Source: Beverwykella pulmonaria
Taxonomy: Eukaryota; Ascomycota; Dothideomycetes; Pleosporales; Melanommataceae
Length of the DNA stretch: 64,000 bases
Direction of reading: 5' to 3'
Assembly (NCBI GenBank): GCA_001599595.1
Contig: BCHH01000001.1
Span: 310,001-374,000, forward strand
Made by a program: the position numbers and the translations under genes
Notes under the pieces: generated by a model
The model's input: the letters and a program-made list of their open reading frames with translations, nothing else
Databases searched by the model: none
What the model was told of the DNA's origin: nothing
In this document: positions 1 through 64,000 of the stretch, in pieces
Position numbering within the stretch: position 1 is the first letter of the stretch
Layout: the number at the start of each line of letters is the position of its first letter

Positions 1-2065
1 CTTGTGCCACTCGTCGATCTCACGCCGGACGCTCTCCCTATACGCCCGATACGCCTCGCTACCCTCGACTAGGAGCTTAGGACAGTGATTCGAGCGTCGG
101 AGGTGGCGCTTCAAGTTCTCCCAACGGCAGTCTGGCTTGAAGGTACAGTTAGGGTGGGGACAGCGGTAAGGTCGAAGAGTCTTTTTTCTTGTGTTAGCGT
201 GTGTGAGAGTGAAAGCATACAGTAGTGATACGTACCTGATGAGTACGCTCATGCTTTGAGAGGTTACTCGAATCGGCGCACGTGAAGTCGCAGAACCGGC
301 ACTTGTGCGGTTTCTGGTTGAGGTGGAGGGCGGAGATATGCGTCTGTAGCTGGGTATGTGTAGTAGTTGTGTACCCGCATCGATCGCACACATAAGGTCG
401 ATCGCCTGTATGAGTACGTTCGTGGTTATCTTTCGCTTGATTTGTCGCAAAACTCTTGGCACAACCGTCAAAGCTGCAGACGTAGGGCCTGTAGCCTGCG
501 TGACCGAGGAGATGGCGCGAGAGCTTGGAGCGCTGCTTGAAGTCTTTGGCAGAAGACTCGCAGTTCTCCCATTGACAGAAGCACCTCGTGCAGTTGTCAA
601 CATGGGCGGTTTTGATGTGTGCGTGGAGGGCTGAGGGTGTATCGAAGGTAGCGAGGCAAGTGAGACCGGGACTGTGCTGCCATTTACATATGCAAGCTTC
701 GGAGGAGTCGGTCGAGGTACCAGTCATTGGGCGAGCCTCGTAGCTAGAGCCAGTGTCTATAGCTGAGGCAACGGTCTCGGCTGTGTCCTTCTTCAGCACT
801 TCGTTTTGTATAGCCAAGGCGAGAAAGTCCAGTTTGTTGCCTTGTCCCGGCGTGTGCGTGCCAAACGAGCTAGGCAAATGTGAGTTGGGGAGCATCCAGG
901 ACGCGTTATCGAAACCAAGCATAGGATAGTTGAAACTGATATTGGGAGCAGTCGCACTACTAGTAGGTGTCATATCCAAGGATAGCGTGCCGATGGGCTG
1001 GCTTGTCTGAAAACCGAAGTTCAGGAAGCTGTTCTCCAACTCACTACTTTGCATGGATGTCGTGTTCCACGTATTGAAGTTGGTTTGTGGCGCAGTGAGA
1101 TCATCGCCGCCGTGTTGAGTGCCACCATGGCAGCACGAAGAAGGGTCCCTGTGACAGTGGTCGAAAGGGATGTTTAGAAAACATTGTGAGGTCAACCCTG
1201 GTCCGGGGGCTGGCGATATTTGGCCGTTGAAGGGGCTCTCCAGAGATGTGTAGTTTCCAGGTGAGAGTACTGGCGTTGTAGCGTTCGAGGGATGAGCAGT
1301 GATGTTGCCCTGACCCGGAGCTTGACGGGCTGGAGAGAAGCACGGATATGGCTCGAACGTGGACAGGTTGGGATCAAATCCATTATATCCAGTCTGGAAG
1401 TGGCAAGGCGTGTTGTCATAGCAGACGATAGTACCCGTCGTCGTAGGAGCCGTACGAACAAGGTGGCACTCACTCTGTAGATCTCCCAATGGACATGGCT
1501 GAGCATCGCACTTTTGGCAGAAGCACGGGTCGTCTGGACAGGCCATCTTGGTGCATTCTGGATCTGCACACGCGTCTGTGCATTCTACCTGATCACAATG
1601 AGGGTCCCAGCAGGCGTCGTCCTCAGAGCACTTGGCATCCCCAGGGCACGGAAGCGCACAAGGGGAGGCGCACGTTGGCTCCAATTCGCAGTCCTGGCAG
1701 AACTGTTCGAAGCAGGTATCTGGGAACTGCTGGTCTGCATCTGAGGGGAGGCTGGATTGCTCGCCGGCAGCACTGCGGAACTCGGCCATCTTTAGCTGAG
1801 AAGCCCTCCGTTTGGGCGGCCGCACGTCAGCGGCCGCGTCGCAGCAAGGCACATCTGGACAAGTGCGGCAGCAGAGAGCCTTTGGATCAAGGTACTCAAC
1901 TCGACCCGAACCCGGGGCCGCGGTGCCACTATCAAAGTCACGCTTTGTGCCTGCAAACGGCGCGGACAGCTGGGAGGACATGGAACCGGGCCAGGGGAGG
2001 AAATCGTCTGCGTCGCCAAAGGTTGAATCGTATTCGTCAACTAGATACTCGTACTCGTAAGCCAT
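1..2065 (-). CDS. C2H2 zinc-finger transcription factor with Cys-rich N-terminal segment (partial)
   Basis: Minus-strand gene, exon 1 at 2065..236, intron 235..181 (GTACGT...AAG), exon 2 at 180..1 and beyond the window. The join is phase 0 and adds a further finger-like module (C-x4-C, then H). Exon 1 gives 610 residues. The C-terminal part carries several C2H2 fingers linked by TGDRPYVC and TGERP-like spacers, so it is probably a nuclear DNA-binding regulator. Residues about 65-200 are unusually Cys-rich (23 Cys) and lie between acidic and low-complexity stretches. The start at 2065 is preferred because an upstream in-frame ATG at 2332 would translate a 17-A tract into poly-Phe. The 3' end lies outside the window. 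The fingers are certain; the target genes are unknown. Confidence 0.88.
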
Positions 2066-2935
2066 GTTTGGCCACAGTGAATAGGGAGAGTTGTGTTGTG
2101 GGAATGGTTTTTTAAAAAAAAAAAAAAAAAGGGTGCGTACATCAGGGCCAAGACACTGGCCATCAGGGTGCACGCTTTCAAAAGAATGCGCCGGAGGCGG
2201 GGCAGGAACAAGAACAGGAACAGGAGCAGGAGCAGGAACAGGTGCAGGAAGAGCTACATGAACAGAAAAAATGGGCAGGCGGAAGTAGTGGTGACTATGG
2301 ACACAAAATACACGGTCGACAGTGCAACGCAACGTCGCCCAACAGAACTGCGAGCAAAAGGTGTGGACGCATAGGAGTAAAGTGTGTTTGGCAGATCGTC
2401 CAGGTGAGTTGAATTGCAGAACTGAGGCGCTGACGCCGACGCCGACGCATTCTTGGCCCTACTTGCCCTCCTTTTCATTGGCTGGGTCTTCGAAGATCTC
2501 TGTCTGCTGGCGCACAGATAACGGATCGCCAGCCTTCATTGAACTTTCCATCCTTTTACAATATAACGAGTACCTGATGAGGAACATTGGCAGATACAGC
2601 AGGGTTTCCATGCTCCAGGGTTCAAGGTTTGCCCAACTTCGACTTGGACACATCCTGCGCACACATGTTGCTCAATCCAAAGAGTAAACGCAAAACCTCT
2701 CCTCTTCACGCCATGCCCTCGACCTCGTTATCAACTCCCCAAGTGCTTGGCGCTGCACCTTTCCCAGCCAGCAAGCCGCACGTCAGCATGGTCCTGCGCA
2801 CGCTTCCGTGCGCAGCGCATCCCCACCACGAACCACGAGGCTGATAGCCCGCGTCACCTCCGCTCATCTCCAATTCGCCCTACCTGACCTCACCTCTTGT
2901 ACCTCAACTTCATCTTTTAGCACCGCAACGCTCAG
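2066..2935. promoter_or_regulatory. Divergent intergenic region with poly-A tract and AGGAAC/AGGAGC repeat
   Basis: This 870-bp gap separates the divergent C2H2 and MGNCC genes and must hold both promoters. It contains a run of 17 A at 2114-2130 and an imperfect hexamer repeat (AGGAAC/AGGAGC) around 2203-2250. I see no convincing coding exon in it. Confidence 0.5.
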
Positions 2936-3483
2936 ATGGGTAATTGCTGCGGGTCACAGTCGGACGACAATTTCCAAGGCCAGGGCCGCGTCCTCGGCGC
3001 CCCGCCGCCGTCAAACACCGCTAAGGCCTCAGTTCCGTCGCGGATAGCAAACTCGACCACAGCTGGGAACTCTGCCTCGAAATCGAAAGCGCCGAAAGTC
3101 ACAGGCCCGGGGAGGACACTGGGAAGTGGTGGAGGCAGTGGTGATGATGCGCGCGCAGCGGCTGCGGCGGCCGCAGAGGTGCGTAGTTCGAAGCTGCAGT
3201 CGCAATCGCAGTCCGGGGCGAGGATCGCGCCCATGACGACCACGGCCTGGATGTGATGCGACGGAAGAATGTCTACGGATACTTGCAATGAGGATCATAT
3301 CGCTGACGGATGCATCGCCCACTACAGGCACGCGCCAACAAGTCCTCCGGCTCCAACGGCCTAGTCAAGAGGCTGGAGGAGCAGAAGAGGAAAACACAGA
3401 AACAGGTGCTCCAGGAGGTGGCATCGGAGAACCGGGCAGCACGAGAGGCAGATGCAGCGACCGAGACGAGGAACTACAATTAA
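2936..3483 (+). CDS. Small N-myristoylated/palmitoylated MGNCC protein
   Basis: Exon 1 is 2936..3178, intron 3179..3327 (GTGCGT...CTACAG) and exon 2 is 3328..3483, giving 132 residues. The N-terminus MGNCCGS is a classic N-myristoylation signal with adjacent palmitoylatable Cys, so the protein probably sits on the plasma or vacuolar membrane. The middle is a Gly/Ala/Ser-rich linker. Exon 2 encodes a charged helix (LEEQKRKTQKQVLQEVASEN) ending TRNYN, a layout I associate with conserved small fungal proteins of unknown function. The layout resembles yeast YGL108C (acylated N-terminus, basic/acidic helical tail), but that is a resemblance in design, not shown homology. The splice is supported by frame continuity and by the tail it restores. 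Confidence 0.82.
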
Positions 3484-4346
3484 AGGACAGACAAGAACAC
3501 ATTCTGATTCCAAGAGGATGCTAGATGCGTTGGCGTGCGCATTCAAAGAGTACGTTAAGTAAACCCGGGCGATTTCCTTCTTCCTGGAGCCTTTTCTCGA
3601 GCGCTACACCTCGCTGGAGCGTTTATCACCGACTGTTTAAGTCTCACGATCCGAGGACTGGCATCTCGAGGGTGCAACATATATGCATTGGTTTGGAGTT
3701 ATTGGGGCCGGGATATCGATTTCAATTTCGATTTCTGGAAAGTTCCCACACAAATACCTATTTACACGTGTTTCGGTTTTCAGTTTTTAGCTTCCGCTAT
3801 TCAGCAAAATCTTTGATATTTCTTGGCTAGTTCAATGGTAAGACTAAAGTTTCCAGTTGCAGTATGAACGCTGTCGTCTTGATCTTTATTATAGCTTTAG
3901 AAGCATCTTGCTGACCGCTTCTCGAAAACAACTGTGCAATAACCTCTCCCTCCCCACTCCCTGCCATGTCTCCTCCAGCATCTGCCCCCCCTAATTCTCA
4001 TCAAGGTGTAAGATAAGAGGGTATGCATATCAGTGTGAATTGATCAAGGTAGAGGAGTGTAAGTATTACACTACCATCTACCATGTTCATCTATTTGGAC
4101 TGATCCACATACCAAACATACCCCGTAGGACATGGATCGCGTGTCGAGTCGGTGCATCTCGAATATTCCTGCAGCGACTAAAGACTATCTATCTATCCAC
4201 CATGAACCTTATTCATTCCATATATCCTACTGTATCCACCACGACACCTCCTATCGTTACCCATCACCATACCACCCACAAGCCGCACGCCGCTATACAC
4301 AAAATCAACTTTCGTAGCTTCGTCTCTTCATCATCATCATCTCTCC
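3484..4346. other. Convergent intergenic region
   Basis: This stretch lies between the 3' ends of the MGNCC gene and the importin gene and should hold both 3' UTRs. It is pyrimidine-rich at 4200-4340. I see no further gene in it. Confidence 0.5.
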
Positions 4347-7300
4347 TCATGCCTGTCCCGCGCTCTCCTGCAGCCTTGTCTGCTCATCCAGACTCAACGC
4401 CGCAAACTCCTCTTCGAATTCCACCGTAGCTGCCGCCCTCTTAAAGAAATCAACGAGGAAAGCCTGCGTTTCGTCATCGCGCTGTCGGCTCATCGGCTCA
4501 TCATTCGCCGCATAAGCCATGAGCTGTTCCTTTGACAGCCCGGTGCCCAGATCTGCGAATGGGTTCGGCTCGTCCTCCCACTCACCATCGTCGGAGCCTT
4601 CCTCAGCAAGCTCCGCGGCAGCGGCAGCGTCTAGTTCGCGTGCCACGCCAGCCGCGCTCTGTAATTCGACAATCAGGACCTTCAGGATCTTGAGGGTGAC
4701 AGGAACTGCCGTGTACTGGTCTGGATCTGTGTTGTTGGTTAGAACCGGATCGTAATCGTATTTGAATACTTCATTAAAAGAAAGAACATCTTGGAGAAGG
4801 GATGTGAACGAGGGGATGGGGCACTTCGCCAATGTCGCATCGAGATCGGGTGGAGGACCGAATTGGTTGATGTTGTCATCGATGAATTTGCTCAGGTGAC
4901 TGAAACGCAACTCGGAAGACGAGAAAGGGGCGGGTCTTACTGGCTCGAGCTCGACTGCGGGTCATGATTTGGCCATTACCTTGGGATACAATGAGGTCGC
5001 CTTTGACAAAAATTTGTGCCAGACGGGGATCTTTCAAATCATATAGTTTCGAGAGGGCAATGACGCTATACAGTCAGCTCCGTTTGGTATTATCAAAGCT
5101 TGGGAGTCAAGAAGAGTCTTACTTTTGCCTAATTTCATCATAACCAGCGAAATTGATCGAGTTCTCCAACCACTTCGCCATCACAAGTTGCAATCCACTC
5201 ACACCTTCGATATCCTGACCTGCCAGGAAATCCACGACTTCCCCAGCATGATTTAAACTTAGCCGTGCAAATACCAGGGTCAGGCTCTGAATGAATTGCG
5301 CTTGTTCCGCAGTTCCGAGTCTCACGGCGACAGCTCTTAGTAGTTCTGGGAGATGCGGACCAAGTCTCTCGTGGCCAGCTTTTTCGACAATTTCAGCAGC
5401 AAGAGCGCCAACCTCACCAGCGGCATGGTCGCTGACATTAACTGAAAGTAAGCGACCAACAATCATAAGGATAACCTCCAGACCAGCCTTGCCTTCCTCG
5501 TTGCGCCATTCGAAAAGCTGTTGGTGATCATGCGCGAGGATATTTTTCACTGCTATTGTGGCGGACTTGAGTAGTTCTTCGTCCGCGGAACCCAGGAGGA
5601 GACGAGTCAATTTTGGCATGGTCGTTTGAACAAACCCTTGAGGTAGAGGCTCGGTGCCGTGTTCTGCCAGGACAGAGAGGAGATCCGCAGCAAGCTTGCA
5701 TGCGTAAGCTATGTTGACCTTTTCGGAGAGAGAGGAGTCTGAAAGAAAATAGAGTCTCACATTGGTAAGAGCATTCTCCTCTGTTAGACTGCCTACGTCA
5801 AAGGCCCCTGTTAATGAGGGAAGAACTTTTGCGCATAGGTTAATATACGCATCGCCGCCCATGCGGGAGATGATATTCGTCACCTCTTCAAAGGCCTCAT
5901 TCACTAGCATTGTTAGTTGGAAGTTGTTAGCGCCATGACTGGCAACCGTAAAGAGAAGATCGAGGCCGTTTCCTGTTATGCATATCCGGGGGTCGAGAAG
6001 AATAGCGTCTCTAAGAGTTTCGATGATAGTAACCATTAGGTCATCGCTCTCAGCAAGATCTTGCATGTCCTGGCTTTGCAGATAATTTGATATTGCAGTA
6101 ATTATGGAGGTCTGAAGAGGCTGTGTGATTGCACGAGGAAGTGCCTGGAGATAGTGTTGTAGAGCCCGGATGCACGATACCTGAACAACGTCTGAGTCGT
6201 CATTGGGAATCGCATGAAGGCAGGCCTCGAGAAAGGTGGTCGGAACTTGTTGAAGAGCATCGCCGGACACTCTTACCAGGCTGCCAGCGACCAGGTAGCC
6301 GCGCGCTCTCAGAAATGGATCGGGCTGCTGCATGGCATATTGTATGAAGTCGATGAACCCGGTAGCAGCCTCGGGCCCAATCTGCTTGTCTACGTCTGAA
6401 AAGTCGGTTAAGAGCTGATTGAGAACGTACAGTGCGGCTTCCTTGGCTTTCCAGCTCTGAGTTGTCGAGTAAAGCGTTCGTGTGTACGATAGCAGCCCTC
6501 CAACGGTGGCATCCTTGAGCCATTCACCGAGCTTGATGACTAAATCTCCGCATGCTGTCCTAGGGGTATAGTTGGCGGTGACGCTTGTCTCTTCGGAAAG
6601 GAAGATGTTAACGTCCACATTCCAGAGCCCCTCTTCTTCGGTGGTGATTTGCGCGTAGGCAACGGCGAGCTTCATGACCTCGGTGACCCATGTACCATCC
6701 GTTCCTTGGCTGGCTTGTAACTGCTGCTGGAGCTCCGTGCGGACTGGAGGTGCCCGAAGACATGCCTGCATGAAGTCGAGCTCCTCGAGGACGAGAAAAT
6801 CTAAGGTGTATGGTAGTCCATCGGCGTCTTCGAGCCTGCTCTGACGTTCCTCCTCTATGTACATCCGATGGTATGCGGTCTGCAATGATGATAGTTCTTC
6901 CCAGGTGGCGGAAAAGAGAACGGGGCTCTGCGGTGAGAGCATGGCTGGGAAGACGGACCGTATGCGCATAAGGACCTGTGCACTGTGAGTCGTTGGTATC
7001 TGGAAAAGGGGATGGACGTGCTACCTTGACCACTTGAAGCTTTAGAGACACAAGGCCCCGGTATGTCTCCGCATTCGGCGCGTCCTCATTTTCCTCCAGT
7101 TCTGAGGGCGGGTCTGGCAACCGCGTCTTCATCACGTTGATGAAGAACGGAGTCCATTGGCTCAGTACTTCGTCAGCGAAAGCCTTGACGGCGGCCTTGT
7201 GGTCCTCCATGACCATCTCGAGGATGTCGAAGCAACCGCGGAACACGCTGACAGCCAATGCCCTCAGCGTGGGCTTCCTCGCCTCATTGATGGCCACATC

Positions 7301-7834
7301 GTAGACAACCTTAACAATGTCCCTCGCCACGCTGAAGAACTGCTCCTCGTTCAGGCAGTCGTCAACCAGCTCGCCCAGCACCTTCAGCGCGCCATGCAGC
7401 TGCCCGTCGGCTCCCGTGGGAATGATGTGCATTAACCTCGGGAGTAGGTCGGGCCATTGTTCGGGGAAGTCGGCGCTGGCAATCTTGCTCACGACGACAC
7501 TGGCGGCGCTCTTGATTTTGCGGTCCAGCAGGTCCGTGGTCGAGAGTGTGAGCAGGGCCTCCCGTATGTGCACCTTGGTCTCGTCCGTGATGATGACCCC
7601 CCTCTTGTATTCGTCGAACTGCTGGCTCCATCCCGCCAGCACGAGCTTCTTCAGGTACAGGAGGGCGGCCTGCCGTATGTTGAGTGGCACGCTTTCGTGC
7701 GAGGCAATGGACACGAGGCCGAGCGGAAATTCCTGGCGGCCGTAAAGAGACTCCAGTTGCTCCTCGGCCTGCCGGCGGGAGGTGTCTTGGGCAGACTGGG
7801 CGGCGGAGAGCAGCTGCACGAGTTGCTCCTCCAT
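4347..7834 (-). CDS. KAP114: Importin-9 / Kap114 karyopherin
   Basis: Four exons: 7834..7025, 6975..5123, 5065..4941 and 4726..4347, about 1055 residues, close to the usual importin-9 length. The N-terminus is the importin-beta N-terminal HEAT region (RQAALLYLKK near residue 55, then FPEQWPDLLPRL). HEAT repeats fill the middle, and an acidic loop (GSDDGEWEDEPNPF) precedes the C-terminal helices (FFKRAAATVEFEEEFAALSL). Kap114/importin-9 carries histones and TBP into the nucleus. The third intron (4940..4727) was chosen because it has a CTAAC branch site and joins to give RSRARANPDQYTAVPVTL, matching the conserved family segment. A 41-nt alternative at 4940-4900 breaks the frame. Divergent from the Rev7 gene. 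Confidence 0.93.
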
Positions 7835-8426
7835 GGCTGGATGGCTGGGCAGCGGGAGGGGCTAGTGGTGCCGTCTAGCGCAGGCGGAGCGGAATTGTTC
7901 TATAGGTGGGCGGTGGCAGCGGTAGCTCGACGCGTTTGTTGGTGGGTTGGCGGTGGAGGTGAGAGGGACGAATATTTTGGGCGACCGGGGGGGGAAGTTG
8001 GCGGGGCAGTCTGGTAAGGTGGGGTTGTGGGTTGTGAACAGGCAGGCGTCTGATGAGAGCTCAGCGGGCCGATAGCTGGAAGCACAGCCGTTAGTTCAGT
8101 GAAAAAGACTCGAATTGACGTGTTTGGAGAGATTGTTGTTTGGGTGGAGACGCGCCCGTAAATGGACCTCGCGTTGTTGTTTTGTTAAAAGCGCACTCTA
8201 TTGAGAAAACACCGCCCAACCACGCAACTTCACTCTTCCACCCAATCGAGCAGGAGCCGCCGCAACAACAGCAGTAGCAGCAGTTGCCTAAGCATGTCGA
8301 AGCCTTTCACCACACCACACCAGGCCTCATCCGTCATACTTTCATCTACACTGAGTTGAGGCCATCCGCCGCGCTCAGCAAGAGCGAGAGGAACCCTCAT
8401 CCGTTGAATAGACACCGACGCCCACA
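7835..8426. promoter_or_regulatory. Divergent promoter region, KAP114/REV7
   Basis: This 592-bp gap lies between two divergent start codons and is expected to hold both promoters and 5' UTRs. It includes G-rich and CA-rich tracts. I identified no specific binding site. Confidence 0.45.
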
Positions 8427-9239
8427 ATGCCACCAACCTACCTTACCACCCTCACATCCTTCACGCACTTCCTCACCGCGTACGTCCACACGCTGCTATA
8501 CCTGCGACACATCTACCCGCCTACCAGCTTCGCCACGTCTCGGTTCCACAACACCTCGATCCACCAATCCCGACACCCTGCAGTCTGCGACTGGATCCGG
8601 GACGCCGTATCCGCGGTGCACGACGAGCTCCTCTCCGGCACCGTGTCGCGAATCGCCGTCGTGATATTCAGCACAGACACAAGTGGTGGAAGGGGAACGG
8701 GAAGCGCGAGGATATTGGAGAGGTTTATGCTGGATGTGAGCCAGTTTCCCGTCGTGGAGAAAGGGGAAAGAAATATGGAGGTGGAGTGGCAGTCTGATGA
8801 TGAAGATGCGAGGGGGAAGGGGAAACAAAAGGCACTCGATGCAGATGTAGACGTCAACCTCAGTGAATCTTACCGCGCCGCACTTATAACCCTCACCACG
8901 CGGTGCTCGCAACTTTCCCCACTTCCCCCCAACTGCTCCTTCAACATCTCCATGGAGCTTAAAGATGAAGCGCATATCGACCCCCCGATTAGGCACCCCC
9001 AGCCATGGATCCCGGCACAGCCATCCCTACAGAAGACTGGGCGGAAAGGCGGGGTGGAGGAGGAAGGCGCGAATAAGAGGGATGAGGGGAAGGATCTAGG
9101 CGGTGTACGCGTGACGCCGATACGGACAGTGGAGGCAGGAGTCTTTCGGTTCGAGACATGGGTTGAAGAAGGAAAGTCAAAGTTTGAGAATGAAGAGGGG
9201 GGCACTACAAAGAGCAGTTTTGTGAGTTCGGTGGGGTGA
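8427..9239 (+). CDS. REV7: Rev7/Mad2B HORMA-domain protein (DNA polymerase zeta subunit)
   Basis: Single-exon gene of 270 residues. The N-terminus (TYLTTLTSFTHFLTAYVHTL, LLYLRHIYPPTSF) is the opening of the HORMA fold seen in MAD2L2/Rev7, which starts with a helix binding the Rev3 partner. It is followed by VHDELLSGTVSRIAVVIF and a C-terminal FRFETWVEE segment matching the HORMA seat-belt region. Rev7 bridges Rev3 and Rev1 in translesion DNA synthesis. An acidic low-complexity insert (DDEDARGKGKQKALDADVDV) in the middle is longer than in animals, as is common in filamentous fungi. The start at 8427 has a good context (CCCACAATGC). No intron is needed. Confidence 0.88.
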   Translation: MPPTYLTTLTSFTHFLTAYVHTLLYLRHIYPPTSFATSRFHNTSIHQSRHPAVCDWIRDAVSAVHDELLSGTVSRIAVVIFSTDTSGGRGTGSARILERFMLDVSQFPVVEKGERNMEVEWQSDDEDARGKGKQKALDADVDVNLSESYRAALITLTTRCSQLSPLPPNCSFNISMELKDEAHIDPPIRHPQPWIPAQPSLQKTGRKGGVEEEGANKRDEGKDLGGVRVTPIRTVEAGVFRFETWVEEGKSKFENEEGGTTKSSFVSSVG

Positions 9240-9662
9240 GCATATCTGCGTGTATCGGTTATGCGGCCATGTTTACCGCAGTTTTTGGGTGGGTTAGCCT
9301 GGAGTTACTTCCAGAAGGCTTGATAGGTCGGATATGTATGGAGGTGGTATACGCTTGACCCTCGGGGCGCAAGGCACTCGTTGCGAATTGCAGCAATTCC
9401 GCACAGAAAGGAGCATAGCATTCAGAACCACACGTAGATAGAGAGAGGAAACAAAGAGCGTGTGCTTGTATGCCTGTTCAGAAGCTTTCCATTGTTTCGC
9501 AACTGGTATTGTGAGCCCATTCACCTGTGCTCGAGAAAGAATCGAAGCAATGAAACGCTAAAACATGCACATATGCAAACCCACTGTACCGAAAATGCTG
9601 CTAAAGGACATGCCCACCCTATCAATCTTTCGCCCAAAAGTAAACGCCGTGAAATACCAAAC
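9240..9662. other. Convergent intergenic region
   Basis: This stretch lies between the 3' ends of the Rev7 gene and the RBR ligase gene. No gene is seen. The ligase may splice once more here, because a GTAAGT overlaps its predicted stop at 9663. Confidence 0.4.
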
Positions 9663-12430
9663 TTACAGCTGCCGCTGGAAATCATTCCGCCCAAGCAGTG
9701 GGCTTCTCTGCCGGATCCGCTCCAGGTGGTCGATCATCAGTATATCCTCCAGCTCGAGGTCATCTTCAGGCTCGAATTGTGGCAGATATGCTTCCCCATA
9801 CCTCTGGATTTGCTGGTCTCGTTGTTGGAACCGCTCGCGCCGCTCTCGATCTCGATCTTGTTGTCGCTGTTGGAGATGCTGCTGCTGTTGCTGTTGAACT
9901 TGTGCGTATGCGTTGTTCCAAATTTGCTGTTGCTGAGCCATCTGGGCATTCAGGTTCTGTTGCAGCTGCTGCGGTTGATTCTGTTGCGGGTTCTGGCCTG
10001 GAGTGCGGAATGGTAACAAGTTAAGAACAGCTTGAGGCCTAGTGATGATTGTTAAGAGGATTTGGACCAGGGCGGAGCTAGAAGTGATAATGGCTTGGAC
10101 CGGGTTTGGGGAAATAAAATTTGGAACCTACAAATTTCTTAAACCGTTGCCGGGCTGCTGCTCCTGGACTAGCTGCTGTGGATTTGCGTTTACTATAGCG
10201 GGCGCAAGGAACGGATTGTAGTGCTGCGCGAAAGGGTCAAGTGGAGGCGGAGGAGCCGCCGGCGCCATTGCGGGCTGAGGTGGTATGTGACGTCGACGAG
10301 GAGCTATGATTGCTGGAAATCTTGCGCGAATGCCTGGACGAGCTATTGGACGAGGAGCTGCTGCTGCTTGAGCAGGACCTGGGACAAGCTGGTTGCCTAC
10401 CATGTGAAACGGGAAGCCTTGATTCTCAGCGTCCGCCCTGCCCCTCCGAGCTTGCTCCTCTTGCTTGACACGATCCGAGATTTGAATCATAAGCTCTGCT
10501 TCGGAGATGTCGGGGTGTTCGGCTCGAACTTTGGCCACAGCATCGGCCTCTGCCTTCTTCACTTCTTCTTCATGACGTGCTTCAACATTGTCATTCAGAG
10601 GGCAACGATTGGCCATGCCCGGCTGATTCCTATCACCATAGTGATCATAGTTTGTGACGTTCTTCGAGCAGACATAGCTGTGCGTGTTAAGTCAGCTACT
10701 TTCCCCTTCTAGTGGAAGGGCGAGGGAGTGTGACCATACCATTGAGAATTCCCACAATGCGAACAACTCATCTTGTTGCAACCATTTTCCTTGACGAAGG
10801 GATGTTTGCAACGACTGCCAGAGTTAAATATAATCAAGATAGTTGGATGATGAATAACTGACTTGCAATGCCGGATTAAGGCTGACGACATCGCCTCCTC
10901 AACCACATGTTTGATCGTCAGGTTGCCGTCCTTCTTAGCCTCTTCGCAACTCAATGGAATGTGTGTTTCTTTTTGGCACAGGCGACAGCTCGTCTTCTCG
11001 CACTTTGGGCTTAGACAGCGAAACTCTTTATCCACCTCGATCGGAGGGCACTCTGCTTTAAAGTCGCAAAAGGGACACTCGCTGAGAAAGTCTAGATCTG
11101 CCGCGGCAAGATCTGCCTGTTGCTGCAAATGCTCAAGGCGATCAAAGGACGTTGGGCCGAGGAATTCCAAAAGTTGATAACGGGTAAACGTTCCGCCACA
11201 AGATGTGTCCGCAAAGCAAACTGGTCGGCACTTCGCTTTGCCCATCTCACCTTCCACGTAGGTCTTGGCGCAAATGAGGCAGAAGAAGTGGATGGTATCG
11301 CCGTTGCAGCATGTCATCCGATTTCTAGGAAAGTCGCCAAAGCAGCATAGACATTCATCCATCTCGCCGTTCGCTTGTGCTCGCTTGATATTCTCTTCTT
11401 CCGCATGCTTGGCTTCCTTCTCTTTGCGACGCTTTTCCTCCTCCAATTCGCTCCTCTTCTTTGCAGCCTTTAGCTCCTTTGGTAGTGGACTTCCAGCTGC
11501 AATCAGTGTCCACTCGATCCCACGTTTGTTGCGTGATCTGTTCAGCTTAGAAAAAGGCAAGTTAAGGCTTTTGTAGTTTCTCAGCTGGCCTTCCAATACG
11601 TTATATGTTTTGAAGAGAGTCTTGTGCTGCTCAAAGGTGTTCTCAATATGTCGCACGGGAAAGTGTAAGAACTCGTCTTTCAGTAGGTTCACCCTGGATC
11701 AACAAATGTCAGTATATGGTTCGGGCAACGTAGTATTTGTGGGATTGTGCGATTAGTGAAAAGCGCTGGTTGTGCGTACTGCAGAAGCATTGATACTGCA
11801 TTTATGGCATATTCAGATGCCCCAATGGCAGTGAAAACATGGCCTATGCTGGCTGCCTACACGTCCTAATTCGCAACAAGAGGAGACTTACGAATTTTCA
11901 CGATATCCATGGGCATCCAGGTCTTGCTCGCCGTTCTCAAACTTGGTGATGTCGTCTTCGTCATCGTTTCGCTTTCGCTTACGATTGTTGACTTCATCAT
12001 GCTCTTTCGGATACGCCCCATCATCAAGAATCCGGGTGATAAGTCGCTCGCATTCCCCATGTGTACGTGGATGCTGGCTTCGCTCTTGAAGGAGATTAAG
12101 CACGTGGTCGACGGCGATATCCGGCAGGACGTTAAGGACAACCTGAAGGCACGCCGCTTCGCTAAGAACTTCTGCCTCTTCTGCAAGGGGCACAAGCTGC
12201 GCTGGAAGTGGCCAATCTGGTGGAACATCGACGTCTGGTATGTCATCCAGCCCTGTGAGGTCAATCGCGTTGTCCGGGCCATTTGCACCTGCAGGAGCCA
12301 TGAAGTTGTTGGCGATCGGAGGCCCATCGTCGTCCAAACCGTATAGGTCCCCAGCGTCGGTATAGTCGCCGTCGCTGTCATATGCCAGATCAATAACCTC
12401 TTGGTGCTGACCAAAAGGAAAGGGATCCAT
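9663..12430 (-). CDS. RBR-type E3 ubiquitin ligase, RNF216/TRIAD3-like
   Basis: Exons are 12430..11892, 11693..10863, 10814..10740, 10677..10132 and 10038..9663. The first domain is an acidic N-terminus. Then comes RING1 (CLCCFGDFPRNRMTCCNGD, HFFCLICAKTYVEGE), an IBR module (CPFCDFKAECPP ... CEKTSCRLCQKET), and RING2, which forms only after splicing exons 2-4 (RCKHPFVKENGCNKMSC then GNSQCYVCSKNV). The Cys of CNKMSC is the expected thioester-forming position in RNF216-like ligases. The tail is Pro/Gln-rich with long Q runs. RBR enzymes pass ubiquitin from E2 via their own Cys to a substrate, which is unknown here. The start could also be 34 codons upstream at 12532. The last 3' exon could extend further, because GTAAGT overlaps the stop. 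Confidence 0.88.
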
Positions 12431-13726
12431 TTGGTCGTCTCTTGGGTTGCCTGTTGAAGGTGCGGGGTGGCAGATGGGGTGGTGTTGGTGGCACGAAGCC
12501 GCTCCAGGGCAAAGATTGGAGGGGCGGGTCACGGATGCTCATTACAGTGTCGGCCTGACGAAATCGAAAGACGGTGGCATCATGTTTGGTAGAGTAGAAA
12601 GCGAGAAAGTAAGATGGAGGTAGAAACAGGCGTCGACTTCTAGCCTCGCCTCTTAATCACACACACGCTGGGAGCGGCCGCCCGGGCTCTCAATTACGGT
12701 ACCTAAGCAAAGAGAAAGCGATTGACTCTGGCGACGCCGTATCTACGGTTCTTGTTTCGGGTGAGGTGCGGGACGTGGTTAAGGAACAGGAGATGCGGCG
12801 GTTCGTCAACTGTTGGCTGCGCGACCGCGCCGCGGCGCCAGAGAAAGAAGGCACTTCTGGCGCTAGGACACAGCGAAAGCACGAGATATACCTGCAAGGG
12901 CGGTCATATTGCACAGCACTCATGCTCCTCACGTGAGCATCATACCTGATGGTACCAGCGAGAGGGGAAGACGTTGATAGAACTTCGGGCCGCGTCTCGC
13001 GTTCTTTCTCGAGGTGGTTAAAACTAGCAGCAGCTAAGGCGATTGTCACGGCACAGCACAAGATCCCTGGAGCCCAAGCGGATCCTAGCAGCAGATCAAA
13101 GAATGATTGCAAGCTTGCGCGGTACTTCTATATCTACCAGGGCGGACAATACAACTAACCCCTGCGTGAATCTAACTTGGACTGAAGGAGAATGCCGTGA
13201 AGGGAATAGACATAGATCCACGGCTACAGCAGCACGGACCTCCGGCTCCAGTCCAAGCGCTTCACAGCTCGATGAAACAAAGAGCAGCATGTGACGCGCA
13301 CCTCCTCTCAAGAGTCCACCGTCCTCCCAATTGTTCTTCTTCAGTCCGACGTCACCCATTTGCTTTAGGTAATAGTGGGCATCTCACAAGAAGAAACGGC
13401 TACACATGACCTCCGCAAGGCCTCGCTTTCCCACGGCCTACACCGGAAGCTGCAGGAGATGCTAGCAGCGCGCCCTTTGCCGTGAAGAAGCTATAAGAAG
13501 AGCATTAGACGTCAAAGGATAATTGGACATTGGTGTAAGGTTCGCGAGCTGCACAAAGCGGATTAATTAGCTTTCATTGATACATTATCTTCCATCCACA
13601 TCTACGGCCTACATTAGAACAGCGTACAACAAATCCGATCCTTCTGGATTCTTATCAGAACCGCCGAGTGGATAAGGGGTCCGTCAAACTCCTACGAAGA
13701 ACTTGCGTCACAGAATTCAAATCACC
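12431..13726. promoter_or_regulatory. Divergent intergenic region between RBR ligase and LYC1-like gene
   Basis: About 1.3 kb between divergent starts. Open frames are present (for example minus strand 13112-12690), but none has a recognisable domain or supporting splice pattern, so I treat this as promoter/UTR sequence. Confidence 0.45.
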
Positions 13727-14987
13727 ATGGGCTCCATCCAAGATCTTCCCAAGGGAAACGCCTCGACTCTTGCCCTCGTCCACCCCACCGAGGAGGAGAA
13801 GCTCATTCAATTCAGCTTAAACGGCGCAGAATGGCGTGGTCCTCTCTCGCTACAATCCTACCTCCGCCGAGAGGAGGTATTGGCAACGCAGCCACTGACC
13901 CAGGATGGCGGGATCACCTACTGGATTCTGACTGACATGGCAGCGAAAGAGAACCCCTTGGATCCGACGTCTTCGGCTCGTCTCCCCCTTGCAAGCTGTG
14001 AGACATACCGCAAGAAGGCCCTGATCTGGCAGGGCGGCAAGGTGCATGAGACGATTACTCACGGTATTGGGAGCGTATTTTGTGCGCAGCATTTAAGAAA
14101 GCGGGGTTATGCACAGAGAATGATGCAGGAGCTTGGTAAAGCGTTGAGGACACACCAGATGAAGGATGGGCAGGAGTGCTTGTTCTCGATTTTGTTCTCG
14201 GATATCGGAAAGGTGGGTTTGTGCGGCCACGTCGTCCAGGACGTCGTACTGATGAGCACAGAAATTTTATGCAGAGCACGGCTGGGAGCCTTTCAACTCT
14301 TCCCATGTATCCATCCCGCCAGCGGGGCAGTCCAAGGTGCCAGAGGATCTTCCCATTGTCCGGCTTTTGTATGCAGAGGACCTTGAGGCGCTATGCAAGA
14401 TCGACGAGGCTCTTGTCCGGAAAAGCTTCGAATCGCGAGCGATGAATAGCAACACGGCGGTAGCGTTAATCCCAGACATTGAAACGATCCGATGGCACCA
14501 CGCTCGAGAGGATTTTGTAGGCACAGAGCTCCACGGCAAGACACCAAAGGTCAGGGGGGCCATGGTGGGGTCCGAAGAAGGGAAGCGCATCTGGTGCTAC
14601 TGGACGCGCATGTGGTATAATGAGAATCCAGCAGACGCCAAGGGCAACACGCTGCACATTCTGCGGCTGGTGATCGAGGACGAGGGCAACTCGAGCTGGG
14701 AGGGATCAGGCGGAAAGGCGTCGTCGACGGATCACAAGCACGATGGGGCGATAGCGGCACTGTTCGCGATGGCGCAACGAGAGGCGGAGGAATGGAGGAT
14801 GGAGGAGGTAGAGGCATGGAACCCGTCAGCAGCGACGCTGGCTGCCTGTCAGAAGCTGGATCCGAGCGCGAAGATCATCGACCGGGACATGGAAAGCATC
14901 GCGAGCTTGCAGTGGTACCCTCCGCATGACGGGCGAGTCGCGGAGACGATCGACTGGGTCGGGAACGAGAAGTTCGGGTGGTGCTGA
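13727..14987 (+). CDS. LYC1: LYC1-like lysine N-acetyltransferase (GNAT fold)
   Basis: Exon 1 is 13727..14212, intron 14213..14261 (GTGGGT, CTGAT branch, CACAG) and exon 2 is 14262..14987, giving 403 residues. The spliced join restores FSDIGKKFYAEHGWEPF, the GNAT helix-strand where the acetyl-acceptor side is built. Upstream CAQHLRKRGYAQRMMQELGK is the acetyl-CoA pyrophosphate loop (R/Q-x-x-G-x-A type). The family includes Yarrowia LYC1, which N6-acetylates lysine in the lysine degradation pathway. A C-terminal domain unique to the family follows (WCYWTRMWYNENPAD). The start is in a strong context (TCACCATGG). The exact substrate in this organism is inferred. Confidence 0.85.
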
Positions 14988-15956
14988 TGAGACAACGCTT
15001 GCTCTTTCTGTAGCCAATTAGATCATTAAGAGACCTCGTGTTAGATACAATTGTACAGACAATCGATGCTGGCACTGCGCAGCGTAATGGTGAAGTGAAA
15101 ATTTCGACGTGGGTTAGCGAGTGGAGGCGCACGTTCGACGTAAAATTGCAGCCTCGCAACCGGATCTGAGGAACTTGTTTCTTCCTTGCCCATCCAGCAA
15201 GCCAGATGATTCAATGAAAAAAAAGGAGAAAATGCCTGTCAGAATGCACTCAGCGTCCTGCCGTTCAGACCGACCGAAGTCAAGTCCAATTGGCTGAAGA
15301 TCATCGCCACGCTCGCCGAAGCAAGCGCAATAAGGCCTCACTCCAGGACACCGAGGATACAACTCATCAACCAGGGTTAAGAATCTGTGGCTCTTGTGAG
15401 AGACTCAGAAGGAGAAGCTTACTAAATAGAGATTCTATGAACTAGAGGGCTGTTAGCAGAGATTCTCGCGCACCGTGGGTGTTGGGGAGGACTTGCGTAT
15501 GTTCGTGATTTGGGCAGAAGGGGCGGGGGAGCAGCAGGCTTATATAGACGGCAAGAGCGAACCGTGCGCGCAATTACGTGAGCAAGCGAGACTTGGTGCG
15601 GCTCTTGCAAATTTTCTGCCCAGGCCGGTGATTGGCTGTATTGGCGAAGCCGGCGGCGGGCGCCGATGTGGCTCCGAATGGGAGGCATGGCGCCTCCGAT
15701 GCAGGCATGCCGTGGGGCAGGAATTTCCAGCGCGGGGTGGAAAATAGTTGCATCAGATGCTAATCGAAGACCCTCTTTTTCTCAACCCAAGTCTCAATTC
15801 GCCATTGTCATTGACGTTGTTTGCGCAGACGCTACGAGACGAAAGCTTCCCGTAGATATCTTTTGCGGAAACTCAACCCCACGGGAACAGAGCCATAGAA
15901 CCATTTCTTCCTTCTGACATTGACATCCGCATTGGACTCGTTGACTCGAACCTCCA
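14988..15956. promoter_or_regulatory. Intergenic region upstream of threonine synthase
   Basis: About 970 bp holding the LYC1-like 3' end and the THR4 promoter. A TATA-like string (TTATATAG) occurs around 15540. Short open frames on both strands have no recognised domain. Confidence 0.45.
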
Positions 15957-17708
15957 ATGTCTTCCCACACTGCATCCCAGCGCTACCTCAGCACCCGTGG
16001 AGGATCGTACGATGTAAGCATCCTGTCGCAAACTTCTAAAAAAAACGCCATACTCACAACACGCAGCTCTCTTTCGAACAGGTCGTCCTCAAGGGCCTTG
16101 CCTCTGACGGCGGCCTCTTCATCCCCGAGGAGATCCCCACACTCCCCAGCGACTGGGCCTCCAACTGGCAGCACCTCTCCTTTGAAGACCTCGCGTACGA
16201 AATCTTCTCGCTCTACATCTCCTCCGCCGAGATCCCCGCCGACGATCTCAAGGGCATAATACACCGCAGCTACTCCACCTTCCGTGCCAAAGACATCACG
16301 CCGACCGTGACATTGGACGAGAAGAACAACATCCACTTGCTGGAACTCTTCCACGGACCCACCTTCGCTTTCAAGGATGTTGCCCTGCAATTCCTCGGCA
16401 ACCTGTTCGAGTACTTCCTCGTCCGCAGGAATGAGAACAAGGTGGGGCGGAACAGGGAGCATTTGACTGTCGTAGGCGCGACAAGCGGAGATACCGGTTC
16501 GGCCGCCATCTACGGGCTGCGAGGCAAAAAGGACGTCTCCGTGTTCATCATGCACCCTCTGGGCAAAGTCAGCGCTGTCCAGGAAGCGCAAATGACTACC
16601 GTCATGGACGCCAACGTACACAATCTCGCTGTAGATGGCACCTTTGATGACTGCCAGGTATGTCCTTGGCCAACTTGCACTGGGGGTAACCGCTTATTCA
16701 CGCATTGTCTAGGATTTCGTGAAGGCTCTCTTCGCCGACCCAGAGATCAACAGCACCCACCGCCTCGCTGCCGTGAATTCCATCAACTGGGCCCGTATCC
16801 TCGCGCAGATAACCTACTATTTCTATTCGTACTTCCAACTGATCCGCCAGCCATCGTTCCTCCCCGCCTCCATCGTCCGCTTCGTTGTCCCGACAGGGAA
16901 CTTCGGCGACATTCTCGCTGGTTACTTCGCAAAGCGCATGGGTTTGCCTGCAGAGAAGCTCGTCATCGCCACCAATGAGAACGATATCCTCCACCGATTC
17001 TGGCAGTCGGGCAAGTACGAGAAGAAGCCCGCGTACGGCAAGGAGGCAGAGGGCGGCATTCCTGAAGACGGTGTCAAGGCACACGAAAGCGGCGTGAAAG
17101 AGACGCTGAGCCCCGCAATGGACATCCTCGTCTCGTCCAACTTTGAGCGGCTGCTTTGGTACTTGGCCTACGAGGTCTACAGCACAAATTCAGATACTAT
17201 TTCCCAACGACGCGCAAAGGCAGGCGACCACGTTCGCTCATGGCTCAACGACTTGAAGAGAGAGGGCGGGTTCAGCGTCGACCAGCAGCTCCTCAAAGCC
17301 GCACAGCAAGACTTTGAATCATACCGCGTCAGCGACGACGAAACGATCGAGACCATCAAAAACACATTCTCGTCGACGTCGTCCAAGGGCTACGTCCTAG
17401 ACCCCCACTCCGCAATCGGCATCAACGCCGCGTATCGCTCGGCCAAATTATCTCTTCCCCCCTCCACACATCACATTTCCCTAGCAACAGCACATCCCGC
17501 AAAGTTCAGCAACGCAGTGGAGAGAGCCCTGCCAGATGAGAAGGAACACTTTCAGGCCAATGTTCTACCTGACGAGTTCAAGGGCTTGGAGGATAAGCCA
17601 CGGAGAGTCAGTCACGTAAAGAAATCGGATGGATGGGAGGGCGTGAGGAGGGTCGTCATTGCAGAAGTAGAGGCCGAGTTACAAGCTGCGGAAAGAGCAG
17701 GAAAATAG
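15957..17708 (+). CDS. THR4: Threonine synthase
   Basis: Three exons: 15957..16013, 16067..16657 and 16713..17708, giving 547 residues. The enzyme converts O-phosphohomoserine to threonine using pyridoxal phosphate. The PLP lysine is K122 in LFHGPTFAFKD. GATSGDTGSAAI is the phosphate-binding loop, and VPTGNFGDILAGYFAKRMG is the second conserved core block. The N-terminus YLSTRGGSYDLSFEQVVLKG matches the fungal family's first strand and is restored only by splicing the short first intron. Length fits yeast Thr4 (about 514) plus a modest extension. Both introns have good borders (GTAAGC/CGCAG and GTATGT/TCTAG). It is an amino-acid biosynthesis gene, so general-control regulation is likely but no site was identified. 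Confidence 0.96.
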
Positions 17709-18840
17709 ACGTGATCTGTAGATAGGTATTTTTTGAGGCAATTTGTGTTTCATTTAGAGCCAAGGTTGGGCTAAATAGAATTCTATTCTTCAATATTAAA
17801 AACCTTGTCGTATCGCTGACTGTAATTATCAAATTGTGTTTCTGCTTGCCTCCATCGATCCACCACTCTGTCCCGAATCTCTCCAAAGGGTTGGGCCACA
17901 CATCTCTTCTACATAAATCAAACAAGTTTTTGTATCTAGATCGGTAATTGGGAGTGTTTGCCACGTAGAACAGCTGTGGTCAATTAGCAGCGACGTATCG
18001 CTCAACCTCTTAATCTTCATCTTCATCTGCTTGCCTGTGCCACGCCTCCTTGGTTCCTCACGCATTGTCACACCCTTGACGCCCTCCTCAGATGTCTATG
18101 AATGCGTGAAGTTTCTGCTGGCAGACACTGGAGCTTCATACGGCAAACCTTTTCTTTTTCCCCTGGCTTGGTTTCGCCTTGACCGTTCCGCAACTTCTCC
18201 GTGACAACATGTAGTATAAAACCCGGACATCAAGTTAAAGAATTGATTCATCTATGCCTAAGTCCATAAACCCCATCCCTCATCATCGTCAATTCCTCTT
18301 TATCTTCCCATCATACCAAAAACCGGAATAACTCTGGCTCGTCAACCCTTCCCTCCAAGCCGAACCCGAAAGAGTCATACGCCTCCCTCACTCCCTCCCA
18401 AGCTCAGGAGCCAGAGCGCTCGAGAAGTCCCCGTCCACCTTTCCGTCTCCACCTAAGCAACTACCAACAAATACCTACCTTCTCTGTCATACCGCCCGAA
18501 TCTGACAGCGGCACCACTGCATGATCACAAACAGAATTACAAGTCGGATTTTTGTTATCAAGAAGAGAAGAGGAAAAGAGATGGAAGCAGAAAGACGAAA
18601 GAGAAAACTACTCTTAGCAAAACGACGGTGATATTGAACGAATTTTGCAACGCCTCCAACACCGCCGTCGATCTGATTCCAGAGGCCGAATGAATGATGC
18701 AACACGCACGCAACCGATTCTCGTATCGTACCATACCCTTAACCTATGCTCGCGCGCAGTACTGAAGGCGAACCCAAATCGAACGCTTGAAAAATCTCAG
18801 GGTATCCGAAGGAAAGAATCCTTGTAGGTACATCGATGGA
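17709..18840. other. Convergent intergenic region THR4/PKC1
   Basis: This 1.1-kb stretch lies between converging 3' ends and probably holds long 3' UTRs. No recognisable gene is present. Confidence 0.5.
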
Positions 18841-22754
<3,914 letters not shown>

Positions 22755-25700
22755 TTTGGCGGTGGTTTGCGGATGCCCGGCGAAGAAGGCGTTGAGAGCG
22801 TCTCTTCGCCGATGGAGGCGGGGGGGTGGTGGTGTACTTTACGAGCGCAGGCAGCTTATTTACGAGTATCGACGCCCAACACGGGCCACGAATCGTGCGA
22901 CGGTGGGCTGTGGGAGCTCGTCGCGGGGGCGAGAGAGAAAATACAAAGATCCCGAAGCGGGTCTGGGCGGCTAACAATGACGGTTGCCAACAAGACGCTG
23001 CGTCTGGGTAGGTCGCGGTGAAGTCTAGGAGAAGAGCCAACGTTAGTCCTGCGTTGGCTGGGGCGTTGCGTGGGTGGTCTGAGCCGCACTCGCTCTTCGT
23101 TCTTGGCCGACCAGCGTGCTCGCTGAGTGTGCGACAGACAGAAAGGCGTCTGTGTCGAGAGGGGTGGTGATAGCGGGCGAGAGCGAGTTGTGGGCGGCGG
23201 TGATATGATATGACGGAACGCAAAGAGGTTCGCTGAAGAAGGTGGGGGAGGAAACCAAGACTTCGCGGGGACAGGCGGCGGTCCAAACACACACAAACGC
23301 CACAGAGCAAAGCCACGGGTGGCGAGTGCTATGAGACAAAGTACATACGACTCATTCGTCAGTGTAGACTACTCGGTTATCTGCACCTATGTCAGTAATC
23401 GCTCTTCTGTCTCATTTCATTGTCGCTGTGGCTGACGCCGTTCATAGGCGACACAGCTATCGATCGAGTGGGCGTCAAAGCATCTCACTTGCGGAACATC
23501 ATCTGGTCGGCTTGCAATGCCCATGTCCAGTCTCAGACACATGTCTCTGCTTGCATCACGTCAGTTGAAACTCTGCCTAACATGGCATGGCTGAAATGCG
23601 GTTCGACAGAATGTGCCACCAGAGACGACGGCGCTTGCATCAGTGACTGGTGGATGCTGACGTGACATGTCACGCCTTTCAGTTATCAAATTTCACCTAG
23701 ACGACGCATCTAGGTTGGATGTAGATAATGGGCATACTGTTCCAGAGTTGACATCGCAAACACTCAAATGCGTTCTACTCTATCTGTTGATTAGTTCTAG
23801 GGCTTGTCGAATATCAGACAGCGTCATTGACACCAAAAAAAACATGAGACAGTCTTTGGCACCTCTTCCATCAGAACTAGATGGGTATTAGGCAAGTGAT
23901 CATGTGGTGATCTTTGGACCCCATAGTTATCAGATGCGAAGGGCAGCGATAAAATCTTGCTGCACCAATAATGAATGATTCCGTTTTCCCCACAGTCTTG
24001 GTACTACAATCGGATTTGAGTGGAGTACGCATCATTTTGCTCATTAGAATTCGTGTTCTCGGCTTCCAAGAGCAATGTAAAGTTCCGGATATTCGTCTAC
24101 ATAGAGATACTTACCTGTAGCGCAAGGCTTTCTAGCAACGGGCCAAAGGGATCATCATGACGCTACAGTATCTGTCAAACGAAAGTGGTACTGTCAAATC
24201 TCGAGAGGATATTTCGCACTAGATAATAGGTTCCTTCATACACAGCTAATTGGTGCTAACGTAGTTCGTTTGAAGAAGAATTTTGGTATGAAGAAAGGAC
24301 GGAGCGATTTTGGTAGAGAAAACTCGCATGTGAAGCTTCCGATGCTCTTCCGAAGCTCAGTGCCTGATATTTCAGGAGACAAGGGTCCCACATCGGCAAC
24401 CGAAGCCATACGACTTCGGCGCACTAGTAATCACCCAGAATGCCGACATTCCTACAGATAGATCCGCCCGAAATCATCAAGGGGCCAGAAGATCCGACTA
24501 CGAATCAGTACTGTAGTAGAATGATAAGCCTGCTCTTTTCTCGAAGCTGATCTCAAGCCTTGTGCAACCGCGGACAGAATGTATGCAGCATGCCGCATTT
24601 ATATGCACACTTGGGATGGTTTCTCGATTCGGATATCGCGGCTACGAGCACTCACCGGGCAAGCGAGATGAGTCTTGTCTCGTCCCGGACGCAGCTTCAA
24701 TCAAGCTGACACTCCTTAGTGTGGCGGCAGCTCGAAAGGCTCAGGAGGAGATGGCTAATGGGCTGGCAGATGGCTCCGGACTCGCCAACTTCCCCAACAA
24801 GTAGCCTGGTTGGCAGGGCGTCAAAAAGAGATAGGTCATTGTGGGGAACTGCCGATGATGTGCAGAGCTGCGAGACGGCAAACAACCTCTGGCTCTGAGA
24901 CATTGGGCGGCTTCGGCTGTATGTTCCGGGTCTTTCGGGTCTTGGTTGCGTGTCCCTCGAATCGAAAGACGCGGACAGTGATGCGTGCTGTGATGAGATG
25001 AGATGGATGGATGGGGAAATTCTAATCGAGGACCCCTTGGCAGACCCTCTAGCCTACTCAAATCCTCGAGCTGGAGAGTCTTTGGGGGTGTGTCTCGGGC
25101 CGTAAGCCGAGGAGACGGAACCGTCGCAGGTCTAGCTCGCCCGCAAGCTTGCTTGTTTGGAGAGGCCGAAGCCGCGGCAGTTGGCTTGGCCAAGTTGGAT
25201 CAGGAAGCAGAACTCCGTCCTGCATCCATGCAAGAAAAAGACGTGCGAGTACATGAGGAGTATCATTTTGTGTGTGAGGTGTGGTCTGGCGCTCTGGCGC
25301 TCTGGTACGCTGGTGGTGGAGCGATCATCTGCTGGCGGAAGCAAGGGCGGCCGGGGCCTGGGCACGCGGGAGGACCGTGGCTGCGACTCGTCGATCTCAC
25401 AGAGAGCCGTTGCATCCGAGCCCTGGCCAGCAGCAGCTTTTCGGGCTTCCGGCCGTCTATTTCTTTAGATCAATCCCGACCGCGCCCACCGCGCCCGCAG
25501 CAGCTGTGTCCCTCGCTGCCCCCGTCTTCTGCAGCCGAAGCACTTCCGTCCTTCTTCCTCCTCCTCTCCGCCGCACTCGCAACTGAACGCAGGTTTTTAC
25601 TTAGGCTTTCACGCAAACTCCCTTGGTTATCTGTCCCCTGTCGCCGATTGCAGTTGTGCAGCCAGTCAGCCCTGCGCCCACTGCCGCTCACGGCCGCCGC

Positions 25701-26235
25701 CAGATCTGCTTCCGTGCTGTCCAATTGGCCCCGCTCAACCTCGCGGCTGTTGCTTGCTTCCTCCCGCCACACCTCCAGCATCCCGAACAGTATCAATCAA
25801 CTTCATCTCAGGGAGAGTAACAACACTCGCGAGCACACGCGCGCAGTCCCTCCTGGACATTCCTAACGTTTTCTCTTCGTCTCTTGGAATACCGCCAAAA
25901 TTCCTTCCTCGACGCTCAGCGGTGCTGCCGGCGCGGCATCTCCTCCGGTAGAGAGCCCGTCCACTGCACCACCACCACCACGACGGGTACCTGCATTCCT
26001 AGGTCAACAGCCCCTCAGTGTCCCATCCCCTTCGGTGGGTGCGTCTCCTCAGACCGCACAAGAGTCACCTTCAACCGTGCATGTATCGCCTCTGAGAGCG
26101 CAAGCGTCACTCACCACAGCGCAAGCCTCATCTGCAGGGCAAGCGTTTCCAGTGCCCGCGCCACGGCCTTTTGTTCCTCCTGGCACTGAAGCTCGGACGG
26201 GACAGGCTCGCTCACCGCGTCCAGAGCAAGCTCGC
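22755..26235. promoter_or_regulatory. Long divergent intergenic region upstream of PKC1 and a Zn2Cys6 gene
   Basis: About 3.5 kb with no recognisable protein domain. Both flanking genes point away from it, so it should carry two promoters and probably long 5' UTRs. GC-rich open frames near 25003-25866 and 22741-23316 give low-complexity products and look spurious. A plausible 5' UTR or leader intron of the Zn2Cys6 gene ends at 25919 (CCTAAC branch, then no AG until CTCAG). Confidence 0.5.
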
Positions 26236-29019
26236 ATGAGGTCCCAAATAGCATGTTCGCATTGTCGCCGTAGCAAAGTCAAGTGTGTCAACACCGGCAC
26301 AGACAGCATCTGTAAAGCATGCCAGAACCAAAACAGGGAATGCACATATCCGGAGGCCGGATCCAGCGGGGCGCGGAGGGAGAGCCTTGTCGACCGAACA
26401 GGAGAAGTGAGTGCAAAGCTCGAAATGAGTGTTTATAGATTCGATCACGTGGGCATATGCTGACTTTAGCAGGCACCCAAAGCAAGACGTAGTAACAAGA
26501 GGGCAGCTGCTCCAACTTCTCAACCTCTTTATCCAATGAAGAAGCAGCATACTCCGGCACGTGCAGACGACGCTCTTGATTCGAACGTTCTCACGCCTCA
26601 GGTTTGGAATGAGTTGGTAAGCTTGTCCATTGCCTTCCGTGATTCTCTCGATATTCTCATTAACGCTCCACAGTTCGACATTTTCCAGCAACATTATGCT
26701 ACTGACCTCCCCTTTCTGCACGCTCCGACATTTCGCAATGAGATACAACAACTCCCTGCGCTGTTGCAGCTTTCTTTTCTCACCCTAACTGCCCGCTTTC
26801 ATCCGTCCTTGGTAGAGCGACACAGAATGGATCCCATCATGACCGCAGAATATTACCGGAAAGCTGCGCGCTCACATGTAGCTTTTCAGCGCTTATCAGG
26901 TGTGCCAAAACTCAGGACAATCCAGGCGCTCCTGATGCTTGGGCTTCACGAATGGGGCATGGCTCGTGGAGCATCAGCATGGCGACTGATCGGAGATGCC
27001 ATTCGTGGTGCTCAACTCCTCGGCCTTCATTCAGAGCGTCATCTGGATGAGCAGCCAGACGCATGCACAACTGCCACCACCAGAGACACCTACTTTCATG
27101 GTCAATCCAAACATAGGAAACAAGAAGTAATCGAGAACGAGATAAGGCGCCGGACTTTTTGGAGCTGCTTTATAATGGATCGTTACTTGAGTTTTAACAA
27201 GTACCGGACTCAGGTGTTGCGTATCGATGAAATGCGTGTTCAGTTGCCTTGTAGCGATCAAGCCTTCATATTCGGTCACGAAGTAGACACGCCAATGCTA
27301 GGCGAAAGCGAAGACAAGGCTAGGGCTCGTTTTGAAGAACAGAATCGGCTTAGACGGATAGAAAGGCAAGCGGCACGGCAAAGTGGAGACAGCATGAATG
27401 GCATCCACGACGATGACGAGCCCAATCAAGAGATTGGAGAGAAAGAATCGATCCTGAGTCGTTTCATCAGAGCCATGCATCTGTATGGTAAAGTTATGAG
27501 ATGGGCCTGCACGGGTGGTAGACGTCGCAAGTATGTTCATACACAGAGTGAGCACCGAGTTTCATCTTCGCTAATATATGGCTAGACAAGACATCGAATT
27601 TGCGCCATGGAACCCCAAAAGTACATTCCGCAAACTTGAAGATGAACTCATCACTCTTCAAACGACCCTACCACGCGATTTGACTCTCAATGCCCAAAAT
27701 ACCGATGCGCACATTGACAACAGAACGTCTAGGCACTACACTTTGATGCACATTGGACATCTCCTCTGCAATATAGCGCTTTATCGCGAATACATGGCCT
27801 TCCTTCCTTTCAATGAACTCAAACCAAATGGCCCACTTGACGAGCCAAAAATACCAGAAAGTGAGTATGCACTCCCTCGGCCATATCCACGGTATTGGGA
27901 AGAACAAGCACGTAGGTGTTTTGCGGCTGCTAGAGGCCTAGTTGATCTTCTTCATGCCTGTAAGGTGAAGAACGTCTTGGTTCAGACTCCACTCACGGGA
28001 TTTGCTTCTTGGCAAGCTTTGACATGCGGTAAGTTCTACAAGAAGTTCTCTCAGTTTCTCTATTGCAGGACTAAACGAACACAGGTATATATTGCAGTGC
28101 CTTCCCAAACATGGACGTGGATGGCTCGATGAGTACAAAACGATTGCAGTTAGAAAATGACATTCATGTACCGACTACGGATTCGAGTGGTCACGAGGCT
28201 TGCAAAATGGCTATTGCTATGCTCAAACAAATGCGGAATCACCTTCATATGGTCGACGGCTGGTGCAGTACGGAGATACGTCTCAACGAGCGCATTGAAA
28301 ATACGCGACAAAAGTGGGAAAAGGACCGTGGCACGCTCCGAGGTGGCGGCCTAGCAGAATACATTGAAATGGAGAGATTATTGAAGGAGTTCGGAGACTG
28401 CCGAATTTACCAAGAAGAAGACGATGACATGAATATGACGGACTCTAGTCCCGAGCCAAAGGACCAAGAGGAGGCGAACGAGTCGGGCAATCATACTCTG
28501 AAACACGAAAGTTGGGATACGGATAGAAGGCCGCAACCATTCAACAACTCAAGTTGGTCTGCGGTTAACAATAACAATGCGGCTGCTAACTCGGAAACCG
28601 GAGTACAAGAAACGTCTAACGGCTTCCAACAGCCCTCCAGGCAAAAGACGGGAGGTCATTATGCCCAAGGGAACAACACAGTACCAACGCCCGAAGCCTA
28701 TCGTCCGTATGATCACCAACAAAATCTACCAAACTACGGATCGATGCCTGCCGAACATCCGCAACGTACCTCACTCAATACCCTTCAGCTTGACCCGGAT
28801 CAGTCTCCTCCGGCTGATGTCGAGGCGCATGCACATCAAGATGTTGGGGTATTTTCAGACAAGATGCGCTTAACCTCTTTCCATATGGGGGGTGAGTTTG
28901 AAGTTTTCCATGGTGGCTATGGTGTGAAACAAATCCCATTGATAAATGGTTTTGTGGGCCAATGCTGGGATTCGGGCTCTCCACCGAATAACAATCCTAT
29001 TTACTCGACTTACGGATAA
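26236..29019 (+). CDS. Zn2Cys6 transcription factor with fungal_trans domain
   Basis: Exons are 26236..26406, 26473..26616, 26674..27530, 27586..28028 and 28085..29019, about 849 residues. The N-terminal Zn2Cys6 cluster is C-x2-C-x6-C-x9-C-x2-C-x6-C (CSHCRRSKVKC then CKACQNQNREC). Splicing intron 2 restores VWNELFDIFQQHYATDLPFL, the start of the fungal-specific regulatory domain, which continues through RRRTFWSCFIMDRYLS and a C-terminal region rich in N, P and Q. It is a nuclear DNA-binding regulator that usually binds CGG half-sites. The 5' end is uncertain: the frame is open back to 25867 without an in-frame ATG, so a longer protein starting in an upstream exon is possible. The regulated pathway is unknown. 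Confidence 0.88.
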
Positions 29020-29930
29020 TCGGGCCTACGCCGTCTACAGGCTCCTCTGCTACTTATTTCGAGAGACTTCTGGCGATTTGATTCACAGCGTGAATTTGGG
29101 TTACTCAATTCTTCTTGGCCGGGTATTTACATTTGGTGGACGGATTCTGCCTTCAGCATGTTTTCCATCTGCTTTATGCGATTGTGCTTTCGGGCCATAC
29201 ACAGAGTGGGCGGGTATATCAAAAGCATGGCGGCTTTTTTGAAAAGACAATATACACTGATACCGATGGGATGGCTTATTGCTTTGAGTTTTTGTTTGCT
29301 AGGGAAACAGGCGACAACAGTTTGAGTCTAAGGTCGAGGGTTTAGTGTTTTTGTTTGGAACGAATTATGATAGCGCTGGACCGATAGCTAATATTAGGTA
29401 GACCGAATATCAAACTGATTATATGTTAGGTGTTGTTCTTCAATTCCGAATGGTTGTTAGTACATAAATCGGCGTGATACGATCAGACACACGAACCTCA
29501 CATTCACATATCGAGAAGAATTTGGCCAGCGCGCCTTTTCTTGGGTCTTCCTTCTATGTTCTCTTGCTTGCATTGGCATCTCCAACTTGTACATACTCAC
29601 CATGTCAAAGTGCCAAATCTAACATTGGATATTGCCGTGAAAGCATCGCATGAAGTTCATCGTCAGCCGCCACGTCTTGGCGCCTTCACGCCATCTTAGC
29701 CTGACCAATACTAACCCTAGTGTCGATCATCCCGTACGGCTCAGCTCCTTTCTCCTGAATCGTCGACGGATACGAGATTTGGGGGCGGGGATTCCGCTCT
29801 GCTCCCCTCTCTCCTTATCGCATCGCATCGCGTCCTTCGCTGTTGTCACGCGCTGTCGCTCACTCACTACACCCACGATCATTACAGTACACCATAGCAT
29901 TCTTCTAATTCTTAAATTCATTAACTCAGA
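29020..29930. other. Intergenic region
   Basis: About 900 bp between two same-strand genes, containing the 3' UTR of the regulator and the promoter of the next gene. No coding signal is seen. Confidence 0.45.
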
Positions 29931-31110
29931 ATGAGACTAACTACGTTATCGTGTCTCGTACCGCTTGTCTCGTCTTCTGTCATTTCCTCGCGCCACAGAC
30001 ACACATCACACCATGTCAACCCCGTACACCTCGTTACAGCCGAAGAGGAGGTACTAGGTGTAGGCATACATTTTACAACTAGCTATGCGACGGCCGCAGT
30101 GAGGTATGCGAGTGGGAAGGTGGAAGATTTGGTTAGAGTGCAGGGTGGTGCGGAGTATGTTGGTGCGATGGGACGGTGGGCAGATGCCGAGGAAAAGCAG
30201 AGCTGGTATGTTGAAGATGTTTGAAATGGGTGCTGGAGCATAGCTGACGATCTGCAGTGACACGCCTTGGAATAAAGTCCAGTGCGTTGTAGGGCGTGTG
30301 CAAAGACGTTGGAATAAGTGGATCGGTCGACCATCCACAACGGACGTCGGAATACTGGCCTCTTTCCTGCAACAAGTAAAGGCAGAAGTAGAAAACAAAC
30401 TTGAAGTCAAAGCCCAGCGCAAAGGCCGTCCCGCGCCCATCGAAGTCACGACCATCCTCCCCGTCTTCCCGATCCTGCCCGCACTCGAAGAACAAGATAT
30501 CCAGGACGCACTGGAGCATGTTGGTCTAAGCTGGCAGCCTGCAGATCGACATGTATACCATGATACGAATGCGGCGTTTGCGGGACTCGGATACGGGCTT
30601 TGCGAGTCATGGAAAGATGCGCTCAAGTGTGCCGAAGAAGAAACATCCATGCCGTCCTCGCACATCCTCTTCCTTGGCTTCGACAGCGCAATTTTCAGCG
30701 CCTCGCTGCAGTATCTATCTTCCGCCTCCACCCAAAATGGCATCTACGCGTCCGTTCTTTCGGTCAATCATGGCTGGGACTCCCTCCCCGTGTACGAGAT
30801 TGCGAGAGCGAAGTTCTGGGCTCGCATACAGGAGTTGATACTGGATGTTGCGGGCAAGTTGGAACGGCCACCGGCGAAGATTGTGTTGATGGGGGAGTTC
30901 GGTAGAGATGCGGAGTTTGTCGAGGTTGTGAAGGCTGCATTGTGGGAGACGTTGGAGGTCGATGTTGGGGGGTTGGTGGACTTTGAGGGTGGTGAGGGAA
31001 GGGAGGGCTGGTTAGCGCCGGCGAGGGGAGCGGCTGAGATGGCGGGACGGGCGGAATGGCGGAGGAGGAACAGCGGAAATGCCTTGGGGGAAGAGAGTTT
31101 GGAGCTATAA
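29931..31110 (+). CDS. Secreted/ER Hsp70-actin-fold protein lacking a substrate-binding domain
   Basis: Exon 1 is 29931..30205, intron 30206..30257 (GTATGT...CTGACG...CTGCAG) and exon 2 is 30258..31110, giving 375 residues. The N-terminus (MRLTTLSCLVPLVSSSVISS) resembles a signal peptide. The body has the outline of an Hsp70/actin ATPase: a phosphate-1-like strand GVGIHFTTSYATAAVRY (about 43-59), a phosphate-2-like strand ILFLGFDSAIFSASL (about 228-242) and an adenosine-like strand KIVLMGEFGRDAEF (about 299-312). The usual DLGTT and GGS residues are not conserved, so ATPase activity is doubtful. Fungal genomes carry related uncharacterised proteins. A second, divergent member lies at 42244-43318. 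Confidence 0.72.
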
Positions 31111-31243
31111 TGATGGGGGAAAGAGGGATGAGTGAGATGTAATTGATACCCACCACTTAATGTGTAATGTAGTCTGTTGATCATAAAAACATGGACACTG
31201 TTTCCTGTCTAGTCAGTGGTGTGGAACGGGTCCAACGGTTCGA

Positions 31244-31646
31244 CTAGATATATCGAAACACGTTGTTCTTGACGCTCCGCTTCATAGCCACGGGCTGTCC
31301 GTCCTCGAATTCTACGCCAGATTCTCCACCGTCACCGGCGAGACCTTGCATCTTCAACTCGAGTTCTTTGTCAAGCTCTGCTTGGGTTTTCTTCTTTCCC
31401 TTGGTGGGCACATTCGCTGACGACTTCGTGTTAGGTTTCTAGCTCGGTGAGTTTAAGTTGTGGAATACGTAGTGTAGGATACGAAATGCTGACTATTATT
31501 TCATCTTGAGCTGTCCTCGTGCTTGAATTGGCTTCCGATGAATATGCATGGGACGGTGCTGCTGGAGAGGAGGCATATGCATTCAGTAGGCGATTTGTGA
31601 TAGCTCTTAAAGTGACTCGACGAGCAGCCCGCACTGAAATCGACAT
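31244..31646 (-). CDS. Small conserved protein with mitochondrial-type presequence
   Basis: Exon 1 is 31646..31494, intron 31493..31439 (GTCAGC...GCTAG) and exon 2 is 31438..31244, giving 115 residues. The N-terminus (MSISVRAARRVTLRAITNRL) is Arg/Ser-rich, free of acidic residues and amphipathic, as in mitochondrial presequences. The C-terminal half is charged (KKKTQAELDKELELKMQGLA) and ends MKRSVKNNVFRYI, a tail I associate with a small conserved fungal family of unknown function. The gene converges with the Hsp70-like gene (134 bp apart). The intron donor GTCAGC is unusual, which lowers confidence in the exact junction, but the tail frame is clear. Confidence 0.65.
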
Positions 31647-32058
31647 GATCTTGAAATTCTTATAAAAGCAGAGTGAAAACCAGTGCAAAGTGAACTGAAC
31701 GCAGTTACGTCAATGTGATATATATTGAGCCCATTACATAAGCTATCTTGGCACTTATCAAAGGACGCTAACCTTAGATTTCATACCTCCCGAATTCTCC
31801 AGGCTCGAACACGACGCGCGCAAAACAAACAACCCGCGCCCACTGCATCTCCGGTGCGTGGCCTGTCGTGAAGCGAAAGGTCGAATACCTCCGTTTCTAT
31901 TCCCACGTGGACAGCGCTCCCTACAGTGCTGCCTTCATAACGTCCGCGACCAATACCCCGTCCCAAACCTTCGACTGCACCTACTCGAGTGTATAAGTCG
32001 ACACCACCCCTCCTACGCTCCTTTACCCTCTGCGAAGAAGGCCGAAAAACTATTCACA

Positions 32059-34404
32059 ATGGTTGTCACCAAAACTGGATCGTGGTCAAACGTCGAGGAC
32101 GAGGTGCTAAAGGCCGCAATCTCGAAATATGGACTCAACCAGTGGGCGCGTTGCGCCTCCCTCATCGCGAAGAAGACAGCCAAGCAGTGTAAAGCACGAT
32201 GGAACGAGTGGCTGGACCCGTCCATTAAGAAGACGGAGTGGTCTAGGGAAGACGACGAGAAGCTGTTGACAATGGCAAAACTGCTCCCAACGCAGTGGCG
32301 CACCATCGCGCCCATAGTTGGGAGGACAGCAACACAATGTCTAGAGCGATATCAGAAGTTGTTGGACGACCAGGAGGCCAGGGAGAGCGGCGATCTAGGC
32401 CTTGCTGGGCCTGATGGCGGGGAGACGGCAGCCCCTACTGCAGATGATGTTCGACGACTGCGGCCCGGTGAGGTCGATGCGTACGCGGAGAGCAGACCTG
32501 CGCGACCGGATGCTATTGATATGGATGAAGAGGACAAGGAAATGCTGTCAGAAGCTCGGGCGCGGTTGGCAAACGTCAGTGGAAAGAAGGCAAAGCGGAA
32601 AGCTCGTGAGCGGCAGCTGGAGGAATCTCGGCGGCTCGCGACGCTCCAGAAGCGCCGAGAGCTCAAGGCCGCAGGCATCAACATCAAGATCACAGCCAAG
32701 AAAGGAAACCACATTGACTACAATGCGGACGTTCCTCTCGAGAAGGAGGTTCCCTCAGGTTTCTTCGATACTACCGAGGAGATCGACCGAAACGAGCGAC
32801 AGCGAGAGGCGTTCGACCCGCGGAAGCAGCAACTAGCGAACAAGCGTAAAGCAGACCAGCAGGACGAGCCAGGAGACACCAAGCGGAAGAAGAATGACAA
32901 GAGCACCGGGGGACTCGCTGCATCGTACCAGAAGGCAGCTCAAATGCAGAAGATACGAGAAGCTGAGCAGAGCAGCAAGCGGCGCGCCTTGGTGCTCCCC
33001 TCGCCGCAAGTCGGTGAGGCTGAGCTGGAAGACATCGTCAAGATGGGCATGACTGGAGAACGAGCACTCGCCGGTCTGAACAGCGACAATGTGGCTACCC
33101 AGGGGCTACTCGGGAACTATTCAGACATGGTGGGAAGCACCCCAATACGCACACCCATGGCCCCGAAAGAGGAAGATGTCATTGCGAACGAAGTCCGGAA
33201 TGCTCGGCTGAGGACCGAAACCCAGTCTGCTCTGCTTGGTGGAGACAACCCGGATCTGGTTGAGGACACTACCCCGACTACCTTGTCAGGCCCGTCTTCC
33301 CGACACCAAATAGTCACCCCAAATCCTATGGCGACGCCCTTCCGACAGGCCAATGGTGGAGTTGGAGCCACTCCCATGCGTGGACCAGGCGCGACCCCAA
33401 TGCGAACACCGCGCGATAGTCTTCGTCTTAATGAGCCTGACAATATGCAGCTTGTTGGACAAACACCTCGTGATATCAAGCTTCGAGAAAATGCAATGCG
33501 GCAGAACATCAGGAGCAAGCTCGCCGCACTGCCCAAGCCGAAACAGTCTGACTGGGAGTTTGAACTTCCAGAAGAGCGTGAAGAGCCCCAAGATGTGGAG
33601 ATGAGCGAGGAAGATGCCGCTGAGCGAGATCGACGGAATCGGGAGATACAACAGGCGAACGAGCGTGCGGAGTTCAACCGACAGTCTCAGGTCATTCAGA
33701 AATTCCTCCCGAGGCCATCCTTGGTTGACGTTGATGTCATGCTTAAGCGAGCGCAAGAAATAACCGACCCCTACATGAGGGAAATCGAGACGGAAATGGC
33801 CCTTCTGATCGCAAATGATGTTCAAAAGTTCGGCGGCGGTCGAGTATCTGGCACCTTGCAGCGTCTCGAGCAGCTCAGCGACGAGGCTATGAGCAACGCA
33901 AAGATGGAAGTGGCGCTCGAGATGGCCACGCTGAGCGAGAAAGACAAGCAGGTCTTCCATACCGAGTTCGGTACAGCCTGGACGAATTTGCACGAATCAT
34001 CCATCCTGCCAGGCATCGCTGGGTACGAAGAAGACGAGGTCGACGAGCACCAGCTCATGGTGGAAGCCTTCGACAGCGCCCAGGACAGGATCATCGAGGC
34101 GGCTCAGGAGGCGAACAAGATCGAGAAGAAGCTGCAGTTGCATCTGGGTGGATATCAGAAGCGTGCGGCTCTTCTGAGGCAGAAGATTGTCGATGCGTCT
34201 AGCGCACTCGAGAAGGGCAAGATTGAGCTAGACTCTGCTAGGACCATGATGTACTCGGAGCAGTCGGCTATCAGCCGGCGACTCAACAGTCTCCGTGAAG
34301 AGGTCAATTTCGTGGCCCGACGAGAGAGGGAGGCACAGGAACTGTACAGGGCGAGGAAGGAGGAACTAGAGAGTTTGCAGGCTCCGGCCAATGGAATCTA
34401 CTGA
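32059..34404 (+). CDS. CEF1: Pre-mRNA-splicing factor Cef1/Cdc5
   Basis: Single-exon gene of 781 residues, as expected for Cef1/Cdc5. It is a core component of the Prp19 (NineTeen) complex that activates the spliceosome. Two Myb-like repeats lie at the N-terminus (SWSNVEDEVLKAAISKYGLN at about residue 8, and TEWSREDDEKLLTMAKLLPT at about residue 60), followed by a basic helical region (KKAKRKARERQLEESRRLAT). The middle is rich in TP/TPMR motifs (GATPMRGPGATPMRTP), which are phosphorylated in the human protein, and the C-terminus is a coiled coil. The start at 32059 was chosen because the family begins a few residues before the first Myb Trp; upstream in-frame codons to 31858 look like 5' UTR. 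Confidence 0.95.
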   Translation: MVVTKTGSWSNVEDEVLKAAISKYGLNQWARCASLIAKKTAKQCKARWNEWLDPSIKKTEWSREDDEKLLTMAKLLPTQWRTIAPIVGRTATQCLERYQKLLDDQEARESGDLGLAGPDGGETAAPTADDVRRLRPGEVDAYAESRPARPDAIDMDEEDKEMLSEARARLANVSGKKAKRKARERQLEESRRLATLQKRRELKAAGINIKITAKKGNHIDYNADVPLEKEVPSGFFDTTEEIDRNERQREAFDPRKQQLANKRKADQQDEPGDTKRKKNDKSTGGLAASYQKAAQMQKIREAEQSSKRRALVLPSPQVGEAELEDIVKMGMTGERALAGLNSDNVATQGLLGNYSDMVGSTPIRTPMAPKEEDVIANEVRNARLRTETQSALLGGDNPDLVEDTTPTTLSGPSSRHQIVTPNPMATPFRQANGGVGATPMRGPGATPMRTPRDSLRLNEPDNMQLVGQTPRDIKLRENAMRQNIRSKLAALPKPKQSDWEFELPEEREEPQDVEMSEEDAAERDRRNREIQQANERAEFNRQSQVIQKFLPRPSLVDVDVMLKRAQEITDPYMREIETEMALLIANDVQKFGGGRVSGTLQRLEQLSDEAMSNAKMEVALEMATLSEKDKQVFHTEFGTAWTNLHESSILPGIAGYEEDEVDEHQLMVEAFDSAQDRIIEAAQEANKIEKKLQLHLGGYQKRAALLRQKIVDASSALEKGKIELDSARTMMYSEQSAISRRLNSLREEVNFVARREREAQELYRARKEELESLQAPANGIY

Positions 34405-34560
34405 GGGAGTGGACGGGCTGCTTGCTATGGATGTGTATATTTATTCGTTTTCTAATCTACTGAAAAAGGAGCGACAGGATCTGCATCGGATTGGAGTTAT
34501 TGTATTACCACGTACCACCACCCTCCCCAGGACCTATCTCTTTTTTGCGTGGAGTCCTTC

Positions 34561-35099
34561 CTAGGGTCTACTGAAGGGCCGTGTAGAGCTAGAATAATAC
34601 CTTTTTACGTCTCCTGGAATTGCTTGAGGTGCCCCACCAGACGAGAAAATGTACCGTAGCAGGCTATCCCCACATTAGATCGTAGGTTCTGAACAGCGGT
34701 ATACTTACTTCACGTGATGTCCCTGAAGGAAGGCTTCAGGATGCAGTGTATATGCGCAGCTCTGGGTCCGTTCTTGTGACGTGCTCCAGAGCTGCCTGCC
34801 CGTCTGTCCCACGTCCTCGGATGGCGGTACGGTAAGGATGTCTGGGTTGCGAAAGCGGTGTAGCGCATCTGATAAATGGACGAGATATGGTCCTGTGCCT
34901 GGCCCCACAGCCAGCAGAAACGTGGGGTCCAAGCTGTCGGGAGCACTGCAAATGCTGCTGCAGATGGCACCATCCAAGTTCGAGTCCAATGTCGAGCTTG
35001 TTTTCCCACTTCAGATCCTGCTGCGACGTGCTCCGCGCGCGCTCGCATCGTGGATAACGTGCACGAGAGGGCCCGCCTCCGCCACGCGCCCCCATCATC
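34561..35099 (-). CDS. Candidate unrecognised gene, terminal exons
   Basis: Weakly supported. On the minus strand the frame from about 34990 to 34709 reads as ordinary protein (TFLLAVGPGTGPYLVHLSD, then PSEDVGQTGRQLW). It ends at an excellent donor (GTAAGTATAC at 34708). A 45-nt intron with a CTAAT branch joins it in phase to 34663..34561 (LLRYIFSSGGAPQAIPGDVK, then a stop). I could not place the 5' end: an ATG pair occurs at 35099-35094, but reaching this frame needs at least one more intron. It would be divergent from the WDR48 gene. I recognise no family. A non-coding transcript is the alternative. Confidence 0.35.
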
Positions 35100-35336
35100 C
35101 TGCAGCAATGTCAGTTCTTAGCTAGCGACAGGGGCCTTCGCCGTTCGGTTCGCCGTTCGGTCGGCCGCCGTCCGCAATTCCTTCCCACCTTCAACCCCAT
35201 CTTTCCCAGCGCCGCATACCCTGAACTCTCCCCCTCCTCCGTCCCCGGTCCCGTCACTTGTCACCTGCAGCCTCTCCCGACCGCGCCAGCTCTCTACACC
35301 ATCGCACCGCATGTTCAGGCGCTGCTAATTGAGGGC

Positions 35337-38300
35337 ATGGGGCGCAACGCGCGGAAGCGTATCTCCTACGGTGGGTGCTCCTCCGCTGCCCTTGCGTGCA
35401 GCACGCCGGCTCTCCGCTGTACAGACAGAGTTAACGTGTGCGGCATACAGTCCTGCCTCTTGCAAACTCCGCCGGAGGCCACAGACTCGGCGTAAATGGC
35501 TTGGCTGTCGACCCTATAAACTCTATTCTGTAAGAAGGCGCGACCTACGGCTGCATCTCCGCTGACCTCGACAGCTACTCGGGAGGCCGCGATGGGTCGA
35601 TATGCGCCTGGGACCTTCATCTCGACCTGACTCCGAAGAATAGCACCGAGCGCGACCCGTTTGCCGACTCGAGCGCCCCGAACTACAAGCCGCCACCGAC
35701 CCAGTTCCGCCAGCAGGTACAAGCACACACCCACTGGATCAATGACATCGTACTCGCCCAGAGCAACCACGCTCTGGTCTCCGCGTCCTCAGACATCACC
35801 GTCAAGGTCTGGCGCCCCGCCGCCGAAGATGTCCTCCCGCCGCAGACCATTGGCCTGCACACCGACTACGTCAAGCGCGTAGCCTCACCTGGCTTGCACG
35901 AGAATTGGGTGGCGTCTGGTGGGCTAGACCACAAGATCAGCCTGTGGGATCTCAATGGCGGCGGCCAGAAGCTGCAGATTGCCGTGGGCGAGGACGAGAA
36001 CACCGCCAAGGGATCCGTGTATGCTCTGGCAGCGACTCCCTCCATAGTCGCAAGCGGCGGCCCCGAGAGCATCGTTCGAATATGGGATTCGAGAACGGGA
36101 AAGCGCATCACCAAGTTCGTCGGGCACACTGACAACGTGCGCGACGTCCTCATCACACAAGATGGAGATACGATCATGACTGCATCATCGGACCAGACCG
36201 TCAAGGTGTGGTCGATGACAGCCGGGCGATGCATGTACACGCTAACCATGCACAACGACAGTGTGTGGTCGCTGTTCTCCGACAACCCTTCCCTTTCTGT
36301 TTTCTACTCGTCCGATCGCTCAGGGATCGTAGCGAAGAGCGACGTGCGTAATTGTGCCGAAATGGACCAAGGAATCTCGGTGGCTGTGTGTCAGGAGCAT
36401 GAGGGCGTAAACAAGATCTTCTGTGCCGGAGACTATATCTGGACCGCTACGTCGAGCTCCAGCATAAACCGGTGGAATGATGTCGAAACCGCGGCGGATG
36501 TTGCTCTGCCAGAATCCTATAAATGGCACCGGTCTAGTGTTACAACCACACGATCACGGCATTCTTCCTTTCCTACAGCAAGCCCGCCCACAAATGGCGC
36601 AGTTCCCAAAATACCCTTCCGAGCTCTCTTGCGCCTGTCACACACGGCTCCCTTCCCGCTATTTTCTGCAAAGGACTCGGAGGCATCGACAGTGTACTCC
36701 ATAACGAGCACGCGGAAACCTTCCGAGGTCCTGTCTGCAGCGGACCCTGATACGGCCATTGCGTGTAGAAACCTCCCAGACTTTTCCATTGAGGGGCAAA
36801 ATGGCCTCATCAAACACCATCTACTGAATGACCGGAGGAGGGTTTTGACTCTTGATACGGCAGGAGAGGTCACGCTCTGGGATTTGTTGAAGGTAAGTTG
36901 TTCAACGCTGCTAGTAATTATCATCTGACAAAAGCCAGTGCGCTCCAATAAGGTCTTACGGCAAGCGGCACCTCGAAGACGTCGTCCCAGAAGTCAACAC
37001 GCGGGAAACCGTAGCTCACTGGTGTGCGGTCGACACACGAACAGGTAGTCTGACGTGCGTACTCGAAGAAAACTACTGCTTCGACGCTGAAATGTACGCG
37101 GACGAACTGCAGCTAGAGGAAAATATCGAATTCCGCGAAGACCAGAGAAGTACGAGTGCTCTTCTAGCCTGACATTACTCGAGATACTAACAGAAGGCAG
37201 TAAATCTGGGCAAATGGGTACTACGATACCTCTTTTCCAACCTCATTGACGAAGAAATCAAACGAGACGAAGCTTTCCGGTCCTCTATACTCCAAGAAAG
37301 GAACAACGGATTGAACCGTGGGAACGCACCCATGAACATTCAGCTACCACAGACAAATCTCAACGGTTGGAAAGATGCTAGTTCTGGGCCTACCTCCAGT
37401 TCGACACTCCGTCCTGCGAATGGTTTCCATCTACCCGTCACTACACCTGGATTGGCCATTGGGTTAGCAACCCCTGGGATCGCTCCTTCCAGCGTTGGTC
37501 ACAGCTCGCTACTTAACCCCCTAACACCTACCACCGAAGAGGCGTCTCAGCTTGAGAGAACCCAAACACAACGAAGCAGCCAGAACATCGAAACACCTGA
37601 TTACTTTTCAACTGGTCCACCTGCGACGAACGGAAACGGAAAACCTGCCACATCCACAGAAGGGTCAACCGACTCGGTGCCAGAAGCTCTCCCGCAGTCA
37701 CCGGCTGAAGATACCCCCGCGAAGAAGAGCAAAGCTCTCTTTTCGAAGAAGTTTAACATGTCCTTTAATATGAAGAAGTTCGGCACCTCTTCGAGTACCG
37801 AAGTGGTCAAGCCCGCCGCCGTAGACGAGAAATCCGAAGATAGCGATTCTCGGTCCACCAAAACTGACGAGAAAGTCCATGAAGACAACTTTCTCGGTGT
37901 TGTGCACAAGATCCGGCAAAGCTACGAGGAGCAAGTCAGCTTAGGAGCAACATCGGTGACGACGCAAATCACTCCAAGTCTGCCAAATGAGACGCCAGTG
38001 CTAAAGCCGCCTGCTTCAACGACTATCCTAATCCAAGAGGATCGGCCAGACTCGGGAGGAGTCGCAGATCTTGTTGAAGGGAAAGTTGAGTCTTTGGGCC
38101 AGCAAGCCGATTTGATCGAGAAATTTGCGCCCGTCTGGCTCGCAGACGTCCTACTCCGGGTACGTTCTCAGTCGCTGCTCCCTTCCAGACTCAAGCTAAT
38201 TGGTAAATATATAAATATAGAACCAAATCCCCGTCAAAGACATTGTCAAAGTATCTTTCATCCTCGAGCCATACCAGAATCAACTTCCCAGCATTTCATC

Positions 38301-38826
38301 CGACGGGTATATACCCCTATTCGTCCCTTCAGATAAAGTGGTGCGGGATGCTAATGCCGCACAAAGCAACAACCGCCTCAACGCGAACCGCATGCTGCGC
38401 GCCCGCAAAATTCTCTCGTATGTGGCAGAGCGCATTGAGCCTGGGCCTACCAAGGAGGAGCTCGAGGCGGGGGTGATGAAGCCAGAGGAGTATTTGGAGT
38501 TGTATTGTCAGAACCAGGTATTTACCGCCCCATCATGAGCAGTTTTTTAGTTTTTAGTTTTTTTGGTTTTGATCTTGCTGACAACCTATTTCTAGCGTCT
38601 GGCCCCGACCATGACACTCGCATCTATCCGTGCCCACGTCTGGAGAGGCGGCGGCGACGTAGTGCTATACTACAAAGCGAACGGTCGCAAGGAGATCAAG
38701 CACTCGCCATTCCGAGGCACACCGCCGCCGCCAGGTAGCACAGGCGTCTCTGAGAAGGCGTCATCTGATGCAGGAAGAAGCAGTCAACAGAGCTCAAGGG
38801 GAATCGTGGAGGGCAAGGTGTGTTGA
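35337..38826 (+). CDS. WDR48: WDR48/UAF1 homologue (deubiquitinase cofactor, WD40)
   Basis: Seven exons: 35337..35370, 35451..35529, 35575..36892, 36939..37149, 37201..38159, 38221..38517 and 38596..38826, giving 1042 residues. A WD40 propeller occupies about residues 20-440 ([47 protein letters not shown]). It is followed by [18 protein letters not shown] and a C-terminal ubiquitin-like region ([20 protein letters not shown]) typical of WDR48 proteins (DUF3337). WDR48/UAF1 activates USP1/USP12/USP46-type deubiquitinases. A Ser/Pro/Lys-rich insert of about 200 residues lies before the C-terminal domain. The tiny first exon (11 codons, [11 protein letters not shown]) was placed because its join gives [21 protein letters not shown] possible intron near 38310 was rejected because the frame reads through. 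Confidence 0.92.
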
Positions 38827-39084
38827 TCTGGAGTCATCGTTTCAAGGAAGAACGGGGAAAGTAAAGAGCGAGGAGAACGCGACGTTTGTTTCGTTATGTA
38901 TTGTACATAGTATTTTGCACATACCCCAGATTCAGTCTCTGTATGGTTGGCTGTTTCGTATAATACAAGGAGTCCAGCTGATGTACATCCGTCCTCTACC
39001 GTGTGCTCATTCATACTCGTACAGGCCCCACCGCTGCCTTCTAAATGTGTCCCTTCCTCATCCAAGTCTACATACACGTCATTC

Positions 39085-40088
39085 CTAAATCAGCTCCTCT
39101 ACACCCCCCAACAAATTACTCGCCCATTGATAACTCCCGAGAAAAATCGCCCCGCCCACGCTAATCCACCCCACCCTGGGCCCTATGCCCGCGAAAAAAG
39201 CCCGTGGTCCAGACTCTTTGACTATCGCGCTCAGCATTGTGATCATGGGCTGTTTTTCCTTGGCCAGCATCATGCGTGTCTTCAGTACGTCTAAAGGTGT
39301 GGTGATGCCTGCGGCGACGGCGCCGGCGACGCTGCCCAGTAATCCGCCTTCTAAGCCGGAAATCTGATTTACGCTAGAGGTGGAGGAGAGATGGGGGGTG
39401 CTGCGTGTAGAGAGTCGGTACCGTTTCAGGGCTTCCCAGAGCGGGAATTGGATTACGGTAAAGGGGACTTCGCGCATTATCGTTATCGACCAGCCGCGGT
39501 AGAGTTCTCGCCATACGTGTAGGTAGCCCCGAGAGCGCCGCTGGTCCAGGATGTAGGTGAGTGCTTCGAGCGAGGACTCGAATTGGCGCGCTTGCGCACG
39601 TTGTTTTACGACTTCTGTCGGAACGCGCACCGCGCATGCAGCGACTTCGCCCATACTTGCTGCTAGCATATGCACGCCCGCCGCCCGCCCGGGGTCGATT
39701 TCGCCGAGGTATGGTTTTCCTTCTGCATTGTACAGCGTTTGTCGTGTAGGGAGCAGGTGCCGCGTGAGAGAATCGTAGGTGATGAAGAATAAGGCGGCGC
39801 CGGGCGCCGAACCAATGAGTGCGCTACCCACGCCTCGGTATATGCCGGTGAAGCCGCCTGATGGGAGGAATCCTGAAGAGGATTGCAGGCGTGTTTTTAA
39901 GGTGTCGAGGGGGTACAAAGAGAGGTCGACGGTTGTGCCTGCGAGGCCGCCGGCCTGTATGTAGGTTAGAATGAGGAATATTAAGAAGATAGAAGGGGGA
40001 ATTGGATGAAGACGCGTACCAGGAGAGACCGGATGTAGGGTGATTCAATCCATGGCTGACCACGGAGCGGCAGGGGAGATTGTTGCAT
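39085..40088 (-). CDS. PET8: Mitochondrial S-adenosylmethionine carrier
   Basis: Exon 1 is 40088..40020, intron 40019..39955 (GTACGC, TCTAAC branch, TACAG) and exon 2 is 39954..39085, giving 312 residues. It has the three signature motifs of mitochondrial carriers: YPLDTLKTRLQ, VPTEVVKQRAQ and TPLDVLKTRMM, each at the end of the first helix of a repeat. The set of signatures and GSAPGAALFFITYD match the Pet8/Sam5 (SLC25A26) group, which exchanges cytosolic S-adenosylmethionine for S-adenosylhomocysteine across the inner membrane. The protein has a serine/proline-rich loop before the third repeat. The short first exon encodes the N-terminus up to RSLLAGGLAGTTVD. Confidence 0.9.
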
Positions 40089-40289
40089 TGTTTATGAATA
40101 GACATGGTGGTGGTGATGACGAGGTTGAGAAAGTTCGGGGAGGGTGGTCTGTGGGTCAGCCCTATTAATGAGCTAGTGGGGAAGCTTAAAGCGTTGAACT
40201 TCGCGGCCCATTCCTCCGCCAGTTTTCATAATCGAGTTGAAGGCTCGACTACCTGTCCATGGGAAGGTGGAAGTCAGGACTAATTGGTG

Positions 40290-41813
40290 ATGGATAGTAC
40301 GAGGTTGAGAGTTCGAGTGCTTGCTAGTACCGAGGTAGAATATAGAGAGAAGAAAGAGCTGGGCATCAAGCATGCGCCGGAGATCAAAAGAGAGCGTGGA
40401 AGCGAATGTGGAACGGTACCGAGAGACGATGAAGAATCCGAGGCTGATGCAAGTGAGGCTGGAAAATATAGCTCGGAATATGCTGTCAACGACATCCCCC
40501 CTTGTCAACGACGATCCGTGAGCGCCATCCAAGAAGCTCAACTGTAAATGTATTTTCACCTTCATCAATTATTCAAACTAATGTAGTTTAGGTCCCCAGA
40601 TGGAACATGTATCTTCGCCACCGATTATGATCGCGTGTTCTCCGTCTACCCCATCGACATGGACATCCTCTCCGAGTCCTCAACGCGCAGTCTCAACCCA
40701 TACGCCGCGTTCAAAAGCGCGGATCCACTCTGGGCATTCTCTATGAACCCTTATTTTGATCTGAATGATGCGAGTAGCGCGACTGTGTTGGTCAGTAGAC
40801 GGGATCAGTACATTAGTCTACATAATGCTTTATGGAACGTCTCCCAATCATCCCCAGCACAAGCAGAGTCAGACGACGAGCACGAGACCACGTCAGCCCA
40901 GACCCCGATAAACATCTCCACCAAACTCGCCTCCTACAAACTCATCGACCACCTCACTGAAGCCATTCTCACCCCCGCCTCTCTCATCCACACCCATGCT
41001 GGCACGCACTTCTTCGCCGGCACCAAAGACACTATTTCCCTCTTCGACCTCACATACACCTCTGACCCCATCTCCAAGATCCTTACTATCCCCTCAAAGA
41101 ACAACAAGCTGAAAGGAGGTGGCTACGGCTTCAAAGGCGTTGTCTCGGCGCTCTCTATATCCCCCTCGTCGTCAACGTCGCGGACGGGCGTCCTGGCGGC
41201 GGGGTCACGAACAAGATTTGTGGGGTTATATGACGCGGAGCGGAGTGGTAAGGAAATCACGCATTTCGAGCTGCCGGGTCAGATTTGGGGGCGAAAAGCC
41301 GTTGGATCTGGGGAGAATGCATTGCTAGGCGCAGGCGTCTCGCAGCTCAAATGGAGCACATGCGGGAAATACCTCTTCGTCGCCGAACGCAGTTCGGACG
41401 TCCTCCTCATCTACGACATTCGCAAGTTCGAGCGCGCGCTCGGGCACTGTGCAGGCAGGAAAGCGATGACGAATAAGAGGATGGGGTTTGATGTGTGGAG
41501 TGCGGGGGATGCGTATAAGGAAGGGGCAAGTGAAGTCTGGGCAGGTGGGACGGATGGGTGTGTGAGGGTGTGGAGAGATCCGCAGTCAAAAGAGGGGGCG
41601 GTGGAGGCTGATGAGGTTGTTGAGGTTTGTGACGAGCCGATTGCGAGTACACTTGTGCATTCGTGTGGGAGTTTGGCGGCTGTGGCGAGTGGGTGTTGGG
41701 AGATTGGTGGGGAGGGGAGGGGAGAGGGGAAGGTGCGGGTGAGAGGGGGTGGGAATGTACCGAGATTGAGGGAATGGGGCGGGCTGAAGATTCTGGGGCT
41801 GGGGAGTTGTTGA
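40290..41813 (+). CDS. WRAP53/TCAB1 (Swt21)-type WD40 protein
   Basis: Exon 1 is 40290..40543, intron 40544..40591 (GTAAAT...TTTAG) and exon 2 is 40592..41813, giving about 491 residues. Splicing restores QEAQLSPDGTCIFATDYDR, the first WD blade. Later blades include DYIS-type repeats, TKDTISLFDL, SQLKWSTCGKYLFVAERSS and GGTDGCVRVWRDP. The blade set looks like the WRAP53/TCAB1 group, whose yeast member Swt21 works with spliceosomal snRNPs. Human TCAB1 guides small Cajal-body RNAs. The start is uncertain (no strong context), and the C-terminus is glycine-rich. The assignment to this exact subfamily is moderate; a WD40 protein is certain. Confidence 0.78.
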
Positions 41814-42243
41814 GGGGGAGTGAGGGAGGCTTTGGAGGAGGCATAGTTAGTAGATGTGAGGTGGGATTGATACCCAGTCGAGCACTATATACACTGATTG
41901 TATACTGCATATATCATTCTGCTCGCGTTGGTCGCCGCCTTGCCAGAGTAGCTTCTAGAAGCAAAGCTATTAGGCTAGATGCACGCGGCCTGATAGACCT
42001 TTAAAGGGCCTTTAACATGTAATGACGGGCTCGGTCTTCACTATCGTAGATGCAGGAGGCGCAAATGATAGGATAGGCTAGTCAAGCCTGCAATTGGCTA
42101 TTCTATAACAATGAAGGGCAACCAACTCGGTCTGGTCACAATGTTATAGGATTGGCTGTGTTTGGCTAGACAGGTATTAGTAACCAATGTCCATAATAGT
42201 AAAGTTATGTAAAGATCTATAGACATTTGAATTTCAATATCTG
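41814..42243. other. Convergent intergenic region
   Basis: This stretch of 430 bp lies between converging 3' ends. It is AT-richer than the flanks, with short direct repeats (AGGCTAG-like). No gene is seen. Confidence 0.45.
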
Positions 42244-43318
42244 TTACAGCTCGTTGTGATCTTCGTGATACAGTTTAGATAGCCACCGACAGCCGAAGGC
42301 AGATTGAACCCTCGTCTCAAAATCAACCGTGTCCATCTTCTCATGCGCACTGTGTGCCATGACGGCCACTCCATCAAAAACTGAACTAGAGACGTGCGCA
42401 TCTCGGACCAAGTCTGCATCGAGGATTGTCGCGAGTAGGTGGTGGAGGGCGTCGTTCTTTGCGTCGTCACCGTACACAACTAAGTGATGTATCTGCTTTG
42501 GAAAATTGACATTTGGTGGAGAGTTGGCCAAAAGATGTCTCAGTGCGTCTCCGAGTGCGTCCAATTTGTTATCCTCTTTAATAATTGGGCCTCTCACCAT
42601 TCCCTCAATTGGGTCCACAATGCCAATCTCGTCTATGGTATATAAACCAACATTGAACCAATGAAAGCTGTAGTCCACCGCAAGAACAACCCAAGACTCC
42701 TCATGAGATCCAGGCAAAGCGTTGGGCATGTGTGCAAGCACCGCAGATTTGGCTGTCCGGATAGTGGGCAATACTTGACGAAGGCCGAGAGCCTGGAGAG
42801 CTTCCTGAGCAACACTCACTTTGTGCCCTTCGACGTCATCAAGGCCGAGTGCAGCAAAGCAGATGCTTGTACCGAGATATATTTCTACCGCTGTCTTGAG
42901 AGTCACTAACAAGGCCTTGGTGCTAGTGACATCTGCATGGCGACAAATATCTACGTCTAACCCAAACGCAGATGGCAGACCGTTTAGCGCCGGAGAAAGC
43001 AATCGACAGAGCGTGCTATTTTCGGTAACTACTGAGGCGTTGTTCTTTCTCATGAAAGCTTGGTACCCAGGAGGTCCTTGGACCTGGGCTACGGGGATGA
43101 ATGTTCCGTCTTTGAGGTAGATTGCAGCTATGCTGTTGACTACGTGTTACAGAAGAGCTAGCGAGGAAGAACGAAGCAACTTACCCGTAGTCAGGTGTTA
43201 GCCCAAAGGCTACTCCAGGAGCACGTGGACGGGGCGGATACTGAGCCGCAACGCCGAGTGCGGTAGTCAGAAGGCGTACCGCATATAATAGCAACAGGTT
43301 CGGAGTCCAGCGCGCCAT
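42244..43318 (-). CDS. Second secreted Hsp70-actin-fold protein
   Basis: Exon 1 is 43318..43185, intron 43184..43133 (GTAAGT...CAACAG) and exon 2 is 43132..42244, giving 340 residues. A clear signal peptide (MARWTPNLLLLYAVRLLTTA, then LGVAAQ) is followed by a degenerate Hsp70/actin ATPase outline: phosphate-1-like GVAFGLTPDYGIAAIYL (about 35-51), phosphate-2-like VVLAVDYSFHWFNVGL (about 193-208) and adenosine-like LVVYGDDAKNDALHHLL (about 262-278). As in the protein at 29931-31110, key Gly/Thr/Asp residues are altered and there is no substrate-binding domain. The two share fold outline but little sequence. Function is unknown; it may act as a pseudo-chaperone in the secretory pathway. Confidence 0.75.
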
Positions 43319-43782
43319 TTTGGAGGTCAATAATGCGAGTATGCAGAATACAACGGATGGGTGACTAATTGACGAGATGAGGTGGAGTCGTGGGTAATAA
43401 TTCGAACTAAACCTCCTCCCGTACAAGATGTTTGCGCCGTTGAGAAAAAACTACGCCGCTTAATAAAAGAGGCGTATTGGAGTATTCAACTAGGATCTGA
43501 AGCGAGGGGCATCACGATGTTCTTATTACCGACTACGCCGCATCTGTTGCCAAGATCTAACTTCGGTAAGGGAACCTATCTTTATGTTAGATTTTTCGAT
43601 TTTTTAGTGCTTCAGACTAAGCGGCTGGGTAATTTGGTCAGCTCGGTGGTGGAATACGTTATAGGTCTTACACCAAGAGTACTCTGACCGCGGCTAAAGT
43701 GAATATAAAATAGACATATGACCGCGTTGGAACAACATCACAGCAATATCACTCATATCATCTTCAACGAAAACTCCTCAAA
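43319..43782. promoter_or_regulatory. Divergent intergenic region with TATA box
   Basis: This gap lies between the second Hsp70-like gene and the small secreted-peptide candidate. A good TATA box (TATAAAA) lies at 43704-43710, about 73 bp before the ATG at 43783, followed by a CA-rich leader typical of expressed fungal genes. Confidence 0.5.
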
Positions 43783-43963
43783 ATGCGATTCTGCCAGACT
43801 TTTCAGATCTTACTATCATTCGCTCTACTAGTAATAGTCAACTTAGGTGAGGCAATTGCTTAACTACTTTCCTGTTCCCTAAGTGTCCAGTGAATCGGCG
43901 AACCAGCCATTTCCGTCGCTAGACAACCAAGAGATCACGTTAATACCGGTAATACATAGGTAG
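43783..43963 (+). CDS. Candidate small secreted peptide
   Basis: Exon 1 is 43783..43846, intron 43847..43883 (GTGAGG, TTAAC branch, TAAG) and exon 2 is 43884..43963, giving 47 residues. The first 21 residues are a strong signal peptide (MRFCQTFQILLSFALLVIVN, then L). The mature part would be a short hydrophilic peptide (SSESANQPFPSLDNQEITLI). A TATA box and CA-rich leader precede it. Without splicing the frame ends after 25 codons. The short 37-nt intron and the location at the edge of a decayed region mean this could equally be the 5' relic of a longer lost secreted-protein gene. No family recognised. Confidence 0.4.
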
Positions 43964-44283
43964 ACTGTGGCTAAAAGCAACCGGAAATGGCAAGTATATC
44001 ATGTCTTGGGAAAGGCGGAATTTGCCGCGTGGAAAGGGGAGGCGGGGATTTGGCGAGATGAGTTTCCTTCCTTTTGTCTAAGAAACATAGGTCTTTCTTT
44101 CTAATTGCCCGTGAACAGCGAATTCGGAGTGGGGGTACATGTGGCGTCAACTCCCTGTCTCATGGGCAAAGAGAATCAGACGATTTCCTCCACTTAATCT
44201 AGTTTATTAAGTGACCTCCATATGCGTATAGTTTTAGGATAGAGAAAAGTTTAGCCGCAACGGTCTTGCGTTTGAAAATTCCT

Positions 44284-44425
44284 TTCGACATTCAACCCTC
44301 TTTAAGCAGCAGTTTCACGATCTGTTCACGGTCTTTGCTTGACCCTGCCTGGTGGGTGCTGCCGTACCATCCATCCTGTATGTTAACATCGGCACCCTAG
44401 TTAAGTAACAGCTTAACAATACTAT
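44284..44425 (-). pseudogene. Ankyrin-repeat relic
   Basis: Reading the minus strand gives two ankyrin units (HDSIVKLLLN, then GADVNIQDGWYGSTHQAG, then REQIVKLLLKEG). The first unit is broken by TAG between LLN and GAD, and the second is followed by TGA. It probably belongs with the decayed STAND gene upstream (46560-45748), whose family often ends in ankyrin repeats. Confidence 0.6.
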
Positions 44426-44639
44426 CATGGCCCCTAACTAGATCATTCGATCCTACTCAGAGTTGATTGAAAAACTCAAATACAAATAGTAGCTAGCAAG
44501 ATGGAAAGAGGAGGGGAATTTGCGTCTCTAAAACTTGCGAGCCCATCGGCAAAGCCTTTTGGGCTGGGTCAGCTGCAGGTTAGCTACTGTGAGATGCAAG
44601 GAGGGAATGGGTAGGGAAGACTTACGGTGAGGAGTGCGG

Positions 44640-45264
44640 CTATAATCTTGCAGTCAGTTTGGTCTACATTTTCCGTATAGAACTCGACAGGTCAGTTATT
44701 ATCCGCAAAATACAAAGTTCTTCCATCTTCCGGCCGTAACGTATTTATAAGCGTCGCCGGTACCGTCCATGACGTGATCTCAGCTGATGACCTGAAAATG
44801 GTTGCACAAGGCCAATTTGTGCTGCGAGATAAGTACTTCCGGTCCTCTCTGGAGTACAGCCAGTCGATAACAGAATACACTTCTTGGGTGGTGGGGATTT
44901 AGCGGATTTCAACGACCATGGCGGGATCAGGGCCACTTTCTAAGTGAACGTTGACAATATGGCCCTCACAAGTCGCCTTGTCCTCATTTACGTCGTCGTA
45001 TTACATTTTTGAATATTGCTTTAGGTCGTTCCACGGGACCTGGTTGGGGAGGGGCTGCACACGATATGTGTACCCAGCCGAAGACCCGCCATCCAAAGCA
45101 ACTGGGTTGATGGTAAGCGTGTACGCTGCGTTTTTGTCTACCCTCTCATCCTTGCTAAGAATCTTAGCGTCTGTGTACGTGCAGGGTGGGATGGTTCCAA
45201 GGTATTTTTCACAGTTGGAAAGTGAGTTTTTAGATATGTGAGGCCGGGTCTTCTTTTGAAACAC
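44640..45264 (-). pseudogene. Decayed gene of unknown function
   Basis: One minus-strand frame stays protein-like for about 208 codons (YTLTINPVALDGGSSAGYTY, VYSVIDWLYSREDRKYL, TLINTLRPEDGRTLYF) and is interrupted by three in-frame stops: TAA at about 45003, TAA near 44900 and TGA near 44692. The frame holds across the stops with no shift, which suggests point mutation rather than a mis-read intron. A GTAAG just after IIAALLT near 44626 looks like a surviving donor. I recognise no domain. Confidence 0.55.
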
Positions 45265-45747
45265 TCTTTTGTAGTGTAGTCTATCAATTGCATGATATTG
45301 GTTCTCCTTTCTATGGTATTTAAACTGGTACAGAAAAAGCCGAGGTCTTCAACATTCGGACAGAGTTCCGGATCTAACTCCGAAGTCCCAGATTCGATAG
45401 CAAGAACCTTAACTAATTTCTGTATTGAAAGTGATCTTCTGGGGTGGATTACTCAAGCAAAAATTGGGCGGGCAAGCCCTCGAATGATCTCCCCTTGAGC
45501 ATTGATATGTTCCATGGCCGGGTTTTATGTATTATTTGGCCCACTTTCTTCTTGAGGTAGCCTTTGCAAAGTGCTTTTGAAATATCCTGCTATGGCCTGG
45601 GCTTTCATAATGTCGAAGTGAAGCGGCACAAGTAGAAACCTTGAGGTGTTTTGATAGAATCCTTAGATAAACGAATTGCGGAAGTAGATATGCATCCTGT
45701 AGGTGGCTTAATAATCCTGCTCTTCACCAATTCTTGTAGGTGTAGAT

Positions 45748-46560
45748 TCATTGCAGCTCGTCACTTGTGTGGTTCAGATATTCTGGCGTCAATATAGAGC
45801 CAAACGTCGTCCTCCTTAGATATACATGCTCTGACTGCGAAGTAGGCCCAGTGATTGGTTGTAATGTCCCCAGGAGATTGAGTATGTCTTTTCTTTGAGG
45901 GTCGAAGCGCGTAGTCAAAATGGTGCTCAATTCTTCTTGGGTTGATGCGTGAAATTCATCAAGAGCGTCCAAGACAATGAATGCTGTTGAATCGGCTCGA
46001 AGAAAGATAAGTGAAGCTGTATATAGATCCCAAAGAGGTCATAGAATTCAGTAGACATGGTCGGTGATATTTACACTAGCTATTTAGCAATGCATCTATA
46101 ACAGTACCCGCAGTGACAGTCTTCCTTGCTACTAGAATATCTAGACAAAGCGTCGTCTTTCCACACCGACGGAGCCACTTCTGAAACTCATCGGATTCCA
46201 ACAATCACATACCAGTGCCCTCCTGTCGTTTGGACATCATGTCGCTTTGTTAGATACATGATCAATCGGAGAAACTAAATCCAGAAGGGCCGGTCGTCTT
46301 TCTTGCTCTTCACGGTTGTCTGCGCGCTGGTTGAGACGGTTGACTCTAGCTTTGATATCGGAGGCTGTCCCGCCATGCGATTATCAGTCATTGTAGTTTA
46401 CTGATTCTGCTTCAAAGAAGTACCTGCTGAGATAGGGTAGGAATATGTTGAAGCCATTTGTGCTCAACGTAGGCCAAGACCGAAATCCATCGATCTCCTT
46501 CTGATCCCAGCGTAGTCTCTTCTGGGTCATACGAAGTCTCCTGGCACTCAAGTCTATGTC
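45748..46560 (-). pseudogene. STAND/NACHT (NLR-like) gene relic
   Basis: Pieces in order on the minus strand: RLRWDQKEIDGFRSWPTLST (46530-46437), the start of the fungal N-terminal STAND domain; VNRLNQRADNREEQERRPAL; a linker with DMMSKRQEGTG; then LLESDEFQKWL (about 46200), which in intact genes is preceded by W, here TGA; a truncated P-loop (CGKTTLC, with the first glycines deleted); and Walker B FIVLDALDEFHA (about 45970). Frameshifts and stops lie between them. Intact members are signal-sensing NTPases linked to heterokaryon incompatibility and innate-like responses. This copy cannot make a full protein. Confidence 0.75.
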
Positions 46561-47703
46561 CTCATGACTACTATACCCGAGTCCTCTACATCAATTCTAG
46601 TCATTTACAATTGCAACTACGGTTCAGATATGACTCAGAATTACCGTTTAGGTTTATTGAAGGGGAAAGAGGCCCAAAAATGTTCAGCGATTGTATGACT
46701 TTTCTATATAAAGACTGCTTGTTCTTGTGAGCTGTATGTTATAAACAACCCTGGTCAGTCTTTTGACTCATTGACCCAAGGTTCGTCAATTTGTTTGTTA
46801 GTGTTAGATTAAATAGATGTATTCAACTATATGCACAACGACTTGCTCAACATTAAGCCTCAATACCATTGCATTTATGAAGTAGTCGACAGATCTAAGT
46901 TCGAGCTGCTTCTATAGGAAAACGTGTTCCTGAGATATTTATTCATTCGTATGAGTCTCATAGCTTACTCACGTATCTCATCTCCTCTACACCCCACAAC
47001 GATTACTGTCTTCATAGCCGGGCATTGACCGGCCTTGGATCTCATGGACAGTGTTAAGAAATGAAGAATATATACTTGCATGATTCTTAATTATAAGCAA
47101 ACTGCCCCCTTTTTGCATTCTATCATCACTTCATTCCGTGACGGAATTGTCATCCAGTACCGCTCGTCCCTAATTCAACATGCATGCCGGTATAATTCGT
47201 TGCGCGCACAAATGACATGAACTATTGCAAGGTCTCAACCACATCCTAATCTTGTTGAATATTCAAGCAGGCTGTTTGAAAGTGACTCTTCCAGAGCTAA
47301 AATGTTTGTACCTTTTGGGGCGGAGTTTGCCTCCAGGGCTCGCTCTTCAATCCTAAGATTTATTTGCTTGCATAGTGATACTCTTCTGTCCTTCCAAAGG
47401 CCTGATGACTACAAACTCCAATTTTTCCCTTTGAGGGAACCTTGAACGCAGTGCTGTGTTGCGTCAAGGCAGGAGATAAACAACGGTCGATTGGTGGGAT
47501 ATCACCCCGAGAGAATTTTACCACCCCGGCTGGACTGACTCACTGCCCCACAATGCCCACGAAGAACCCCACTCCCACTGTTAGTTACGATAACGGCCTC
47601 TGAAGCTGCATCAGGCAGCAATTCACAACGCACCATATTTTGGCTATCTATATATTTTTTTTAGTTTCCAAAAAGTTTCCATGAATCATCAAGATATTGA
47701 AAT
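46561..47703. other. AT-rich non-coding stretch
   Basis: Over 1.1 kb of low-GC sequence with no frame longer than about 60 codons. It looks like further decayed sequence continuing from the pseudogenes. No repeat family is recognised. Confidence 0.5.
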
Positions 47704-47839
47704 GGCCCATTGGCGCAATGGTAGCGCGTCAGATTCCAGTTCGTGTGGATCTCCTGAAGGTTAGCTGGTACGTCACCAAATACACTTTCACCAAGTGAAT
47801 GCAATCTAACAAGCAACAGTTCGAATCAGCTATGGGTCA
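47704..47839 (+). tRNA. tRNA-Trp (CCA) with interrupted T-arm
   Basis: Acceptor GGCCCAT (47704-47710) pairs with ATGGGTC (47832-47838), with discriminator A at 47839. The D-arm is GCGC-AATGGTA-GCGC. The anticodon stem begins TCAGA with loop TTCCAG (anticodon CCA at 47736-47738), followed by a 12-nt insert at 47740-47751 in the canonical 37/38 intron position; it contains TGG, complementary to the anticodon, as tRNA introns usually do. The variable loop is AGGTT. The T-stem AGCTG (47763-47767) and T-loop TTCGAAT plus CAGCT (47820-47831) are perfect but separated by a 52-nt insert. A run of five T at 47845-47849 is a Pol III terminator. Without both inserts it is a 72-nt tRNA. One A-C mismatch remains at 31/39. 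Confidence 0.8.
47768..47819 (+). other. Spliceosomal-intron-like insert in the tRNA T-arm
   Basis: The 52-nt segment begins GTACGT, has TCTAAC ten bases before its end and finishes CAACAG: a full fungal spliceosomal intron signature. Exact removal restores a perfect T-arm (AGCTG-TTCGAAT-CAGCT). It holds a small hairpin (CACTT-TCACC-AAGTG). Its last two bases keep AGTTCGAATC, so a near-normal B-box survives. Confidence 0.75.
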
Positions 47840-47844
47840 TTATC

Positions 47845-47849
47845 TTTTT
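47845..47849 (+). terminator. Pol III T-run
   Basis: TTTTT five bases after the tRNA discriminator base. Confidence 0.65.
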
Positions 47850-50800
47850 GCCTTTTAGCCCTTTACACAAACCACTCCTCTGGACACATTTGATGAACAA
47901 TTTTTGGAGGTGGGACAGGTGCACCATTTCCACAACACTAACTGCATCTTTAACAAGAGCAATGCTATCTAAATTTCTCTTCCACAAAAAGTCACAAACG
48001 CAGATTGCACCACCCGCACACCACAGATAGGACCGTCCTTCCACTCTGCCATCTCCCTTATCTTAGAGAAACAGGTACGAAATCTGTTTCTTGTTGTGCC
48101 CTTGCTCGCTCACCCCACCACCGATGCAATTGCCGATCCAGCCTCATTGATTACACAACGCCCCATGTGCGCCCCGGCCCGAAACGCTCGCCTCGAAGCA
48201 AAGCATTCATTGGGTCGCGTTCAAACTGTTCTTCGGTCATCATACCCGAAGTCGAGGGGCACTTACGCCGCAATTGACGCCATGCAATATATCCAGCTTG
48301 GTTCTCGGGACGGGGCGATTGGTCTATTTGCTTTGGGCCCAAGATTAGATGAAGAATTGGAATAAAATTGGGTATGGGAGATGACGATGCGGCTGCAGTG
48401 AAGGTTAGCACGCCGTGAGAATTGATATTGCCTGACGAGTAAATGGCACTCAGACACTGATGTCTAGATATCCATTCCTTGAATGTTCGTAGACAGCCGT
48501 CCGTATCTATTACGGGGAGTGTAGCGACTCATTGTCGTACAGCATTGGGTTGCAGTGCTGTATTGAGCGCCTCTGTGCGATACAAAGTTTAATCGTCGGC
48601 CAATTCGTCTTCGATACATTAACCCATCTGAGTGACGCTTACCGTAAGCGTGACCTCGCATATCACACACTCTGCCCATCCTCTGAAAGTATCCAAGTAC
48701 CCCTCCAGCGATCTCTCTCCTTGAAGCACTATTAGGGTTAGCTATCATGCACATCAATCCCAACGCCCCGGTCGATTGCCTCTACCAACCACTCACAGCC
48801 GCGCCTCTAATATTTCAAACGGCTTTGCAGGAACAACCAATAAACCACCCCTCATCTATCGATAAAAATAGTGGCGTGCCGCAACCAAACGGTGATGTTC
48901 CGGCCCGCTACGCCAGATGCGGATGTCCATCTTCTCAGCTGGCTGTCGTGCTACCACACTGGTTTCTGCTGTGGCTAGGAGAGGTTCGCTCCGCATATGA
49001 AGGTTATGTAAGATGAGATATGGATGTGTGTGCGGGGAGTACAAGGATACGGTGAAGGATTACAAGGTGGTACAGCGTGGGCGATGTTAAAATAGGAAAT
49101 GGACTAGGAAGGTAGAATGAGGGTGTGGTTGTGCAATGGACTTTATTTTACCCTTTATCTTACAATTAATTCAATTCATAAGCTGGGCAGTGAGTCCATT
49201 TTAGAATTCCTTCACCGACGTCAGGTTAGAGAATGAAGGGGGTGGTCCCGGCGCTTATCGACCTGACAGCGGGCGCACGTGTTTGACACCCTGCCCTGTG
49301 GCTCACTTTGTCGTTTCCTGTTCAGGAACGAGGAGCAGAGGATCGGACCGGACGTGTAGCAGAACATGCGGGCTAGGTATCAGCCAAAACCGCCGGTTGT
49401 ATATATGGGCTCTGCTAAGTTGCAGATGGAGTGGCAGAATCTGCGTAAGGTTTTGCCGGGGCCCTGCCTCAGGCGAAGGTTGAGTCGTGTGGGCTTGAGT
49501 GTAGACGAGACGGAGTGCTGGGTGCGCGGCGTGGTGTGGTGTTGGGGTAGATGTGACGATGTGCTTGGGATGCAGAGACGCTCCATGCTCCCCAGATCAC
49601 ACTCTCTGTATCGACCTGCGAGGGACCGATTCATCGTTTGCCTTGTTGCTCGCTACCCTCCATCTCAAATTCTCAAGCCTATCGCTGGACATCTCGCGAC
49701 AGGCCACGGCGCTTACGAGCCTCCCTCACCCACAACCCTCTCGCGAAAGCAAGCAAGAACAGCCGCACGATTGCAAGCCTGCACGTCCATCATTGTGTCT
49801 GGTGACCGCTTCTGCGACCCGTAGGGCCGAGAACCGGATTGGACGCACGTTCTACAGTCCTGCGCTTCGGCCGGGACCGAAGAATGTGTTTGCGCAATCG
49901 TAGTGACTATCGATCAAAGAGGGAGGTTGGGAATGCGGAGACGGAATACGACGTGTGACCTTTCGTCCCAGCCCCCCCAAATTCCCACAACCACCGTCTA
50001 AGCCGTCCGCCGAGGTGAAGAAAACTTGATGTCAAGGACGAATGGCAAGGTGGCTACCCAGCGGGGTAAAAGCGGGCTCACATTTTCATAGCGGGGTGGT
50101 CGGGGTGTTGGTTGGCCGCACGCTTCGTCATGGTACCCACGGGTCTTATCTGCTTTGGTGGTTTCGAAACGAGCGCCGGGCTCCATTGGTGAGCCGATGC
50201 ATGAACGGCTCAGCAGAGCTTGCGAACCGCCGGGACGCAAGAGACTTCTCGCGTGGGAGAACGGTTTGCATCTAGCGCAGCAGTAAGCGGATCCCTGCGA
50301 AGGCGGACGCGTAGGCGGTGGGGGGCCTTTGATCCGACTTGTTCCGCCGCTTGGGGCAAGTGTTTAGAGTTTCCTTCGTGAAAAGTCGATTCAGGCGCGA
50401 AAGGTTGAATTGGACTAATGATGGATGTGGGGAGGACAGGTGGTACGGAATGGATCTAACAGCGCACATCTTCGGCGCGAGAGCCTTGAAATGGACATGT
50501 CACTGTCACTCACGGTCGTCTGTGCGGTGCGGCTTGATGTGACTGTTGTGGCACTTCGATAATGCTTTGCTTTTGGGCCTGCTTGACTCTGCTTTGCTTT
50601 GCTTGCAAGCGGGAGTCGGAGAAGTGTCCCCAAAAACTGTCAAAAACAATTCATCCGGAGAACGAATTCCCGGCAAGAAGGCCAGACGAACACAACGCCC
50701 CACACACTCACAGCAGGACTGAATCGTTCGTGGTGGTCGCATCATCCTTGACAGCGAGTCGCGCAACCACAACACTCTCCTATGTGCACGCACCACTCCG

Positions 50801-52741
50801 TTCGTCCCAGCAGCGGCGAGGGCCTCAGCGCAGGAACAGTCTTTCACATGCATGCAATGCGCAACACTGCTGCCTGGCATTCCGCCTCTCTCATTCATGT
50901 AAGGGGGTGTGGTCGTCTGTGTCCAAAATACTGCCAAGCTAGCCTGCCAAATGCTTTCATTGGATCTCGATCCCTCCAGCCTATAACACCGCCTCGTGAC
51001 AGTGATATCTCGACTCTGGGTCTAGAAATCCGCGTCCAACCATCTTCGCAAACTGCCCTGGAAGGACCATGAGGGCGAAGTCAGCAAAAGGGGATGTGAA
51101 GCATCTACGCCCATTGAGTGTCCCCGAATGATGCCCGCCTTAAAGCCCCACGTTGAACGTCGGGATAATACTGACGCGCAATGTTAAGGTTGTACCGTTA
51201 TCGTCATTTGCAGCTTGAAGTGGGTCGTAAGACGAACTTTGTTTGATGCCCGCGGGTTACCAAAGACTTGGGATACAGGAAGCGACCGCTCATCTCATCT
51301 CAGAACACCACACCACCGCACCATCGTAGATCACAACGTGTCTGCATGCAGCATGTCTTCGGTCTCCCATTCGGACACCATAAACTCACTCCATCAATTA
51401 ATCCAAAAAAGAAACACAAGCATACTGTACTGGGTGTTTGAATATTGTGTCAGCCCATCCAGTGGTTGCACCCAAACCTAAAAATCGCAACAACCAACTG
51501 CCTCCCAGTGACCTTCCACCTTCACATCTCCGTGCTAACTTTCAGACCCCCAAGCATGAGTAACGGCTAGCACCCACCCTCCCTTCCTTCCCTCCTCCCG
51601 CGCCTCATCTCTCTCTCGTCAGCCGCCTCCTTCCCACCTAGGCGCCTACACCAAACGCGCCAAAAAGCAAAGAAACTCAGATCGGTGCTTGTTTGTTTGC
51701 TTCTGCAGGCTTCCACGTCGTGCCGTGCCGCGCCTTGCATCCCATCGCTATCATTGAGCACGGCGCGTAACTTCGCTTTCGTAAGGCTGAACGATATGTA
51801 CCTCATAATTCCTTTACCCACTGGGGTGCATGTTTGTTTTCCGCACGCACACATACCACGATATGAGCGAGTAGTATAGAGGCGCAGCCGCACATGTGTG
51901 TGTGTCAGGCGGCGCCCAATCAGAAAATAGAAGTCTATGCAAGCGCCCGTTGGTCCACACACCTAAAATGAGAAATGTTCTTGATTCGGGGATGAATGTG
52001 ATGGGGATGGTTGTGCCCGCGGCGTAGCTTTGCCTTGTTTCTGGTTTGGGGCCTGTTTCTTTTGCGCGTCCCTCAGGATGAAGGAGTCGGGGAGTGGGAG
52101 GACGTGGTCGCAACAAGGCCGACAGCGCCAACATCAAGTTCAATCCTGAGCCTGAGACCAATCTGAGGTACCCATCCTCCTAGACATGTTTCACCTGCCA
52201 TGTGGGAGCACACAGGGGTCTGCACCGAAGTGTGGGAGCCTCAAAAAAGCATCCAGATCGGCAGATAACATCACGACAAGTTAGAGTCAAGTCACTGAAG
52301 AAGTTTTTCTACGCAAAATGATAAGTGGAATTGATAAAACTGGTATAAGGTATAGTTTTGACCGTGAGGTCCCGATGAGATGGGTTTCGCCATTCCATTT
52401 CTAAGACACTGCCAGACCAACCCAAAAAAAAAAGCTGACAAGATCAATCTGAAGCCAGCCCAGACAGACAGAACACCGTCGCAAAATAATAATGACCATG
52501 GTATGAGAGGGGGATATCGCAATGAAAACTTTTCCTGTGACCCGCCCAATGATGCAAGTATCCCTCTGTCGTCGAAAACTAGTAGTACAGTACAGTAGCG
52601 TGAGGTCCAGAAGCGAAAATGCAGAATTACAATTAAACGCAGAAATGAAGAGCACGGGTATCTCGCAGTAAGCGGAAAGAGTGCAAAGGAAAGCAACAAA
52701 ACATCAAAACAAAACACCTCCAGTACAGCCAGCACCGGACG
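47850..52741. other. Gene-poor region, with one weak coding candidate
   Basis: About 4.9 kb without a recognisable gene. The only stretch I would keep is minus strand 48392..48151: it is preceded by a strong acceptor (GCTAAC branch, CTGCAG) and reads as 79 protein-like residues (GYIAWRQLRRKCPSTSGMMT, EEQFERDPMNALLRGERF) to a stop. I could not place an upstream exon. The open frames at 49283-49903 and 50506-50942 look random. Confidence 0.4.
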
Positions 52742-53959
52742 TCAGGCAGAAGGGTGGCGAAGAATCTCCTCGCAGTTGGCATCAAAGCGCATGCTCCATA
52801 GACGCATGCCAGTCATCAGTTTTTCCGTCTTTTCCAGTTCGCGATCCCGTCCGAAGATGGAGTCGACGAACTCGCAGCCGCTGTTCTTGCCCATCGCAAG
52901 GGGCTTCTTGTCGCCAGTCTCTTTCTTAGCGGCCTTCCACATGTAGTCTTCGCAGACCTTGAGCAGCTTGGCGAAGCGGATCCACAGGCGCTCACCACTC
53001 TCGAGGAAGTCTTCGACCATTTCGCGGCTCTCTTGCTTGCGGATTTTGGTCATGGTCTCTTCGGCACGCTTGACTTTGCCGGCGAGCTGGATGAGGAGGA
53101 GCCAGAGCTCGCCCGCCATCTCAGCGAGGGGGGTGGCCGGGCCGTAATGGAAGACAGTCCAGTCGTAGATCCACTTGCCAAGTGAGTTTGCGTCGAAGAC
53201 ACTGCCCAGCAACATGATGGGTTCTTCGGTAGGGTCCCAGTTCTTGTACGAGTAACCTGCTGGGATACCGGCACGGCGCGCGTCCTCTTCGGTAGCCTTG
53301 GTGGTGGTCTTCGCCGTCGAAGGGCGCTTTGGTGTGGGCGGCGGCTGAGGACGGCTGGTGTGAGATGCACGTCGAGGTCGGCTGCTGGTCTTGGGCTCTT
53401 GCGTCTCATAGATTGGAACCTGATCATAGTAATACCGATCAGCATTCCCGTACGTTTCGTATCGCACGTACTGCTCGTATGGCGGCGGCGGTTGATCGTA
53501 GACAGGGCCGTAGTCATCGTAGATGACCTTCGCATGCACGAATCGAGACGACTGCGACGGGCGATGCTTCCTCTCGCGATGGGAGCGCTTGAGAGGCGTT
53601 GCATCAGGCTCGCGACGAGGCCTGCTGGCGCGAAAGTATTCGAAACCACTTACAAATTCGGGAGCACGCTGCGCTGTGTATCGCGGGGACGTGAAGTCCG
53701 GCATGTACTGGGGCGCCGCCCCTCCGCGCGGCGACGCATACGACGAGTACGTCGGGGGAGGAGCGGCCTGCGAGGCTCGTCGCGTGTGTCCGCGGACCTT
53801 GGGGGAGTCGCGGGGCGAGGGCGTCGTCGTCTGAGGTCCGTAACGAGGCGAGTAGTAGCCGTGGACGCCGGGGGCGGGCGAGACAGGCGTTGTGCCGCGC
53901 ACGTAGTCGTAGGCCATATAGCCTGGGGGGGGAGTTGGATAGTGGGGAGTGTAGTTCAT
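52742..53959 (-). CDS. Conserved hypothetical protein, Pro/Tyr-rich with helical C-terminal domain
   Basis: Single-exon gene of 405 residues. The first 220 residues are low-complexity and rich in P, Y, S and R (NYTPHYPTPPPGYMAYDYVR). The C-terminal 170 residues form an ordered domain of predicted helices (SVFDANSLGKWIYDWTVFHY, EMAGELWLLLIQLAGKVKRA, EDFLESGERLWIRFAKLLKV) that I associate with a conserved filamentous-fungal family without known function. There is no signal peptide or membrane segment, so it is probably cytosolic or nuclear. The start at 53959 gives an N-terminus typical of such proteins. Opposite-strand open frames here are shadows of its G/C-rich codons. Confidence 0.75.
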   Translation of the reverse strand: MNYTPHYPTPPPGYMAYDYVRGTTPVSPAPGVHGYYSPRYGPQTTTPSPRDSPKVRGHTRRASQAAPPPTYSSYASPRGGAAPQYMPDFTSPRYTAQRAPEFVSGFEYFRASRPRREPDATPLKRSHRERKHRPSQSSRFVHAKVIYDDYGPVYDQPPPPYEQYVRYETYGNADRYYYDQVPIYETQEPKTSSRPRRASHTSRPQPPPTPKRPSTAKTTTKATEEDARRAGIPAGYSYKNWDPTEEPIMLLGSVFDANSLGKWIYDWTVFHYGPATPLAEMAGELWLLLIQLAGKVKRAEETMTKIRKQESREMVEDFLESGERLWIRFAKLLKVCEDYMWKAAKKETGDKKPLAMGKNSGCEFVDSIFGRDRELEKTEKLMTGMRLWSMRFDANCEEILRHPSA

Positions 53960-56900
53960 GGTGGGCGCGAGGGCGGCACCGGTCGCGGGCCGGAGTGTGG
54001 TTCTGGTGTGGATGGGGGGCGCTGGCGTCGAGAGCGATCAAGAGGAGGGAGGTCAGGCTCGGTGCCTGTCTACCGTAACGTCTTCAAACCGTGAGTGTTG
54101 TTTATTCTTCGATCGCAATCGGCGGCGGTGGATGTGGGTATGTGGGCGGAGGGAAGTGCAGCGAGGGAGATCCAGTTCTGCTTTCTGCACATTTGGTGGG
54201 CGGTGGCGGACTTGCTAGAGGCTGCTAGAAGGATCCAGTGTGGAATCCGGTCGTGGTGGGAGACGTTGACGTCTGCTTGGTAATGGTGATATTTGATAGA
54301 GGTTTTGGACCACTTCAGTGCGCGAGCAGGATGGCGGCCCGCTTATGAAGGACGGACGGCTCACAGCCCATGCACGGGCAGACCTGGTCATAGCAGGATC
54401 CAGGATCAAGGAAGGCAGCCACACCAGGTGACCCCTGTCGCGTCTTCTCACGCCAACCCTGCCGCCCCTTCACACCGACTTGGGCTGTGGCCCCTGACCC
54501 CCCGATCGTAATTCCTAATCTATGGGTCAGCCTAAGAGTCACTCTGGCTCAATATCGCCCCGCGGCTGGCATGCAGCCGTATTCTTGGAGCCCACAGCCG
54601 CCGGCGACCACGCACGCTGACTGCGTCTTCTCTGGGTGTTTCTATTCTTCTATCGTGCACTTGTCTACGGAACGCGATGGACGGTCACCCGTCTCGCATT
54701 GGCTGTTGGTGCCCGAGCCCCTCCAATGCTCGCTGCGCTTATTGTCCTGTATTGCCATTTGGCCATATCTCGCGATATGTCATGGCTAATATCGCGCCCT
54801 CCTTTTTATATACCCACCATCCCGGACCGCTGCCACCATCCTCCGCCCTCACCAGCGACCCGTGTGGGAAGGTGAGAGATAGATCCCGCGCGACGGCACA
54901 CCCGTATGGTAAGCAGGCAGTCGCTGTTACTCCCTTTGCTGTGCCACCTTGGGCCAACGCTCTCGCTGCTCAGCTGCATCGATTCGTGCGCATTCGCCCG
55001 TTCGGATCTGGTCATGGCCAGCGTGGCTCACTGCCGGCCGCGCTCCGCCAGCTTCTCCCACCAGAGAACCGACCTGTCCGCGACGTCGACGTCAACGTCG
55101 ACGTCTCGCACGCTACACGCAGGAGGCAGGCCTAGCCATCCATGCTGATGCACACCAGAGAGGACGACCCACCTGCCTGTGTGCCTGCCTGTGCGCTCGC
55201 GGCAGGACGCCCGCTGGCTCGCGCACGGCGGCGACCAAACACCAACTCGTCCCCCAACTCGGCTGCCGAGGGTGAATGGCTCAGCGTCGCGCTTGCGGCA
55301 CACTGCTCGCACGCCGCGCCTTCTCTTGAGCTGAAGCCGTCGTCGCGGGAGACGGCTGGCTCGACTATGGAGTCGTCCCGTCCGAAACACTGGAAAGTTG
55401 CGCGGACTGGCTTCGTCCACTCAACGACTCAACGGCGCCCGGACTGCCCAGGCCGTTCTAGGATGCCCTGTCCACCGTTGCGCTGAGCCGCACTCTGTTT
55501 TGCAGCCCGCTCGGAGCCTCTGACGAGCCTCGAGGGGGAGGCTCACGGCTCGTTTGCCAGACGGTAGGGCAGCCCAGCAATTTCCGCGTGAAAATTTTCT
55601 CGTGTCTCACAATCTCGAGAGAAAGTGAATTGCGCCGTCGATATGCTTGGATCAATGCTGTCCATTTCCTTACCGCAACTCTGCACTATACGTTCCCGTC
55701 GCCCATGTCTCGCAAAAGCCATTTCTACCGACGTCTGAATGGATGATGACGACCCACTGCTGCAGCCCACGGGTAGCGTCGTAGCTGTGATTTGACGTGA
55801 GGCAGCGAACAACGCACCAAACCTCACCGTGGATCTTCCCGCCCACAGCTGCTGCCCTGCCCAGATGCAGCAATTCTCAACCGCGCCTCTTGGAGCGCAT
55901 CCGCTCACTGGCTGAGACGGAACGCCACTACCCGTCTTCTGCATGAGGGCTGTTTGCCCGGACGCACAGTGTCCTCTTTCTGCCGTCCATTCACTCCCTG
56001 CAATCTCTCGAACTCTTGGCCACAATGAATTTTGGGCCCGCCCCTATTGGCCTGACTCGCAGCGGACGCGTCGGCTGTGCTTCCTACCGAGCGCACAACA
56101 CATTTTTTTATTTCAAAATTCCCTTTTTATCAGGACAACTCATCCTGCGTGTCCACTGCGTTTCTTTGACTCCTCAGCTCTCCTGCTTGCTCCACTCCTC
56201 GTCTCAATTGCGATTGGGCTCTGCTTCAAGAACTGATAACGATGGCCACACCATACCATGCCATGGTGAGTCCACTACCGGACCCGCGCAGAATCGCCAG
56301 CCCTAGGAGCAGATTGCAGCTCTGCGGAATCACCGGGATGCTGCAGTCGAGGCCACGTTTGCGCAGTGCATCCACGAGCACAGCGTTGGCTGAACATGCA
56401 ATAGCTGCGTCATGCATCGCACTGCGAATCCCAAAATATTTTCGTCGCCCAGTCAGAACATCAGCAGAACTCGATCCGGGTGTGGCGGTGCATTCCTCGG
56501 GCGCACGCGTTCCGATCACATGATAATTATACAGCCTCATCTACACTTTCCCTTTAGAGTTAGCTACCGTGAAGCAGTGTGGCGAGCACGTCGGACGAAT
56601 CGCTACCTCCGATCCGAGCTCTTATCGTTCAATGGCCACATTTCCATAATTCCGCAACATGTCTGTTCTCAAATCATCGTCCACGCTCCGGTCTCTCCGG
56701 AAGGCAACACTTTGTCGCCGCGTCGCCGCGTCACGCCTCGCATTGCCATTTCCTCTATCGCGAACAAACGAAACATGTGACGCGCAACCGGCTTTATCGC
56801 AATTCAATTTGACCGACCACGACGAAACGAAGCCGAATCAAGCGAGGTCCCCAGATTTGCCCCTCCAGCTCCAGCTCTGACTCCCAGACATTTGCCAAAA

Positions 56901-59900
56901 CCAAACGTTTGAGGTTTGACCTGATGACTGCATCAGCTGCCAAAGGGTCTGTCCTTTCCCACCATCATCCATTGAGATGTGAGGCGAGATTTGTTTGCCC
57001 AGGCTGGCCTGCTAGCGAAACGATGTCCAAAATAACCAAGGTGGAGTCACGCCGTTTGACTCATCTAGTCAGGGATGGCATACCTATTTAGCGAATAACG
57101 TCCAAACAAGCTTCTCCTTGCAACAAATCGATGAGAAGAGCAGAAGTCAGGTAGAGGCCCAGGTAGGCGGAGATTCTTTGCTTGAGTGGGTTCCTGAACG
57201 ATCAAGGGTGCAAACCGAGGCTCTGCTTCGACCTCAACGCCAACCGTACATCGCAGCCCAATCCCAACCTCCTAATTTCTCAACTAGGCAGACACAATTT
57301 CTCTTCTCCGTCTTATCCTTGCTTCTTTCTATACGGGCAAGGTTCATCTGACTTTTTCTTTGCTCCGTGCTTTGCTTTTCGCGGAAAGAGAAACAACCCC
57401 TACCCCTGTCCCCTTAATCCTTCAACCTCCAACCACCATCTATATTCTATCCCACGCTAAAGGACTTCTTACCCCCATCGTCGTCTTATTCGCAAGTCTA
57501 GCGTCTGCCTGCACTATCTTAGCGAGAAAGGGAACTACAGTACTTCAGCCGTACGACACGCTATCACATGTGCCAGAACAAATATGAGTATAACCTATCC
57601 CAGCAGAAGGGGCAAGTCACGGACGGCCTCATCGTCCAACCGCGATCGCGATTCCAACTCACCATTAACGTTTAGCCCCTCCGTCTGACCCGGTCTCCAG
57701 CTTCGTCGTACGTCGTTCCGCATTTACTTCCCGTTTCATAGTCTGGGACCGATGAAGGACTTGTCACCGCCGTCTTCGCTGCTGCCTAGAGTTTGTTTGG
57801 ACGAGGCTATTGTTGGTGGGCGTGGTTGATCGCGATCGGTTCGGTTTCGACGTATCATGGATGTTATCCCATCAGCTTTGCGAAAGATCTAGGCAACCAT
57901 CTTGCGTAAGACGTGAGGCGGTGGACAAGTGCTTCGATGAGTCTCGTCCTTTTAAGGGGAGAGCTCAAGCAACTTAGTTTGCGAGGAAGGGCTGGTTTAT
58001 TGCATTGATGGAGTAGTGGACAGTCGGCTAGGTGGGGCTGGGTTGTAGGATATGATGCGTGCGCAGAGGACGATTGGTAGGCAGTGTGATAGCGGATTCA
58101 GGACAAAGACCTGGAAAGGGGCGAAAGTGGCAAATAGAGAGGACCACTGTTCGAGTTGATGGATGTGGAAGCGGTAGTTGCGATAACATAGTTTAACATG
58201 GTATAGAGTCGTACACATTTACTCTGGTCAACATTCCTAGCATATTCACGTAATTCGGGCCTTGCATCTCCTACAGAATGAAACATTACGGCCCTCCCGC
58301 ATCTACACGTGTGAGTATAGAAAGATGAGATTAAGAATAAACATATGTACTATATCTGGGTCTGCAGAAAACTCGCATAGCTTATGAGAAGCCGTGCGTT
58401 AATACTGTCAGGCGTTCACGCTCTACTACATTCTCAAGATCAAAGTCACAACCTAGCTATTCTGTGATTTGTAGGCGCTGGATTCGTGTACATGTAGTAA
58501 GACTGCTTCTGCTCTTCTTCTCCAGGTCGATTTGAGCTCTGCGAACGGCTTGTGTGTTAAAGTGTAGGGGTCTGACAGGCGTCGTTTTGAGGGCTTTATG
58601 TTTCATCTTGTGCCTTTTTGTGATTCTTTCGAGCCTGAAATATAGACCGGATGGTGTTGTGGTTATGGTTGTAGACCAAGAACAGGATCGCTAGTAGTGA
58701 GGAAATGGAGCTACAATGAGTGATCGATGGTATTATTGCGAAGGAATCTATAATAGAGGTGCGCTAGGTTGTGGCGGCTATTGTTGGAGATGACCAGATG
58801 GGAATGCATGGCGGGAATTATGCATGGCTGTGTGCTTGGTAGTTGAGATTGGGAGACTATTGAAATGAATGATTCTTAATCAACTTTACCAGTTAGGCAA
58901 CGAGAATGAATGTTTGAATCTTGCACGGAGTTGATAGAATAAAGGTTGGTAGATCGTTGGAAAGGAATGGATGTCGGACCTGCGCTCGAAGTTCGTAATG
59001 TGGGGTTTGTGCATTTATTAGAATAAGTTATTAGAATAAGTGAAGGTTAAAGGTTGGTCGCCATGAATGCAGATCAAAAGGAAACAGGGAGAACATAGTG
59101 AAAGAAGACAAGTAAACTTTGTATCAATTAAAAGATCAATTACGGGTGGTATGGTGTGATCACCAGTTAGTCTGTGGTGTTTATAAACTTTGGGACGGCT
59201 CTTCCTTTCAATCCACCGTTAGTGTTCCTTTTTGGTTGTGAATACCAAAGAATCTGCAGAACATCGTAGGAGCGCTGATAAAATATAACAGATGCTGCGC
59301 GACGACCATCTTTGGGAAAACGGTATGTCTAAATCTCGATAGAGAATGCGGCTTGTGAAAGTGGAAGATCTTCTTGATAAGAACATGCATTTTGGAAGAG
59401 AGCAGAGGAGGAAAAGATAGAGAGAGAGAGAGATCTAGTTTCGCATGCTAGCATTCTGGACTCATGATCCTGCAACTTCACGTCAAAACCTGCCCTAAGC
59501 TGATGTCAGTGGAAGATTACTTTGTGGAATAAGACTTTATAGTGTTTCTGTTGCATCTGTAGGTTATCTATATAAGTTCTTTTGATTTAATGCCGTGCGG
59601 AACTATAAAGTTATTTGTATATTCCGATGCTAATGAAGTCTCCTTTGACTCATGTAAAGACGTCAGGTGCGTCGATCTGTGGATTAAAAGATGAAGATGA
59701 TAAGCGAGAAGTATCGCTATTCTCACGGGAGGTGTAACGAGATGCGTACCCGCATAAACTACGCCTACACACGCGAACTAAGCTCAATGGTATATCGTTT
59801 TGAGAAGATCTTGCAATCGCGCTCAGATGCTACGCTTGGGTATTGTTAGTTTCTGTATATATTCCATTATCTTTGATAAAAATGGGATTGAGAAAGAAGA

Positions 59901-60926
59901 AAGATGTGAAGACACAGTGACACCTAGAGGGATTGAGATGAAAGGATGCTGATGAAGCACTTACAGTTACACCACAAGGTTGAACACATGAATGGTGAAT
60001 ACGAATTCATTATATAATAGTCATAGAGAGCCTCGCGAAGCGTGTACAAGTCATTCAAGGTTTTTAGATGTAACGGGGATGCATGTTATATCAACAGCAT
60101 ACAAGAACCTACAAAGAAACATTGCAGGCATTATAATACTGCTGATACTGCCTCCGAGAAGAAACGAAAGGGTAGTGTTGGACAAGTTTGATCCTCTTGT
60201 CTTGTCTTGTGGCTAGGTTTGGCTCATCAGGTAGATTGCATAATGCATTCTCTTGTAGGGAAAAAAATGCTGTAAATCCTTCGGAAAAGGAACAGAATCG
60301 GGTTAAAATACTCCTTGTTCATGACGCAGTTCGCTCTCCTCGAAGACTAAAACGTCTGAATTATCTATAATACTGCCGTGAAGGCGTTCATTATGTGTTG
60401 CTGCTATTGCCAGAAATTAGGAAACGCAAACCCGTAATATGACCTTGAATCGCAAGTGCTAAGCTTCATATATTACTATTGCACACACTGAACTTGGATT
60501 TGATGCACAGTGGCGGAAGTGTTTGGGTGAGAGCTAGGCCTCTTTCTTCTTAGCACTAGTAAAATCGGACAGTATGAGAATCACGTGCAAAATTGACCAA
60601 TCAATAGCGTCAACGGTGGAGAATTGGGTGGGGTGGCGAAAACGTGACTCTCTACCCCAAACTCAAACACCCCTGTGGCTGTGTTGAAACCCCTGGACTT
60701 CAGACACTTCAATCCCTGTCCTCAGCAGCAACACTCTTCTCATAACTCGAAGCAAACGATACTTTGACGGGTCCAGACCGACTAATTAGAGGATTAAGAG
60801 AATAGAAGTTTGATCACTAACTCTTGAATCCCTTGTTCTCGCATTTTAGTCTCTCCAAAACGTATATCGCAATCGATCGCATTTGGAACTAGCCTACCAC
60901 ATCTATCTTTTTCTCGGCACTTGCCT
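53960..60926. other. 7-kb stretch without recognisable genes
   Basis: The first part (to about 57.6 kb) has ordinary GC content and many short frames, none with domain or splice support. The rest is AT-rich with stops in every frame. It holds a GA repeat near 59421-59433. It may contain regulatory sequence, long UTRs, non-coding RNA genes or decayed DNA; I cannot tell which. Confidence 0.45.
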
Positions 60927-62675
60927 ATGGTTGGGCTGCCATCTACCAATCGCTGCGGGGTCTGCAAGGCACGTAAGGTGAAGGTGAGTTACAGACAATC
61001 CTGGGTGAGCTTGACGAAGCTGAAATAGTACTTGTAGTGCGATGAAGCCTGGCCCGTATGTGGACCATGCGCAAAGGCGCGACGCTCATGCCCGGGCCCG
61101 CCCGTCAATCAAACCAGATTCGTCGAATACACTCAGTCTGAGAGTGAGATTTCAATCAGAAGTATCGACCGAACGCGTTCACAGCGTTCAACTCGGCTAC
61201 AAGAGATCGTCAGCGACACCAAATCTCAATCTCTGAAATATCAGCACATGTTTCCGCTGAAAGTCACCGAGAAAGACGGGGGAACTTTTCAAAAGATACG
61301 CCTTATTGATTTTGGGGATCGTACCTCAACTACTCGCCGCATCTCAAGGAGAGACTTTCATCCACCCAAAAGTCCCAGCCTGACGCGCAGCGAGGCGCTC
61401 TCTTGGAGATTCTCTAACCTCTTAAACTGGGATACGTCTAGCACTTCCCTACGTTTCCACCTCCACGGAATATGGCATCCTGAGCTACTTCAAAGACTTG
61501 GAGTAAGCGATGCACTAGATAACGTCGCCTTACTTATGCTATCTTCCCATGACTCCATCATTCGTGGAGAGTCCCCGTCGACTTGGTTCGACTTAAAGCA
61601 GTACGGGAAGTCACTTCAAAGTCTTCAAAACGCAATCGACGACCCTAAAACCAGATTTCATATCAATACTTTGGCCGCTATCGCTCTGATGTACCGTTAT
61701 ATAGGCGGATTGGCTGCGACCCAAGGAATGATCCATAAACAGCCCGTGCACGCGCGAGCTCTATCTCAAATGCTCAAGATCCGAGGCATTCGAGATCGTA
61801 GCGATCCTCTTGAATTCTTTCTCGCGGTCGAATGTCAAATAGCGGCGATTCAAGACTGCTTATCAACTGCAATCCCACAGCCGTGCGATTTCGACTCAGA
61901 GGAATGGGAGCGCACCTTGAAGGGAAATCCTGCCCAGTCAAGTTTTGCAACGATCTCTTGGAGACTGTACAGACAGGTGGTTAAATGGCCTAGGATACTG
62001 AATACCGCGGCCTTACTATCCCAGGATCTCGGCAACATAGGCAGACTCACCGATTTATTACAGCGAGCTATAGACGTTGCCGCAAATCTGGAGAACATTT
62101 GTCATACCTTTGAAGATGCGCTCCGCGATCCAAAGATCTGTACGACTCGAAGATCTGTAGATCCACTTGTGCCTCTTGTGTACGATTTCCGAGAGACAAC
62201 TGTTCCCCCTTTCCTTGCAATATTTTGTTTCTACAGCATTCGGATCAATTGCGTTATCATGGACATGTGTTCTCTTCTTTCTACCCAATTGAACCTTATC
62301 TCAACTCCTGACTCAAGTCTTCGCCTCGCGACATCAGAGTCTGTATTGCTGCAGCACGACACATCATTCGTGTTCTTTTCGAGGATGACTCCAGTCACGG
62401 TCCCACTCTCAGACGCTTCTATTAACATTATCCGAGCTCGGAATGCTCAGCTCTGTCAGAAGATCTGGATGATGTGCGAGCAAGCACGCACCTGGAAGCC
62501 CACCGGAGGCTTATTTCTCCTCAACGCGTTGAAGGAAACTTTTCCGTTGGCGTCTTCTGAGATGAAGAATTGGATAGCAAATGTAGCGATTGACATAGAA
62601 AGTTATGTGCAAGGGAGGAAGCAATGGAGCGTGGAGAATATGAGCCCGCAAAGGACTGAATTGGCGATATACTAA
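60927..62675 (+). CDS. Zn2Cys6 transcription factor
   Basis: Exon 1 is 60927..60983, intron 60984..61037 (GTGAGT...TTGTAG) and exon 2 is 61038..62675, giving 564 residues. The intron splits the Zn2Cys6 cluster; joined it reads CGVCKARKVKCDEAWPVCGP then CAKARRSC (C-x2-C-x6-C-x6-C-x2-C-x6-C, residues 10-37), a position where introns are common in this family. A linker and a C-terminal regulatory domain of the DUF3468 style follow (GVSDALDNVALLMLSSHDSI). It lies 630 bp upstream of a beta-mannosidase gene on the same strand, so it may regulate plant-polysaccharide use, but no site was identified to support this. Confidence 0.88.
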
Positions 62676-63302
62676 GTGGGAAGTCGACTAGTAGAAGTTA
62701 ATTAGAAACAAGAGAATGATGATGCTTGGAACCATCATGGCTTGCGACTTTGTCTTTGGTCCGGGGTACGAAGAGATGCTTCACCAACCGGATCCCAACA
62801 AAACGTTGAAGTATCTATGCGTACAAATCGCAACCCGAAGGATCATTTCACACCATTGAGACCTCATGATCTAATGGGATTTGGAAGGAATCGTTTATGG
62901 TATACAATACGTACCAATCGGATCTTATCAAGCTAAACTGTATTGGGTATAATCACAGGAAACTCCGCAATCGGCCTCATATTTGCCGAGAACCTCACCT
63001 CTCACGCTTCCTCCTTCCGTCGAACGACAGCTGTAGTACATCTTACATACGTCATTCCCATCTTTTAGTACATGTACCACTGCTCCTTCGCTGCCGGAGT
63101 TGCCGAGCCGTGCGACCGTAACAGTACCATGAATGGATGGCACATGTTACATCATACATCTTATGGGAGGGTTGCGTAGGTTTGAAATAAGAGCGATATG
63201 TTTCAGTCACTATATGTTAGGGCTGGTGTTGCTCTAGTTGCAACATGGCTCCTTGTTTTCCTCACCCTTATCGACCTCGAACCACAAGTTCAAAGCTCGA
63301 CC
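62676..63302. promoter_or_regulatory. Intergenic region upstream of beta-mannosidase
   Basis: This region holds the 3' end of the Zn2Cys6 gene and the beta-mannosidase promoter. The frame upstream of the chosen start stays open to 63198 with a hydrophobic stretch, so a longer N-terminus is possible. Confidence 0.4.
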
Positions 63303-64000
63303 ATGACTTGGCCAAGTATGCAGGCGATATTAGCTGCTACAGCAACATCTATGGTTTGCGGCCAGCAGGTGCTTGACTTGAGCTCCATTGATTGGACTCT
63401 CACAAGCCCGAATTTTACGCATATTTCAGTCCCAGCGAAGCTACCATCACAGGCTCATTTAGATCTTTATGACGCCCAGGTTAGGTGAATCGAGATTCCA
63501 AGAGGGGATAAATACGCTAATTATACACTACAGGTCATTGGAAATCCACTATTTGGCTTAAATGATTTCAATCTCAGATGGGTTGGGGACTCTAATTGGA
63601 CGTATACCTCAGCACCTATAACCTCTTTGTAGGTAAAACCTTGAATTTTCTTTGTTGCGGGTTACTGATTTTTGGCAGGAACGAGAACACTAGTTCAACT
63701 TGGCTCGTCTTCAATGGGCTCGATACCTTCACGAGCATCAAATTCTGCGGGCAACATATAGCATCAACGAACAATCAGTTTCGACAATACTACTTTGAGG
63801 TTTCAGACATCCTAGGATCCTCCAGGGACTGTATTCTGAGCCTCAACTTCGGAAGTGCGACAGTAATAGCTAATGCAACTGCCGCATTACCAGGTCAAGA
63901 GAGTAAGTGTGAACCTACATTTTTTTTTCCAGATTGCTAATCTTATTCCTATAGCCTGGCCATTTGGGGTGGAAAATTTGTTTGAGTTCCCAAATCGCCA
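63303..64000 (+). CDS. mndA: Beta-mannosidase, GH2 family (partial)
   Basis: Exons are 63303..63479, 63534..63628, 63679..63902 and 63955..64000 onward (cut by the window edge). The N-terminus (MTWPSMQAILAATATSMVCG) is a signal peptide; the start could also be the Met at 63318. It continues with SQAHLDLYDAQVIGNPLFGL, NDFNLRWVGDSNWTYTS, STWLVFNGLDTFTSIKFCG and NQFRQYYFEVSDIL, the N-terminal sugar-binding domain of GH2 beta-mannosidases such as Aspergillus MndA. The enzyme is secreted and removes beta-linked mannose from mannan fragments. The catalytic glutamates lie outside the window. The last join was chosen over an earlier CAG because that one runs into a stop. Confidence 0.93.

Follow-up and report, generated by a model that had tools for sequence, protein, structure and literature searches.

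A tRNA-Trp gene with a spliceosomal-type intron in its T-arm, and inserts of the same kind in other tRNA genes, in the fungus Beverwykella pulmonaria

Eukaryotic tRNA genes are limited to one intron, which the tRNA endonuclease removes, according to passages of the tRNAscan-SE 2.0 paper, and these passages describe its search for non-canonical introns for archaea (PMC8450103). Passages of two further papers (PMC4090602, PMC9602550) place introns at 12/13, 37/38 and 53/54 in the tRNA-Ile(UAU) of the red alga Cyanidioschyzon merolae and at 45/46 and 53/54, among other positions, in archaeal tRNAs, the non-canonical introns of both having bulge–helix–bulge motifs, and give nucleomorph tRNA introns as 3–24 nt long with an unknown mechanism. 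Spliceosomal introns are known in the fungal U6 and U3 genes: as stated in part of a 2017 paper, U3 and U6 were the only such RNAs known to be often interrupted, the U3 introns being normal spliceosomal introns (PMC5832005). Among the matches listed in the open-licence literature, no title or abstract opening describes spliceosomal introns in tRNA genes, a result that speaks for those texts and not for print as a whole.

The tRNA inserts that we describe here resemble the fungal U6 and U3 introns in having GT–AG ends and a branch motif within small structured RNA genes, and differ in interrupting tRNA genes, many in a single genome, in several arms and in some cases with more than one intron per gene. 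With C. merolae, nucleomorphs and archaea, as far as the passages cited above describe them, they share interruptions at 12/13, 45/46, 53/54 and other positions, sometimes two or three per gene; unlike in those systems, the inserts measure 47–72 nt, have the form GT–CTRAY–AG and show no clear bulge–helix–bulge enrichment. From canonical tRNA introns at 37/38 they differ in position, length and signals.

The window, by which we mean the whole stretch of 64,000 nucleotides analysed, lies in a genome of 45.6 Mb in 31 contigs; its Cef1/Cdc5 protein is 91% identical to that of Melanomma pulvis-pyrius and 90% identical to that of Pleomassaria siparia, and an importin shares 89% identity with both, which puts the fungus within or near this part of Pleosporales. 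In an Rfam scan of the window, RF00005 (tRNA) was the sole family above its gathering score, with a match of 30.8 bits against a cut-off of 29. The match is a tRNA-Trp(CCA) gene in three exons (Table 1). The Rfam alignment runs its T-stem wrongly through a 52-nt insert that follows stem base 53 and precedes loop base 54; with exactly these 52 nt cut out, the T-stem AGCTG/CAGCT is paired at 5/5 positions and the loop TTCGAAT is perfect, as read by eye, and just one among the equivalent cuts gives GT...AG ends. Also by eye, the acceptor stem is paired at 7/7 positions, including one G·U, and removal of the separate 12-nt insert leaves an A·C mismatch at 31·39 of the anticodon stem (window 47734 and 47753). 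When a covariance model was trained on 12 further interrupted tRNAs of the same genome, with Trp excluded, these 136 nt were its sole window match with an E of 1 or less (47.6 bits, E = 5.9e-10). Neither model rejected the tRNA; such a rejection is what the earlier note on this DNA had named as counting against it. That note had proposed, from the letters, a spliceosomal-type intron in the T-arm of a tRNA-Trp gene whose exact removal restores the arm, together with a second insert at the normal position; all of this held up, and the gene appears to be doubly interrupted, at 37/38 and 53/54. With cloverleaf, CCA anticodon and terminator all present, it has the features expected of a functional tRNA-Trp gene. 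Folded whole as a single strand, the precursor is not unusual (z = −0.77). ARAGORN with the bacterial code detected no tRNA in the window, and annotation may overlook such genes.

Table 1. Features of the tRNA-Trp gene and its surroundings, in window coordinates.
Feature	Position	Strand	Basis or remark
TATA-like element TATATATT	47649..47656	+	starts 55 nt upstream of tRNA gene
tRNA-Trp(CCA) gene	47704..47839	+	RF00005 match
Exon 1: acceptor 5′ strand, D-arm, anticodon arm up to position 37	47704..47739	+	RF00005 match
A-box-like TGGCGCAATGG in exon 1	47711..47721	+	by eye
Predicted 12-nt tRNA intron at canonical position 37/38	47740..47751	+	cloverleaf position, by eye
Exon 2: anticodon stem 3′ strand, variable loop, T-stem 5′ strand AGCTG	47752..47767	+	
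52-nt spliceosomal-type intron at 53/54	47768..47819	+	sequence signals
5′ site GTACGT of the 52-nt intron	47768..47773	+	
Branch motif TCTAAC of the 52-nt intron	47805..47810	+	10 nt follow the branch A
3′ site CAG of the 52-nt intron	47817..47819	+	
B-box-like AGTTCGAATCA	47818..47828	+	includes the AG that closes the intron
Exon 3: T-loop, T-stem 3′ strand, acceptor 3′ strand, discriminator A	47820..47839	+	
T5 run, Pol III-type terminator	47845..47849	+	

Reading tRNA matches by eye across the genome, we found 28 inserts outside 37/38 in 23 tRNA genes; at least 22 tRNA genes besides Trp thus carry such introns, and four have more than one. An RF00005 scan (63 scored of 1174 candidates) gave at least 39 matches at E up to 10. 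By eye, 10 of these have an interruption outside 37/38, 28 have none there and one is ambiguous; all four matches that fell under the cut-off are interrupted genes. The ambiguous match (L067 396–465) is an odd tRNA-like sequence of 31.1 bits whose stems are poor; it may derive from mitochondria or be interrupted close to its 5′ end. Elsewhere, one tRNA (L029) seems by eye to combine a Pro-like body with a CGC anticodon (Ala). The remaining 13 interrupted genes were picked up by sequence patterns, one by a D-arm pattern, four by a branch-plus-B-box pattern and eight by a B-box-plus-5′-site pattern; because 12 of them were found by intron-directed patterns, the figure of 23 gives no fraction of the genome. 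Every place that the intron-directed patterns hit was read, and interrupted tRNAs stood at 7 of 65 (branch-plus-B-box) and 12 of 30 (B-box-plus-5′-site). The patterns per se were not enriched over their reversed controls (65 versus 86 and 30 versus 42 places); the weight of the evidence lies in the tRNA context around each match.

The inserts occupy sites 6/7, 10/11, 12/13, 15/16, 19/20, 25/26, the variable region, 53/54 and 58/59, and none lies at 37/38; positions and isotypes are by-eye assignments throughout. Inserts at 53/54 occur in Trp, His, Leu(TAG, tentative), Lys(CTT), Gln(CTG) and Tyr, and those at 58/59 in two Ala(AGC), Cys, Ile(TAT), two Arg(ACG), Val(AAC), two Asp, Pro(TGG) and two Gly(GCC) genes, the excess of these two sites being due in part to the search patterns. 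Variable-region inserts interrupt Ser(GCT) and one gene tentatively assigned to Met; inserts in or adjoining the D-arm are found in Leu(CAG), one Arg(ACG), both Asp and, twice, Tyr; and two Leu(TAA) genes (L068, L070) are split in the acceptor stem at 6/7, upstream of the A box. Many of the interrupted genes also have a 37/38 intron, as Trp does. The most divided is a tRNA-Tyr gene (L121 with L112; contig C10, about 425180–425520), in which three GT–AG inserts and an anticodon insert leave an internal exon of 6 nt; where the T-loop is split, the 3′-terminal exon is about 15 nt long. In two tRNA-Asp genes (L118/L082 and L119/L096), the D-arm and T-loop inserts of one copy match those of the other but have diverged from them; an anticodon-loop insert occurs there as well. 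An apparent 31·39 mismatch after removal of the anticodon insert is common, by eye, to Trp, Ile(TAT) and Tyr (L074, L112).

The inserts have the signals of U2-type introns, namely a GT or GC 5′ end resembling GTRNGY, a CTRAY motif near the 3′ end and a terminal AG. Their ends are GT–AG in 27/28 and GC–AG in 1/28, the 3′ end being CAG in 15, TAG in 9 and AAG in 4, and for each of the 28 a single equivalent cut gives GT/GC...AG ends. A CTRAY branch motif, with 9–13 nt following its branch A, is in place in 24/28 inserts (in 1000 shuffles, mean 4.1 and maximum 10 of 28); the other four have no CTRAY at the expected place. The counts with pattern-derived cases set aside are as follows: without the 12 inserts from intron-like patterns, GT is found in 15/16, AG in 16/16 and the branch motif in 13/16; G[TC]RNGY is the 5′ site of 18 of the 20 inserts not chosen by a 5′-site pattern; and CTRAY is present in 20/24 once inserts found by the CTRAY pattern are dropped. 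Protein alignments predict just four mRNA introns in the window, of 49, 53, 55 and 214 nt, with 5′ sites GTAGCA, GTAAGC, GTATGT and GTAAGA and with CTRAY, by eye, only in the longest. The tRNA inserts match three of these four in size, and lie nearer the fungal consensus, with stricter signals, than these few mRNA introns, a sample (n = 4) too small to bear a comparison.

The stems that the inserts split were examined for covariation by aligning 12 tRNAs interrupted in the T-loop, a set that includes four near-duplicate pairs and three members from which a D-arm intron was removed. Every cell of the acceptor stem and T-stem is paired in all 12, and both-sided changes occur in 10/12 pairs (7/7 acceptor and 3/5 T-stem pairs, the other two T-stem pairs being invariant). 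Over the whole structure 91.6% of cells are paired, compared with 64.5% in shuffles and 53.4% and 57.2% after one-column slides; the covariation score is 0.821 versus 0.270, and 0/500 shuffles scored as high, a result that the covariation tool warns is not a probability. Pairing is lower in the anticodon helix (69.5%) because anticodon introns shift the columns.

Several interrupted genes have uninterrupted counterparts in the genome, for Ala(AGC), Ser(GCT) and Lys(CTT). Without its insert, an interrupted Lys(CTT) gene (L114) equals the uninterrupted L018 at 102/102 bases, anticodon intron included; two Ala(AGC) genes (L072, L073), likewise cut, are each identical to the uninterrupted L007 at 72/72 bases; and a Ser(GCT) gene (L022), also cut, agrees with the uninterrupted L013 at 80/81. 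The inserts of the two Ala genes occupy the same site and have no BLAST similarity to each other. Such empty and filled paralogs would fit recent gain, or loss accompanied by gene conversion.

For Trp and His, copy-number searches, whose results are lower bounds, recovered only interrupted genes. The search for an uninterrupted tRNA-Trp(CCA) that the earlier note proposed found none in the genome: neither the whole gene nor its spliced form as genome query recovered a second tRNA-Trp in these lower-bound searches, nor did a genome-wide, likewise lower-bound search with the D-arm pattern, which hit four places, three of them other tRNAs. The spliced His query retrieved just its own interrupted gene in a lower-bound genome search.

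Transcription signals surround the interrupted genes. A run of at least five T starts 3–16 nt downstream in 23/23, and a TATAW at −60 to −15 is present in 13/16 interrupted genes, 19/28 uninterrupted tRNA genes and 4.35% of 2000 random windows (16 of the 23 genes entered this count, six having too short an upstream sequence and Lys being dropped, its row having been read from a paralog). In all six inserts at 53/54, the final AG of the intron substitutes for G52–G53 of the B box; it is because the intron ends in AG that the Trp precursor retains a near-normal B box (AGTTCGAATC). In 12/12 inserts at 58/59, eight of them found by the motif itself, the B box keeps its core GGTTCRA whole ahead of the intron. 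These promoter and terminator features would fit Pol III transcription of the interrupted genes, although an internal Pol III promoter is hard to square with the two Leu(TAA) genes, whose intron precedes the A box. The U6 snRNA gene of the same genome (L075 1501–1650; C3:4042637) carries a 55-nt GTAAGT...CTAAC...CAG insert between GGATGACA and CGCTCAATC. No introns are indicated in the 5S genes found: a search in which 47 of 2265 candidates were scored gave at least 26 matches, three of the 26 weak, and 23 dispersed matches above the Rfam cut-off span the full model in 120–121 nt.

Three other readings of the interrupted genes were weighed. That the introns are spliceosomal and that Pol II makes the transcripts, from which tRNAs are then processed, would suit the usual coupling of splicing to Pol II and the two Leu(TAA) introns ahead of the A box; we hold it to be very unlikely, since T-runs follow every interrupted gene, the upstream TATA-like element is as in uninterrupted tRNA genes, an insert of this kind also sits in the U6 gene, with its TATA, a T-run and a downstream B-box-like GGTTCGAATC, and Pol II is unnecessary for the explanation. 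If the inserts were instead bulge–helix–bulge introns that the tRNA splicing endonuclease removes from atypical positions, their overlap in position with those of C. merolae and archaea would be accounted for; we give this reading even less credence. A full central and outer helix in 2/28, the paralogous Asp D-arm inserts in a slid register, speaks for it; yet 2/28 is little more than the 0.73 expected from shuffled introns (in a test without a positive control), Trp is not among the two, no insert (0/28) has a full central helix in the GT–AG register, and the motif does not predict the GT...CTRAY...AG ends present in most inserts.

That the interrupted genes are pseudogenes, or dead copies that acquired intron-sized inserts, is to our minds the most improbable of these readings. 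Uninterrupted Ala, Ser and Lys copies speak for it; the fully paired acceptor and T-stems in 12 genes, the T-runs retained in 23/23, splice signals whose retention would be unexpected in dead copies, and lower-bound searches that found no uninterrupted Trp or His gene speak against it. For Trp itself, the recently killed gene that the earlier note had entertained is unlikely: stems and terminator are intact save for the single mismatch in the anticodon stem, and the lower-bound searches revealed no further tRNA-Trp. Group I and group II self-splicing introns differ in size from such inserts and are ruled out on that ground. Introner-like elements are inserts of intron size that bear splice signals and occupy many sites per genome, and the inserts here are like them in all three respects. 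The introner-like origin that had also been suggested for the Trp insert nevertheless found no support: for the Trp, Lys and one Ala (L073) inserts, the three of the 28 searched, no second copy turned up in the genome, and when all 28 were compared with one another, similarity was confined to the inserts of the two Asp paralogs.

From the observed anatomy, splice signals, covarying stems, empty-site paralogs and terminators we infer Pol III transcription, spliceosomal removal of the inserts and a functional product. The Trp gene is very probably a working nuclear gene with two kinds of intron, an endonuclease-type one of 12 nt and a U2-type spliceosomal one of 52 nt, and is probably transcribed by Pol III. 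We propose that Pol III would transcribe it from the upstream TATA and the A and B boxes, that the tRNA endonuclease would cut the intron at 37/38, and that the spliceosome would excise the insert at 53/54, whereupon the T-arm could close and the usual end processing follow. Pol III transcripts are uncapped, and this point, along with the very short exons noted above (6 nt in Tyr, about 15 nt in the T-loop cases), counts against a spliceosomal reading. The same goes for the four inserts with no CTRAY in place and the four with AAG as their 3′ end.

Spliceosomal introns in several tRNA arms would break the rule of one intron removed by the endonuclease, as worded in the part of the tRNAscan-SE 2.0 paper cited above (PMC8450103). 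Whether the spliceosome routinely acts on Pol III transcripts, and how short a spliceosomal exon can be, become testable questions; the origin of new spliceosomal introns also becomes testable, because empty and filled sites stand in otherwise identical tRNA genes. The sequence evidence suggests that the cell requires its mRNA-splicing machine for tRNA production. We consider it somewhat probable that the spliceosome is an essential tRNA-processing machine in this lineage, with splicing of Pol III transcripts needed by the sole Trp and His genes and perhaps also by the Tyr, Asp and Cys genes, among others. If so, the Tyr tRNA, with three spliceosomal introns and its minute internal exon, would be spliced by both machines, and translation in this fungus would hinge on the spliceosomal splicing of tRNAs.
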